Part shown: positions 1 to 50,907 of the stretch, piece by piece
Layout of the letters: every line of letters starts with the position of its first letter
Position numbering within the stretch: the first letter of the stretch is position 1
Program-made: the position numbers and the translations under genes
From: Kineosporia sp. A_224
GTDB lineage: Bacteria; Actinomycetota; Actinomycetes; Actinomycetales; Kineosporiaceae
Direction: 5' to 3'
Assembly (NCBI RefSeq): GCF_002198655.1
Contig: NZ_MWLN01000219.1
Coordinates: 1 to 50,907, forward strand
Length of the DNA: 50,907 nucleotides
Notes under the pieces: generated by a model
Told to the model about the DNA's origin: nothing
Databases searched by the model: none
Seen by the model: the letters and a program-made list of their open reading frames with translations, nothing else

Positions 1-894
1 CCCCACCCCCATCCCCGGCCTGCGCTCGACCCGGCCGGCGTACACGTTCTCCCCGCCGAGCACGACGCCGAGCACGCCGGCGGTCGCGGCCTCGGGCCGC
101 CCTGCGTTCGGGCTCGGGTGCCGGGCGCCGTCCGCACGCAGCACCCGCCAACCGGACGCCATCGACCCGCCCACCACCGGCGCCGCAGCGACGGTGAGCA
201 GCCCGGTGACGCGGGCCGGCACGAGGTTGACCAGGTCGTCGAAGCGGGCGCTGACCCGGCCGAAGCGCAGGTACCGCGGCGACGTGTAGCCGACCATCGC
301 GTCGAGGGTGTTCGCGGCGCGGTATGCGAGCAGCCCGGGCACACCGGCGACGGCTCCCCACAGCAGCGGTGCCACCGCCGCGTCAGAGGTGTTCTCCGCC
401 AACGACTCCACGGTCGCCCGCGCCAGGTCACCGACGGACATCTGCGAGGGGTCGCGAGCGCACAGGTGCGAGAGCCGGGCCCGGGCCCGCAGCAGCGCGG
501 CCTCCCCCACCCCGGCGTCGGTCTGCGCGGCGCCGTCGGCCTGTTCGGCCTGCGCGGCGTCGAGCAGGCCCGCCATGACCTGCCCCTCGCGGGCCAGGCT
601 CGTCCCGCCGAGCACGGCCCACGTCGCGACCGCCGTGACCGCGACGCGGGCGAGCGGCCGGCCCGTCGTCACCCGCTCGGCGGCGACCCCGAGCAACCAC
701 GGGACGCCGACGGCGACCGTCGTGAAGACCGCGCCCGGCGCGACGGCGTCCGCGTGCAGCCTGCGTTCGAGGGCCTGTGCGGCCCGCCCGAACCCGGCGA
801 CCGGGTGGTACCGGCGGGGGTCGGCGAGCAGCGCGTCCGCGGCGACTCCGAGCGCGAGGCCGAGGGGACGGGCGGCGGCGAGGCTGAGCGGCAC
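1..894 (-). CDS. cobD: Adenosylcobinamide-phosphate synthase CobD/CbiB (3' end missing)
   Basis: Membrane enzyme of late cobalamin synthesis that joins adenosylcobyric acid to aminopropanol phosphate or its equivalent. 298 codons are visible and the frame runs off the left edge. Family segments seen: the early ALLADPRRYHPV stretch (about residues 21-32), then ESLAENTSDAAVAPLLWG, YRAANTLDAMVGY and FDDLVNLVPARVTGLL, with hydrophobic segments between. The GTG start at 894 is chosen because a CAGGAT -10-like hexamer lies six bases upstream, a leaderless arrangement seen repeatedly in this window, and because family homology begins right after it. It lies 47 bases downstream of ssb. It could help supply the cofactor used by the corrinoid system at 32-38 kb, but nothing in the sequence links the two. 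Confidence 0.9.
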   Translation of the reverse strand, partial: MPLSLAAARPLGLALGVAADALLADPRRYHPVAGFGRAAQALERRLHADAVAPGAVFTTVAVGVPWLLGVAAERVTTGRPLARVAVTAVATWAVLGGTSLAREGQVMAGLLDAAQAEQADGAAQTDAGVGEAALLRARARLSHLCARDPSQMSVGDLARATVESLAENTSDAAVAPLLWGAVAGVPGLLAYRAANTLDAMVGYTSPRYLRFGRVSARFDDLVNLVPARVTGLLTVAAAPVVGGSMASGWRVLRADGARHPSPNAGRPEAATAGVLGVVLGGENVYAGRVERRPGMGVG

Positions 895-941
895 CCGCCG
901 ATCCTGCCCGACCCGCCGCCCGCCCCGGCCACCGGCCTCGG

Positions 942-1550
942 TCAGCGGGCGCCGGCCCCCACGAGCTCACGGGTGTCGAGAACCGCCTGACCCTCGTCGT
1001 CCTCGTCGTCCTCGTCCTCGTCGAGGTCGTCGTCCTCCTCGTCCGGGTCGAGCGGCGGGAAGGCGGCGTAGACCGGCAGGGCGGCCAGCGCGGGGACCCC
1101 CGACCCGGCCTCCTCGCCGAGGATCACGGGCAGGTCGGCGACCTCGGCCTCGAGACTGGCCACGGCCGCCTCGACCTCGGCCGCCGCCGTTCCGCGGGAC
1201 CGCTCGAAGGTCGCCGTCCCCCAGGCGAGGTCCGGCCCGAGCGTCTCCGCGGTGATCTTCACGTCGCTGCGGCGGCCGCCGTCCTGGCCGGTCCACTGGT
1301 CGGTGCGCAGCCGGCCCTTGACGATGATCCGGTCCTTGACGCGCACGGACTGCTCGGCGTTCACCGCCAGCGCCCGCCAGCACGTCACCGTCGCCCAGGT
1401 CTCGGCGCCGTTGACCCAGGAGCCGGTGGCGCGGTCGAACCGGCGCTCGGTCGAGACGAAGCGGAAGCTCAGCAGCCGGGTGCCGTTGTGGGACTTGACC
1501 TCCGGGACGGTCGCGACGACGCCGGTCAGGGTCACGTGGGTCTCGTTCAT
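942..1550 (-). CDS. ssb: Single-stranded DNA-binding protein (SSB paralogue)
   Basis: 202 residues. The N-terminal 110 or so form an OB fold (residues 4-13 THVTLTGVVA, then SFRFVSTERRFDRATG, ETWATVTCWR and DRIIVKGRLR), typical of bacterial SSB. The C-terminal half is a linker ending in a very acidic run of Asp and Glu, but the last residues are LVGAGAR and not the DDDIPF-type tip that recruits partner proteins. This is therefore probably the accessory actinobacterial SSB and not the housekeeping one. The ATG at 1550 has a strong GGAGGA ribosome site. The gene follows the two GTPase genes on the same strand with a gap of about 190 bases and precedes cobD. Confidence 0.9.
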   Translation of the reverse strand: MNETHVTLTGVVATVPEVKSHNGTRLLSFRFVSTERRFDRATGSWVNGAETWATVTCWRALAVNAEQSVRVKDRIIVKGRLRTDQWTGQDGGRRSDVKITAETLGPDLAWGTATFERSRGTAAAEVEAAVASLEAEVADLPVILGEEAGSGVPALAALPVYAAFPPLDPDEEDDDLDEDEDDEDDEGQAVLDTRELVGAGAR

Positions 1551-1740
1551 CTCATCCTCCTCCGCCCGGCGCGGTGCCGGGTCGATGGAGGAAGTCCACC
1601 CCGGACGACCGACGTCGCGCTCGGGCGGACGCCGCGCCTGTGGACAGTGGGACGAACGGCGGAACTGTGGACGGGTCGAGGCCGACCGGGCGTCCGGACA
1701 CGTTCGTACGACAGGGATCCCGGGTGGACCGGTCAGCAGG

Positions 1741-3447
1741 TCAGCGAGCGGACTCGAGCGCCTGCCGCGCGGCCCGGTGGTCGGCGAGGACCTCCGCGAC
1801 CGGCGAGACGACGTGCTCGAACGCGACCGCGGAGACCGCCTGCCGCAGCAGCGCCGCGACCCGGGCCCGACGGCGCCGGGCCCCGACGCGGACGGCCCAC
1901 CTCGCCCCGAGGGCGAGCAGCAGCCCGCCCACGAGGCCGCCGTAGAAGAGCCACGACGGCACGTAGAAGGGCCCGAGACGGGGAGCGCCGAAACGGCCCA
2001 GGGCCGCGAGGACGAAAAGGTAGAGGAACCAGCCTGTCCCGGCGACCAGCGCCGCAGCGAGCAGGTACTGGACGACCCGCACGACCGACCACCACGGCGG
2101 CGGTGCGTACTCGAGGTCGACGGACATGACGGCACCGTCGAGCGCCTCGGCCAGGTCCGCCCCGGGCGCCGTCGACGCCTTGCGCACGGCGTCGCCCCAG
2201 CGGGCGGGCAGCGCGTTCGCCGCCGAGGACGTCACGGCCCGGACGGCGATCTCGACCCGGGCCTGCTGCGACGGCGACATGGCCGGCAGCGAGCGCCGGG
2301 TCAGCCGGCGCAGCTCGCTCTCCGCCTCGCCGAGACGCAGCTTGCGCAGCGGGTCCGGGCGCAGAGCGTGCCACCAGCGCACGAGCGGCCAGCCGACGAG
2401 GGCACCGGCACGGCGCCGGTAGTCGGTCTCGACGGCGTTGAGGACGACGGGCAGGCCGGCGGCCGCGGCGAGCGCCCCGACGAGCTCGTCGGCGCCGTCG
2501 AGGGCACGCGCGTCCGGCTCGGTCGGCGACAGGCTCTTCTCGAGCGCCTCACGGGCGCCGTCGAGGTCGGCAGCGGCACGCTGCGCCGTCGTCGCCTGCC
2601 GACGGACGACGTCCGACAGCACGGTGCGCAGGTCCTCGACACCGTCGCCGCGGGTCGCCGACGTCGCGACGAGCTTGACCGGGCCGAGCCCGTCGGCGTC
2701 GAGCAGCCGGCGCAGGTCGGTCAGGCAGGTCTCGGTGCCGGCCGGGCCGAGCTTGTCGACCTGGTTGAGCACGATGAGCATGACCGACTCGTGTCCCACG
2801 AACTTGCGCAGATAGTTCGCGTGGAGCACCTCGTCCGCGTACTTCTGCGGGTCGACGACCCAGACGAGCAGGTCGCACAGGTCGACGAGGCGGTCGACCT
2901 CGAGCCGGTGCGTGACGTTCGTCGAGTCGTGGTCGGGCAGGTCGAGCAGGACGAGACCGTTGAGCGCCGCCTCGCGCTGCCCGTCGAGCACCGACTCGCG
3001 CGCCGTCCGGTGCCGGCCCGGGACGTCGAGCCAGTCGAGGAGCGGGTCCGCGGTGTCCGTGCCCCAGACGCACGCGACCGGCTTGCCGGTCGTCGGGCGG
3101 CGCGCGCCGACGTCCGACAGGTCCATCCCCGCGAGCGCGTTGAAGAGGCTCGACTTGCCGCTGCCGGTCGCGCCGGCGAGGGCGACGACGGTGTGCCGGG
3201 AGCCGAGCCGCATCCGCTCGCCGGTGCGCTCGAGCGCGTGCCGGGCCTGGGCGACCGCGGCCGGCGCGAAGCGGTCGCCGCCGACCTTGAGCGCCTGCTC
3301 GACGGCCTCGACCCGGGCGGCGATGTCCGGGGCGCCGCGACGTCGTCCGCCGGAACGGCCGGACGACGCCCGCTCGGCCGCAGGCTCCGCGCCCGACGGC
3401 TCGTCGGTCGGGCTGCTCGCGGGCAGGGTCGTCGGTCCGCTGCTCAC
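1741..3447 (-). CDS. YfjP-like dynamin-related GTPase with C-terminal membrane segments
   Basis: 568 residues. GTPase motifs are clear: P-loop GATGSGKSS (92-100), a Thr pair at 119-120 as switch I, DLPDHDS (169-175) and NQVD (228-231). The C-terminal third carries two hydrophobic segments (roughly 445-465 and 488-510), followed by a basic stretch, so the protein is likely anchored to the membrane. The GTG start at 3447 overlaps the stop of the upstream GTPase gene as GTGA, so the two are translationally coupled. Paired large GTPases of this kind are conserved in actinobacteria; in Streptomyces a comparable DynA/DynB pair acts in septation. A role in membrane remodelling or division is inferred from that precedent. 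Confidence 0.82.
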   Translation of the reverse strand: MSSGPTTLPASSPTDEPSGAEPAAERASSGRSGGRRRGAPDIAARVEAVEQALKVGGDRFAPAAVAQARHALERTGERMRLGSRHTVVALAGATGSGKSSLFNALAGMDLSDVGARRPTTGKPVACVWGTDTADPLLDWLDVPGRHRTARESVLDGQREAALNGLVLLDLPDHDSTNVTHRLEVDRLVDLCDLLVWVVDPQKYADEVLHANYLRKFVGHESVMLIVLNQVDKLGPAGTETCLTDLRRLLDADGLGPVKLVATSATRGDGVEDLRTVLSDVVRRQATTAQRAAADLDGAREALEKSLSPTEPDARALDGADELVGALAAAAGLPVVLNAVETDYRRRAGALVGWPLVRWWHALRPDPLRKLRLGEAESELRRLTRRSLPAMSPSQQARVEIAVRAVTSSAANALPARWGDAVRKASTAPGADLAEALDGAVMSVDLEYAPPPWWSVVRVVQYLLAAALVAGTGWFLYLFVLAALGRFGAPRLGPFYVPSWLFYGGLVGGLLLALGARWAVRVGARRRRARVAALLRQAVSAVAFEHVVSPVAEVLADHRAARQALESAR

Positions 3448-5408
3448 CGCGCCTCCTCGAGAGCGCCGACGGCGGCCCGGAGCCGGTCACCGGCATCGTG
3501 CAGGACCCCGGCCGCGTCGAGGACACCGACGATGCGGGCCCGCTCGGACTCCATGAGCGCGTCGACGCGGGACACGAGGTCGGCGTGCGCCTTCGCCGTC
3601 AGCGTGCGGACCGCCTGCTCGCCGAACACCGCGACGAGCATCCGGTTCGCCAGCGCTGCGGTGCCCGCGGCCGCCTCGGAGTCGTTGCCGTCGCCGAGGG
3701 TGTGGCTGAAGACGACGAGGGTGAGGATCGCGGCGGTGCCGTCGACACCGAGCGAGAGCGCACGGGCGGTGAGCCGGCGGCTCTGCCCCTCGACCTCGAC
3801 CAGGTCGACGACCCCGGCGTGCCACTCGGCGACGGCCCGTGCGAGCCGGACCTCGAAGTCCGGCGCGAGCGTCGTCGTCGTCGCGGCCCGCTCGATGAGC
3901 GCGGCACCGGCCGGGATCGCCCGCCAGCCGAGCACCGACTGCTCGAGCGTCGCCTGGGCGGCGGCCCGGACGATCGCCTGGACGCCGGTCTGGAGGGCCT
4001 CGCCGAGCGGCTCGACCGGCGCCGGCCGACCGCGCAGCGACGCGGTGATCCGGTCCCGGATCCGGCCCATGCTCGACTCGAGCGTCCGCATGAACTCGCC
4101 GGTGCCGACCCACTCCTGCCACCGGGCGAGGACCTCGCCGCGCAGGATCGTGCCGTCGGAGAGGCGATCGCGCAGGACGCCGGTGTTCTCGGCGAACGTG
4201 GCCTGGAGCGACTCGCGCAGGGCCGCGTCGGCGTCCCGCTGGGCGTCCGCGGCGTCCGCGACGACGTAGACCCGCTCGCGGAGGCTGTCGAGCGCCCCGG
4301 CGAGGGTTCGCCGGACGATGACGTCCCGGGACCGGGCGTCCTTCGCGAGCCGCTGCAGCCAGGTGAGGAGCGGCTTGACGACGGCGTCGGGGAGGAACCC
4401 GTCGGTCAGGCGCGCCTCGGGGATGGTGAAGAGCGGGGACGACGCGAGCCCGCGGTCGCGCAGGAGCGTCGCCAGGTGGGTGCGGACCTCGCGGATCGAG
4501 TCGCGAGGGACGCGGTCGAGGATCACGGCGACGGACGCACCCCGGTCGGACGCCGTCCGCAGCATCTCCCACGGGACGGCGTCCGAGTAGCGCGAGGCCG
4601 TCGTCACGAAGAGCCAGAGGTCCGCGGCGGCGAGCAACTGGACGGCGAGCTCACGGTTGGTGTCGACGACCGAGTCGATGTCGGGTGCGTCGATGATCGC
4701 CAGACCTGCCGGGACGCCCTCGTGCGGCACGAGCCGCAACGCGGTGATCCGCGGCGCGTCGACGTCGATCGGCTGGATCGGCTCGGGCGCCTCCGCGGTG
4801 ACCCGCGCGAGGTTCGGCAGGATCCGCTGCGAGAGGAACGCGCCGGAGTCGTACGGGTGGTGCACGAGGACGGGCGAGCGGGTCGTCGGCCGGAGCACGC
4901 CGGACCGCGTGACCTCCTTGCGCACCAACGAGTTCGTGAGCGTCGACTTGCCCGCACCGGTCGAGCCGCCGATGACGGCGAGCAGCGGTGCGTCCATCCG
5001 GCGCAGCCGCGGGAGCAGGTAGTCGTCGAGCTGCGCCTGGAGCCGCTCCCGGTCGACGCGCGACCGGTCGACGTCCTCGACGACGAGGGGCAGGTGCAGC
5101 GCCGAGACCGCCTCGCGCAGCCGCTCGCTGGACTCGAGGATCCCGGGGTGGTCGAGGACCGGCGGCGGGCCCGCGGGGGCGACACCGACGGGCGGGGTCG
5201 CGGCGGGTGCGGGTGCGGGTGCGCGACCGGACGGCGGCACGACCCCCGTTGCCTGCTCATCTGTTGCCGGCGCGGTCTCCGCGGCAGCCGGAGCGGTCGG
5301 TTCGGTGGCCGGCGGGTCGGTCGCGACCGGAGCCTCGGCGGGCGCTGCGGCGTCACTGAGGGTGCCCGCCGGTGACGGCTCGCGGACGGCGTCAGCCTGC
5401 GTGTCCAC
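3444..5408 (-). CDS. Dynamin-family GTPase
   Basis: 654 residues. An Ala/Pro/Thr-rich, probably disordered N-terminus of about 85 residues precedes a GTPase domain with P-loop GGSTGAGKST (147-156), switch motif DAPDIDS (240-246) and a degenerate fourth motif around LDRVP. The remainder is largely helical, as in dynamin-like proteins. The GTG at 5408 is preferred because GGAAGGGGA sits just upstream. An in-frame start at 5546 would add 46 residues of poor-quality sequence. It is coupled by GTGA to the YfjP-like gene, so the pair probably forms one hetero-oligomeric membrane-remodelling unit (inference from family). Confidence 0.78.
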   Translation of the reverse strand: MDTQADAVREPSPAGTLSDAAAPAEAPVATDPPATEPTAPAAAETAPATDEQATGVVPPSGRAPAPAPAATPPVGVAPAGPPPVLDHPGILESSERLREAVSALHLPLVVEDVDRSRVDRERLQAQLDDYLLPRLRRMDAPLLAVIGGSTGAGKSTLTNSLVRKEVTRSGVLRPTTRSPVLVHHPYDSGAFLSQRILPNLARVTAEAPEPIQPIDVDAPRITALRLVPHEGVPAGLAIIDAPDIDSVVDTNRELAVQLLAAADLWLFVTTASRYSDAVPWEMLRTASDRGASVAVILDRVPRDSIREVRTHLATLLRDRGLASSPLFTIPEARLTDGFLPDAVVKPLLTWLQRLAKDARSRDVIVRRTLAGALDSLRERVYVVADAADAQRDADAALRESLQATFAENTGVLRDRLSDGTILRGEVLARWQEWVGTGEFMRTLESSMGRIRDRITASLRGRPAPVEPLGEALQTGVQAIVRAAAQATLEQSVLGWRAIPAGAALIERAATTTTLAPDFEVRLARAVAEWHAGVVDLVEVEGQSRRLTARALSLGVDGTAAILTLVVFSHTLGDGNDSEAAAGTAALANRMLVAVFGEQAVRTLTAKAHADLVSRVDALMESERARIVGVLDAAGVLHDAGDRLRAAVGALEEAR

Positions 5409-5888
5409 GCGTCCCCTTCCCGTGCATAGCGGTGCTCCCTCGGGCCAGGGAGCGCGCGCCGGCCGTGACGAGACGACGTCGGCCGTGCTCACGCACCTGC
5501 CGACCGGCCCCGTCACGACGCTTCGGACCGCGCCCCGGAGGCTCATCTTGCCAAAGCGCGACGGTATCCGTGCATCGGATCATCGGGCATCCCACGGCGA
5601 CCATCACATTCCGTCACATAGCACCCCGCATGATCACAACTCCAGCCTTACTCGCGACGCACAGTCACCATCGATCCGCCTCGTCGGCCAGATCCCGCGC
5701 GGGCTGTAGCCGCGATCCACGCCATGACCACCCCATGCCCGTTCCCGGGCCGTTCACTCCACGGCGGCGTCCCCACGGTCCCGGCGCCGGCGTCCACCAC
5801 GGCCGGCCTTCCGTCGCCCGCCCACGCCACGGCCGCTTCGTGGCAGCATTGCGGAGGGCCGGGGGCGGGTCGACCGCCGGCGGCCCGG
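5409..5888. other. Gene-free region before the tRNA
   Basis: 480 bases between the divergent dynamin gene and tRNA-Arg. The middle part (about 5560-5680) is clearly less GC-rich than the flanks and should hold the promoter of the minus-strand GTPase/ssb operon. No convincing -35/-10 pair could be fixed by eye. The short frames present have no recognisable protein content. Confidence 0.6.
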
Positions 5889-5961
5889 GCGCCCGTAGCT
5901 CAGTGGACAGAGCAGCGGACTTCTAATCCGATGGTCGCAGGTTCGACCCCTGCCGGGCGCG
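5889..5961 (+). tRNA. tRNA-Arg (anticodon TCT)
   Basis: 73-base cloverleaf: acceptor GCGCCCG/CGGGCGC with discriminator G, D arm GCTC...GAGC, anticodon stem CGGA/TCCG with loop CTTCTAA (anticodon TCT, reading AGA/AGG), T arm GCAGG-TTCGACC-CCTGC. CCA is not encoded. AGA and AGG are rare codons in such GC-rich genomes. The lower-GC toxin-antitoxin patch begins directly downstream, consistent with this tRNA being an integration site, although no duplicated 3' end was found. Confidence 0.96.
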
Positions 5962-6169
5962 CTCCTGACCAGCGGGTTTGCCTCAAACCGTTGCTTCGCG
6001 GCAGCGAACGTGACACGAATTGCTCCGATGCCGTCCGTCTCAATCGTCCCACCAACTCACTGGGATCGCGGATGGACAGGACGGTGGAAGCGACCGAGAT
6101 CAGCGGCGCGCGGGACCACCCGTCGCGGTGGCCGGCATGGGAGGATGGGCCACGAGGGAGGTGGTCACC

Positions 6170-6367
6170 GTGAGCACGACGCCGCATCAGTCCTGGCCGG
6201 TGCCGGCCGAGGACGTCGTCCCGACCGAGGAACTCGTCCGGCGGGCCGGCGCCAAGCCGTTCACCTCGCTCGCCGACCTGCCGGGCAGCGATCCGTTCGC
6301 CGGCGACGAGGAGTACGACGCTTTCCTGACCGACCTCTACGTCTCTCGCCGCAGCGACGTCGCCTGA
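6170..6367 (+). CDS. Probable antitoxin of PIN-domain toxin-antitoxin pair
   Basis: 65 residues, acidic toward the C-terminus (DLPGSDPFAGDEEYDAFL). It ends 16 bases before a PIN-domain toxin gene, the standard order for VapBC-type pairs. The GTG at 6170 follows GGGAGGTGG at a good distance; in-frame upstream starts add only low-quality sequence reading through non-coding DNA. No complete DNA-binding fold is evident in so short a protein. Its role is inferred mainly from size and position. Confidence 0.72.
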   Translation: MSTTPHQSWPVPAEDVVPTEELVRRAGAKPFTSLADLPGSDPFAGDEEYDAFLTDLYVSRRSDVA

Positions 6368-6383
6368 GCGGTCGTCAGGCTCC

Positions 6384-6782
6384 GTGGACCTCGTCGTCAT
6401 CGACACCGACGTCGCATCTTCCATGTTGCGACGGCGTACGCCGGAGTCGATGCTCCGACAGCTGAACGGCCGCATCCTCGCCGCGAGCTTCGTGACCGTG
6501 GGCGAGCTGACCAAGTGGACCCTGCTGCGTAGCTGGGGCCCGTCCCGGACCGCCTCAATGGAGGCGTTCCTCGACCAGCTGGTCGTGCTCCCCTACGACT
6601 CGCAGGTCGCCAAGATCTGGGGCCAGCTCCAGGCCTACGCCCAGCTGCGCGGCCGACCACGGCCGGTCAACGACAGCTGGATCGCCGCATGCTGCCTCGC
6701 GCGAGGACTCCCCTTGGCGACGTTCAACCTCAAGGACTTCACGGACTTTGCGGAGCACGAAGGACTCGTCCTCATTTCGTGA
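6384..6782 (+). CDS. vapC: PIN-domain ribonuclease toxin (VapC-like)
   Basis: 132 residues, normal for VapC. The acidic metal-binding set is present: Asp7 in VIDTD, Glu41 in VTVGEL, Asp97 in VNDSWIAA, and Asp118 in the terminal FNLKDF motif. These proteins are Mg-dependent RNases that cut tRNA or rRNA and are held in check by the neighbouring antitoxin. It starts with GTG 16 bases after the antitoxin stop, so the two are co-transcribed. The GC content is a little lower than in the flanking core genes, in line with acquisition next to the tRNA. Confidence 0.88.
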   Translation: MDLVVIDTDVASSMLRRRTPESMLRQLNGRILAASFVTVGELTKWTLLRSWGPSRTASMEAFLDQLVVLPYDSQVAKIWGQLQAYAQLRGRPRPVNDSWIAACCLARGLPLATFNLKDFTDFAEHEGLVLIS

Positions 6783-6808
6783 CCGCTTCTCGGACAGACG
6801 GAGACGCC

Positions 6809-7066
6809 GTGGTCGACAAGACGGCCGTGTGGGAACGCATCCGGCGCTACGCCGGATCCGATTTCAGGACGGCCACGGACCTTCCGTTCACGTACGCCGT
6901 GCCAGGCAACTTCCTGCGCATCGCACGCGAGGGGCGTGAGATCAACCGCTCCCTGTCACGGACGAACTTCGAGAAGGCGATGGACGCCATGCCGGCGGCG
7001 GCCCCTTCAGACTTCTCGGATCGTCAAGGTCCTTCGACTACTCGAGGTCGGGCACATTCACGCTGA
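6809..7066 (+). CDS. Small hypothetical protein, C-terminus probably degraded
   Basis: 85 residues from the GTG at 6809, which has GGAG just upstream; an alternative GTG at 6779 overlaps the toxin stop. The core (VWERIRRYAG...LPFTYAVPGN...SRTNFEKAM) resembles a small uncharacterised family often seen beside mobile or toxin genes, with the pattern LPFTY-x-V-x-GN followed by LSR-x-x-FEKA. In that family, as I recall it, the protein ends with a conserved aromatic-rich strand after a GPS motif. Here the end reads QGPSTTRGRAHSR, suggesting the tail has decayed. Function unknown. Confidence 0.5.
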   Translation: MVDKTAVWERIRRYAGSDFRTATDLPFTYAVPGNFLRIAREGREINRSLSRTNFEKAMDAMPAAAPSDFSDRQGPSTTRGRAHSR

Positions 7067-7092
7067 GCTTGGGTCGCACTAGCCTGTTCGTC

Positions 7093-7440
7093 GTGGACGG
7101 TCGCACCGGGACAAGCGAAGCACCCGGCACACGCCGCCTTGCCCTGCGATCCGCCGGCATCGGTGCACTGATCGGTGTCGTTGCAGCGCTCCTGCTCACC
7201 TACCTTCCGCCGATGCTCGAAGGCACACAAGGCGAGGAAGCGCTCACCCCGCTGGTCGTTTTCAGCATCGTGCTCGTCCCCCTCTTCGCCGGCGCCAGCG
7301 CCCTGCTGGCGATCCTGGCCCGCTCCAGAGAGCCGAGAGGCCAGGCGCGATCGCTGCTGGCTCTTGGCGCCTTCCTCGTCTTGGTCGCCCTGGTCTGGCA
7401 GACCTGGGCAGTGCTGACCGGAGCCCCCCGAATCGTCTAG
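7093..7440 (+). CDS. Small three-helix membrane protein, unknown function
   Basis: 115 residues from the GTG at 7093; a TTG at 7069 would add eight. Three hydrophobic segments are visible: around IGALIGVVAALLLTYL, LVVFSIVLVPLFAGASALLAIL, and the stretch near the end reaching VALVWQTWAVL. Charged loops lie between them. No family recognised. It stands alone after the decayed small gene and is followed by about 230 bases without a gene. Confidence 0.55.
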   Translation: MDGRTGTSEAPGTRRLALRSAGIGALIGVVAALLLTYLPPMLEGTQGEEALTPLVVFSIVLVPLFAGASALLAILARSREPRGQARSLLALGAFLVLVALVWQTWAVLTGAPRIV

Positions 7441-7671
7441 GCCGGCGGAACGCCCGCGGCGCGCATCTGCCTCGCCGTGGCAGCACCTACTGCGCACAAC
7501 CTGATCAAAGTCAGGCAGCCGAACATCCCTTCACGCACGCGGCATCGACCCGAACTGACACACCCCAACGGCACGAGTCGGGCCGGAGGCCCGCCGGCGG
7601 CTCGGCATCGCCGACTGACCGCCGCGCTCGCCGTGAGCCGACAGGTCTCCCCACGAGCAGCCACCAAGGGA

Positions 7672-8424
7672 TCAAACGTGGCGCGGCGGCGAACCTGACG
7701 CCTGGACCCCTGCTCTGGCCACGTCCGCCGCCCGCGACACGGTGGCGCCCCTCGCCGGCCGGAACCCGCGCGCGATCATCCAGATCCCCAGCACCATCTC
7801 CTGCAGGGCCAACGGCAGGACCAGCAGGTTGAGCGTGGCCGAGCTCGGGCCGATCACCGCGTACGCCGCGAGCACGTAGGCGGCGACGTAGAACGGGATC
7901 CCGGCAAGGCCCCAGACCGCGATCCAGCGGGGGACGATGCCGGACCTGTAGAGCAGCGCGTAGAACATGACGCCGCCGAGGCAGAACACCAGCGCGGTCA
8001 CGGTGTTCATCGCGTCGAAGTCGACCATCAGCATGCCCAGTCGTACGCCACCCGCGGTGGCCGTGCCCTCCCCCGCCGCCAGGACGTCGCCCACCGGGAC
8101 CAGGAGCAGCAGGGCGGTCGCGCTGATGATGTAGCAGGCCGCCTCGACGGCTCCGCGCACCGTGAGGTAGCCGATGGCCAGGACCTCGTCCACCCGGCGC
8201 AGGACCGGGAAGAGCACCACCGGGACGAACACGAGCGCCATCCCCATGACGAGAACGAGCAGGGCGCCCGTCACGACGAGGTCGCGGTGCTCGGCGGCGT
8301 AGGCCAGCGGGTCGTCCGCATCACGGACCGGGAACTGCACCAGGACCTTGCAGAGGACGCCGGACACCGTCCCCACGATGTACAGGATCCCGGCCGTGAC
8401 GGCGGCCGTCTTGTGCTCTCTCAT
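7672..8424 (-). CDS. DUF4386-family integral membrane protein
   Basis: 250 residues with about six hydrophobic helices. The opening ITAGILYIVGTVSG-type pattern (here AAVTAGILYIVGTVSG) and the pattern of later helices match DUF4386 proteins, which are abundant in actinobacteria and of unknown function. The ATG at 8424 is preceded by GGGGAGGA, a near-perfect ribosome site. It is monocistronic, convergent with the small genes to the left and divergent from the hypothetical gene at 8629. Confidence 0.75.
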   Translation of the reverse strand: MREHKTAAVTAGILYIVGTVSGVLCKVLVQFPVRDADDPLAYAAEHRDLVVTGALLVLVMGMALVFVPVVLFPVLRRVDEVLAIGYLTVRGAVEAACYIISATALLLLVPVGDVLAAGEGTATAGGVRLGMLMVDFDAMNTVTALVFCLGGVMFYALLYRSGIVPRWIAVWGLAGIPFYVAAYVLAAYAVIGPSSATLNLLVLPLALQEMVLGIWMIARGFRPARGATVSRAADVARAGVQASGSPPRHV

Positions 8425-8628
8425 GTCGTCCTCCCCGGGTCGGGCGGGCCCGGGGCGACACGTGGTGCGGCAGCATCGCCCTCAGTCGTCCCTGATGGAC
8501 GCCGCCCGACACATCCGTCCTACGGCGTCCGTGCCCCTCGCGGAAGGACCGAGACGTCCCTCGTGTCCTGACTGCACGGAGCACCGGAGGCACGACGCCG
8601 AGGCAGCGAGCGACCTACCATGCCGCGG

Positions 8629-9069
8629 ATGGGGACCAGGGCGCTGCGGGGGACGGCCGGCGTCGACGCGGGGCCCATGGCGGTGGCCAACGAGGGCGGC
8701 CACCTGGTCGTCGTGGCCCCGGTCTGCCACGGGAAGCTCACCGACGTCTTCGTCACGTTCGGGAACGACGTCGCCCACCCGCTGGTGTGGCACCACGAGG
8801 ACGTCACGCACGACCTGCGGGTCGACCTCACCGCTCCGGGCGAGGGGTGGCAGGGGCCGACCCTGCCCCTGTCACCGACGGCGACGTACTCCGTCGGCAG
8901 CGGCCACGACGTCGTCTTCGACAAGGACTTCATCGGTTCCGACGTGTGGGCGTCCGGCCGCCGCTTCACGGGTGCCGAGGTCCTGGCGCTGCCCGCGGAC
9001 CAGGTGATCGCCGCCGGGAGCGTGCCGCCGACGTCCGGCCCGACGGCACGACCGGGGCCCCGCGGATGA
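8629..9069 (+). CDS. Hypothetical protein
   Basis: 146 residues, no family recognised. It has an even mix of beta-prone segments (GGHLVVVAPVCHGKLTDVFV, then ATYSVGSGHDVVFD) and no signal peptide or membrane helix. The ATG at 8629 is chosen over one nine bases upstream because TACCAT stands seven bases before it, matching the leaderless promoter pattern found elsewhere in the window. The C-terminus ends close to the TetR remnant, so the deletion that made that scar may have reached this gene too. Confidence 0.5.
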   Translation: MGTRALRGTAGVDAGPMAVANEGGHLVVVAPVCHGKLTDVFVTFGNDVAHPLVWHHEDVTHDLRVDLTAPGEGWQGPTLPLSPTATYSVGSGHDVVFDKDFIGSDVWASGRRFTGAEVLALPADQVIAAGSVPPTSGPTARPGPRG

Positions 9070-9105
9070 CCCGGGCGGCGTTCGACGCGACCGCCTGCTG
9101 ACCGG

Positions 9106-9167
9106 TCACCCCCGCAGGCGCTCGAGCCCGTCGAGGACGAGGTCGAGCCCCACCTCGAACGACGCCG
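9106..9167 (-). pseudogene. Remnant of a TetR-family regulator C-terminus
   Basis: The minus-strand frame reads AASFEVGLDLVLDGLERLRG then TGA. The F-E-x-G-L-D-L-x-L-D-G-L-E pattern is the usual end of TetR-family repressors. No DNA-binding domain or further upstream TetR sequence follows; within a few bases the DNA becomes the interior of another gene. Only about 20 codons remain. Confidence 0.6.
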
Positions 9168-9170
9168 CAA

Positions 9171-9465
9171 CCTGCCGTCCCCTTCGCAGCCGTCGGCGAC
9201 GTGCTTACGCCCCTGCGCGACGCCCCGGCCGGCGCGGTCGTCGTCGACGCAACGAACCCGGTCGGCCCGGGGCTCACCCACGGCCCGGGCTCGACCACCT
9301 CGGGCACGCAGCACGTCGCCTCGCTCGTCCCCGGTGCCGCCGTCGTCAAGGCCTTCAGCGTCTACGGCTTCGAGAACCTCGACCCGGTGCCCACCGGGCC
9401 CGGCCCCCGGGCCGGTCATGTTCCACGCCGGCGACGACCGGACGGCGAAGGACCGCGTCCGACAC
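9171..9465 (+). pseudogene. Fragment of an F420-dependent NADP-reductase-like protein
   Basis: The frame around 9177-9390 encodes VPFAAVGDVL, VVVDATNPVGPGLTHG, SGTQHVASLVPGA and VVKAFSVYGFENL, the middle of the NADP oxidoreductase, coenzyme F420-dependent family. The N-terminal Rossmann GxGxxG is absent. Near 9395-9410 the reading frame must shift to continue as PVMFHAGDDRTAKD, after which homology stops. It therefore has a 5' truncation, a frameshift and a 3' truncation. The gene abuts the TetR remnant on the opposite strand, so one deletion probably removed the 5' halves of a divergent regulator-enzyme pair. Confidence 0.68.
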
Positions 9466-9484
9466 CGACGACACAGGAGCCACC

Positions 9485-9799
9485 GTGCCCACGAAGATCA
9501 CGTTCATCGACGACAACCCCGCGGACGCCGACGCCTTCGAGCGCGGCTACGCCGCCGGTCACCTCGACCTGGTCCGCGCCCTCCCCGGCGTCGTCCGGGT
9601 GGAGGCCTCGAAGGCGCGGCCCACGGAGGACGGCTCCCCCACGCCCGCCTACCGGATGGTCGACGCCTGGTTCGACGACTACGACCGGGCCGTCGCCGCG
9701 GTGCAGGGCCCCGCGGCCGGAGCCCTCTTCCCCGCCGTCTTCGGGCTCGCGACGGGCGGTGTCAGGATCGTCTTCAGCGACGTCGAGGTGGGCGAGTGA
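9485..9799 (+). CDS. EthD-family protein
   Basis: 104 residues, the normal size of this ferredoxin-like dimeric alpha-beta barrel family. It begins PTKITFIDDNPADADAFERGY and later has ALPGVVRVEASK, YRMVDAWFDDYDRAVAA and the closing FSDVE, all typical of EthD proteins. They accompany various oxidoreductases, and the exact reaction is rarely known. GGAG precedes the GTG start. It sits directly after the F420-reductase remnant and may once have been co-transcribed with it. Confidence 0.8.
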   Translation: MPTKITFIDDNPADADAFERGYAAGHLDLVRALPGVVRVEASKARPTEDGSPTPAYRMVDAWFDDYDRAVAAVQGPAAGALFPAVFGLATGGVRIVFSDVEVGE

Positions 9800-9893
9800 C
9801 GGGTGCCGGGTGACGAGAGCCCTCCCGGCCGTTCGGTCCGTTCTGCTCCCGGGCACTTCCGCCGGCGCGATCATCCCGTCTAGCCTCCACTCC

Positions 9894-10685
9894 ATGTGGG
9901 GGCGCTCGGGGCGGCTCTCGGCACCGGCGGGCGTGCGCCCGGGCCCGGTGCCGTCGTCCGCACGCCCGGCGCCGGCCGACGGGGTCTCGTCCGTCTCGGA
10001 CGTCGGCCGCTCGCTCCGCCTCCCCGCCTTCGTCGGCGTGAGCATCCTGCTCGGGGTCGGCGCGCACTCGCTCGTCGAAGGCTCGCTGCCGGAGCCCGGA
10101 CTGCTCGCCGCGGCGGTCGTCGCCGTCCTCGCCGTCGCCCTCCTCGGGCGCGGCCGTGAGCGCTCCTTCGAGGCGATCGCCGCACTGCTCGTGCTCGGCC
10201 AGGCGGCCGTGCACGCCGTCCTGTGCCTGTGCCACTGCACACCGGGGACAGCGGCCGCGACGTTCGTCCGCACCCTCCTCAGCCCTGGGGACGGATCGAC
10301 CGCCGCCCGGGCCACGGACCCGTGGCTCGCCGCCGGGTCGCACGGCGCGCACGCCGCCTCCGCGCTCGCGGGCGCCGACGGCGCGGGCTACCTCGCACAC
10401 CTCTACCCCGGGCACGCGATGCTCCTCGTGCACCTGCTCGCCGCCGGCGTCGCCGCCTGGTGGCTGCGGCAGGGCGAGGCCGCGGTCTGGGCCGCGGCCG
10501 GCTGGGTCTGGCCGGCCCTCGAGACCCTTCCCGTCGTCCGGACGACCGTGCCCGGCCCCGCCCCCCGGCGCTGGGCCGACGCGGCCGTCCGCGTCCTGCA
10601 GGACCAGGTCAGCGCCGTCCGCGCACACCCACGGCGCGGCCCGCCGCTGCGCGCCCTCGTGCCGAACGCCTCCGCCGTCGCCTGA
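9894..10685 (+). CDS. Integral membrane protein, unknown function
   Basis: 263 residues with about five hydrophobic helices after an Ala/Pro-rich N-terminus. His residues cluster near or in helices (HSLVEGS, HAVLCLCHC, HGAHAAS, LYPGHAMLLVHLL). The pattern GHAMLLVHLLAA...WWLRQGEAAVWA resembles uncharacterised membrane proteins that I have seen near actinobacterial copper genes; here the copper operon lies about 9 kb away. The ATG at 9894 follows TAGCCT by seven bases, suggesting a leaderless transcript. A metal-related role is only a suggestion. Confidence 0.6.
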   Translation: MWGRSGRLSAPAGVRPGPVPSSARPAPADGVSSVSDVGRSLRLPAFVGVSILLGVGAHSLVEGSLPEPGLLAAAVVAVLAVALLGRGRERSFEAIAALLVLGQAAVHAVLCLCHCTPGTAAATFVRTLLSPGDGSTAARATDPWLAAGSHGAHAASALAGADGAGYLAHLYPGHAMLLVHLLAAGVAAWWLRQGEAAVWAAAGWVWPALETLPVVRTTVPGPAPRRWADAAVRVLQDQVSAVRAHPRRGPPLRALVPNASAVA

Positions 10686-10781
10686 CGGGACAGGGGACGC
10701 CGGCACCCGCCGCCCTCTGTCCCGGCGATCGAGCGCGCGCGACCCCTGGTCGACGCGGCCGCTCGGAAAGCGTTGTGCGCC

Positions 10782-11297
10782 ATGCGAACCCTGACTGCAG
10801 CACCCCCGGAACCGCCACCGGCCGAGCCCGGCACCGACGGCTCGCTCCCGCTGAGCCGGTTCATCGACCGCTACGCCGTCGCCGACCTCGTCACCGTCCT
10901 CGCGGGCGAGGCGGGCCACGGCTACCCGGACGACCTCGAGGCCGCCGCTCTCGTCATCTTCGAGAGCGTCGTCGACGCCGTCCTCACCGTCCCGCTCGCC
11001 GCGACCCTGGCCCACGGCCCGGCGAGCCGCGGGCCCGACGAGTGGTCCAGCGGCCTGTCGCTCGAGGCGACCCGACTGCTCCTCGACGACGCCCTGCACC
11101 TCGACGGGCTCTGGCCCGTCCCGGCGTGGGGCAGGGACGCCGACCGGTCCCGGCCCGACCGGGTCATCCGGCTCCTGGTCGACGCCTTCACGCCGTACGT
11201 CGACGGCGGCGCGGACACGCTCCGTGCCCGCGTCGACGCCCGGGTGACGGCGCTCGCGCACATCCCGCACGCCGGCGCCCTGGCCAGCACCGGCTGA
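10782..11297 (+). CDS. Hypothetical protein
   Basis: 171 residues, mostly helical and acidic, with no membrane segment and no family recognised. The ATG at 10782 is preferred over a TTG nine bases earlier; no good ribosome site is visible. It has normal third-position GC bias for this genome, which supports real coding. It is followed by 220 bases without a gene that contain a strong palindrome and the promoter of the next operon. Confidence 0.5.
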   Translation: MRTLTAAPPEPPPAEPGTDGSLPLSRFIDRYAVADLVTVLAGEAGHGYPDDLEAAALVIFESVVDAVLTVPLAATLAHGPASRGPDEWSSGLSLEATRLLLDDALHLDGLWPVPAWGRDADRSRPDRVIRLLVDAFTPYVDGGADTLRARVDARVTALAHIPHAGALASTG

Positions 11298-11414
11298 TCC
11301 CGCACGTCCGCCGACGCGGCGGCACCGGTTCGCCCCCGGTCGCCGTCGCACGCCCGCCCGGGCTGTCGGCGGAGAACGGCGCCCGGCCACCCTCGCCGGG
11401 GCGCCGAACGGGTG

Positions 11415-11450
11415 CCGCGCGGGACGTCTCGCCCGGGACGTCCCGCGCGG
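11415..11450. promoter_or_regulatory. 36-bp perfect palindrome upstream of the amidohydrolase operon
   Basis: Arms CCGCGCGGGACGT (11415-11427) and ACGTCCCGCGCGG (11438-11450) are exact 13-base complements around a ten-base loop. A TACCCT -10-like hexamer follows at 11468, so the right arm would lie over the -35 region. This suits an operator, although a T-less terminator for the preceding gene is also possible. Confidence 0.5.
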
Positions 11451-11517
11451 CCCCGCACCGCCGTCGGTACCCTGCGGCACACCCGCCGGACGACGTCCGG
11501 CCCGCCGAAGGAGCCCC

Positions 11518-12804
11518 GTGACCGCATCCGACACCCCGCGTGCGCCGCTGCGGGTCGACCGCGAACGGCTCTGGCAGAACCTCATGCGGCTCAAGGAGAT
11601 CGGCGGCTACGACGACGGCGCGACCGGGCTGCGCGGTGTGCGGCGGCTCGCGCTGACGGACGAGGACGCGCAGGCCCGCCGGCTCGTCGTCACGTGGATG
11701 GAGGAGGCGGGGCTGCGGGTCCGGGTGGACCGGATCGGCAACGTCTACGGCGAGCGCGCGGGCGAGGACCCGGCCCTGCCGTGCGTGCTCGTGGGCAGCC
11801 ACATCGACACGGTCGCCACCGGCGGCGCGTTCGACGGCACGCTCGGGGTGCTCGGCGGCATCGAGGTCGTCCGGGCGCTGGACGCCGCGGGCATCCGCAC
11901 CCGGCGCCCGGTCGAGGTCGGCTTCTTCACCGAGGAGGAGGGCGTCCGGTTCGGCACCGACATGCTCGGCTCCGCGGTCACCGCCGGCCGGATCGACCTG
12001 GCCCACGCGTACGCCCTCACCGACGCCGACGGGGCGACGGTCCGCGACGAGCTCGTCCGGATCGGGTTCGACGGGTCGGCGCCCGAGGTCCGGCCCGTCC
12101 CGCACGCCTACGTCGAGTGCCACATCGAGCAGGGCCCGATCCTCGCGGCCGCGGGCGTCGACATCGGCATCGTCACCGGGGTGCAGGCCATCTCCTGGCA
12201 GCGGCTCACCCTGCACGGCGAGGCCGCCCACGCCGGGACGACGCCGATCGAGGCCCGGGCGGACGCCGGGCTCGCGGCGGCCGAGGTCGTCGTCGAGATC
12301 CGCCGGATGTGCGACAGCGGCACCTTCGGGCGGCTGCGCGGCACCGTCGGCACCCTCGCCCTGAGCCCGGCCCAGACGAACGTCATCCCCGCCGGGGCGG
12401 TCCTCACCGTCGACCTGCGCAACCCGGATGACGCCCTCATGGCCGCCGCCGAGACCCACCTCGGCGCCTTCGTCGACGCCCTGCACGACCGGCACGGCGT
12501 CAGCGCGACCTGGGAGCGGATGGCCCGGACCGCCGTGGTGCCCTTCGACGACAGCGTCCAGGACGTCATCGCCGCGAGCGCCGACGCGCTCGGCCTGCCC
12601 TACGTGCGCGCGATGTCCGGTGCCGGGCACGACGCCCAGGAGATCGCCGCGACGTGCCCGACCGCGATGGTCTTCGTCGCCGGCGAGCACGGCGGCATCA
12701 GCCACACCCCGCGCGAGTACTCCCGCCCCGAGGCGTGCGGCAACGGGGTCGACGTCCTCGCGAACGCCGTCCTCGCCCTCGCCGGGCCGGTCGTGACGGC
12801 ATGA
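11518..12804 (+). CDS. Zn-dependent M20-family hydrolase (N-carbamoyl-amino-acid / allantoate amidohydrolase type)
   Basis: 428 residues, full length for the family, which removes a carbamoyl or ureido group from an amino acid or allantoate with two metal ions. Metal ligands and neighbours are visible: GSHIDT (93-98, His95), D106 in GGAFDG, the TEEEG cluster at 138-142, VECHIEQGP, the dimer-domain motif HAGTTPI and GHDAQEIA near the end. GTG start with AAGGAG upstream. It is first of four genes joined by ATGA overlaps. In Escherichia coli related functions (YgeX, YgeY, HyuA) also cluster. The substrate cannot be set from sequence. Confidence 0.85.
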   Translation: MTASDTPRAPLRVDRERLWQNLMRLKEIGGYDDGATGLRGVRRLALTDEDAQARRLVVTWMEEAGLRVRVDRIGNVYGERAGEDPALPCVLVGSHIDTVATGGAFDGTLGVLGGIEVVRALDAAGIRTRRPVEVGFFTEEEGVRFGTDMLGSAVTAGRIDLAHAYALTDADGATVRDELVRIGFDGSAPEVRPVPHAYVECHIEQGPILAAAGVDIGIVTGVQAISWQRLTLHGEAAHAGTTPIEARADAGLAAAEVVVEIRRMCDSGTFGRLRGTVGTLALSPAQTNVIPAGAVLTVDLRNPDDALMAAAETHLGAFVDALHDRHGVSATWERMARTAVVPFDDSVQDVIAASADALGLPYVRAMSGAGHDAQEIAATCPTAMVFVAGEHGGISHTPREYSRPEACGNGVDVLANAVLALAGPVVTA

Positions 12805-13988
12805 CCGCCGGCGACCTCGGCACCCGGCTGCGCCGCTGGCGGCACGCCCTCCACGAGCACCCGGAGACCGCGTTCACGGAGCGGTGGACGAGCGACTACC
12901 TCGCCGCCGAGCTCGAGGCGCTCGGGCTCGTCGTCACCCGCGGCCTCGGCGGCACCGGGCTCGTCGCGACGCTGCGGCGCGGGGCCGGGGGCGCCGGCGC
13001 GTCGGGCACCGGCGCGATCGGGCTCCGCGCGGACATGGACGCCCTGCCGCTCCACGAACGCGGCGACCTGCCGTACCGGTCGCGCACCGACGGCGTCATG
13101 CACGCCTGCGGGCACGACGGCCACATGGCGATGGTGCTCGGGGCGGCGCACGTCCTCGCGACCGAGGGCGGCTTCGCCGGGACCGTGCACCTCGTGCTCC
13201 AGCCCGCCGAGGAGCCCGGCCGGGGCGCGGACGCGATGATCGCCGACGGGCTCTTCGAGCGGTTCGGCATGGACATGGTCTTCGGGATCCACAACACCCC
13301 GGGGCACCCGGCCGGCCGGCTGAGCACCCGGTCCGGGCCGGTGATGGCGAGCGAGGACAACTTCGAGATCCGGGTCACCGGCCGCGGCGGCCACGCCTCG
13401 CAGCCGCAGATGGTCGTCGACCCGCTCGTCGTCGGCGCCGAGATCGTCCTCGCGCTGCAGACCGTCGTCGCGCGGGCGGTGCCGCCCTCCGAGGCCGCGG
13501 TCCTGTCGTGCACCGAGTTCGTCACGGACGGCGCGCGCAACGCGATCCCCGGGCACGTCGTCGTCCGCGGCGACACGCGCAGCTTCTCCCCCGCCGTGCA
13601 GGACCTGCTGGACCGCCGGATCCGCGAGGTCGCGCACGGGATCTGCGCAGCGCACGGCGCGACGTGCGAGGTCACGTACACCCACGAGTTCGCGCCGACC
13701 GTGAACCACCCGGACGCGACCGCCCTGGCCGTCGCCGCCGCCCGGCTGACCGTGCCCGAGGACCTCGTCGACGCCGACGTCGCACCCTTCATGGGCAGCG
13801 AGGACTTCGGCGTGCTCGGGCGCGCCGTCCCCGGCTGCTTCGTGTTCCTCGGCAACGGCGACGAGCCCGGTGCGGGCGGGAACCCGTTGCACAGCAGCGA
13901 CTACACGTTCAACGACGACGTCCTGGAGACCGGCGTGCGCTTCTACGCCAACCTCGTCCGCACGGCCCTCCCCGAGGCGGGCGCATGA
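12801..13988 (+). CDS. M20-family amidohydrolase (hippurate-hydrolase/aminoacylase type)
   Basis: 395 residues. Motifs of the M20D peptidase/aminoacylase group: GLRADMDALPLHE, the Cys-His motif HACGHDGHM, QPAEEPGRGA, GRGGHASQPQ in the dimerisation domain, and MGSEDFG near the end. Such enzymes cleave N-acyl amino acids. The ATG at 12801 overlaps the stop of the preceding gene (ATGA), and its own stop overlaps the next start in the same way, so expression is coupled across the operon. A 50-residue upstream extension in the same frame is antisense-like filler and is rejected. Confidence 0.88.
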   Translation: MTAGDLGTRLRRWRHALHEHPETAFTERWTSDYLAAELEALGLVVTRGLGGTGLVATLRRGAGGAGASGTGAIGLRADMDALPLHERGDLPYRSRTDGVMHACGHDGHMAMVLGAAHVLATEGGFAGTVHLVLQPAEEPGRGADAMIADGLFERFGMDMVFGIHNTPGHPAGRLSTRSGPVMASEDNFEIRVTGRGGHASQPQMVVDPLVVGAEIVLALQTVVARAVPPSEAAVLSCTEFVTDGARNAIPGHVVVRGDTRSFSPAVQDLLDRRIREVAHGICAAHGATCEVTYTHEFAPTVNHPDATALAVAAARLTVPEDLVDADVAPFMGSEDFGVLGRAVPGCFVFLGNGDEPGAGGNPLHSSDYTFNDDVLETGVRFYANLVRTALPEAGA

Positions 13989-15115
13989 CGCACGCGACGT
14001 GGGCGGCCCACCACCGGGACCCGGCCTGGACCTGCCCGGCGCCCGCCCCCGAGGTCCTCGCCTTCCACCGCGCCCTGCCCGGGTACGCCCCGACCCGGCT
14101 CGTCGACCTGCCGGACCTGGCCCGCGAGCTCGGGGTGGGGCACGTGCTCGCCAAGGACGAGTCGGACCGCCTCGGGCTGCCCGCCTTCAAGGCGCTCGGC
14201 GCCTCCTGGGCGGTCCACCGTGCCGTCCTCGGCCGGACGGCGGAGCGCGGGTCGGCGGACCACGGGGCGACGACGCCGCTCACCCTCGTCACGGCCACCG
14301 ACGGCAACCACGGCCGGGCGGTCGCCCGCTTCGCCCGCACCCTCGGGCACCGGGCGCACGTCGTCGTACCGGACGGCGTCCACGCCGCGGCCGTGCAGGC
14401 GATCGCCGACGAGGGCGCGACGGTCACGGCCGTCGCGGGGTCGTACGACGACGCCGTCGCCGAGGCCGCCCGGTACGCCGCGGCCGACCCGGACGGCGCC
14501 GTCCTCGTCCAGGACACCGCCTGGGAGGGCTACGAGGACGTCCCGCGGTGGATCGTCGACGGCTACTCGACGCTCTTCGCCGAGGTCGACGACCAGCTCG
14601 CGGCGGCCGGGCTGCCGGGCGCTGACGCCGTCCTCGTCCCGACCGGGGTCGGCTCGCTGCTGCAGGCGGCGCTGGCCCACTACCGCAGCGACCGGGCCGC
14701 ACCGGGCACCGCCGTCGTCTCGGTGGAGCCGGTCGGTGCCGCGTGCGTGCTCGCGAGCGTCGCCGCCGGCCGGCCGGTGGCCGTCGACACCGGCACGACG
14801 ATCATGGCCGGGCTCAACTGCGGCACCATGTCCACGCTGGCCTGGCCGTACGTCGAGCACGGTCTCGACGCGTCCGTCGCCGTCACCGACGGCGCCGCCG
14901 CGCGGGCGGCCCGCGACCTGCACGACCTCGGTGTCCCGGCCGGCCCGTGCGGCGCCGCACCGCTCGCGGCGCTGCGGACCCTCGCCCGGGACGGGACGGA
15001 CGACGCGACGGACCGCCGCGCGCACCTCGGGCTCACCCCGGCGAGCGTCGTCGTCCTCGTCGTCACCGAGGGCGCCGAGGCCAACCCCCAGACCGACGGA
15101 CCGGAGCCCCGATGA
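13985..15115 (+). CDS. Diaminopropionate ammonia-lyase (PLP fold type II)
   Basis: 376 residues. Converts 2,3-diaminopropionate to pyruvate and ammonia. The PLP lysine is Lys69 in LPAFKALGASWAV, and ATDGNHGRAVA is the phosphate/substrate loop typical of the YgeX family. VLVPTGVGSLLQA and GTTIMAGLNCGTMS also fit. It is coupled by ATGA to both neighbours. Its placement after two amidohydrolases suggests that an N-substituted amino acid is deprotected and then deaminated (inference from order and from the ygeXY precedent). Confidence 0.86.
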   Translation: MTHATWAAHHRDPAWTCPAPAPEVLAFHRALPGYAPTRLVDLPDLARELGVGHVLAKDESDRLGLPAFKALGASWAVHRAVLGRTAERGSADHGATTPLTLVTATDGNHGRAVARFARTLGHRAHVVVPDGVHAAAVQAIADEGATVTAVAGSYDDAVAEAARYAAADPDGAVLVQDTAWEGYEDVPRWIVDGYSTLFAEVDDQLAAAGLPGADAVLVPTGVGSLLQAALAHYRSDRAAPGTAVVSVEPVGAACVLASVAAGRPVAVDTGTTIMAGLNCGTMSTLAWPYVEHGLDASVAVTDGAAARAARDLHDLGVPAGPCGAAPLAALRTLARDGTDDATDRRAHLGLTPASVVVLVVTEGAEANPQTDGPEPR

Positions 15116-16206
15116 CCCTGACGATCCGCGTCACGCCGTCCGACCACCCGCTGCCCGCCGGGCAGCGGTCCGCACGGATGACCGACCCCGGGTTCGGCCG
15201 GGTGTTCACCGACCACATGGTGACGATCCGCTGGACCCGCGACCGCGGCTGGCACGACGCGGAGCTGCGCGCCTACGGGCCGCTCGCCCTCGACCCGGCG
15301 GCGGTCGGGCTGCACTACGGCCAGTCGATCTTCGAGGGGTTCAAGGCGTACCGGCACCCCGACGGCAGCGTCGCCGCGTTCCGTCCCGAGGCGAACGCCC
15401 TGCGGTTCCAGGCGTCCGCGCGCCGGCTGTGCCTGCCCGAGCTGCCGGTCGACAGCTTCGTCGCGGCCGTCGACGCGCTCGTCCGGCAGGACCGCGAGTG
15501 GGTCCCGCAGGACCCGCTGCAGAGCCTGTACCTGCGCCCGTTCATGCTCGCGACGGAGACCCTCCTCACGGTGCACCCGGCGGACGAGGTGCTCTTCGTG
15601 CTCATCGCGTTCCCCGCCGCCGACTACTTCCCGCGCGGGGTCGAGCCGGTGCACGTCTGGGTCACGCAGCAGTACGTCCGGGCGTCCCCCGGCGGCACCG
15701 GGGCCGCGAAGTGCGGGGCGAACTACGCCGCCGGGCTGCTCGCCCAGGTCGAGGCCGCCGAGCAGGGCTGCGACCAGGTGGTCTGGCTCGACGCCGTCGA
15801 GCGGCGCTGGGTCGAGGAGCTCGGCGGGATGAACCTCTACTTCGTGCACGGCTCCGGTCCCGGGGCGCGCGTCGTCACCCCCCGGCTCACCGGCACCCTT
15901 CTCCCGGGCGTGACCCGGGACTCGCTCCTGACGATCGCGGCCGACCTGGGGCACCCGGTCGAGGAGTCCCGGGTGGCCCTGGACGACTGGCGCCGCGGCT
16001 GCGCCGACGGCACCCTCACCGAGGTCTTCGCGTGCGGGACGGCGGCGGTCGTCACCCCGGTCGCGTCGGTGCGGACCCCGGACGACGCGTGGACCGTCGG
16101 CGACGGCACTCCCGGACCCGTGACGATGCGGCTGCGCGAGGCGCTCCTCGCCGTCCAGACCGGCCGGGCACCGGACCCGCACGGGTGGCTGCACCGCGTC
16201 GACTGA
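15112..16206 (+). CDS. ilvE: Branched-chain-amino-acid aminotransferase
   Basis: 364 residues, PLP fold type IV. Signature stretches: GLHYGQSIFEGFKAYR (67-81), YLRPFM, the PLP lysine Lys200 in AAKCGANYAAGLL, and ELGGMNLYFV followed by TEVFACGTAAVVTPV. This is the usual actinobacterial IlvE architecture. It is last in the operon, coupled by ATGA to the ammonia-lyase gene. A housekeeping transaminase at the end of a catabolic operon is unusual, so it may instead be a specialised paralogue. Confidence 0.9.
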   Translation: MTLTIRVTPSDHPLPAGQRSARMTDPGFGRVFTDHMVTIRWTRDRGWHDAELRAYGPLALDPAAVGLHYGQSIFEGFKAYRHPDGSVAAFRPEANALRFQASARRLCLPELPVDSFVAAVDALVRQDREWVPQDPLQSLYLRPFMLATETLLTVHPADEVLFVLIAFPAADYFPRGVEPVHVWVTQQYVRASPGGTGAAKCGANYAAGLLAQVEAAEQGCDQVVWLDAVERRWVEELGGMNLYFVHGSGPGARVVTPRLTGTLLPGVTRDSLLTIAADLGHPVEESRVALDDWRRGCADGTLTEVFACGTAAVVTPVASVRTPDDAWTVGDGTPGPVTMRLREALLAVQTGRAPDPHGWLHRVD

Positions 16207-16330
16207 GGCCGCCCGCGCAGCGACCGGGCTTGCGCCTCCCGGGCGACCGGAGGCCGCTCCGCCCTGCACGATGATCACCGCTTGCGATACTGGACGCGTC
16301 GAAGCGGTCGGGGAGGGGCGGTACGGGCTC

Positions 16331-19276
16331 GTGCGGATCACCGTCCTCGGGGTCGTCGAGGCCTTCGACGACGCGGGGACGCCGCTCCCGCTGCCCGCCG
16401 GGAACGCGACGGTCCTGCTCCTCGCGCTCGCGGTGTCGGCCGGGCGCCCGGTGCCCGCGGGCCGGCTCGCCGACGTCCTCTGGGGCGCCGCCCCGCCCGC
16501 GACGGCCGGCAACGCCGTCCAGGTGTACGTCCGCCGGCTGCGCCGCCGCCTCGGCGACGACGCGGTCGTCACGGCGGCCGACGGCTACGCGCTCGGCCCG
16601 GCCGTCGAGGTCGATCTCCCGCACGTCGAGGCGCTGCTCGCCGAGGCTGCCCAGGCCCGCCGGAGCGGCGCCGGGGACCGGGCCGTCGAGCTCCTCGATG
16701 CGGCGCTCGAACGCTGGCCGGGACCGCTCGGCGGGGTCCACGGCGACGCACCGTGGCTGCTCGCCGAGCGCAGCCGGCTCGAGGCCGCCCGCGAGCAGGC
16801 CGTCCTGGACCGGCTCGACGCGCTCGTCGGCATCGGCCGGCCGGGCGAGGCCCTGCCGGACCTGCTCCCGCTCGCGGCGACGCACCCGCTCGACGAACGG
16901 CTGCAGTCGCTCCTCGTCCTGGCGCTCGCGGCGGCCGGACGGCGCGACGAGGCGCTCGCGGCCTACCGCAGGGTCCGGACGGCGCTGCGGGAGGAGCTCG
17001 GGCTCGACCCGGGCGACCTCCTCGAGGACGCGCACGCGGTGGCCCTGCAGGCGCCCGCCGGGAGCCGGCCGGCCGGACGCGGCGCGGCCCCCTCCCCGAT
17101 GCACCCGATCGTCGGCCGCGAGGACGACCTGGACGCCGTCCGCGACCTGCTCCTCGGGGACGCCCGGCTCGTCACGGTGACCGGGCCGGGCGGGGTCGGC
17201 AAGACCCGGCTCGCGCTGGCCCTCGCCGCGCAGCTCGCGCGGTCCTTCGACGACGGTGCCGTCTGGGTGCCGCTCTCCGAGCTCACCGACCCGGCCGACG
17301 TGCCCGCCGCGATCGGGTCCGCCCTCGGCCTGTGGGACGTCGGCCCCGACGTGCTCGACGTCGTCGCCGCCCACCTGCGCGACCAGCACCTGCTGCTCGT
17401 CGTCGACAACCTCGAGCACCTGCCCGCCGCGGCCCCGGTCGTGACCAGGCTGCTCGCCGCGTGCGAGGGCCTGCGGTGCCTCGTCACGAGCCGCACCGTC
17501 CTGCGCGTGCACGGCGAGCACCAGCACGCCCTCGCCCCCCTCGCCGTGCCGGACGACGTCCTCGGCCCCGCCGAGCGGCTCTTCTGGAGCCGGGTGCGCG
17601 CGGTCCGCAGCGACCTGCCGGCCGACCCGGGACCGCACCGGCCCGCCGTCCAGGAGATCTGCCGCAGCCTCGACGGGCTCCCGCTGGCCCTGGAGCTCGC
17701 GGCGGCGCGTGCCGCCGTCCTGCCGCTCGTCTCGATCGCTGCGCAGCTGCGCGCCGCCCCCGCCGACCTGCAGGCCACCGGCGTCGCCGCGGCCGACCCC
17801 GCCGACCGGCACCGCTCGCTGCGCGAGCTGGTGCGCTGGAGCACCGACCTGCTCCCGGCACAGGACCGTCGCCTGCTCGGCCGGCTGTCGGTGTTCCGCG
17901 GCGGCTGCACCCTCGACGCCGCGGTCGCCGTCGGCGACCACGACGGCAGCTTCGGCGGCCGGGTCGTCGACGTCGTCGCCGAGCTGCGGGACGCGAGCCT
18001 GGTGACCCTCGACGGGCAGGACCCGTCCCGGCTGCGGATGCTCGTCATGATCCGCGAGTGCGCGCAGGACCTGCTGCCGCCGCAGGACCGTGGACCGCTG
18101 CAGCGGGCGCACGCCCGCCACCTCGCCGACACCCTCGCCGCGACGATGGACGACCGGCCCCGGCACATCGCGTCCGTCGCGCAGGCCCGGGCCGGCGCGG
18201 CCGAGCTCGACAACCTGAGGGCCGCGCTGTCGGCGGCCCGGGACGCCGGGGACACCCCGCTGCTCGCCGACCTCGTCGCCGCGCTGGCCCCCGTCGGCGA
18301 CGTCTCCGGCCGGGCCGGCGAGGTCGTCGGCTGGCTCGACGTCGTCGACGCCGCACCCGGCCGGGCGGTGCTGCCGGCCGCGCGCAGCTGCGACCTGCAC
18401 CTGTGGCGCAGTCGGCTCGCCCGGGACGTCGGTGCCGCCGGCCGCGGGCTCGAGAGCGCACAGGCCTCGCTCGCGGCAGCCCGCGAGAGCGCCGACCCCG
18501 AACGGGTCGTCATGGCCCGGATCCTCGTCGCGTACTGGCTCGCCTACGCCGGTGACCCGCAGGCCCTCGCGCACGAGGACGCCGTCGCCGCGCACCTCGC
18601 CACGGCGGCCGGCCCCGGCACCGGGATGCTCCTCGCGCTGCTCGGCATGGTCGCCCTCCAGCGCGGGGCGCACGACACGGCGACGGACCGGCTGCAGCAG
18701 GCGCTCGTCCTCATGCGCGACCTCGACGAGGAGCTCCACGAGGCGACCGCGGTCGGCTGGCTGTCCGAGGTCATGCTGCTCAGCGGGCGCGGTCCGGAGG
18801 CGGTCGCGCTGCTCGCCCCGTGGGACTTCGCCGCGCTCGCGGACGTCGCCCCGCACCTCGTCGCCTACCCGCTGGGGAACCGGGTCACCGCGGCCCTGCT
18901 CACCGGCGACCCGGCGCGGGCGGCCGCCGACCTGCCGCTCGCCCTCGACCTCGCCGAACGCGGCGAGGACGTCGTCCTGCGGCTCGACGTCGTCCGCGCC
19001 GTCGTCGCCGTCGCCGCGGGCGCCGGCGCCTGGGCCGACGCGCTCCACCTGCTCGCCGGGTTCGCCCGGCACGCCGAGCCGCTGCGGGCGGCGCTCGAGG
19101 CGTCGTCCGGCGAGCTCGTCGTCGCCGGGATCGCGGACCGGGCCGCGGCCGCGCTGCCCGGGCCCGTCGCCGAGGCCGCCCGCCGGGCCGGCGCGGCCGC
19201 CGACCTGGCCACGCTGTGGCGGACGGCGCGGCGCGTCGTCCGCGAGCACCTCGCGCCCGGTCCTCCCTCGCGCTGA
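16331..19276 (+). CDS. SARP/AfsR-type transcriptional regulator with ATPase and TPR-like region
   Basis: 981 residues from the GTG at 16331, where the typical SARP opening (RITVLGVVEA) begins; an ATG at 16271 would add 20. Residues 1-92 form the winged-helix DNA-binding domain, 95-243 the bacterial transcriptional activation domain, then an STAND/NB-ARC-like ATPase with P-loop GPGGVGKT (285-292) and a LLVVDNLEH Walker B. A helical-repeat C-terminus follows. Large AfsR-like proteins activate metabolic or antibiotic genes by binding heptamer direct repeats; such repeats occur just after its own stop. Its target could be the amidohydrolase operon upstream or the copper operon downstream, undecided. 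Confidence 0.85.
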   Translation: MRITVLGVVEAFDDAGTPLPLPAGNATVLLLALAVSAGRPVPAGRLADVLWGAAPPATAGNAVQVYVRRLRRRLGDDAVVTAADGYALGPAVEVDLPHVEALLAEAAQARRSGAGDRAVELLDAALERWPGPLGGVHGDAPWLLAERSRLEAAREQAVLDRLDALVGIGRPGEALPDLLPLAATHPLDERLQSLLVLALAAAGRRDEALAAYRRVRTALREELGLDPGDLLEDAHAVALQAPAGSRPAGRGAAPSPMHPIVGREDDLDAVRDLLLGDARLVTVTGPGGVGKTRLALALAAQLARSFDDGAVWVPLSELTDPADVPAAIGSALGLWDVGPDVLDVVAAHLRDQHLLLVVDNLEHLPAAAPVVTRLLAACEGLRCLVTSRTVLRVHGEHQHALAPLAVPDDVLGPAERLFWSRVRAVRSDLPADPGPHRPAVQEICRSLDGLPLALELAAARAAVLPLVSIAAQLRAAPADLQATGVAAADPADRHRSLRELVRWSTDLLPAQDRRLLGRLSVFRGGCTLDAAVAVGDHDGSFGGRVVDVVAELRDASLVTLDGQDPSRLRMLVMIRECAQDLLPPQDRGPLQRAHARHLADTLAATMDDRPRHIASVAQARAGAAELDNLRAALSAARDAGDTPLLADLVAALAPVGDVSGRAGEVVGWLDVVDAAPGRAVLPAARSCDLHLWRSRLARDVGAAGRGLESAQASLAAARESADPERVVMARILVAYWLAYAGDPQALAHEDAVAAHLATAAGPGTGMLLALLGMVALQRGAHDTATDRLQQALVLMRDLDEELHEATAVGWLSEVMLLSGRGPEAVALLAPWDFAALADVAPHLVAYPLGNRVTAALLTGDPARAAADLPLALDLAERGEDVVLRLDVVRAVVAVAAGAGAWADALHLLAGFARHAEPLRAALEASSGELVVAGIADRAAAALPGPVAEAARRAGAAADLATLWRTARRVVREHLAPGPPSR

Positions 19277-19292
19277 GCGCCCGGCGCCGCGG

Positions 19293-19310
19293 GTTCAGCG
19301 CCGGTTCAGC
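19293..19310 (+). promoter_or_regulatory. GTTCAGC direct repeat with 11-base period
   Basis: GTTCAGC occurs at 19293 and 19304, eleven bases apart, and GTTCACG at 19359, five further periods away. Heptamers on an 11-base period are the known layout of SARP (AfsR) and PhoP sites in actinobacteria. It lies between the SARP gene and the copper operon. Confidence 0.35.
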
Positions 19311-19350
19311 CACGCCCCCCAGGATCGGCGGGCCCCACGAAACCGTCGTC

Positions 19351-19379
19351 GGGGCCGGGTTCACGGGGGACCCGGCCCC
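19351..19379 (+). terminator. GC hairpin after the SARP gene
   Basis: GGGGCCGGGT (19351-19360) and ACCCGGCCCC (19370-19379) form a perfect ten-pair stem with a nine-base loop, 75 bases past the SARP stop. No T-run follows, as is common in actinobacteria. The rest of the 347-base gap to the copper operon holds a second short hairpin (CGGGGG/CCCCCG, 19523-19540) and a TACTCT -10-like element near 19570. Confidence 0.5.
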
Positions 19380-19623
19380 GCGCGACGGCGGCCAGGGCCG
19401 GCGGGGGGCCGGCAGGGGGTGCGCACCGCCGTCCTCGCCCCTGCGGCGGCGGTGCCGGGCACGTCCGGCCGCGGCCCAGAACCCGCGCGCCGGGCGTGTT
19501 CCTGCCTGTGCCCTCGTCGATTCGGGGGAAACCTCCCCCGGGTGCGTGCGCCGCCGGCGATCTGCTCCGTACTCTCGACACGGCACGGTGCCGGTCCGGG
19601 CCAGGGGCAGGAAGGGGCGACCC

Positions 19624-20307
19624 GTGGGGTCACGCACGGGGCGACGACCAGGGCGGGTCGTCGCCGGGCTCGGCGCGCTCGCCGTCGCGGTGTGCGCCCT
19701 GCTCCTCCCGGCGGCCCCGGCCGCCGCGCACGCCGGGATGACGCCGGACGCACCCTTCTACCGCTCCGTCGTCACGGGGATCGCCCCGCAGGTCCCCGGC
19801 CTCGTCGTGAGCGTGGAGCGGACCGGCGAGACCGTCACGGTGACGAACGGCACCGGGCGGGCCGTCGAGGTCACCGGAGTCAGCGGCGAGCCGTTCCTGC
19901 GGTTCGGCCCGCAGGGCGTCGAGGAGAACACCGCGTCGCTGACGTCCCGGCTCAACGCCGTGCGCGTCCTCGGTGCCGCGCCGGCGCCGCCGCCGTCCGC
20001 GACGGCCGTCGTGTGGAAGCACGTCAGCGACGACGCGACGTACACGTGGTCCGACCACCGCACGCACTGGATGTCCCGGCAGCGCCCGCCCAAGGTCGCC
20101 ACCGACCCCGGCAACCCGCACCCGGTCTCGACCTGGAAGATCCGGATGACCGTCGACGGCACGCCCGTCACCGTCGAGGGCGCCCTGTCCTGGGCGGGGG
20201 CCTCGGCCACCGCGGGCTGGCTCGCGCCCTCCGTCGTCGGCGGCCTCGTCCTGCTCGCCCTCGTGGCCGTCGGCCTCGCCGTCCGGTCCCGGACCGGCCG
20301 CCCGTGA
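19624..20307 (+). CDS. Secreted, membrane-anchored protein of the copper operon
   Basis: 227 residues. Signal peptide with AAPAAAHAGM cleavage region, an extracellular domain, and a C-terminal hydrophobic segment (about 196-216) followed by basic residues. The extracellular part has FLRFGPQGVEENTAS and the motif SDHRTHWM, which resembles an uncharacterised family often found next to copC/copD in actinobacteria. The mature N-terminal His and the DHRxHWM cluster could bind metal (inference). The GTG at 19624 has GGAAGGGG upstream. The stop overlaps the CopC-CopD start as GTGA. Confidence 0.75.
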   Translation: MGSRTGRRPGRVVAGLGALAVAVCALLLPAAPAAAHAGMTPDAPFYRSVVTGIAPQVPGLVVSVERTGETVTVTNGTGRAVEVTGVSGEPFLRFGPQGVEENTASLTSRLNAVRVLGAAPAPPPSATAVVWKHVSDDATYTWSDHRTHWMSRQRPPKVATDPGNPHPVSTWKIRMTVDGTPVTVEGALSWAGASATAGWLAPSVVGGLVLLALVAVGLAVRSRTGRP

Positions 20308-21989
20308 CCGGCCGCGCAGCCCCCGCGAGGCCGGCCCGGCGCGCGGTCGCCCTGCTCGCGGCCGTGGTCGCCGCACTGGCCTGGCTCGTCGCCGGCGCCC
20401 CTGCTGCGTCCGCGCACGCGAACCTCAGGCTCACCGAGCCCGTCCAGGGCAGCCGGGTCGAGACCGCGCCGACCGCCGTCACGCTGCGGTTCTCCGAGGG
20501 GGTCGGCCTGTCCGACCGGTCGGTCCAGGTGCTCGACGGCAACGGGCGCCGGGTCGACACCGGGCCGCCGTCGCACCCGGACGGCGCCGGGGACGTCGTC
20601 ACCGTCCGGCTCCAGGGCGGCCTCTCCCGCGGGACGTACACGGTCGTCTACCGGGTCGTCTCCGCGGACAGCCACCCGATCGCCGGCACCTTCTCCTTCG
20701 GTCTCGGCGTGCAGCCGGGCGCGGTCCGGGCCGACGTCGCGGCCGCCTCGCCGGACACCGTCGCCGTCCACGGCGCCGCCCGTGCGCTCTCCCTCGCAGG
20801 TGCCGCGGGCCTCGTCGGGGGCGTCGTGTTCTGCGTCGCCGTCTGGCCGGCCGGCACCGGCTCGCGGCGGGCGCGCTCACTCGTCACCGCGTCGTGGTGG
20901 GCCTCCCTCGGCACGACGCTGGCCCTGTTCGTCGTCCAGGGCCCCTACGGCGCGGGCCTGTCGCTCACCTCGCTCCTCGACCCCGACCTCGTCGGGACGA
21001 CCCTGTCCACCCGGTACGGGCAGCTGCTGCTCATGCGCCTGGTCCTGCTCGCGCTCGCGGTCCCGCTGCTGCGCCGGCTCGACGGGGACCGCACGGTCGT
21101 CGCGCCGCTCGCGGGCCTCGGCGGGATCCTGCTGCTGACGTTCTCGCTCGCCGAGCACGCCGGCCAGGGCCGGCTCGTCCCGCTCGCGGTCGCCGCGGAC
21201 GCGTTCCACGCCGGCGCGGCGTCGGTGTGGCTCGGCGGCCTCGCGACGCTGCTGCTCGTCGTCCTCGTCCGCCCGGCGCCGGGCGACCCGCGACCCGACC
21301 TGTCGGCCGTGCTCCCCCGCTGGTCGCGGACGGCGGCCGGCGCCGTCGCCGTGATCGTCGGCACCGGGCTCTTCCAGGCGTGGCGCGAGGTCGGCGAACG
21401 GGCCGCGCTCACCGGGACGACGTACGGCCGCCTCCTGCTCGCCAAGGTCGCCCTCGTCGTCGTCATGCTCGTCGTCGCGGCGAGCGCCCGCTCGCTCGTC
21501 ACCCGGCTCGCCGGCCGCGGCCCGGACACCGCGCAGACCGCGCTGCGGGTGCGCTCCCGGGTGGCGACCGAGGCCGTCGTCGGCGTGCTCGTCCTCGCGG
21601 TCACGGCGACGCTCGTCGGCACGGTGCCGGCCCGGGACTCGTTCGACACGCCCTTCTCCAGGACACTGAAGGCCGTGGACGTCGAGGGCAAGGAGATCAC
21701 CGTGCTGCTCGACCTCGACAGCACCCGCTCCGGCCTCACCGCGATGCACGTCTACACGTTCACCGACTTCGGCGACCCGCTGCCCTTCGAGTCGGCGACG
21801 GCGTCGCTGACGCAGAAGGCGGCGGGCCTGGGCCCGGTGCGCGTCGACCTGCCGGTGCTCACGCCCGGGCACGGGACGACGGACGCCGTCGTCATCCCGG
21901 CCGCCGGCGCCTGGTCGGTGTCGGTCCGGGTGCTCACCGACGCGACGACCGCCTACATCGCGACGACGACGATCGACGTCCGCGGATGA
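20304..21989 (+). CDS. CopC-CopD fusion, copper resistance/import protein
   Basis: 561 residues. After a signal peptide, the mature protein starts at the His of SAHANLRLTEP, the first copper ligand of CopC. The domain (to about 130) includes the second ligand region VSADSHPIAGTFSF. About eight hydrophobic helices follow, with CopD features such as SLAEHAGQG and ADAFHAGAASVWLGGL. A C-terminal extracytoplasmic domain of about 110 residues (from LKAVDVEGKEITVLLDL) resembles the YtkA-like tail found in many actinobacterial fusions. It handles periplasm-side copper and possibly its uptake. Coupled by GTGA to the upstream gene and by position to ycnI downstream. Confidence 0.88.
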   Translation: MTGRAAPARPARRAVALLAAVVAALAWLVAGAPAASAHANLRLTEPVQGSRVETAPTAVTLRFSEGVGLSDRSVQVLDGNGRRVDTGPPSHPDGAGDVVTVRLQGGLSRGTYTVVYRVVSADSHPIAGTFSFGLGVQPGAVRADVAAASPDTVAVHGAARALSLAGAAGLVGGVVFCVAVWPAGTGSRRARSLVTASWWASLGTTLALFVVQGPYGAGLSLTSLLDPDLVGTTLSTRYGQLLLMRLVLLALAVPLLRRLDGDRTVVAPLAGLGGILLLTFSLAEHAGQGRLVPLAVAADAFHAGAASVWLGGLATLLLVVLVRPAPGDPRPDLSAVLPRWSRTAAGAVAVIVGTGLFQAWREVGERAALTGTTYGRLLLAKVALVVVMLVVAASARSLVTRLAGRGPDTAQTALRVRSRVATEAVVGVLVLAVTATLVGTVPARDSFDTPFSRTLKAVDVEGKEITVLLDLDSTRSGLTAMHVYTFTDFGDPLPFESATASLTQKAAGLGPVRVDLPVLTPGHGTTDAVVIPAAGAWSVSVRVLTDATTAYIATTTIDVRG

Positions 21990-22018
21990 CGCCCGCGGAC
22001 CCCTGCGCAGGAGAGCCG

Positions 22019-22765
22019 ATGCCCGCCCCGTCCCGCCGTTCCCGCAGCGCCCGCCGTGCCGGCGCGGTCGCCGCGCTGACCCTGGCCCTCGCGGTCGTCG
22101 CGGGCCCGGCCGCCGCGCACGTCACCGTGAGCGCCGACGACGACCGCCGCGGCGCGCAGGACGTGCTGCTGACCTTCCGGGTGCCGAACGAGGCGGACGA
22201 CTCGACGACCGTCAAGGTCGAGGTCAAGCTGCCGTCGAGGACACCGCTCGGCTCGGTGCTGCCGGCGCCCGTGGCGGGCTGGACGGTGACGACGAGCGAG
22301 GTCGACCTCGACGCGCCGGTCACGACGGACGACGGCGCGATCACCCGCGGCGTCGCGACCGTGACGTGGACCGCGGACAAGGGCACGAAGGGGATCCCGG
22401 TCGGCGGGTTCCAGGCGTTCCAGCTCCTCGTCGGGCCGCTGCCGGACGCCGACAGCCTGGCCTTCCCGACGGTCCAGACGTACGCGAACGGGACGAGCGA
22501 GAGCTGGGTCGACCCGGTGACCGACCCGGCGAACCCGCCGGAGAGCCCCGCGCCGCGGCTCACGCTGCGGGCCGCGGCCGACGGCGAGGCCGCCGGGGCG
22601 GGGACGGCGGCGTCCGGCACGTCGGGGGACGCCGCGGGGGACGCTGCCGGAGGCGGCTCCGGCGACGGGCCGGGGGCGTACGGGATCGCCGGCCTCGTGC
22701 TGGGTGCGGTCGGTGCCGTGCTCGGCGCGGTCGCGTTCTGGCGCACCGGGCGCCGGTCCGCGTGA
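22019..22765 (+). CDS. YcnI-like (DUF1775) copper-binding protein
   Basis: 248 residues. Signal peptide ending GPAAAHVTVSADD, so the mature protein begins with His, the known copper ligand of YcnI. The DUF1775 beta-sandwich follows (TFRVPNEADDSTTVKVEVKLP, GGFQAFQLLVGPLP, then SESWVD). A Gly/Ala/Ser linker leads to one C-terminal membrane helix with a basic end. The ATG at 22019 has AGGAGAG upstream and is preferred to one at 21986 that overlaps the copCD stop. It is the third gene of the copper operon. Confidence 0.9.
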   Translation: MPAPSRRSRSARRAGAVAALTLALAVVAGPAAAHVTVSADDDRRGAQDVLLTFRVPNEADDSTTVKVEVKLPSRTPLGSVLPAPVAGWTVTTSEVDLDAPVTTDDGAITRGVATVTWTADKGTKGIPVGGFQAFQLLVGPLPDADSLAFPTVQTYANGTSESWVDPVTDPANPPESPAPRLTLRAAADGEAAGAGTAASGTSGDAAGDAAGGGSGDGPGAYGIAGLVLGAVGAVLGAVAFWRTGRRSA

Positions 22766-22766
22766 C

Positions 22767-22836
22767 GTCGTGGTGAAGTCGTCGTGGTGAAGTCGTCGTG
22801 GTGAAGACGTCGTGGTGAAGACGTCGTGGTGAAGCA
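22767..22836 (+). repeat. Five tandem 14-base repeats across a gene start
   Basis: Unit GTCGTGGTGAAGtC or aC, five head-to-tail copies between ycnI and the methyltransferase; the last unit contains the likely GTG start. Every copy carries GTGGTGAAG. Since 14 is not a multiple of three, gain or loss of a copy changes the reading phase upstream of the start. Confidence 0.92.
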
Positions 22837-23491
22837 GCACGACTGGGTCGCCTGGCACGCCGCCTACGACCGGCCCGGGTCGTCGCTGTCACGGCGGCTC
22901 GAGGTGGTCCGGGAGCAGGTCCGGCGTGCGCTCGACGACCTGCCGGCCCGGCTGCCGGGAGCGGCGCCGCACACGCTCGTGAGCCTGTGCGCCGGGGACG
23001 GCCGCGACGTCCTGCCGGTCCTCGCGGAGCACCCGCGGCGGGACGACGTCCGCGTGCTCCTCGTCGAGCTCGACGGCGCGCTCGTCGCGGCCGCCCGGGA
23101 GGCCGTCGACGCGCTCGGGCTCACGCGCGTCGAGGTGCGCGGGACCGACGCCGGCCCGGTCGACACCTACCTCGACCACCTGCCCGCGGACGTCCTGCTC
23201 GTGTGCGGGGTCTTCGGCAACGTCCCCCCGGACGACGTCAGGCGCACCGTGGACGCACTGCCCGGGATGCTCGCCGACGACGGCGTCGTCCTGTGGACCC
23301 GCGGCCGCGGCGGCGACGGCAACGAGCAGGCCCAGGTGATCCGGCGCCGGTGCGTGCGTGCCGGGCTCACCGAGGTGTCGTTCACCGCGCCCGACGACGC
23401 GCGCTTCCGGGTCGGGGTGCACCGGCGCCCGGCCGGCACCGTGGACGCCGCCCCGCCGGCCCCCGGGACGCGCCTGTTCGCCTTCGCCTGA
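22826..23491 (+). CDS. SAM-dependent class I methyltransferase-like protein
   Basis: 221 residues. A Rossmann pattern is visible: LVSLCAGDGRDVLPVL as the SAM-binding motif I (about 51-66), VLLVELDGALVAAARE with the acidic ribose ligand, and LLVCGVFGNVPPDDVRRTV as the motif IV region. The C-terminus has the two-strand hairpin of this fold. The substrate is unknown. The start lies in the last of five 14-base repeats, at GTG 22826 or 22829; an in-frame TGA at 22802 bars anything longer. No normal ribosome site other than the repeated GGTGAAG is present. Confidence 0.75.
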   Translation: MVKQHDWVAWHAAYDRPGSSLSRRLEVVREQVRRALDDLPARLPGAAPHTLVSLCAGDGRDVLPVLAEHPRRDDVRVLLVELDGALVAAAREAVDALGLTRVEVRGTDAGPVDTYLDHLPADVLLVCGVFGNVPPDDVRRTVDALPGMLADDGVVLWTRGRGGDGNEQAQVIRRRCVRAGLTEVSFTAPDDARFRVGVHRRPAGTVDAAPPAPGTRLFAFA

Positions 23492-23542
23492 CAGGCCCGC
23501 CCGCCCGACGTGCCCTGCTCTGCCTGCCCTGCCCGGCGCGGG

Positions 23543-24355
23543 TCAGCCCGCGAGCTTCCTCAGGGCCGCGACGACGTCCGTCGTCAGCGGGTCGCCGTGC
23601 CCGAAGAGCACCGCCCGCACGGGCAGCCGCGCGAGCCGCCCGACGGAGGCCTGCGCCGCCGCGGGGTCCGCGGTGTTCGGCGGGCTGGATCCCTGGAGGC
23701 CGTCGGTGTTCCGGATCGCGTCGCCCGCGACGAGCACGCCGGTCTCCGGGTCGAAGACGCTCATGTGCCCGGCGGTGTGCCCGGGCGTCCCGACGAGCTG
23801 CAGCCCGAACACCTCGGCACCGTCCTCAAGCGGGGTGAGCGGTCGCGGGCCGGCGGGGACCTGCTCGAGGTCGGCGGCGCCGACGTAGCCGGTCGCGCCG
23901 GACGCGCGGGCCAGGACGTCGGGCAGGCTGCCGGCGTGGTCGGGGTGGTGGTGGGTGAGGACGACGTGCCGCACCCCGGCCCAGCCGGGCCCCGCCGCGT
24001 CGAGCACGGCACCGATCGCGTCGGCGCTGCCCGCGACGCCGGTGTCGACGACTGCCACCTCGCGGCCGCGGACGAGGACGTAGGCGGAGACGAACCCGAG
24101 GTTGACGCGTGCCCAGCCGGGTGCGCCGTCGACACCGGCCGCCAGGCTGCTCGCGGGGGCGGACGACGGCTCAGGGGCAGCCGGCGTCCCAGGTGCCGCA
24201 GCGCCCGCGGTCCCTGCGGGGGAACCCGTCGCCGGTCCGGCGCCCGACCCGTCGGACGAGCAGGCGCCGAGGAGCGCGAGCGCGAAGCCGCCGCCGCCGA
24301 GGCCGAGGACGACCTGGCGCCGGGAGGGTCCGGGGCCGGGCTGCGAGGTTCCCAT
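23543..24355 (-). CDS. Exported MBL-fold metallo-hydrolase, Tat-type lipoprotein
   Basis: 270 residues. The N-terminus has twin arginines (SRRQVVLGLGGG) and a lipobox LLGAC, so it is likely exported folded through Tat and lipidated. The MBL domain has LTHHHPDHAGS (the HxHxDH metal motif), GTPGHTAGHMS, FDPETGVLVAGDAI with the bridging Asp, and a late LFGHGDPLT. Proteins of this kind hydrolyse thioesters, phosphodiesters or lactones; the substrate is unknown. TACCGT stands six bases before the ATG, again the leaderless pattern. Confidence 0.85.
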   Translation of the reverse strand: MGTSQPGPGPSRRQVVLGLGGGGFALALLGACSSDGSGAGPATGSPAGTAGAAAPGTPAAPEPSSAPASSLAAGVDGAPGWARVNLGFVSAYVLVRGREVAVVDTGVAGSADAIGAVLDAAGPGWAGVRHVVLTHHHPDHAGSLPDVLARASGATGYVGAADLEQVPAGPRPLTPLEDGAEVFGLQLVGTPGHTAGHMSVFDPETGVLVAGDAIRNTDGLQGSSPPNTADPAAAQASVGRLARLPVRAVLFGHGDPLTTDVVAALRKLAG

Positions 24356-24398
24356 CGGGTGACGGTAACCGCGGCCGCGTCGCCCGTCGACCGGTGCG

Positions 24399-25109
24399 TC
24401 AGCCGGTGAGGGCGGTCGGCGGTGCCCAGCCGGTGACGCCTCCCCGGCGGGCGGCCACCCGGCGGGCCGGCGGGCGCGGGCGCGCGGCAGCGGGCTCCTG
24501 CGCCGGTCGGGCGAGCAGCCCTTCGAGGTGCCGGCCCTTGGCGTGCCCGCTCGCCCGCCCCTCCCAGGGGGCCGACCAGCGGGTGCCGCAGATGCGCAGC
24601 GAGGCCCAGCCGGCGCCGAGCACGATGAGCAGGTCCCCCACGCTGAAGACGTTGGCGAGCGGCCAGCCGGCGGGCACCGCGAACACGTCGCCGAGCAGCG
24701 CCAGCCGCGGGTCGGCGACGATGCCCGAGTTCGCCAGGCCCGCTGCGGCGCCGAGCGTCTCCGCCTCGAGCATGCCGGCCCGGGCGAGCGCGGCGGACGA
24801 CGCGGGCAGGGTGCCGCCGTTGAGCGCGATCGTCAGCCCGTTGGAGAGCGCTCCGAGCCCGAGGACGACGATCCCCGGCACCCGGCGGTTGACGACGACG
24901 AACGCCCCGGCGGCGAGGTACGAGCCGACATGCAGGGCCACGAGCAGCACGCGCGGGCCGGGCAGCACGGAGACCGCGGCGAACTGCACGACGAACGCGG
25001 CGCTGACCACCTCGGTCCGGCGCAGCCGCAGCACCGCGAACCCGCGGAGCCGACCGCCCACGAGCAGCGGCACGAGGACCGCGAGCAGCGCGCAGACGGG
25101 GACGATCAC
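24399..25109 (-). CDS. DUF5317-family membrane protein
   Basis: 236 residues. Helices at the N-terminus (IVPVCALLAVLVPLLVGG) and along the first 180 residues, with NRRVPGIVVLGLGALSN, the ALNGGTLP motif and a FSVGDLLIVLGAGW helix, all characteristic of DUF5317. The last 50 residues are basic and Pro-rich. The GTG at 25109 overlaps the stop of the GGDEF/EAL gene as GTGA, so it is translated from the same message. This association suggests a signalling partner for the cyclase, but that is only positional. Confidence 0.75.
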   Translation of the reverse strand: MIVPVCALLAVLVPLLVGGRLRGFAVLRLRRTEVVSAAFVVQFAAVSVLPGPRVLLVALHVGSYLAAGAFVVVNRRVPGIVVLGLGALSNGLTIALNGGTLPASSAALARAGMLEAETLGAAAGLANSGIVADPRLALLGDVFAVPAGWPLANVFSVGDLLIVLGAGWASLRICGTRWSAPWEGRASGHAKGRHLEGLLARPAQEPAAARPRPPARRVAARRGGVTGWAPPTALTG

Positions 25110-27421
25110 CGGGTCTCGAAGGAGAGGACGTCCGCGAGCGGCAACGGCTTGGTCACCGGCAGCCGGGTCGCGGCCCGGACGAGGTCCGCAGCGACCGCCT
25201 CCGCGGCGACGACCTCGGCGGCGCTGAGGTCGACGAGGTCGCGCGGGGCGGCGGCGCCGGGCACCGCGCCGTCCGGCCAGGCACCGGCGGCGGGCCGGAC
25301 GCCCCGGCCTCGGGCCGCCGACTGCGCCGCGGCCCGCCAGCCGGCCTGGGACGCGGAGTCGAGCCACACCTTGAGCGCGGCGACGCTCATCGGACGCGCG
25401 ACGAGGAAGCCCTGCACCCGGTCGCAGCCGAGCTCGCGCAGCCGGGCGAAGGTCTTGTCGTCCTCGACGCCCTCGGCGACGACGGACAGGCCCAGTCCGT
25501 GCCCGAGCTCGACGGTCGACCGGACGATGACCGCGTTGTTCTCGTCGTCCAGCATGTGGGTGACGAAGGAGCGGTCGACCTTGAGCTCGTCGGGCTGCAG
25601 CCGGCGCAGGTACGACAGCGACGAGTAGCCGGTGCCGAAGTCGTCGACGGCGACGCGCATCCCGGTGTCCCGCAGCTCCTTGAGCACCTGCATCGCGCGG
25701 CGGGGGTCCGCGGAGATCGTCGACTCGGTGACCTCGATGGTCACGCACGTCGCGGGGACGCCGCGCGCGTCGATGAGGTCGCGGACCATCCGTGGCAGCT
25801 CGAGGTCGGACAGCAGCCGGGCGGAGATGTTCACGGCCATCTCGACCCGGTGCCCGGACGCGTGCAGCAGCGCCAGCGTCGTGAGCGCCTCGGCCAGCGC
25901 GGCCCGGGTGAGCGCGGCGACGACGCCGCTCTGCTCGGCGAGCGGCACGAAGACGTCCGGCGGGACGACGCCCTGCGAGGGGTGGTGCCAGCGCAGGAGC
26001 GCCTCGACGGCGACGACGCGGCCGGTGCGGGTGTCGACCTGCGGCTGGTAGACGAGCCGGAACTCGCCGCGCCCGACGGCCGCGTGCAGGTCGGCGAGCA
26101 GGCTGAGCCGCTGCACGGTGTGCTGGTCGATCTCCGGCCGGTAGACCTGGATCTCGCCGCGGTTCTCCTTGGCCCGGTAGAGCGCGATGTCGGCCTGCTG
26201 GAGCAGCAGGTCCCGGGTCGCCTGGGCGACCGGCTGGTGCGCGATGCCGATGCTCGCCTGGACACCGATCCGGACGCCGTCCGCGAGGACCGGCGTGTGC
26301 AGCACCGTCGCGACCCGCTCGGCGGCGGTGAGGACGTCCTCGACCGGGCCGGCGTCCGGCAGCAGGACGGCGAACTCGTCGCCGCCGAGACGGGCGAGCG
26401 TCACGCCCTCCGGCAGGGCCGCCCCGACGCGCTCGGCGACCTGGCGCAGGAGGTCGTCGCCGACGTGGTGGCCGAGGGTGTCGTTGACCTCCTTGAAGTG
26501 GTCGAGGTCGAGGAGCATGACGGCGACGTACCCGTCGCTGCCGCGGCCGGCGACGAGCGCGCGGTCGGTGCGGTGGTGGAAGAGGATCCGGTTCGCGAGG
26601 CCGGTGAGGCCGTCATGGAGCGCCTCGAACTGGCGCCGGGCCGCGACCCACGCGCTGCGCTGCACGCCGAGCAGCGGCAGGACGAGCATCGGGAGCATCC
26701 ACAGCGAGAAGTCCGCGACGACGACGGCGACCGGCGCGAGGCCGAGCAGGATCGCCGACGTCATGCCCTGGACGCGCACGTCCTCGCGGAGCACGTCGAG
26801 CGCCGGCAGCCGCTGGTCGAGCGCGACGACGAGCGCGACGGCGCCGTTGTTCACGAGGAAGAAGACGAGGGCCGCGACGACGGTGCCGGGGATGTCCGAC
26901 GGCGAGAACGGGCTGTGGACGTCGAGCAGCCCGTGCCCGGTGACGAGCGAGTAGGCGGCCCGGGCGGCGCACAGGGTCACGACGTACTGGGCGACGTTGA
27001 AGGCCATTCGCAGCAGGCCGCGCCGGCGCAGCAGGTCGTCGAGGGCGACGGACAGGCCCTGCGCGAGGACGACGAGCGCGAGCGGGCCGCAGATCGTCAG
27101 CGCGAGCGCCCACGTCGAGGAGACCGTGATCTGGTCGAGCTCGCCGTCCCGGCGGGCCAGCGTGAGCGGCCGCTGCTCGGAGAGGACGAGGAGCGCGGTG
27201 AACGCGACGAGGTGCGCGAGGAGGTGCCCGGACGTCGGCAGCCTGGGGATCTGCACCCACAGCAGCGGGACGGTGAGCAGCACCGCCGTCACGGTGAGGA
27301 CGACGACGTACCCGGTGACCGCCCGCCGGGGGTGCGGCGGGGCGACCGGTCGTGCGACACCCGCGGACCCGGGGCCCGCAGCCCCGGGTTCCGCGGGCTG
27401 CGAGCGGGTGTCCGCTACCAC
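25106..27421 (-). CDS. Membrane GGDEF-EAL protein (cyclic-di-GMP synthesis/breakdown)
   Basis: 771 residues. About seven hydrophobic segments in residues 35-255 form an integral sensor, followed by a GGDEF domain (intact GGDEF at 346-350, preceded by HDGLTGLANR) and an EAL domain (EAL at 473-475, and VDDFGTGYSSLSYL further on). Both active-site motifs look complete, so it could make or hydrolyse c-di-GMP. A 90-residue Ala-rich tail follows. The GTG start overlaps the end of a 34-codon microprotein gene, so it appears to be the third cistron of a coupled message, followed by DUF5317. No c-di-GMP effector is present in the window. Confidence 0.9.
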   Translation of the reverse strand: MVADTRSQPAEPGAAGPGSAGVARPVAPPHPRRAVTGYVVVLTVTAVLLTVPLLWVQIPRLPTSGHLLAHLVAFTALLVLSEQRPLTLARRDGELDQITVSSTWALALTICGPLALVVLAQGLSVALDDLLRRRGLLRMAFNVAQYVVTLCAARAAYSLVTGHGLLDVHSPFSPSDIPGTVVAALVFFLVNNGAVALVVALDQRLPALDVLREDVRVQGMTSAILLGLAPVAVVVADFSLWMLPMLVLPLLGVQRSAWVAARRQFEALHDGLTGLANRILFHHRTDRALVAGRGSDGYVAVMLLDLDHFKEVNDTLGHHVGDDLLRQVAERVGAALPEGVTLARLGGDEFAVLLPDAGPVEDVLTAAERVATVLHTPVLADGVRIGVQASIGIAHQPVAQATRDLLLQQADIALYRAKENRGEIQVYRPEIDQHTVQRLSLLADLHAAVGRGEFRLVYQPQVDTRTGRVVAVEALLRWHHPSQGVVPPDVFVPLAEQSGVVAALTRAALAEALTTLALLHASGHRVEMAVNISARLLSDLELPRMVRDLIDARGVPATCVTIEVTESTISADPRRAMQVLKELRDTGMRVAVDDFGTGYSSLSYLRRLQPDELKVDRSFVTHMLDDENNAVIVRSTVELGHGLGLSVVAEGVEDDKTFARLRELGCDRVQGFLVARPMSVAALKVWLDSASQAGWRAAAQSAARGRGVRPAAGAWPDGAVPGAAAPRDLVDLSAAEVVAAEAVAADLVRAATRLPVTKPLPLADVLSFETR

Positions 27422-27519
27422 TTCTTCCCGGCGCCGACGACGGCCGCGACGGCCGTGAGGGTCACCAGGGTCCCGGACGCGCAGACCACGCGCGCGACGA
27501 TCCGACGGCGGGTACTCAC
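27415..27519 (-). CDS. 34-residue membrane microprotein, second of a tandem pair
   Basis: Starts GTG at 27519, overlapping the stop of the first microprotein as GTGA, and ends TAG at 27415, overlapping the GGDEF/EAL start by seven bases. A basic N-terminus (STRRRIVARV) leads into a hydrophobic run and the closing VGAGKKW. The core ASGTLVTLTAVAAVVGAG aligns without gaps to ASGALLTMVALVATVGAG of its neighbour. Likely a single membrane-spanning helix with a short charged tail. No known family. The nested overlaps on both sides argue for genuine translation. Confidence 0.6.
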   Translation of the reverse strand: MSTRRRIVARVVCASGTLVTLTAVAAVVGAGKKW

Positions 27520-27608
27520 CACCACTTCACCCCGGCTCCCACGGTCGCCACGAGGGCGACCATCGTCAGCAGCGCACCCGATGCTCGAAGCAGAACTGCC
27601 CGAGTCAT
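27516..27608 (-). CDS. 30-residue membrane microprotein, first of a tandem pair
   Basis: ATG at 27608 preceded by GGAGGAGAGGGAG, one of the strongest ribosome sites in the window. Sequence pattern: MTRAVLLRASG, a hydrophobic helix, then VGAGVKWW and TGA. It is paralogous to the next frame downstream. Codon use is less GC-biased (ACT, GTT, CTT, CGA, GCA) than in neighbouring genes. An A/T-rich stretch at about 27668-27680, on the upstream side, is a candidate promoter region. Possibly a regulator or a leader peptide for the GGDEF/EAL gene; function unknown. Confidence 0.62.
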   Translation of the reverse strand: MTRAVLLRASGALLTMVALVATVGAGVKWW

Positions 27609-27886
27609 GACGCTCCCTCTCCTCCGAACGGACTACACACTCCGCAGTCACGACGTGACCGCCTGCATACATATAGAAGGGATCCAGGGCCGCCGCTACC
27701 GGTTTGGAGACATACCGTTATTGATTCCTCACTCTGTGAGCGCATAGGGGGACGAACGGGTGATCACTTTCAGTAGTGATCGGTTTCGGTCGCGGCCTGC
27801 GGGCCCGGCGGGACGTTCGCCCCGGGGAGTCCGCCGCCCGGTTGCGGAGGATGGACGGACGCCGGAGGTCCGCACCGGAGGTCACC

Positions 27887-28507
27887 ATGGACGAGACGCA
27901 CCCCGGCCGGGCGGCCGTCCCGCCGCTCACGCCGTACGCCGCGCTGCCCGAGTGGGCACGCCGCCGCGAGTCGGGTCACCGGCTGCTCGCCGAGGCCTGG
28001 ACGGCGTCCGCCACCCTGTCCGTCGTCCTCGCCCTGGTCTCCGAGCGCTTCCTCGTCCTCCCCGTGCTGTTCGCCCTCACGAGCGGCGGGACCTGGCTCT
28101 GGGGCACCGTCCGCACCCGCTGGTGGCGGGCCCGGCGGCGCGCCGCCCGGCACCCGGTCGTCCGGGCCGGGATCGGCCGCAGCACCGCGCGCGGCCGGCC
28201 GCAGCCCGACGGCTGGCCCGAGACGGTCGTCATGGGGGCGATCCACGTCACCGAGCACGGCTGGCGCTGGGTGCCGTCGCTCTTCTGCACCGACGAGGTC
28301 TCCCCGCGCGGCTGGCGGCACAGCGAGATCATCGGCCTGCGCTTCGTGCCCTCGTGGTGCCCAGGCCTGCCGCAGTCGGGCTACGTGCGCCTGCTCCGCA
28401 CGAACGGCGGCCCGGTCGACCTGCTCGTCTGGGACCCCGACCTGCTCGGGCTCCTCGAGCCGCTGCCGGACGACGCCCCCGCGGCGACCGAGCACCGCAC
28501 CCGCTGA
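27887..28507 (+). CDS. Membrane protein with two helices, unknown function
   Basis: 206 residues. A paired helix (about 38-75, with SATLSVVLALVSERFLVLPV) near the N-terminus is followed by a cytoplasmic domain with an Arg/Trp-rich patch and a beta-rich end (GYVRLLRTNGGPVDLLVWD). The arrangement resembles a small PH-like domain behind a membrane anchor, but no family could be named. The ATG at 27887 is supported by GGAGGT. It diverges from the microprotein/GGDEF operon across a 278-base gap. Confidence 0.6.
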   Translation: MDETHPGRAAVPPLTPYAALPEWARRRESGHRLLAEAWTASATLSVVLALVSERFLVLPVLFALTSGGTWLWGTVRTRWWRARRRAARHPVVRAGIGRSTARGRPQPDGWPETVVMGAIHVTEHGWRWVPSLFCTDEVSPRGWRHSEIIGLRFVPSWCPGLPQSGYVRLLRTNGGPVDLLVWDPDLLGLLEPLPDDAPAATEHRTR

Positions 28508-28561
28508 CCCACCCGCCGGCCGCACCGGCGCCCGCGGGACGCGACTGGCAGGATCGCGGGC

Positions 28562-29437
28562 ATGAGCGTGCTCGCCGGCCGGACGGTCGTCATCACCGGG
28601 GCCGCCCGCGGCATCGGTGCCGCCCTCGCCCGGGAACTCGCCGCGCGCGGCGCCGTCCCGGCCCTCGTCGGTCACGAGCCCGACGAGCTCACCCGCGTCA
28701 CCGCGCTCTGCGGGCCGCGGGCCCGCTGGTGGGAGGCCGACGTCACGGACGGCAGCCGGCTCTCCGTCGTCGCCGCCGAGGTCGCCGAGTCCCTCGGCGC
28801 GCCCGACGTCGTCGTCGCGAACGCCGGCATCGCCGTCGGCGGGCCGTTCCTCACGACGGACGCCGAGGCGTTCGACCGCGTCGTCGAGGTGAACCTGCTC
28901 GGCTCGGTCCGGACGGCGCGGGCGTTCGGACCGCACCTCGTCGACCGCCGCGGGTACCTGCTCCAGATCGCCTCGCTCGCCGCGATCGCCACGTCGCCGA
29001 TGATGGCCGCCTACTGCGCGAGCAAGTCCGGCGTCGAGGCCTTCGCGCACGCGGTCGGCGCCGAGGTCGCCCACCAGGGCGTCGGGGTCGGCATCGCCTA
29101 CCTGTCGTGGACCGACACCGACATGGTCCGCGGCGCCGACGCGAGCAGCCCGGGCGCCGGCGCCCGGCAGAAGCTCCCGCCGCCGTTCAACCGCACCTAC
29201 TCGGTCGAGCAGGCCGCACGGGCGCTCGCCGACGGCATCGAGCACCGGCGTCGGCACGTGTACTTCCCGCGGTGGGTCGGGGCCGTCGCCCCGGTCCGCG
29301 GGCTGCTGCCCGCGCTCATGTCGGCCGCCGGCCGCAAGGCCGCCGCGGGAGCGGCCGCGTCCTACGCCGGTCAGGCGTCGGTGCGGGCCGTCGGTGCGGG
29401 CGGGGCCGCCGACGATGCCGCGCGCGGGGTCTCGTAG
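28562..29437 (+). CDS. Short-chain dehydrogenase/reductase
   Basis: 291 residues. Classical SDR motifs: TGAARGIG (NAD(P) binding, about 13-20), NAGIAVGG, the catalytic Ser in LLQIASLAA and the YCASK pair (Tyr and Lys, about 152-156). C-terminal segments PPFNRTYSVEQAARALADGI and RHVYFPRW resemble actinobacterial SDRs of unknown substrate. CAGGAT seven bases before the ATG suggests leaderless transcription. Not in an operon with a recognisable pathway. Confidence 0.9.
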   Translation: MSVLAGRTVVITGAARGIGAALARELAARGAVPALVGHEPDELTRVTALCGPRARWWEADVTDGSRLSVVAAEVAESLGAPDVVVANAGIAVGGPFLTTDAEAFDRVVEVNLLGSVRTARAFGPHLVDRRGYLLQIASLAAIATSPMMAAYCASKSGVEAFAHAVGAEVAHQGVGVGIAYLSWTDTDMVRGADASSPGAGARQKLPPPFNRTYSVEQAARALADGIEHRRRHVYFPRWVGAVAPVRGLLPALMSAAGRKAAAGAAASYAGQASVRAVGAGGAADDAARGVS

Positions 29438-29478
29438 GGCGCACGCGGCCATGCCCCCACGACTGACAGGCTTGTGCC

Positions 29479-29847
29479 ATGCCTGTCGAGAACTCCCGCG
29501 AGCTGCTGCTTCAGTGCCTGTGGCAGGACATCCGTGGGTGGCGGGCCGAGACGATCGGCAACGTGCCTGCTGCCGGCAGGGCGCTCCGGGCCGGCGCGGC
29601 GTCCGACGACGTCGTGGCTGCCATGCAGGCTTCGGCGTACGACGCGCTCTTCGGTGCGCTGTCCCTGCTGGACGCCCACGGGCCGAAGGAGGCCCCGCCG
29701 GGCAGTCCCGGGTGGGTGCTGGTGCCCGCGGTCGAGGACGAGCGCGGACGCGTCGTCCTCGGAGATGCCCATGATCTTGCGGGCCTGCACGAGGACTTCC
29801 TGTCGGCGGACCCGACCGGCCAGGAAGGCGCGGACTTCTTCGCATAG
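29479..29847 (+). CDS. Hypothetical protein
   Basis: 122 residues, acidic, mostly helical at the start (ENSRELLLQCLWQDIRGWRAE) and with a likely strand near WVLVPAVEDERGRVVLGD. No signal peptide, membrane segment or metal motif. No family recognised. CAGGCT lies six bases upstream of the ATG, the leaderless pattern. Codon bias is close to that of core genes. Confidence 0.55.
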   Translation: MPVENSRELLLQCLWQDIRGWRAETIGNVPAAGRALRAGAASDDVVAAMQASAYDALFGALSLLDAHGPKEAPPGSPGWVLVPAVEDERGRVVLGDAHDLAGLHEDFLSADPTGQEGADFFA

Positions 29848-29894
29848 GCGTGGCCGGCCGCGGCGCGTCGTCCGCACACAGACTCCGTTCGCAT

Positions 29895-29935
29895 TCGAAC
29901 TGGTGTTCGACTCTCGTTCCGAAGTTCGATAGGAT
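29895..29935 (+). promoter_or_regulatory. LexA (SOS) box and promoter of the HNH gene
   Basis: TCGAACTGGTGTTCGA (29895-29910) is a perfect match to the actinobacterial LexA consensus TCGAAC-N4-GTTCGA. TAGGAT (29930-29935) is a good -10 six bases before the ATG, and the -35 region (29906-29911) falls inside the LexA box, so repression by occlusion is expected. A looser GTTC/GTTCGA half-site pair follows the main box. Confidence 0.85.
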
Positions 29936-29941
29936 CGGAAC

Positions 29942-31819
29942 ATGGCGGAGACATGCTGGCAGCACGTCGGTTCGGGCGGTGACACCGTCGGTTCGGGCGT
30001 CGACGCCCCGCTGCCTGCGGACCCGCTCCATGGAGAGATCTGCTTGAGTGCAGCCGATCTCGCGGACTGCCCGAGCGACGAGCAGGAGCTGCAGCGCGCG
30101 CTCGCGGACGCTCATGCCGAGCGTCTGGTCGACGAGTGGTGGGCGGACCCGGTCGCTGCACAGCGAGACTGGAACACCGAACTCGGCGCCCTGTACGAGC
30201 AGGTCGCTGCGGACGACCGGCGGGACGCCGTCGAGCGGCGGTCGCTGCTGGACGGTGCGCCCGGGCTCGGGTCGCTCGCGGCGGCACTGGAGGTCCTCGA
30301 CAGGGCGCCGGCGTGGACGGCGCAGCAGGCCGGGGTCGACGGGTTCGTCGACGTCCTGCAGGACGCGTCGCTCTCCGGCGCCGCCGCCCTGCACCGGCTG
30401 CAGAACCACCTGCTCTGGCTGCAAGTCGCCCATGCCGCGAAGCTGGTCACCGCCCGCTCCGGGAACACTCCGTCGCTGCCCCGCAAGACCCGCTCGGGCC
30501 GGCGGCACATGGACGACCAGGACGTCCTGGTCGACGGCTGCGTCGCCACCGAGATCGCCTGCGCCGCCGGGATCACCCTCAGCAAGGCCGACTACCTCGT
30601 CGAGACCGCGATCGTGCTGGTCATCGACGAGAAGCTGCCCTTGACGGCGCAGGTGCTGCAGCAGGGCCGGCTCGACTGGCCCCGGCTCCGCCTCGTCCTC
30701 GGTCGCACCCGCGGCCTGAGCACCGAGGCCGCGCAGGCGGTCGAGAGGCTCGTCTATGCGACGCGGGGTGTGCTGGACGGCGGCACCCGACGGTTCGAGA
30801 AGGCCCTGACGAACGCGGTCCTCGCCGTCGACGCCGAAGCGGAGGCCAAGCGCCGCGAGCGGCACCGCAAGGGCCGCCGGGTGAGCATCCAGACCAGTGA
30901 CGACGGCGAAGCCCTGTTCACCGCGGTCGGCCCCGGTGAGGCGATCACCGCCGCCTACAACGGCCTCGACGCCGCAGCCCGCTACCTGCGGGCCAACGGG
31001 GACCCGCGCACCCTGGACCAGCTCCGCCACGACCTGCTCGTCACCGGCTGCACCAGCGGCTACCTCCCCGTCCCCGCGGACGTGCTGCCGGTTCCGGCCG
31101 GCTGCGCCCGGACGGACACCACCGCGACGCCGCAGCCGCAGCCGCCGACTCCGACGCCACCTGATGGCGTTCGTCCGGCGAGCGGAGACGCTGACCAGGA
31201 GTCCGTGCCGCCGTGGTTCACCACCACCTGGCCCGACGTCCAGGTCACCGTCAACATCACCGTCTCCGCCGAGACCCTCATGGGCCTGGTCGACGACCCC
31301 GGCACCCTGCAGGGCTACGGCCCGATCCCCGCCGACGCCATCCGCGACCTTGCCACGAACGGCGTCTTCCGCTGCCTCGTCGTCGACGGGCAGCACGGCA
31401 CCGTCCTCGGGGTCGGGAAGAACACCTTCAGCCCCGGCTACGTCACCAGCGAACGACTCAAGCTGCTCGTCGAGCACGCATTCCCGACCTGCACCGCACC
31501 CCACTGCGACAAGGCCTCCTGGCGCTGCGATCTGGACCACCAGATCCCCTACGCACAGGGCGGAGCCACCTGCGCCTGCAACGTGCGGCCGCTCTGCCGC
31601 GCATGCCACCGACTCAAGACCGCCGGACTCCTCGTCCCCGAACAACGCAACGACCCGCGCGACCCACCCGGCACCACCACCTGGACCACCCGCACCGGCC
31701 GCGCCTACACCGCACTCCCCCACACGCCGCTGGCTCCCGGACCGGTGCCGCCCGGGCTGCGTCTGCGTGGACGGGTGGCCGTCGGTCCGGACGTCGCCGA
31801 GGACCTGCCACCGTTCTGA
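29942..31819 (+). CDS. DUF222 (13E12-type) protein with C-terminal HNH endonuclease domain
   Basis: 625 residues. The long N-terminal part is DUF222-like (DFVDVL-type start, RLDWPRLRLVLGRTRGLS, and the HRKGRRV region). The end is an HNH nuclease: C-x4-C before RCDLDHQIPY, then CNVRPLCRACHRLKT with the Asn and final His. A Pro/Thr-rich linker near 395-420 separates the two. This family is multicopy in actinobacteria and includes the mycobacterial 13E12 repeats, some of which are reported to be LexA-controlled. The start has a perfect SOS box and a leaderless layout. Either a mobile-element passenger or a damage-induced nuclease. Confidence 0.88.
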   Translation: MAETCWQHVGSGGDTVGSGVDAPLPADPLHGEICLSAADLADCPSDEQELQRALADAHAERLVDEWWADPVAAQRDWNTELGALYEQVAADDRRDAVERRSLLDGAPGLGSLAAALEVLDRAPAWTAQQAGVDGFVDVLQDASLSGAAALHRLQNHLLWLQVAHAAKLVTARSGNTPSLPRKTRSGRRHMDDQDVLVDGCVATEIACAAGITLSKADYLVETAIVLVIDEKLPLTAQVLQQGRLDWPRLRLVLGRTRGLSTEAAQAVERLVYATRGVLDGGTRRFEKALTNAVLAVDAEAEAKRRERHRKGRRVSIQTSDDGEALFTAVGPGEAITAAYNGLDAAARYLRANGDPRTLDQLRHDLLVTGCTSGYLPVPADVLPVPAGCARTDTTATPQPQPPTPTPPDGVRPASGDADQESVPPWFTTTWPDVQVTVNITVSAETLMGLVDDPGTLQGYGPIPADAIRDLATNGVFRCLVVDGQHGTVLGVGKNTFSPGYVTSERLKLLVEHAFPTCTAPHCDKASWRCDLDHQIPYAQGGATCACNVRPLCRACHRLKTAGLLVPEQRNDPRDPPGTTTWTTRTGRAYTALPHTPLAPGPVPPGLRLRGRVAVGPDVAEDLPPF

Positions 31820-31874
31820 CCGACCGCGGCACCACGGAGCGACGGACTGACGACGTCCACCTGCCTGCGGTCTC

Positions 31875-32146
31875 GTGGCACGCAGCCGTGACGGCCTCGA
31901 CCCAGATGCTCGGATGGGTGAACCACGGGTCGTGCGGCACTCCGGCGATGTCGACGAACCGTCCGTGCGGGAGCAGCCGCGGGGTTCCGGGTGCCAGGCG
32001 CGCACCCCGCGCGGCACGAGATGGTCGTCCTCGAGGTAGTGCACGCATCCAGGGCCGCCGGACAGGACGACGACGTCGGGTCCCTCACCGGTGACGCCCA
32101 CGTGCAGGCCGGCACCGTTGTCGCCGGGCACCGTCGTCGAACGCAT
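31875..32146 (-). pseudogene. Alpha/beta-hydrolase remnant with internal deletion
   Basis: About 57 codons from the ATG at 32146 match the N-terminus of the hydrolase at 39594 (LHVGVTGEGPDVVVLSGGP, then CVHYLE and RAWHPEPRG). In another frame the DNA continues straight into that gene's last 34 codons (LPHGRFVDIAGVPHDPWF, then HPSIWVEAVTAACH). The middle, about 150 residues including the nucleophile Ser, is absent. CAGACT precedes the start by six bases, as in the intact-length relative. Confidence 0.75.
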
Positions 32147-32208
32147 GGCCGGAGTCTGCCGCAGCGGCGCTCAGGGAGCAGCGCACTGCGGCCCGACACC
32201 GCCCGGTC

Positions 32209-33648
32209 TCAGTCCCCCAGCTCGGCCCGGCGCCGGGTCACGTACGCCTCGAGCTCCTCGCGGACCGCCTCGTCGATCGGCGGCTGCTCGTACTCGTCGA
32301 GCTTCTTGCGCCAGACGTCGCTCGCCCGGGCCGCCGCGTCCTTGGCGCCGTTGCGCATCCAGCGGTCGTAGTTGTCCGAGGACGAGAGGAACGGCCGGTA
32401 GAAGCACGTCCGGAAGCGCTCCATCGTGTGCGCGGCACCGAGGAAGTGCCCGCCGTGGCCGACCTCCTCGTGCGCCCCGAACGCCAGGTTCTCCTCGGTG
32501 AACTCCAGCGGCGTGAACTCGGCCTGGAGCATCTCGAGGATCTGCATGTCGATGACGAACTTCTCGTACGACGCCACGAGGCCGCCGTCGAGCCAGCCCG
32601 CGGTGTGCATGACCCAGTTGATGCCCGCGAGGAACGACGGGAGCATCGTCATGAGGCCCTCGTACGCCGCCTGCGCGTCGGGCACCTGGGACGACGTGAG
32701 CGCGCCGCCCGAGCGCACGGGCAGGCCGAAGTGGCGCGCGATCTGCCCGGTGCAGAGCAGCCCGACGGCCGACTCCGGCGTCCCGAACTGCGGGCTGCCG
32801 GACTGCATGTCGATGTTCGACAGGAACGACCCGAAGACGACCGGGCTGCCGGGCCGGATGAGCTGGCTCAGGGTGATGCCGGTGAGCGCCTCGGCCATCT
32901 GCTGGGCCAGGGTCGCGGGGATCGACACCGGCGACATCGCCCCCATGAGCAGGAACGGCGTGATGACGACGGGCTGGTTCGCCGCGCTGTACTCGAACTG
33001 CGCGTCGAGCATCCGGTCGTCCCACCGCAGCGGCGAGTTGCAGTTGATGAGGGAGATCGTCGCCGGCGTGGCCTCGATGTTCGCCCGGCCGCCGAAGAGG
33101 ATGTCGGTCATCGCGAGGGTGTCGCGGGCGTTGACCCCGGAGACGACGTTGCCCATGTAGATCTTGTCGGTGAGGGTCTGCAGCGCGTAGATCATGTCGA
33201 GGTGCCGCGAGTCGAGCGGCGCGTCGTTCGGCTCGCAGATGACACCACCGGCGGAGTCGAGCATCGAGAACGACTGGGCGAGCTTGGTGAAGTTGCGGAA
33301 GTCGTCCATGGTCGCGTCCCGGCGGACCTCGCCCTCCCGGACGAAGGGCGGGCCGTACACCCCGCCGAAGGCCATCGAGTCGCCGCCGATGTGGACCGAC
33401 TTCTCCGGGTTCCGCGCCTGGATGTCGAACTCGCGGGGCGCCTTGGCGACCTGCTCGAGGATGAAGTCCGGGTCGAACCGGACGTTGTTGTCATCGACCT
33501 TCTGCCCCGCCGCCCGGAACAGGTCGAGCGCCCGGTCCGACAGGAACTCCACGCCGATGTCGGACACGAGCCGACGCCAGCCCTTGTCGAGGACGGCGAG
33601 CGACTCCTGCGACAGGATCTCGTACCGCGGCATGGCGTTGCGGAACAT
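32209..33648 (-). CDS. Trimethylamine-methyltransferase (MttB) family protein, non-pyrrolysine
   Basis: 479 residues, normal for the family. MttB-superfamily enzymes move a methyl group from a quaternary or tertiary amine to a corrinoid protein. The gene has no in-frame amber codon, so it belongs to the non-Pyl branch, whose studied members (such as MtgB) act on glycine betaine and related betaines. Visible segments: GIYGPPFV-like GGVYGPPFVREG, MGNVVSGVNARDT, LLCTGQIARHFGLP, and EEVGHGGHFLGAAHT (about 393-408), typical of the C-terminus. ATG at 33648 with AGGAGG upstream. Divergent from the IclR/corrinoid operon, which supports its role as the substrate-specific component. Confidence 0.9.
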   Translation of the reverse strand: MFRNAMPRYEILSQESLAVLDKGWRRLVSDIGVEFLSDRALDLFRAAGQKVDDNNVRFDPDFILEQVAKAPREFDIQARNPEKSVHIGGDSMAFGGVYGPPFVREGEVRRDATMDDFRNFTKLAQSFSMLDSAGGVICEPNDAPLDSRHLDMIYALQTLTDKIYMGNVVSGVNARDTLAMTDILFGGRANIEATPATISLINCNSPLRWDDRMLDAQFEYSAANQPVVITPFLLMGAMSPVSIPATLAQQMAEALTGITLSQLIRPGSPVVFGSFLSNIDMQSGSPQFGTPESAVGLLCTGQIARHFGLPVRSGGALTSSQVPDAQAAYEGLMTMLPSFLAGINWVMHTAGWLDGGLVASYEKFVIDMQILEMLQAEFTPLEFTEENLAFGAHEEVGHGGHFLGAAHTMERFRTCFYRPFLSSSDNYDRWMRNGAKDAAARASDVWRKKLDEYEQPPIDEAVREELEAYVTRRRAELGD

Positions 33649-33784
33649 CCGCACCTCCTGGAGCTGACGGGCTGCGGACGACGCGGGGGCGAGGTCCGGA
33701 AGGGCTTCGGGCTGAAGTCTGGGCGCACGGCGGCCGATCGATCCCTTGACCCTCCGAGCGGGCTGATCCTACGCTTCACTTATA

Positions 33785-33809
33785 GAACGCCGGTTCCATG
33801 ATATGGAAC
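33785..33809. promoter_or_regulatory. Palindromic operator between mttB and iclR
   Basis: GTTCCAT-GAT-ATGGAAC (33793-33809) is a perfect seven-base inverted repeat, and GAAC-GCCG-GTTC (33785-33796) overlaps its left arm. Size and symmetry fit an IclR-family site. It covers the region upstream of a TAGGAT -10 (33766-33771, minus) for mttB and lies 73 bases before the IclR start. Confidence 0.6.
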
Positions 33810-33881
33810 ATCACCACAGCTGCATCAGTCGCGGACCGGCAGGACGATCCTCCCCCGCGTGAGAGCCCGAGGAGGTCGACC

Positions 33882-34670
33882 GTGCCCACCGCCCCTGCTG
33901 GACAGGCCGGCAGCCAGGCCGTCGACCGCGCCGCCGCGCTCCTGGCCCTCGTCGTCGAGTCCGGCGAGCCGCGGACCTTCACCTCGCTCGTCGAGGAGGC
34001 CGGGCTGGCCAAGTCGACGACGTCCCGCCTGCTCCACGCCCTCGAGCGCGGCCGCCTCGTCCAGCGCGACCGCAGCGGCTCCTTCCGCCCCGGCCCGGTG
34101 TTCGCCGTCTACGCCGCCCGCCAGCAGACGATGCACGACCTCGTCGCGCTCCTGCGCCCGGCGATGGACCGGCTCGCCGCCGGCACCGGCGAGACCGTGA
34201 ACTTCGCGGTCCCCCGCGGCGACGGCGTCGTCCAGGTCGCCCAGGTCGACAGCCGGTACCTGCTCGGGACGACGAACTGGATCGGCGTGGACGACGTCCC
34301 GCCGCACTGCTCGGCCCAGGGCAAGATCTTCTACGCCTTCGGCCGGCTGCCGCTCCCGCCGCAGTCGGCCCTGCAGCGCCGCACCCCGAGCACGGTGGCC
34401 ACGGTCCCCCAGCTCGAGCGCGACCTCGTCGACGTCCGCCGCAGGGGCTGGGCCGTCGCGAACGAGGAGCTCGAGATCGGGCTCGTCGCGGTCGCCGCAC
34501 CCGTCCGTGCCACGGACGGCATCATTCTCGGCGCGCTCTCGGTCTCCGGGCCGACGGCGCGCATCCCCGCGGGCCGCATCGTCGCGGTCGGGGAGGCGCT
34601 CGTCGCCGAGGCCCGCAAGGTCTCCGCTCTGTTGGGGTACCACCACTCCGGGAAGGAAGGGGCCGCATGA
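33882..34670 (+). CDS. IclR-family transcriptional regulator
   Basis: 262 residues. N-terminal winged helix (AVDRAAALLALVVESGEP, and LAKSTTSRLLHALERGRLVQ as the recognition helix), then the IclR effector domain with VQVDSRYLLGT-like VAQVDSRYLLGT, PHCSAQGKIFYAF and ELEIGLVAVAAPVRATDG. The GTG at 33882 follows GAGGAGGT; an upstream ATG inside the operator is rejected. The stop overlaps the start of the corrinoid protein gene (ATGA), so regulator and B12 protein are made together. It probably senses the methyl donor or a product and controls both directions. Confidence 0.9.
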   Translation: MPTAPAGQAGSQAVDRAAALLALVVESGEPRTFTSLVEEAGLAKSTTSRLLHALERGRLVQRDRSGSFRPGPVFAVYAARQQTMHDLVALLRPAMDRLAAGTGETVNFAVPRGDGVVQVAQVDSRYLLGTTNWIGVDDVPPHCSAQGKIFYAFGRLPLPPQSALQRRTPSTVATVPQLERDLVDVRRRGWAVANEELEIGLVAVAAPVRATDGIILGALSVSGPTARIPAGRIVAVGEALVAEARKVSALLGYHHSGKEGAA

Positions 34671-35335
34671 ACGGCCAGGACATCCTCAAGGCCCTCTACG
34701 ACGAGACGCTCGTCGGCAACGCACCTCGCGTCCTCGAGCTGACCGCACAGGGTCTCGAGAGCGGCCTCGGCCCGGACGCGCTGCTCTTCGAGGCGCTCAT
34801 CCCCTCGCTCGAGGAGGTCGGCGCCCGGTTCGAGCGCGGCGACTTCTTCGTCCCGGAGATGCTCATCGCCGGCCGGGCGATGTCGGGCGCGCTCGACGTC
34901 CTGCGCCCGCTCCTCGCGGACACCGGCGCCGAGACGGTCGGCACGTTCCTCATGGGCACCGTCAAGGGCGACGTGCACGACATCGGCAAGAACCTCGTCA
35001 ACATCATGCTCGAGGGCGCCGGCTTCCAGGTCATCGACCTCGGCGTCCAGGTCTCCCCCGAGAAGTTCATCGCGGCCATCGAGGAGCACAAGCCCGACAT
35101 CGTCGGGTTCTCCGCGTTCCTCACGACGACGATGCCGATGTTCAAGGCGAACATGAACGCGCTCGAGAAGGCCGGCCTGCGCGACAAGGTCATCGTCATG
35201 GTCGGCGGCGCACCCGTCACGCAGGAGTACGCGGACGCCGTGGGCGCCGACGGCTACGCGGCCGACGCCTCGACCGCCGTCCGCCGGGCCAAGGACCTCA
35301 TCGCCCGCAAGCGCGCGGCCGCCGTCCCCGCCTGA
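34667..35335 (+). CDS. Corrinoid (B12-binding) methyl-carrier protein
   Basis: 222 residues. A helical cap domain (residues 1-88) is followed by a Rossmann B12-binding domain with the D-x-H-x-x-G motif at Asp102, His104 and Gly107 (GDVHDIGKN), the GFSAFLTTT loop and VMVGGAPVT. This is the MtbC/MttC/MtgC-type carrier that accepts a methyl from the MttB-family enzyme and passes it to tetrahydrofolate. Coupled to iclR by ATGA. A gap of 97 bases, which includes a GC stem (GGCGTCC...GGACGCC), separates it from the next gene. Confidence 0.93.
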   Translation: MNGQDILKALYDETLVGNAPRVLELTAQGLESGLGPDALLFEALIPSLEEVGARFERGDFFVPEMLIAGRAMSGALDVLRPLLADTGAETVGTFLMGTVKGDVHDIGKNLVNIMLEGAGFQVIDLGVQVSPEKFIAAIEEHKPDIVGFSAFLTTTMPMFKANMNALEKAGLRDKVIVMVGGAPVTQEYADAVGADGYAADASTAVRRAKDLIARKRAAAVPA

Positions 35336-35432
35336 CCGCAGCAGGGCAGCACAGGCCGGACGGCGTCCCAGCGCGGACGCCGTCCGGCCGGCCCGAACAG
35401 ACCTCCGGCACGTCCCCCGACAGGAGACCCGC

Positions 35433-36335
35433 ATGCACACCGTCGTCCGCTCGGCGACCAAAGAGCTCGTCATCGGTCCCGACCAGCCGTTCTGCATCAT
35501 CGGCGAGCGGATCAACCCGACGGGGCGGCCGAAGTTCCAGGAGGAGCTGCGCGCCGGCAACCTGGCCCGCGTCGAGGAGGACGTCCGGGCCCAGGTCGCG
35601 GGCGGCGCGATGATGCTCGACGTCAACATGGGCGTCCCGCTCGCCGACGAGGCCGAGCTGCTCGCCCGCGCCGTCAAGCTCGTCCAGTCCATGACGGACT
35701 TGCCGCTGTGCATCGACTCCAGCGTCGTCGAGGCGCTGGACGCCGGCCTCGCGGCGTACGAGGGCAAGGCCCTGGTCAACAGCGTCACCGGCGAGCAGGA
35801 CCGGCTCGACGCGATCCTGCCCCTCGTCAAGCGCTACGGCGCCGCGGTCATCGCCCTCCCCAACGAGGAGGACGAGATCCCCGAGGACCCGCGCAAGCGC
35901 CTCGAGATCACCAAGAAGATCGTCGGCGTCGCCACCGAGAAGTACGGCATCCCGATCGAGGACATCATCATCGACCCGCTCGCGATGCCGGTCGGCGCGA
36001 ACCACGAGTACGGCAAGCTGACGATGGAGGCGATCTCGCTCATCCGCGACGAGTTCGACCTCAACACGACCCTCGGCGCCGGCAACGTCTCGTTCGGCAT
36101 GCCCGGCCGGCACACCCTCGGGTCGACGTTCCTCACGATGGCCATGCACGCCGGCCTCACGACGGCGATCATGGACGCCCGGACGCCGCAGATGGTCGAC
36201 GCGATCAAGGCCGCCGACCTCATGATGGGCAACGACCCCTGGGGCGCGAACTGGATCTCCGCGTTCCGCGCCAAGCAGAAGGCGCAGGCGGAGGCCGAGG
36301 CCGCCGCGGCAGCCGCCGCCCAGCCGACCACGTGA
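35433..36335 (+). CDS. Methyl-tetrahydrofolate:corrinoid methyltransferase (MtgA/AcsE-type)
   Basis: 300 residues, pterin-binding TIM barrel. Family stretches: IGERINPTGRPKFQEEL (about 24-40), MLDVNMGVPLADE, LCIDSSVVEALDAGL, ALVNSVTGEQDRL and LGAGNVSFGMPGRH. It moves the methyl group between the corrinoid protein and tetrahydrofolate; in a demethylation pathway it makes methyl-THF. ATG start with CAGGAG. A low-complexity Ala/Glu tail ends the protein. The stop overlaps the RACo start (GTGA). Confidence 0.9.
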   Translation: MHTVVRSATKELVIGPDQPFCIIGERINPTGRPKFQEELRAGNLARVEEDVRAQVAGGAMMLDVNMGVPLADEAELLARAVKLVQSMTDLPLCIDSSVVEALDAGLAAYEGKALVNSVTGEQDRLDAILPLVKRYGAAVIALPNEEDEIPEDPRKRLEITKKIVGVATEKYGIPIEDIIIDPLAMPVGANHEYGKLTMEAISLIRDEFDLNTTLGAGNVSFGMPGRHTLGSTFLTMAMHAGLTTAIMDARTPQMVDAIKAADLMMGNDPWGANWISAFRAKQKAQAEAEAAAAAAAQPTT

Positions 36336-38299
36336 CCTCGACCCCGGACGGGCCCGCCCCCGCACCCCGCGAGGCCTACCTGCGCGAAGGCCTGCTCGGC
36401 GAGCACCCGGCGCCCCCGCCGCCCGCCGCCCCGGAGGGCGTCGGCCGGGTGCGGATCGCGTTCGTCCCCGGCGAGGCCGACCAGAAGAACCTCGCGGCCG
36501 AGCGGGACGTCCGGGTGCCGCCCGGCGTCACGGTCTTCGACGCCGCGTCCTGGAACGGCATCGCGATCGACTCCACCTGCGGCGGCCACGGCACGTGCCG
36601 CAAGTGCAAGATCCGCGTCGTCGAGGGCGACGTCCCGGTCGCACGGCTCGACCCGCGGGCGTTCTCCACCGAGCAGCTGCGGCAGGGCTGGCGGCTGGCC
36701 TGCCTGGCGCAGGCGAACCGCGACCTGCGGGTCGAGGTGCCGCCGCTGCTCACCCGGCCCAAGGCGGCCACCGTCGGCGTCGGCCGGCAGGTCATCCTGC
36801 GGCCCGCCGTCCAGAAGCGGTGCGTCACGCTCGCCGAGCCGACGCTCGCCGACCAGGTCCCGGACCTCGACCGGCTCCTCGCGCAGATCGACGACCTCGA
36901 GCTCCGGGTCGACCTGCACGCCCTGCGCAGCCTGCCGAAGGCACTGCGGGACAACGACTTCACCGTGACCGCGGTGATCGTCGACGACGTCCTCGTCGAC
37001 GTCGAGGGCGGCGACACGACCGAGCAGCGCTACGCGATCGCGTTCGACCTCGGCACGACGACGGTCGTCGCGACGCTGCTCGACCTCTCCACCGGCACGC
37101 CCTCCGCCGTCCGCTCCATGCTCAACAAGCAGCAGCCGTTCGGCGGCGACGTCATCAGCCGGATCAGCGCGACGATGCTCGACCCGGACGCCCTCGGCCG
37201 CCTGCGGGACGCCGCGCACGCGACCCTCGCCGAGCTCGCCGACGAGGTCTGCGCCGAGGCCGGCGTCGCCCCGCGGCACGTCTACGAGGTCGCGCTCGCC
37301 GGCAACGCGACGATGACGGCACTGGCCCTCGGGATCGACCCCGAGCCGCTCGGCGTCGCCCCGTTCGTCATGACCGCGAGCGGCTTCCCCGACGTCCTCG
37401 CCACCGACCTCGGCCTCGCGCTGCACCCGCGCGCCCGGGCGTACGTGTTCCCCTCGCTCGGCGCGTACGTCGGCGGCGACATCGTCGCGGGCATGCTCGC
37501 CAGCGGCATGGACCGCGACAAGCGGCTCCGGCTGTTCATCGACGTCGGCACCAACTGCGAGATCGTCCTCGGCGACGCGAGCCGCCTCGTCTCGACCGCG
37601 GCCCCGGCCGGCCCGGCCTTCGAGGGCGCCTCGATCCGGTGCGGGATGCGCGCCGCGGACGGCGCGATCGAGGTCGTCAAGATCAGCGACGACGACGTCC
37701 AGCTCCAGGTCATCGGGGACGTCGCCCCGATGGGCCTGTGCGGCTCCGGCCTCGTCGACGCCGTCGCCGAGCTCGCCGCCGTCGGCATCCTCGACACCTC
37801 GGGCCGGCTCGTCGCCGACGAGGTCGCCGCTGAGTTGCACCCGGGGCTGGCCGACCGGCTCCTCGCCGTCGGCAAGGAGCGGGTCTTCGTCCTGCACTGG
37901 AAGGGCGAGGTCGGCGACCTCGACGAGGCGATCTACCTGTCGCAGCGCGACGTCCGCGAGCTGCAGTTCGCCAAGGCCGCCATCGCGACCGGCTGGAAGC
38001 TCCTCGTCGAGGAGATCGGCGCCGACGTCGCCGACATCCAGCAGGTGCTCCTCGCCGGCTCCTTCGGGTCCTACCTGTCCCCCGCGAGCGCCGTCCGGAT
38101 CGGTCTGGTCCCCAAGGTGCCCCTGCTGCGGATCGTCAGCGCGGGCAATGTCGCCGGCGAGGGCGCGAAGATGACCCTGCTCTCGGTCCGCGAGCGCCAG
38201 GGCGCGCAGACCCTGCTCGAGGAGGTGCGCTACGTCGAGCTCTCCGACCGCACCGACTTCAACGACCTCTTCGTCGAGCAGCTGTCCTTCCCGGTCTGA
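36332..38299 (+). CDS. RACo-type corrinoid reactivation protein (2Fe-2S plus ASKHA ATPase)
   Basis: 655 residues. After a 38-residue Pro/Ala-rich start comes a ferredoxin-like domain with Cys83, Cys89, Cys92 (CGGHGTCRKC) and Cys124 for a 2Fe-2S cluster, then a linker, then the ASKHA/DUF4445 region with FDLGTTTVVATLLDL, IDVGTNCEIVLGD, GMRAADGAIE and LAGSFGSYLSPASAVRIGL. These proteins use ATP and an electron to reduce inactive Co(II) corrinoid to Co(I). Its presence shows the upstream carrier cycles through Co(I). Coupled by GTGA to the methyltransferase. Confidence 0.93.
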   Translation: MTSTPDGPAPAPREAYLREGLLGEHPAPPPPAAPEGVGRVRIAFVPGEADQKNLAAERDVRVPPGVTVFDAASWNGIAIDSTCGGHGTCRKCKIRVVEGDVPVARLDPRAFSTEQLRQGWRLACLAQANRDLRVEVPPLLTRPKAATVGVGRQVILRPAVQKRCVTLAEPTLADQVPDLDRLLAQIDDLELRVDLHALRSLPKALRDNDFTVTAVIVDDVLVDVEGGDTTEQRYAIAFDLGTTTVVATLLDLSTGTPSAVRSMLNKQQPFGGDVISRISATMLDPDALGRLRDAAHATLAELADEVCAEAGVAPRHVYEVALAGNATMTALALGIDPEPLGVAPFVMTASGFPDVLATDLGLALHPRARAYVFPSLGAYVGGDIVAGMLASGMDRDKRLRLFIDVGTNCEIVLGDASRLVSTAAPAGPAFEGASIRCGMRAADGAIEVVKISDDDVQLQVIGDVAPMGLCGSGLVDAVAELAAVGILDTSGRLVADEVAAELHPGLADRLLAVGKERVFVLHWKGEVGDLDEAIYLSQRDVRELQFAKAAIATGWKLLVEEIGADVADIQQVLLAGSFGSYLSPASAVRIGLVPKVPLLRIVSAGNVAGEGAKMTLLSVRERQGAQTLLEEVRYVELSDRTDFNDLFVEQLSFPV

Positions 38300-38927
38300 C
38301 GAGCGGCCCGACGACGGCGGGCCGGACGGCGGGCCGCGCGTCGGCGTCGTCGCCTGCGGCGCGCTCTCGCTGACGATCGGGCGGGTCGCCGCCCGGCGCG
38401 GCTGGCCCGTCGACGTCCACCCGCTGCCGCCGCTGCTGCACAACCACCCGGACCGGATCGCCGCGGCCGTCGAGGAGGCGCTCGCCGTCCTCGGGGAGCA
38501 CCGGCCCGGCTACGCCCGCCTCGCGGTCGCGTACGCCGACTGCGGCACGTACGGGGCCCTCGACGAGGTCCTGGCCCGGCACGGCGTCGCCCGGCTCGCC
38601 GGGGAGCACTGCTACGACGTCTACGCGGGCGTCCAGCGGCTCAGGGAGATCTTCGAGGCCGAGGCCGGGACGTACGTGCTCACCGACTTCCTCGCGGCGT
38701 CCTTCCGGCGCAGCGTCGTCGTCGAGCTGGGCCTGGACCGGTACCCCGAGCTGCACGAGGACTACTTCCGGCACTACCGCCGCGTCGTGTGGCTCGCGCA
38801 GCACCCGACGCCCGCGCTCGAGGCGGCGGTCGCGGACGCCGCCGCCGTGCTGCGGCTGCCGCTGGAACGGGTCGACGTCGGCGAGGGCGGGCTGGAGTCC
38901 GAGCTGGAGCGGCTCGTCACGGGCTGA
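38298..38927 (+). CDS. DUF1638 protein without a visible start codon
   Basis: The frame gives the full conserved DUF1638 body: GVVACGAL at the N-terminus, PLLHNHPDRI, AYADCGTYGALDEVL, GEHCYDVYAG, TYVLTDFLAASFRR and YRRVVWLAQ. DUF1638 genes often accompany MttB/corrinoid clusters and their role is unproven. No ATG, GTG or TTG occurs in frame between the upstream in-frame region and the conserved part; the first GTG (38676) would lose over half the domain. The frame begins as GAC immediately at the RACo stop context GTC-TGA-C, so the boundaries given are those of the open frame. Confidence 0.75.
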   Translation, partial: DERPDDGGPDGGPRVGVVACGALSLTIGRVAARRGWPVDVHPLPPLLHNHPDRIAAAVEEALAVLGEHRPGYARLAVAYADCGTYGALDEVLARHGVARLAGEHCYDVYAGVQRLREIFEAEAGTYVLTDFLAASFRRSVVVELGLDRYPELHEDYFRHYRRVVWLAQHPTPALEAAVADAAAVLRLPLERVDVGEGGLESELERLVTG

Positions 38928-38975
38928 CCCCGCGCCCCGGTCCCGCGCACCCCGCGCGCGTGGCACCCTGGCCCG

Positions 38976-39539
38976 GTGAGCCCACTCGCACGCGTCGTCG
39001 TCCTCGTCCGTGGCATCAACGTCGGGACGGCGAAGCAGGTGCGGATGGCGGACCTGAAGACGGCGCTCGAGGACGTCGGCGGCACCGGCGTCCGCACGTA
39101 CCTGCGCAGCGGCAACGCGGTCATGGACGTCCCCGCGGAGGCCGCCGGCACCGCGGAGGCGCTCGCCGCGCTCGGCTCCGCCGCCGAGGAGGCGATGCTC
39201 GCCCGCAGCGGCGTCCAGGCCCGGGTCCTCGTCGTCACCGCCGACCACCTGCGTGCGGTCGCGGCCGCGAACCCCTTCCCCGACCTCGTGCCGACCCCCA
39301 AGCAGCTGCACGTCATGTTCTGCGAGACCGCGCCGGACGCCGCCGCGCTCGACGCCGCCGTCGGCCTGCGGCACGGCGACGACGAGATGGCGGTCGGCGA
39401 CCGCACCCTCTACCTGGCGTTCCGCAGCGGCCGCAGCATCGACTCACCGCTGACGAAGGTGCTGCCGAAGGCGAAGATCGTCGCGACGGCCCGCAACTGG
39501 TCGACCGTCGAGGCGCTGCTCGGTCTCGTCGACGCCTGA
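38976..39539 (+). CDS. DUF1697 protein
   Basis: 187 residues. VVLVRGINVGTAKQVRMADL and YLRSGNAVMD are diagnostic for DUF1697, a small alpha-beta family of unknown function. Later segments ANPFPDLVPTPKQLHVMF and the closing TARNWSTVEAL also match. The GTG start has CACCCT six bases upstream. No link to the corrinoid genes beyond position. Confidence 0.88.
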   Translation: MSPLARVVVLVRGINVGTAKQVRMADLKTALEDVGGTGVRTYLRSGNAVMDVPAEAAGTAEALAALGSAAEEAMLARSGVQARVLVVTADHLRAVAAANPFPDLVPTPKQLHVMFCETAPDAAALDAAVGLRHGDDEMAVGDRTLYLAFRSGRSIDSPLTKVLPKAKIVATARNWSTVEALLGLVDA

Positions 39540-39593
39540 CGGGCGGCCGGCCGACGGTCGGCGCGGCCCCTCGACCGCTGGCACGATGGCGCG

Positions 39594-40308
39594 GTGCGCT
39601 CCACGACCGTGACGGCCGACGACGGCGTCCTGCTCCACGTGGGCGTGACCGGCAGCGGTCCCGACGTCGTCGTCCTCTCCGGCGGTCCCGGCTGCGTGCA
39701 CTACCTCGAACGCGACGAACCTCGCGCCGCGCGGGACGCGCGCCTGGTACCCCGAACCCCGCGGCGTCGGCCGCTCCGCGGGCGGTCCGCACGACCTCGC
39801 CCGGGACGTCGCCGACCTGGAGGCCGTCCGGCAGGCCGCTGGGGTGGCCGGCGGGGTCGTGCTCGGTCACTCGTGGGGCGGCGACCTCGCGGTGCGGTAC
39901 GCGCTCGACCACCCGGCCGCCGTTCGCGGAGTCGTCGCGGTCGCCGCGCACGGTCTGCACCAGGACCGGACGTGGTCGGCGGCCTACCACGCCCTCAAGA
40001 ACACCGAGGCCGGGATCGACGTCGCTTGGGATCCGGGTGTGCACGGTGCGCTCAGCGAGTCCTTCGTGGAGTGGATCCATGAGCGCGACCTGCTCCGCCG
40101 CCTCGCGGACTGCCAGGTGCCGACGACGGTCGTCGCCGCGGAGCACGACATCCGCCCGGCGTGGCCGCTCCGACAGCTCGCCGCACTGCTCCCCCGGGGC
40201 CGCCTCGTGGAGGTCCCCGGCGTACCGCACGACCTGTGGTCGACGCACCCCCAGGTGTGGGTCGACGTCGTGACCGCCGCGTGCCACGGGCCCGCACGAC
40301 GCGCCTGA
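39594..40308 (+). pseudogene. Alpha/beta hydrolase (proline-iminopeptidase-like) with one frameshift
   Basis: The first 42 codons (LLHVGVTGSGPDVVVLSGGP, then CVHYLERDE) and the remainder from about 39720 (LAPRGTRAWYPEPRG, LGHSWGGDLAVRYAL with the nucleophile Ser, AEHDIRP, GVPHDLW) lie in two frames. Removing one C near 39718-39720 restores a single 237-residue protein. The shift is either a real mutation or a sequencing error. A deleted relative lies at 31875-32146. CACGAT stands six bases before the GTG. Confidence 0.75.
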
Positions 40309-40406
40309 CGCGGTGGCGCTGCGGATCGGGGACCATCCGCCACATCCCGCTGTTGGCGATCGTCCCCAGCGTGGCGCCGACCTGGGACAGCCCCGTACGA
40401 GCGGCC

Positions 40407-41012
40407 TCAGACCAGTCCGCGGGCCGTCAGCTCCGCCTCGCACGCCGCGGCGTCGGTGAACAGCAGCGCCTGCCAGCCCGCGGACCGGGCCGCGTCGACG
40501 TTCGGCGCGTGGTCGTCGAGGAAGAGCAGGTCGCCCGCGGGCACGCCGAACCGCTCCTGGGCGACCTGGAAGATCGCCGGGTCCGGCTTGGCGAGGTGGA
40601 CCCGGCCGGAGAAGACCCCGTCGGCGAACAGGCCGAAGAACGCGTGCTCGGCCTCGAGGCGGTCGGCGTGCGGCGCCGGCATGTTCGACAGGTAGAACAT
40701 CGGCGCCCCGCGGCCGTGCAGCCGCTCCAGGAGGGCGACGGTCGCAGGCACGGGCACCAGCTCGGCCGGCACCTGCGCGAGGACGGCACGCAGGTCGTCC
40801 GGGGTGAGGTCGGTGCGCGCGGCGATCCCGGCGACGACCCCGTCGACGTCGAGCAGGCCGCGGTCGAACCGGGACCACTCGCCGTCCGGGTGGCCGAAGA
40901 TGCTGCGGGCGAGCCGCTCCGCGTCGTCCGCGCGGTGCGGCAGCGCGCGGCGGACCAGCTCGAGCGGGCGCCAGCGCAGCAGGACGCCGCCGAGGTCGAA
41001 GACGAGCTGCAC
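40407..41012 (-). CDS. HAD-superfamily hydrolase (HAD-IA, epoxide-hydrolase/phosphatase type)
   Basis: 201 residues. Nucleophile motif FDLGGVLLRW (Asp6), motif II Ser in YLSNMP, Lys in AKPDPAIF and the acidic motif FLDDHAPNVDAA. The DLGGV form of motif I is common in small phosphatases of the YihX/HAD-IA group. It begins 13 bases after the MTHFR gene on the same strand and is probably co-transcribed with it and the GMC gene. Substrate unknown. Confidence 0.85.
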   Translation of the reverse strand: MQLVFDLGGVLLRWRPLELVRRALPHRADDAERLARSIFGHPDGEWSRFDRGLLDVDGVVAGIAARTDLTPDDLRAVLAQVPAELVPVPATVALLERLHGRGAPMFYLSNMPAPHADRLEAEHAFFGLFADGVFSGRVHLAKPDPAIFQVAQERFGVPAGDLLFLDDHAPNVDAARSAGWQALLFTDAAACEAELTARGLV

Positions 41013-41025
41013 CGGACGGCGGGCC

Positions 41026-41874
41026 TCAGCCCTCGCCGAGCAGGCGCCGCCGCCAGGCCTCGGTCTCGGCGACCTGGTTGAACGTGAAGACGTGCAGGCC
41101 GGCGAGCCCCCACTCCGGGTCGCCGACCTCCTTGGCGAGGCGGCCGAGCAGCCGCTCGGGGGTGTAGCCGGGGTTGGCGAGCCGGGCGAACCAGCCGGCG
41201 TGCTTCGTGAGGAACCGCGTCGACTCCCCGACCCCCACCTTCGTCGCCATCGAGAGCAGCTTCGTCGCCTCGACCGGCCCGGCGATGCCGACCTGGATCG
41301 GCAGTGTGACGCCGCGCCGGCGCACTCGCTTGACCCAGCCGGCGATCGCGGCGGCGTCGAAGCAGAGGTTGCTGACGATCTCCGTCGCGTGGGAACGCTT
41401 GTCCCACATGGCCTGCACGGTGACGTCGTCGTCGATCGACGGGTGGCTCTCCGGGTACCCGGTGATGCCCACGGTGGAGAACGGGCTGCCCATCCGGCTC
41501 AGCTCGGCGAGCGCCGGCAGCGCGGCGTCGTACTCCCCCGCGGGCGGGTCGGCGTCGCCCGCGGGCACGAAGACGGCGGTGATCCCGGCAGCCGTGCAGC
41601 GCGCGACGAGGTCGGCGAGGTGCGCACCGTCCCTGATGAGCCGCGCCGACAGGTGCGGGACGACGCTGTACCCGTGCCCCGCGAACCGCTCGGCGAGGTC
41701 GACGGTCTGCTCGATGCCCTTGGCGGGCGAGGCCGTCACGGTGAGCGCGACGTCCTTGGGGACCGCCGCGAGCACCTTCTCCTCGATCGTCTTCGTCGGC
41801 AGCACCTCGTACCGCGCGTGGCGCAGCAGGCGCTCCGCGGCGGTCCCGCGGGTGAGGGTCTCGGTCCTGGCCAT
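41026..41874 (-). CDS. Methylenetetrahydrofolate reductase, divergent MetF-type
   Basis: 282 residues, the catalytic TIM barrel only. It begins ARYEVLPTKTIEEKV, where ordinary MetF has a EIFPPK-like strand. Further family features are the PHLSARLIRD stretch, VFVPAGDADPPAGEY, VGITGYPESHP, NLCFDA and LPIQVGIAGPVE. It interconverts methylene- and methyl-THF with FAD. Beside a demethylating corrinoid system the likely direction is oxidation of methyl-THF. The ATG overlaps the GMC stop by one base (TGATG). Confidence 0.85.
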   Translation of the reverse strand: MARTETLTRGTAAERLLRHARYEVLPTKTIEEKVLAAVPKDVALTVTASPAKGIEQTVDLAERFAGHGYSVVPHLSARLIRDGAHLADLVARCTAAGITAVFVPAGDADPPAGEYDAALPALAELSRMGSPFSTVGITGYPESHPSIDDDVTVQAMWDKRSHATEIVSNLCFDAAAIAGWVKRVRRRGVTLPIQVGIAGPVEATKLLSMATKVGVGESTRFLTKHAGWFARLANPGYTPERLLGRLAKEVGDPEWGLAGLHVFTFNQVAETEAWRRRLLGEG

Positions 41875-43679
41875 CAGGCGCTCACCTGCCGGGTCGGGTC
41901 GGGGTCGGTGCCGTCGGACAGACCGTCGGACAGACCGTCGGACGAGGGGGCACCGGTGCGGACGGGCGGGTAGTGCTCACCGGCCGCCCCGGCGGGTCGG
42001 TGCCGGTAGAACGGCTCGGTGATCGCCTCGAGCGGGGTGTTGCCGAGCACGAGGTCCGCGGCCTTCTCGGCGAGCATCATGACGGGCGCGTAGATGTTGC
42101 CGTTCGTCACGTACGGCATGACGGAGGCGTCGACGACGCGCAGCCCCTCGACGCCGTGCACGCGCATCGTCAGCGGGTCGACGACGGACTCCTCGTCGAC
42201 GCCCATCCGGGCCGTGCACGACGGGTGGAGCGCGGTCTCGCCCTCGTGGCCGACCCAGTCGAGGATCTGCTCGTCGGTCTCCACCTGCGCCCCGGGCGAG
42301 ATCTCGCCGCCGTCGAAGGGCGCCATCGCGGACTGGGAGAGGATCTCGCGGGTGCGGCGGACCGCCTCGACCCACTCGCGACGGTCCTGGTCGGTCGACA
42401 GGTAGTTGAAGAGCATCGACGGCTTGACGGTCGGGTCCGCGCTCCTGATCCGCAGGTGGCCGCGGGCGTCGGAGTACATCGGCCCGACGTGCACCTGGTA
42501 GCCGTGGCCGCCGGCGGGCGCCGTCCCGTCGTACCGGACCGCGATCGGCAGGAAGTGGTACATGAGGTTCGGGTACTCGACGTCCTCGTTGCTGCGGATG
42601 AAGCCGCCGGCCTCGAAGTGGTTCGTCGCGCCGGGCCCGCTGCGCAGGAACAGCCACTGCGCCCCGATGAGCGGCTTGTACCGGTGCTTGAGGTAGGGCT
42701 GCATCGTCACCGGCTGCGTCGCCGTGTGCTGGATGTAGACCTCGAGGTGGTCCTGCAGGTGCTCACCGACACCCGGCAGGTGGTGGACCATCTCGACGCC
42801 GAGCGGGCGCAGGTGCTCGGAGTTGCCGATGCCGGAGACCTGGAGCAGCTGCGGGGAGTTGATCGCGCCGCCGGCGAGGATCACCTCGCCCGCCTCGATG
42901 CGCTCGACGGAGCCCGCGGAGTAGCGGCCGGGCGCGCCGCCCCACAGCGGCGCCTTGGCGACCTCGACGCCGATCGCCTTCGTGCCGCGGAACAGCACCT
43001 TGGTGACGAACGCCCGGGTACGGACCTCGAGGTTGCCGCGGCCCTTGACCGGGTGCAGGTAGGCCCGGGCGGCGGACAGCCGGCGGCCGCGGTGGACGTT
43101 GCGGTCGAACGCCGAGAAGCCCTCCTGGCGGTACCCGTTGACGTCGTCCGTCAGCGGGTAGCCGGCCTGCTGGACAGCCTCGAGGAAGGCCCCGAAGAGC
43201 GGGTTCGTCGCCGGGCCGCGCTCGAGCACGAGCGGGCCGGAGTGACCGCGCCACACGTCCTCCGGCCCCGTCGCGAGGCAGTTCTCCATCCGCTTGAAGT
43301 ACGGCAGGCAGTGCGCGAAGTCCCAGGTCTGCATCCCCGGGTCGGCGGCCCAGCGCTCGTAGTCCATCGGGTTGCCGCGCTGGAAGATCATCCCGTTGAT
43401 GCTGCTGCTGCCACCGAGCACCTTGCCGCGGGCGTGGTAGATCTTCCGCCCGTGCATGAACGGCTCGGGCTCGGACTCGTACTGCCAGTCGTAGAACCGG
43501 CTGCCGATCGGGAACGGCAGGGCCGCTGGCATGTGGATGAAGACGTCCCACGGGTAGTCGCTGCGGCCGGCCTCGAGGACGAGCACCTTCGTGGTGCCGT
43601 CCGCGGAGAGCCGGTTGGCGAGCGCGCAGCCCGCCGAACCACCACCGACCACGATGACGTCGTACCGCTGACCGGACAC
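41874..43679 (-). CDS. GMC-family oxidoreductase, choline-dehydrogenase-like (BetA)
   Basis: 601 residues. FAD-binding [18 protein letters not shown] near the start, the GMC signature [40 protein letters not shown], and the catalytic region [11 protein letters not shown] (about 481-491) with [19 protein letters not shown]. This is the pattern of choline dehydrogenases, about 50 residues longer than usual because of a tail containing a SDGL repeat. GTG at 43679 with AAGGGA upstream. It starts the minus operon GMC-MTHFR-HAD. It could oxidise choline toward glycine betaine; no betaine-aldehyde dehydrogenase is in the window. Confidence 0.85.
41911..41946. repeat. Three tandem 12-base repeats in the GMC gene tail
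   Basis: CCGTCGGACAGA twice, then CCGTCGGACGAG. In frame this encodes the [11 protein letters not shown] stretch near the C-terminus of the GMC enzyme. The unit is a multiple of three, so copy changes would not break the frame. Confidence 0.85.
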
Positions 43680-43774
43680 GCTCGACGATCCCTTCGCCGC
43701 ACGGAAACGCCTGATGGGACGGCAGCGACGCCGCCCCGACGAGTCCCCCCAGGTTGCGGCGATCGTATCCGAGC

Positions 43775-43810
43775 GACGCGCTATACGGAACGGTGTGCGC
43801 GATACGCAAC
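43775..43810. promoter_or_regulatory. Candidate paired IclR-type sites upstream of the GMC operon
   Basis: Read on minus: GTTGCGTATCGCGCAC (43810-43795) and GTTCCGTATAGCGCGTC (43791-43775), side by side. Both share the GTTsCGTAT half with the perfect palindrome at the mttB/iclR promoter. They lie about 95-130 bases upstream of the GMC start in an otherwise gene-free 160-base gap. Confidence 0.35.
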
Positions 43811-43840
43811 AACGGCACCACCATGTGGGCCGACGCGTCG

Positions 43841-44584
43841 TCAGGGCGGCGGCAGGACGACGCCGAAGCCGCGGACGCCGAGCCGCACGAGCACCGGCCC
43901 CGGGGTCGTGAGGTCCCGGACGCGCGCCGAGGAGAGCACCTCGAGCTCGGCCAGGCGGCGGCGGTAGACGTCGTCGCCGGCCACCCGGGCCTCGTGGAGC
44001 GCCTGGGTGTTGAGCCAGACCTTCGCCCGGGACTCGCGGAGGAACCTCGCCGTCATCCGGCGGTTGAGCGGGGTCATCGCCCGGTCGAGCGCCCGCCGCG
44101 GGCCGGAGAGGCGGCGCAGCTCGCCGTCCTCGGCGGACACCCGGCGCGCGAGCACCTCGTCGATGCGCGCGTGGTCCCGCTCGCGGCGGGCGAGCAGACC
44201 GGGGTCGCCGAACTGGGTCGGCGAGATGACCCCGACGAGCGACTGCGGCAGGTCGTAGTTGATGTGGGCGTTCATGCCGAGCAGCACGTGGAGCACCGGC
44301 GGCGCGTCCCGGGCCGCCCCGAAGGCGATCCGCCACGGCCGCGGCGCGGACTTCGGGTCGATCCGGTGCGCGTCGAGGGCGTCGAGGTAGAGCTCGGCGA
44401 AGACGACGTCCCACCACTCGACCCACGGCGCGTCCTCGAACCGGCCGTCGTCGACGGCGTCCGCGACCGCCTGCGTCGTGCGCAGGTACGTCGCGAGGAA
44501 GAACCGCGCGGGGTCCCGGTCACGCTCCAGCACCGACAGCCGCTCGCGCATCCGCGCGACGACGCCGTCGACCGTGTCGCTCAC
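43841..44584 (-). CDS. DUF5995 protein
   Basis: 247 residues, all-helical. [17 protein letters not shown], the segment [17 protein letters not shown] and [13 protein letters not shown] are the hallmark of DUF5995, a family of unknown function common in actinobacteria; the His-Asn pattern of NAHINYDL suggests a buried polar or metal site. ATG at 44584. Standalone gene divergent from the chemoreceptor. Confidence 0.85.
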
Positions 44585-44845
44585 CGCACCTCCCGAGCAC
44601 GCCGCACCGCAAGGTCGGGCCCATCACACCATCCGGGACGGCGTGCTGTCCGGTCGGGCCGACCCGCAGCCCCGGCCGGCACTCCCCGCGCGACCGACCT
44701 CGGTAGCGATAACACCGGCGTCTGCGGTGAGCGGTCGTCAAGTGATGTGCGTCGCACGTCGATGTCGTTCTCGACCCAGCGACAGGGCTCCGCCCGGGGT
44801 CAGACCGTTCCAGGCAACACCGTCCCGTCAGGAGACCAGGCGCAG

Positions 44846-45982
44846 ATGTCCATCACCCAGCTGCTCAACGGGGGCGGCAAGCGCGCCGCCGCGGGGATCA
44901 CCGGCTACCTCGACGACCCGAAGAACCCCGTCAAGGCCACGCTGGACAGCCTCAACGCGAACTGCTTCATCGCGGACACCTCGCTCAACCTCGTCTACAT
45001 GAACCGCAAGGCGGCGCAGACGGTGCGGGCGCTCGGCCCCGCCGTCCGGCAGGCGTTCGGGATGTCCATCGAGGACCTCCTCGGCGGCTCCATCCACCGC
45101 TTCCACAAGGACCCGGCCCGGATCGACCGGATCCTCGCCGACCCCGCCGCGCTGCCCCGCGAGGCGGTCTTCAGCTTCGGCGGGATCACCCTGCGCACGC
45201 TCATCAACGCGATCACGGACGGCGAGGGCACCCGCCACGGGTTCGTCGTCATCTGGGACAACGTCTCCGAGCGCAACGGCCGCGCGGACACCTCGATCGG
45301 GGACGTCGACAGCGCCACCGACCGGCTCCGCGGGATCGTCGGGCACATCGTCCAGGTCGCGGCCGAGACCTCGAGCGCCTCGGACACCGCGGCCGCCGCG
45401 ACCGAGGAGCTGCGGGCGGCCGTCGCCGAGATCGCGCGCTCGTCGTCGGACGCCGTGACCCAGGTCCGGGCGGCCGTCCAGGCCACCGACGAGGGCGCCT
45501 CGACGCTGCGCGACCTGCAGCGCTCCAGCACCGAGATCGGCGACTTCCTGCGCCTCATCACGGGCGTCGCCGAGCAGACGAAGATGCTCGCCCTCAACGC
45601 GACGATCGAGGCGGCCCGGGCCGGCGAGGCCGGCAAGGGCTTCGCCGTCGTCGCCGACGAGGTCAAGCAGCTCGCCGGGACCACGGCCGCGTCGATCAGC
45701 GACATCGAGGCCCGGATCGCCGCCATCCAGCGGGCCGCCGACCTGGGCGTCCAGGCGCTGACGAACATCGAGACCCTCATCGGCACGATCAGCGAGAGCC
45801 AGAACACCGTGGCCGCCGCGATCGAGGAGCAGTCCGCCGTGACCACGGAGATCGCCCGTGCGCTCGAGGGCATCGCGAGCGGCGCGCGGGACACCGCGGC
45901 GCAGTCCGGCGACATCGAGCAGGCCGTCAGCGAGGTCAGCGAGCAGACGAAGATGCTCCACCGGATCATCCTCGACAGCTGA
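44846..45982 (+). CDS. Soluble methyl-accepting chemotaxis protein with PAS domain
   Basis: 378 residues. No membrane segment. Residues about 25-145 are PAS-like ([20 protein letters not shown], then the [15 protein letters not shown] and [12 protein letters not shown] strands). The remainder is a chemoreceptor signalling coiled coil with the conserved tip [20 protein letters not shown]-type sequence followed by [12 protein letters not shown] at 44846 after CAGGAG; an ATG at 44762 would add 28 residues. The upstream 261-base gap contains TAGCGATAAC near 44703, which may be part of a promoter. No che or flagellar gene is in the window. Confidence 0.88.
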
Positions 45983-45990
45983 GCGGGGGC

Positions 45991-46100
45991 GTCGGGCGAC
46001 GTCGGGGGACGTCGGGGGACGTCGTCCTGTCGGGTCGTCGTTCTGTCGCGGCGTGGTCGTGTCGCGGCGTCGTCGTGTCGGGCCGTCGTCCTGTCGGACG
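45991..46100. repeat. Compound tandem repeats between chemoreceptor and patatin genes
   Basis: Three copies of a 10-base unit GTCGGGnGAC (45991-46020) run directly into five degenerate 16-base units of the form GTCGTCcTGTCGggnC (46021-46100). This fills the space between two convergent genes. Confidence 0.85.
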
Positions 46101-46115
46101 TCGCCGGACGGAGGC

Positions 46116-47033
46116 TCAGGCCCCGACGACGAGCCCCGACACCGCGAGGGCCCCGGCGGCCCGGCCGGCCTCGACGAGGCCGGCGGTGCGGGTGAAGTCC
46201 ATGAGGCCGCCCGGGCCGTCCGGCGCCGCGCCCAGCTCGACGTGGTGGAGCACCGTGCCGTCGAGCCGCGGCAGCGGCCGGCAGCGCATCGAGGCCGCGA
46301 GCGAGGCGACGAGGACGTCGAGCGCGCTGCGGACGCGCCAGGCGCCCGTCCCCGGGTGGGCCGCGACGTCGAGGAGCCAGATGTCCGTCGGGGCCAGGTC
46401 GAGCGCCCCCGCGACGGGGACGAGGTCGGTGACCCCGCCGTCGACGTGCTGCTCGGTCCGGACCGTGCCGTCGTCGTCGTACCCGGCGGGCAGGTGGACC
46501 GGCGGGAAGAGCCCGGGCAGGGCGGCCGAGGCGAGCAGGACGTCGGTGAGCGGACCGGTGCCGTGGTAGACGGCGCGGCCGGACGTCAGGGACGTCGTGA
46601 CGACCCGGAGCGGCACCGCGAGGTCGTCGAAGTCGTCGACGGGCAGCCAGTCGGCGAGCAGGCGGCGCAGCGGCTCCTCGGAGAACAGCGCCGGTCGGCG
46701 CGCGACGACGTTGCGCCACGTCGAGAGCCGGCCGCCGCCGAACACGTCCCGGCGCCGCAGGCCCGCCCACCGGTCGGCGAGCGCCTCGGCCCGCGCGGGG
46801 GTCGGGTCGACGGCGAGGTAGGCCCCGTTGAGCGCCCCGACGGAGCAGCCGACGATGCCGACCGGGTCGATCCCGGCGGTGAGCAGCGCGGCGAGCGCGC
46901 CGGCCTGGGCGGCGCCGCGGGCGCCCCCGCCGGACAGGACGACGACGTGCCTGCGGACGACGGGCACCGGGGGCGGGGCCGGCGCGCGGCGGCCCACCCG
47001 GACGCCCTCGCGCACCGCGGACCACATCGCCAC
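46116..47033 (-). CDS. Patatin-like phospholipase
   Basis: 305 residues. Oxyanion-hole motif SGGGARGAAQAG, nucleophile Ser in GCSVGALNG and the catalytic Asp in HVDGGVTD, the Ser-Asp dyad of patatin lipases. SAALPGLFPPV is another family stretch. The GTG at 47033 is chosen because GGAGGT lies six bases before it. A short Arg/Pro-rich N-terminus precedes the domain. Intracellular acyl hydrolase, lipid substrate unknown. Confidence 0.88.
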   Translation of the reverse strand: MAMWSAVREGVRVGRRAPAPPPVPVVRRHVVVLSGGGARGAAQAGALAALLTAGIDPVGIVGCSVGALNGAYLAVDPTPARAEALADRWAGLRRRDVFGGGRLSTWRNVVARRPALFSEEPLRRLLADWLPVDDFDDLAVPLRVVTTSLTSGRAVYHGTGPLTDVLLASAALPGLFPPVHLPAGYDDDGTVRTEQHVDGGVTDLVPVAGALDLAPTDIWLLDVAAHPGTGAWRVRSALDVLVASLAASMRCRPLPRLDGTVLHHVELGAAPDGPGGLMDFTRTAGLVEAGRAAGALAVSGLVVGA

Positions 47034-47187
47034 CGGCGGACCTCCGCTCGCCCTCGAGATGAGTTGGCGTCGTCGCGGCGGGCCGCACCCCACCGCGACG
47101 ACGCGCTGCTGGTCTATCGGCAGGAGGGGCCGCGAGGGTGAGCAGGTACGTCCGGTCTTTCGGCCGGCCGGGTGACCGGGCGGGCGG

Positions 47188-47523
47188 TCAGGGTGCGGCG
47201 GGTGCGGACCCCGGACGCTCGTCGTCCGCCGGCGGCACCTTCGCGGCCGCCGCCTGCTCGGCCGCTACCTGCTCGGCCGAGGGCAGGCCGACGGTGCCGG
47301 GCGGCGTCCACATCTGACCGTCCGGGCCGGGGCTGTACCGCACGTTCCGCAGGTGCTTGGCCATGCTCCGGACGAGGACGACGACCGCGAGCGCCAGGCA
47401 GAACACCGTGACGAACCCGAGCAGGCCCGGCGACACCTTGTCCGCGTTGGGCCCCTCCGGGTCGACGGCGAGCAGACCGCCGTGCAGACCGGTGAGCAGG
47501 CCGCTGTGCAGCGAGGCCGTCAT
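47188..47523 (-). CDS. Small membrane protein paired with mca
   Basis: 111 residues. One hydrophobic helix (about 33-53, LLGFVTVFCLALAVVVLV) followed by basic SMAKHLRNVRYSPGPD and a Pro/Ala-rich tail. A small membrane protein with this LRNVRY region is a regular neighbour of mca in actinobacteria; function unknown. The ATG overlaps the mca stop by one base (TGATG), so translation is coupled. Confidence 0.75.
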   Translation of the reverse strand: MTASLHSGLLTGLHGGLLAVDPEGPNADKVSPGLLGFVTVFCLALAVVVLVRSMAKHLRNVRYSPGPDGQMWTPPGTVGLPSAEQVAAEQAAAAKVPPADDERPGSAPAAP

Positions 47524-48401
47524 CACGCCACCTCGACCCGCTCGCGGACGCCCGCGAAGAGGTCGTCCTCGGGGGTCTCGGTCGGCACGTGCGACCGGGC
47601 CAGCTGGAAGTCCTCGGTCGGCCACACGCTGCGCTGGATCTCGGACGGGATGGAGAAGAACCAGCCGTCCGGGTCGATCTGGGTCGCGTGGGCCAGCAGG
47701 GCCTTGTCCCGCACCGGGAACCAGTCGGCGCACTCGACGCGCGTGGTGATGGTGACCTCCTCGCGGTCCTCCCAGCGCTGGAGCCACTCCGCGAACGGGG
47801 ACTCCAGACCGGCCGCGAGCATCGCCTCGTGGAAGCCGATGATCTTCGCGCGGGAGAAGCCGCGGTCGTAGTAGAGCTTGAGGGGCTGCCAGGGGGCGCC
47901 GGTCCCCGGGTAGCGCTCGTCGTCCCCGGCGGCCTCGAAGGCCTCCATGCTCACCTTGTGGGTCATGATGTGGTCCGGGTGCGGGTAGCCGCCGTTCTCG
48001 TCGTACGTCGTCATGACGTGCGGCCGGAACGACCGGACGAGGCGTACGAGCGGGGCCGCCGCGACGTGCAGCGGCTCGAGCGCGAAGCAGCCCTCGGGCA
48101 GCGGCGGCAGCGGGTCGCCCTCCGGCAGCCCCGAGTCGACGAAACCGAGCCACTCGTGCCGGACGCCGAGCGCCGCGACCGCGTTGGCCATCTCGACCCG
48201 GCGGTACTCGGCGATGTCCCGGAGCAGGTCCGGGTCGTCCTTGAGCTTCGGGTTGAGGATGTCGCCGCGTTCGCCGCCGGTGCACGTGACGACGAGCACC
48301 TCGACGCCTTCCGCGACGTACCGCGCCATCGTCGCCGCACCCTTGCTGGACTCGTCGTCCGGGTGCGCGTGCACGGCCATGAGCCGGAGCACCTCGCCCA
48401 C
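47523..48401 (-). CDS. mca: Mycothiol S-conjugate amidase
   Basis: 292 residues, the normal Mca length. Cleaves mycothiol-toxin conjugates to release mercapturic acids for export. Zn-site motifs of the PIG-L/MshB fold: [13 protein letters not shown] (about 10-22) and [12 protein letters not shown]. Also [17 protein letters not shown]. The C-terminal [23 protein letters not shown] distinguishes Mca from MshB. GTG at 48401 with GGGAGG upstream; longer in-frame starts run through a structured GC-rich leader and are rejected. Confirms that the host makes mycothiol. Confidence 0.94.
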
Positions 48402-48426
48402 GCCACTGCCTCCCTGGTCGTTCGCC

Positions 48427-48478
48427 GGTCCCCCCGGAGGGAGGTCCCCCCTCCCAGGGCGAAGCCGCCCCGGGGGAC
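48427..48478. other. Cluster of GC-rich stem-loops upstream of mca
   Basis: GGGAGG/CCTCCC (48439-48444 with 48550-type partner at 48450-48455) and GGGCG/CGCCC (48457-48461 with 48466-48470) form two adjacent hairpins. Outer GTCCCCC/GGGGGAC segments can enclose both. It lies in the mca leader or promoter region; an interspersed palindromic element is possible. Confidence 0.4.
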
Positions 48479-48540
48479 AATCATTCCCGACGCTACGCCG
48501 CCGGTCCGACACCGGCCCGGCGGGGCACGAGGAGGACGAC

Positions 48541-48954
48541 GTGACGCTCGCCGACGGGGCCGCCGGCCCGCGCCGCCCCGAGGGCCGCTACGGCCCGGTC
48601 CGGCGCCCGCCGAGCCGCCGCACGCTCGTCGGAGCCGCGGCGGCCGCCCTCCTGCTCGCCGTCGGCTGGTTCGCCTACATCGCCTTCGGCCCGGGCAACA
48701 CCGGGGTGCACTACCTCGACATCGGGTACGAGGTCGTGGCCGACACCGAGGTCCGGGTGACCTTCGAGGTCCAGAAGGCCCCGTCGGCGACCGCGGTGTG
48801 CACCGTCCGCGCGCTCAACGTGGGGTTCGCCGAGGTCGGGCGCACCGACGTCCGCATCCCCGCGGCGCCGGACGGCGCGGTGACCGTCACGGCCGTCGTG
48901 CCGACGAGCGAGCGCGCCGTGAGCGGGAATGTCAAGGCCTGCGCCCTCGGGTGA
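48541..48954 (+). CDS. DUF4307 membrane-anchored protein
   Basis: 137 residues. Basic N-terminus with [12 protein letters not shown], one membrane helix (about 30-48), then an extracytoplasmic domain with [18 protein letters not shown], a Cys in [11 protein letters not shown], a GRTDVRIP stretch and a final Cys near the C-terminus. This is the DUF4307 layout, conserved in actinobacteria and usually found divergent from mca, as here. GTG start with GAGGAGG. Function unknown. Confidence 0.88.
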
Positions 48955-49079
48955 GCCTTGCTAGGCTCGACGCTTCACCTACCTGACCGAGGGTCCGCAT
49001 CGGCGGGCCGGGTCAGACGCGTGCCGGGAACAGGCCCGGCCGTGCGGCACAGGCCGACAGCACGTGGAACGGAGGCATC

Positions 49080-49571
49080 GTGACCGAGACGACGAGCGTC
49101 CAGTGGTTGACGCAGGAGGCCTACGACCGCCTCAAGGCCGAGTACGAGTACATGTCGGGTGATGGCCGCACCGAGATCGCGAAGAAGATCGAGGAGGCGC
49201 GCCTCGAGGGCGACCTCCGCGAGAACGGCGGGTACCACGCCGCCAAGGAGGAGCAGGGCAAGCAGGAGGCCCGGATCCGGGTCCTGCGCCACCTGCTCGA
49301 GAACGCCAAGGTGGGCGACGCCCCCCAGAACGCGGACGACGGCATCGCCCCCGGGATGGTCGTGACGATCGACCTCGCCGGCGACGAGACGACCTTCCTC
49401 CTCGGCAGCCGCGAGGTCGCGGGTGACACCGACCTCGACGTCTACAGCGAGAAGAGCCCGCTCGGCTCGGCGATCCTCGGCGCGAAGATCGGCGACAAGG
49501 TGGCCTACACCGCGCCGAACGGCACCGAGATCCCGGTCGTCATCAAGGACGCCAAGCCCTACAGCGGCTGA
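49080..49571 (+). CDS. greA: Transcription elongation factor GreA
   Basis: 163 residues. N-terminal coiled coil (AYDRLKAEYEYMSGDGR, EIAKKIEEARLEGDLRENGGY with the acidic tip residues) and C-terminal domain with GMVVTIDLAGDE, SPLGSAILGAKIGDKVAYTAP. It rescues backtracked RNA polymerase by stimulating transcript cleavage. GTG at 49080 after GGAGG. A TAGGCT -10-like element at 48962-48967 implies a leader of roughly 110 bases that can form GC stems. Its usual actinobacterial place beside DUF4307 and mca is kept. Confidence 0.95.
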   Translation: MTETTSVQWLTQEAYDRLKAEYEYMSGDGRTEIAKKIEEARLEGDLRENGGYHAAKEEQGKQEARIRVLRHLLENAKVGDAPQNADDGIAPGMVVTIDLAGDETTFLLGSREVAGDTDLDVYSEKSPLGSAILGAKIGDKVAYTAPNGTEIPVVIKDAKPYSG

Positions 49572-49583
49572 GCGGCCCGCGGG

Positions 49584-50225
49584 TCAGGTCCCGGCGCGCA
49601 GGTCGGCCGGGACGTCGGCCGACCAGGCGATCCCACGGAACGACGCGGTGCAGCCCTCGCCGAGCGGGGACTGCGCCGACAGGCCGAGCCGGACCGAGTC
49701 CGGCTCGGCCTTCGCGTCGGCGAGGCCGAACAGGCGCAGCAGGTCCCAGCGGCCGTCCTGCTCGACGTGGAACGCGAAGGCCCCGCCGCCCACCGAGCAG
49801 ACCCGCAGCCGGACCGGACCGGCCGCGACCCGGTGGTTGCAGTCGTCCGACGTCCCGTCGGTGACGACGCTCACGAGCGTCTCCTGGCCGAGCGGGTTCC
49901 GTTCCAGGGCCAGCTTCGCCCAGGACCGGTCGTTGACGAACACGTAGAGCGCGGCGGCGTCGAACTGCGTCGTGCCGTCCATGGCGGCCGTCGCCGTGAG
50001 GCAGGCCCGCGCCGGACCCGCCGGGGCACCCTCACCCGTCGTGCCGACCGGGCCGAGCAGGATCGGCGCGTTCCCTGCCGCGACGTGCACTCCGGACGGG
50101 TCGACGAACCAGTCGGTGAGCCGGCCGGCCGTGACCGTGAGGACGCCGTCCGCCCAGGTGCCGGCGGCCGGGGCGCCGGGGACGGGGAGCCAGTCGAAGG
50201 CCGGGGCGCCGTCGGTGAGATCCAT
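49584..50225 (-). CDS. DUF1349 (concanavalin-like) protein
   Basis: 213 residues, beta-rich, no signal peptide. FDWLPVPGAPA at the start, the DWFVDPSG stretch, AALYVFVNDRSWAKLALERN, VSVVTDGTSDDCNH and GLSAQSPLGEGCTASF match DUF1349, a jelly-roll family related to sugar-binding lectins; function unknown. The ATG at 50225 is preferred because TAGGGT lies seven bases upstream, the leaderless layout. Convergent with greA, only 12 bases apart. Confidence 0.88.
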   Translation of the reverse strand: MDLTDGAPAFDWLPVPGAPAAGTWADGVLTVTAGRLTDWFVDPSGVHVAAGNAPILLGPVGTTGEGAPAGPARACLTATAAMDGTTQFDAAALYVFVNDRSWAKLALERNPLGQETLVSVVTDGTSDDCNHRVAAGPVRLRVCSVGGGAFAFHVEQDGRWDLLRLFGLADAKAEPDSVRLGLSAQSPLGEGCTASFRGIAWSADVPADLRAGT

Positions 50226-50242
50226 GCCCGGCACCCTACGCG

Positions 50243-50283
50243 GAGCGGCCCGGACCCCGTCGGGGACGGGATCCGGGCCGCTC
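50243..50283 (-). terminator. Strong GC hairpin terminator
   Basis: GAGCGGCCCGGA (50243-50254) pairs with TCCGGGCCGCTC (50272-50283), a perfect 12-pair stem. The loop itself contains CCCCGTC/GACGGG pairing. It lies 30 bases after the stop of the partial minus-strand gene. No T-run. Confidence 0.65.
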
Positions 50284-50313
50284 GGGCCGACGCCTCGGGA
50301 GGGCGCCGGACCG

Positions 50314-50907
50314 CTACGCGACGGTCACCGTCACGTCGTCGAAGGACGCGGTGGCGTTGTTCGTGCCGACGCCGACCTTCCCCGACGTGAACGTGGCGTC
50401 CGTCGTGCTGACGAGCCGGGCGCCGCCGACGGACCCGGTGAGCGTCGTGCCCTTGACGACGAGCCGCAACGCGAACGCCTTGTTCGTGGCGGCCTTGAAC
50501 GGGGCCGACGCGAGCACGGTGCTCCTGCCGTCGACGACCTTGCGCAGCTCGACGACGTTCGCGTCGCGCAGGGCCAGCGCGTAGTAGCTCGTCGCGCTCT
50601 GCGCCCGGGCGAGCACCGAGACCGCCGAGCCCGACCCGGTGACGCCCGTGTTCGTCGCGGTCACCCGGACGTCTGCCGCCGTCCACGCGGCCGACCCGGC
50701 GACCGCCGCGGTCGTCCCGGCGGCCGACTGGCCCAGGGCCCCGGCGCTGACCGCCCAGGTGCCGGCGCCCGCCGTCCAGCCGGTGCTGCTGCCGTCCGCG
50801 AAGTCGTCCGCGAGCAGCGACGTCCCGCCGGGGGCGCCGGTCGTCGTCGTGGTCGTCGGCGGCGCCCGGCTCGTCAGCACGACGGACGCCACGTTCACGT
50901 CGGGGAA
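50314..50907 (-). CDS. C-terminal part of a secreted protein with concanavalin-like domain (5' end missing)
   Basis: About 180 reliable codons. A Thr/Gly/Pro linker (TTTTTTGAPGGT) leads into LLADDFADGSSTGWTAG, YYALALRDANVVEL and, at the end, GKVGVGTNNATASFDDVTVTVA. This is the repeat-like beta-sandwich module found at the C-terminus of actinobacterial polysaccharide lyases and similar exported enzymes, probably carbohydrate-binding. The first 18 codons at the right edge (FPDVNVASVVLTSRAPPT) are the antisense of codons within the same gene, so they are probably not part of the true protein. Confidence 0.6.
   Translation of the reverse strand, partial: FPDVNVASVVLTSRAPPTTTTTTGAPGGTSLLADDFADGSSTGWTAGAGTWAVSAGALGQSAAGTTAAVAGSAAWTAADVRVTATNTGVTGSGSAVSVLARAQSATSYYALALRDANVVELRKVVDGRSTVLASAPFKAATNKAFALRLVVKGTTLTGSVGGARLVSTTDATFTSGKVGVGTNNATASFDDVTVTVA
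50378..50431 (+). repeat. Inverted repeat, internal arm (54 bp)
   Basis: Begins TTCCCCGACGTGAACG and is the exact reverse complement of the last 54 bases of the window. It lies inside the coding sequence of the secreted-protein module, antisense to the codons for ARLVSTTDATFTSGK. Confidence 0.95.
50854..50907 (-). repeat. Inverted repeat, terminal arm (54 bp)
   Basis: The final 54 bases, identical in reverse complement to 50378-50431. Identity stops abruptly at 50853 (A against G). Whether it continues past the window cannot be seen. Confidence 0.95.

Follow-up and report, generated by a model that had tools for sequence, protein, structure and literature searches.

In Kineosporia sp. A_224, the DUF1638 gene that follows the gene for a RACo-type corrinoid reductive activase has no canonical start codon, and sequence comparison suggests that it probably initiates at an ACG codon descended from an ATG that overlapped the activase gene. 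Initiation at this ACG is more likely than a ribosomal frameshift because the site at which relatives appear to start reads ACG here, behind a perfect ribosome-binding site. The window referred to throughout is the whole stretch of DNA analysed, 50,907 nucleotides in length.

The startless DUF1638 frame and its neighbourhood

The RACo gene (36332-38299, + strand) matches four Pfam models above cut-off (Fer2, RACo_linker, Raco_middle and RACo_C_ter) and the NCBIfam AcsV and RamA-like models below cut-off. Its start is probably a GTG overlapping the TGA of the previous gene, and its stop is the TGA at 38297-38299, in the context GTC-TGA-C. The previous gene of the putative operon encodes a pterin-binding methyltetrahydrofolate-corrinoid methyltransferase (35433-36335, + strand; Pfam Pterin_bind, with NF005719 above cut-off). 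Further upstream are genes for an MtgC/MtbC-like corrinoid protein (34667-35335, + strand; Pfam B12-binding and B12-binding_2, NCBIfam MtgC-like below cut-off), an IclR-type regulator (33798-34670, + strand; NCBIfam BhcR, AllR and IclR models, all below cut-off) and an MttB-family methyltransferase (32209-33654, - strand; Pfam MTTB, E 5.8e-187).

The conserved DUF1638 domain (38337-38924, + strand), delimited by Pfam, alignment and an AlphaFold2 model, runs from RVGVVACGAL onwards. It is intact, as the sequence-only reading had said, with PF07796 scoring 74 bits against a gathering cut-off of 27 over profile positions 2-158 of 161. The model has a mean pLDDT of 90.3 and places the first strand at domain residues 2-6; a fold search of it against the PDB gave nothing with an E value of 0.001 or lower. 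The frame ends at the TGA at 38925-38927 and lies +1 to RACo, which agrees with the earlier description, as does the GTC-TGA-C ending of RACo. The frame had also been said to begin at the RACo stop, which is not the case: sequence and translation place the previous in-frame stop at TGA 38172-38174 (+ strand), so the frame is open from 38175, inside RACo and 122 nt ahead of the RACo stop.

Within the window, the 54 codons of this frame from 38175 to 38336 contain no ATG, GTG or TTG, as had been noted. They also contain no CTG, a start that had been offered as an alternative, and no ATT, ATC or ATA. The mere lack of ATG, GTG and TTG over 54 codons is not rare in a GC-rich window (24539 of 68381 overlapping stop-free stretches of this length have none); the unusual part is a conserved gene without a start. 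The absence of a normal start is real. A one-base sequencing error or mutational loss had been proposed as its source and is contradicted by the sister species Kineosporia sp. R_H_3 (locus L003), which has the same ACG in the same frame, is also startless, and has a linker that differs by 15 nt in length and stays in frame. Since this second Kineosporia genome has the same startless frame, an assembly slip is unlikely, and a sequencing or assembly error in the window is very improbable. Among the 16 loci of the set with ACG at this site, a canonical start is absent from the whole open frame only in the window and L003; the other 14 have one somewhere in the open frame.

Most counts given below are from 48 non-redundant +1 loci with a GC content of at least 0.68. 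The comparison covered 111 loci, and removal of 17 that duplicated another locus over the 120 nt surrounding the site left 94. L035 and L039, taken as the same genomes as L003 and L002, were left out, as was L084, in which the RACo stop is not just upstream; the locus counts also exclude L115-L157. From the contig scan the best 80 of 304 were retained, and the class search gave loci for 30 of 43 matches. In the 394 class genomes, the RACo C-terminus was found in 45 and DUF1638 in 43, all of them among the 45.

The overlap ATG of relatives and the ACG codon

An in-frame ATG is found inside RACo in 32 of the 48 high-GC +1 relatives, made by a conserved RACo tyrosine codon (TAT-G). The nearest family member (L002) and an order member (L034) both have this homologous ATG with a Shine-Dalgarno sequence, which counts for an ACG start. 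The tyrosine concerned, in the motif YVELS, is TAT in 32 of 48 loci as compared with 13 of 279 other tyrosine codons in the same RACo pieces (Fisher 3e-22, the sequences being related), and 28 of the 32 ATG loci have an anti-Shine-Dalgarno duplex of -14 kcal/mol or stronger. Silent changes in the overlap of the ATG loci are fewer than in amino-acid-matched upstream columns (0 of 5000 resamples), with an ordinary-start control also reduced (13 of 5000). For the ACG lineages the test was not significant, 2731 of 5000 resamples in Kineosporia and 1221 of 5000 in Pseudonocardia being at or below the observed value. Across groups, the corresponding numbers out of 5000 were 253 for Kineosporia versus Pseudonocardia, 280 for Kineosporia versus ATG loci and 1 for Pseudonocardia versus ATG loci. 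The missing signal within the ACG lineages counts against the ACG start, but with the control reduced as well the test does not discriminate between the readings. At the level of sequence, selection for the overlap ATG in relatives is shown, and relatives would start DUF1638 there. On the tree this site switches between ATG and ACG; here the start codon and the RACo tyrosine codon have one base in common, and ATG was probably the ancestral state in Kineosporia.

It is proposed that DUF1638 is an ordinary second gene beginning out of frame within the 3' end of RACo. Its ancestral start would have been an ATG, behind AGGAGGTG, to which the RACo tyrosine codon TAT supplied its last two bases and the valine codon after it the G. 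A change from TAT to TAC in Kineosporia, silent for RACo, would have left ACG, with no canonical replacement start. Ribosomes would still initiate at the ACG (38232-38234, + strand), aided by a perfect Shine-Dalgarno sequence at good spacing, resulting in a RACo partner protein at low expression. The proposed gene, delimited by the open frame and by relatives (38232-38927, + strand), would carry a Ser/Thr/Pro-rich N-terminal extension and overlap RACo by 68 nt. Among the possibilities raised by the sequence-only reading, "other rare start" fits best, as the in-frame ATG of relatives at the homologous RACo site reads ACG here.

The case for this ACG, which is formed by the TAC-G of RACo Tyr-Val in YVELS, combines the comparison of loci with a codon listing and near-cognate scores. 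The upstream AGGAGGTG (38220-38227, + strand) is an 8-nt perfect complement of CACCTCCT, which we take to be the 16S rRNA 3' end and which matched once in this genome; 6 nt separate AGGAGG from the ACG. Between 38175 and the domain, no more than three AGG and two ACG codons differ from ATG by a single base, which favours the ACG start: the AGG codons have duplex scores of -2.9, -2.1 and -5.3 and ACG 38262 scores 0.1, whereas ACG 38232 scores -15.2 kcal/mol, second strongest among the 1513 + strand ACG triplets of the window. Nine Kineosporia and Pseudonocardia ACG loci lack any canonical start from the ACG up to the RACo stop, and their duplexes range from -15.2 to -15.6. The seven other ACG loci include two at -14 or stronger (p 0.005 versus the nine, or 0.02 counting L092 at -13.2), in a grouping chosen after the data were seen. 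When the loci are split strictly by absence of a canonical start from the ACG to the domain, a strong duplex is present in 6 of 6 versus 5 of 10 (p 0.09). The valine codon within the Shine-Dalgarno sequence is GTG in all nine loci versus 205 of 570 other valine codons. The linker ranges from 23 to 65 codons across the nine with the frame always kept, which also counts for the ACG start, and all 11 Pseudonocardia or Pseudonocardiales loci are in the +1 frame.

Several points count against the ACG start. The Pseudonocardia ACG loci contain other in-frame canonical codons; their duplexes are weak (-7.7 to +1.9), yet they may still serve as starts, because L044, L053 and L086, where an ATG apparently took over, also have a weak duplex at that codon (-3.7 to -3.2). 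In L051 a GTG lies ahead of the ACG, at a distance of 93 nt and with a duplex score of -6.0. The Shine-Dalgarno sequence may simply have been inherited, and it encodes Glu-Glu-Val in RACo. A study of E. coli reporters describes ACG as a very poor start, with ACG, TTT, GTT and TAA together giving 0.1-1.5% of ATG (PMC6925171). Two other candidates were rejected. A GTG within the first domain strand in several Pseudonocardia loci is an unlikely start because it cuts the strand; the window, L003 and L051 lack it. A search for a special initiator tRNA found two initiator-type arms, both CAT, using one exact pattern that would miss another loop or stem; the CAT anticodons are a further point against the ACG start. 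On balance, the ACG is probably used as a start.

Frameshift, reinitiation and gene loss

A programmed +1 frameshift near the RACo stop, yielding a RACo-DUF1638 fusion at GTC-TGA-C, had been suggested on the model of prfB, which is read by a programmed +1 frameshift at UGA-C. RACo/DUF1638 resembles prfB in its +1 geometry and in the UGA-C that ends the first frame; the linker keeps its frame through length changes, and both the window and L003 carry TGA-C. Unlike prfB, the pair has no CUU slip codon, and the 30 nt before the RACo TGA in the window have no AGG- or GGAG-like run resembling the internal Shine-Dalgarno sequence of prfB. A GUC to UCU slip would presumably not re-pair either, since the decoding rules that we assume exclude re-pairing of a P-site GTC before TGA in the +1 frame. 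Comparison of the junction in relatives, which had been proposed as a check, found the in-frame ATG at the homologous RACo site and a TGA-C context that is not conserved: TGA-C is present in 6 of 16 ACG loci versus 14 of 32 ATG loci, and the ACG locus L051 has ACC-TGA-G. Fused homologs were found in 0 of 113 loci (duplicates included), and prfB of this genome has a single open frame without an internal stop. With no enrichment of TGA-C, no fusions and a one-frame prfB, the frameshift is not supported as the leading reading and is considered improbable.

Reinitiation or weak initiation after RACo termination could instead use another non-canonical codon nearer the domain, for example GTC codons before VACG. 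A start near the RACo stop is possible for DUF1638, as 34 of the 94 non-redundant loci have it in the usual ATGA-overlap frame, most starting at the RACo stop. However, the linker keeps its frame while its length varies, no codon one base from ATG is present in 38265-38336, and starts inside VGVV would, according to the structural model, cut the first strand. This explanation is regarded as unlikely.

It is similarly doubtful that DUF1638 has lost its start, is untranslated and has become an early pseudogene in Kineosporia. In favour of loss, the ratio of DUF1638 to RACo amino-acid divergence between the window and L003 reaches 2.92, more than in any other of the 25 closest pairs listed and beyond the range of ATG-ATG pairs (median 1.38, 5-95% 1.13-1.84; 496 pairs, most far more divergent), although close ATG pairs reach ratios of up to 2.6. 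Between the two species DUF1638 has a dN of 0.019 and a dS of 0.084, which counts for the ACG start; its dN/dS of about 0.23 versus 0.06 for RACo counts for loss, and the 14 of 21 differences that fall at third positions count against a pseudogene. Of 63 columns invariant in 11 relatives, 3 are changed in the window and 2 in L003, but other pairs also have 0-7 of 61-70 such columns changed, and neither species has a stop or a frame-breaking change. By these sequence measures, the DUF1638 gene looks to be under selection, less tightly than RACo.

Comparison with known systems and meaning

Corrinoid reactivation offers a functional parallel in Phaeobacter inhibens, where mutants in DUF1638 and a RamA-like gene are described as rescued by methionine (PMC5764234). 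The module there shares with this locus a RACo-type activase, DUF1638 and corrinoid methyltransferase genes, and differs in that the genes overlap here and the DUF1638 start is non-canonical. DUF1638 of relatives is like other out-of-frame overlapping operon genes in having a Shine-Dalgarno sequence and an ATG inside the upstream gene. Bacterial operon genes commonly overlap by 1-4 nt; the overlap of RACo and DUF1638 is about 68 nt, and the Kineosporia codon is ACG. Known non-canonical bacterial starts include CUG and AUU, the latter as in infC. The proposed start is like these in initiating at a codon other than AUG, GUG or UUG with a strong Shine-Dalgarno sequence, and differs in that ACG has its mismatch at the second codon position. 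Among the titles and abstract openings listed in literature searches on ACG, non-canonical and prokaryotic starts, none named a natural bacterial ACG start, and no listed title concerned the start of the RACo-DUF1638 gene pair.

A further, tentative reading is that ACG is a stable natural start of a conserved bacterial gene across Kineosporia species, perhaps reached again in Pseudonocardia, for which a very strong Shine-Dalgarno sequence suffices. The reason would be that the start falls at a position silent for the overlapping gene, whose GC-biased codon use would push ATG towards ACG. A bolder form of this reading would be a C-to-U change in the mRNA that restores AUG. To our knowledge, the bacterial translation table 11 does not list ACG as a start. 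If the ACG is used, a codon outside that list functions in a conserved gene, and genes of this kind in GC-rich genomes would be overlooked or truncated by gene finders. If it is not used, the locus is also of value, either as frameshifting or reinitiation that lacks its usual signals or as a gene being lost. The overlap is a natural experiment in which a start codon has one base in common with the tyrosine codon of a different protein, and a non-pathogenic test system for the extent to which a strong Shine-Dalgarno sequence can rescue a second-position mismatch.

The DUF1638 frame and its neighbourhood

The corrinoid reductive activase gene RACo (36332..38299, + strand) is followed by a DUF1638 gene (PF07796; domain 38337..38924, + strand; stop codon 38925-38927), which lies in the +1 frame relative to RACo, as a sequence-only reading had stated. 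That no start codon precedes the domain was also borne out, as the 54 codons at 38175-38336 include no ATG, GTG, TTG, CTG, ATT, ATC or ATA. The frame does not open at the RACo stop (TGA, 38297-38299), as had been thought; the preceding in-frame stop is at 38172-38174, leaving 122 nt open before the RACo stop. Startless stretches of equal length are frequent in the GC-rich window (24539/68381). The reported gap is real, and the oddity is an intact, conserved gene without a start, not the startless stretch itself.

Genes for corrinoid-dependent methyl transfer surround the site, the set comprising an MttB-family methyltransferase on the opposite strand, an IclR-type regulator, an MtgC-like corrinoid protein, a methyltetrahydrofolate-corrinoid methyltransferase, and the RACo-type reductive activase and DUF1638. 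In Phaeobacter inhibens the fitness of a RamA-like gene and of a DUF1638 gene is reported to correlate with that of methionine synthase genes, and methionine rescues both mutants, interpreted as B12 reactivation (PMC5764234). Ruegeria pomeroyi is reported to have more of both proteins, DUF1638 and RamA-like, on N-osmolytes (PMC12478193). Given this gene set and these reports, DUF1638 is probably a working RACo partner rather than a stray frame. RACo of this type occurs in 45/394 class genomes and DUF1638 in 43/394, nearly the same genomes, which indicates a close partnership. A structural model of DUF1638 (38337-38924) is confident (mean pLDDT 90.3) and matched nothing in the PDB at E 0.001 or better, so the fold may be without a solved close relative. 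Downstream, a gene resembling an alpha/beta-hydrolase (39594-40308, + strand) is broken across two reading frames, and a similar N-terminal piece lies on the minus strand in a frame starting at 32146.

The overlapping ATG of relatives and its ACG counterpart

The 114 DUF1638 loci used, 113 of them with RACo directly upstream, come from partly overlapping searches that covered 58 relatives, 394 genomes of the class, 13 of the family and 396 of the order, together with the best 80 of 304 loci from a genome-contig scan. Among 94 non-redundant loci, DUF1638 is in the +1 frame in 57, in the usual ATGA-overlap frame in 34 and in the RACo frame after a stop in 3; no RACo-DUF1638 fusion was found among the loci compared. 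Many loci of the +1 set have an ATG roughly 65 nt upstream of the RACo stop; its first two bases close a RACo Tyr codon, its G opens the Val codon that follows (YVELS), and GGAGGTG precedes it. This Tyr is TAT in 32/48 +1 loci with GC of at least 0.68, as against 13/279 for the remaining Tyr codons of those RACo pieces. The Val at the Shine-Dalgarno position is GTG in all 29 ATG loci having Val there, compared with 807/1948 other Val codons, and the duplex is at least as strong as -14 kcal/mol in 28/32 ATG loci. The ATG set has fewer silent RACo changes in the overlap than in amino-acid-matched upstream columns (0/5000 resamples). The overlap ATG can be taken as the putative start of +1-form DUF1638.

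In the window, ACG (38232-38234) occupies the homologous place in the DUF1638 frame, with the Shine-Dalgarno AGGAGGTG upstream (38220-38227); a 16S 3'-end pattern containing the complement of AGGAGGTG was found once in the genome. The predicted duplex, -15.2 kcal/mol, is the second strongest among the 1513 ACG triplets of the window's + strand and the strongest among the 75 within 36332-38927, and other pre-domain codons one base from ATG have duplexes of -5.3 to 0.1. The closest relative outside the genus has ATG at the homologous place and an identical Shine-Dalgarno.

The GTC-TGA-C junction had been proposed as a +1 frameshift site joining RACo to DUF1638. This is now quite unlikely: a frameshift expects a conserved site, and the flanking codon and base vary among loci with ACG at the YVELS position (GTC-TGA-C, GTC-TGA-G, GTC-TGA-A, ACC-TGA-G, TCC-TGA-C, CCC-TGA-G). 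TGA-C is not enriched, being present in 6/16 ACG loci and in 14/32 ATG loci, where no shift is needed (p 0.76), and the window genome's prfB (match 2-352 of 353 positions) is a single open frame with no internal stop.

ACG loci in Kineosporia and beyond

The nearest named relative with the locus, Kineosporia sp. R_H_3 of the same genus (L003, = L035), has the same frame and ACG, is likewise without a start, and has a linker 15 nt shorter. The one-base sequencing error or loss offered as another alternative is therefore improbable. The two DUF1638 genes differ at 21/588 sites (14 third positions; 8 amino acids), with dN 0.019 and dS 0.084 (RACo: 0.008 and 0.125). Eleven relatives share 63 invariant columns, of which the window retains 60 and L003 61; other pairs, tested likewise, retain 60 or 61/61, 60 or 62/62 and 63 or 66/70. 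This pattern fits selection on a translated DUF1638. A less likely alternative is early decay of DUF1638 in Kineosporia: the DUF1638/RACo protein divergence ratio is 2.92, above that of any other pair among the 25 closest. The ratio reaches 2.64 in close ATG pairs and has a median of 1.38 over 496 ATG pairs, most of them far more divergent. Silent-site constraint on the overlap within ACG lineages was not significant by resampling, was borderline for Kineosporia vs Pseudonocardia (253/5000) and was absent from the seven ACG loci outside these lineages' startless overlaps (4982/5000). Like the ATG set, a control set with ordinary starts was constrained (13/5000).

Among the 16 high-GC ACG loci, only the two Kineosporia loci have no canonical codon in the entire open frame. 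L051, L040, L043 and L059 have none from ACG to domain and one at least 75 nt upstream of ACG, the last three additionally with GTG at the domain start; L042, L045 and L072 have GTG or TTG downstream of the RACo stop. These seven have duplexes of -15.6 at ACG and weak ones, -7.7 to +1.9, at the alternatives. In L016, L027, L044, L053, L076, L086 and L092, an ATG, GTG or TTG may be a replacement start; the duplexes at the candidate ATGs of L044, L053 and L086 reach just -3.7 to -3.2, so weak pairing does not preclude a start. L086 has a stop directly after ACG and an in-frame ATG 35 nt upstream of the RACo stop, as if its start had shifted downstream.

A strong Shine-Dalgarno precedes ACG in 9/9 Kineosporia and Pseudonocardia loci without an overlap start vs 2/7 others (p 0.005; 0.02 with L092 taken as strong; strict split 6/6 vs 5/10, p 0.09), for a grouping picked post hoc among related loci. 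In these nine the linker spans 23 to 65 codons, always in frame, and each of the 11 loci titled Pseudonocardia or Pseudonocardiales is +1. This speaks for translation entering ahead of the linker. The RACo-to-domain linkers of L072 and L045 contain repeated in-frame codon blocks, lengthening the DUF1638 N-terminus with frame kept. A quick RACo and DUF1638 tree, with weak support at 16/51 inner branches, places ACG in Kineosporia, among ATG forms in Pseudonocardia, and elsewhere, with at least 7 state changes, a count that gives no direction.

Proposed initiation at a non-canonical codon

The best-supported explanation is the 'other rare start' raised by the sequence-only reading, here an ACG homologous to the relatives' overlap ATG. 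On comparative grounds we favour, with moderate confidence, a DUF1638 start at this ACG inside RACo: an ancestral overlapping ATG would have become ACG in Kineosporia, and the strong Shine-Dalgarno would direct initiation there. Against this reading stand the silent-site result for ACG lineages and the weakness of ACG in E. coli reporters, where, together with TTT, GTT and TAA, it is reported to give 0.1-1.5% of ATG (PMC6925171). Two initiator-type tRNA arms were found in the genome, both with CAT, which also counts against it. A literature search returned no natural bacterial ACG start among the matches listed, judged by titles and abstract beginnings. If true, the ACG start would be a case of non-canonical initiation, itself known, at a codon with no natural bacterial precedent among those listed matches.
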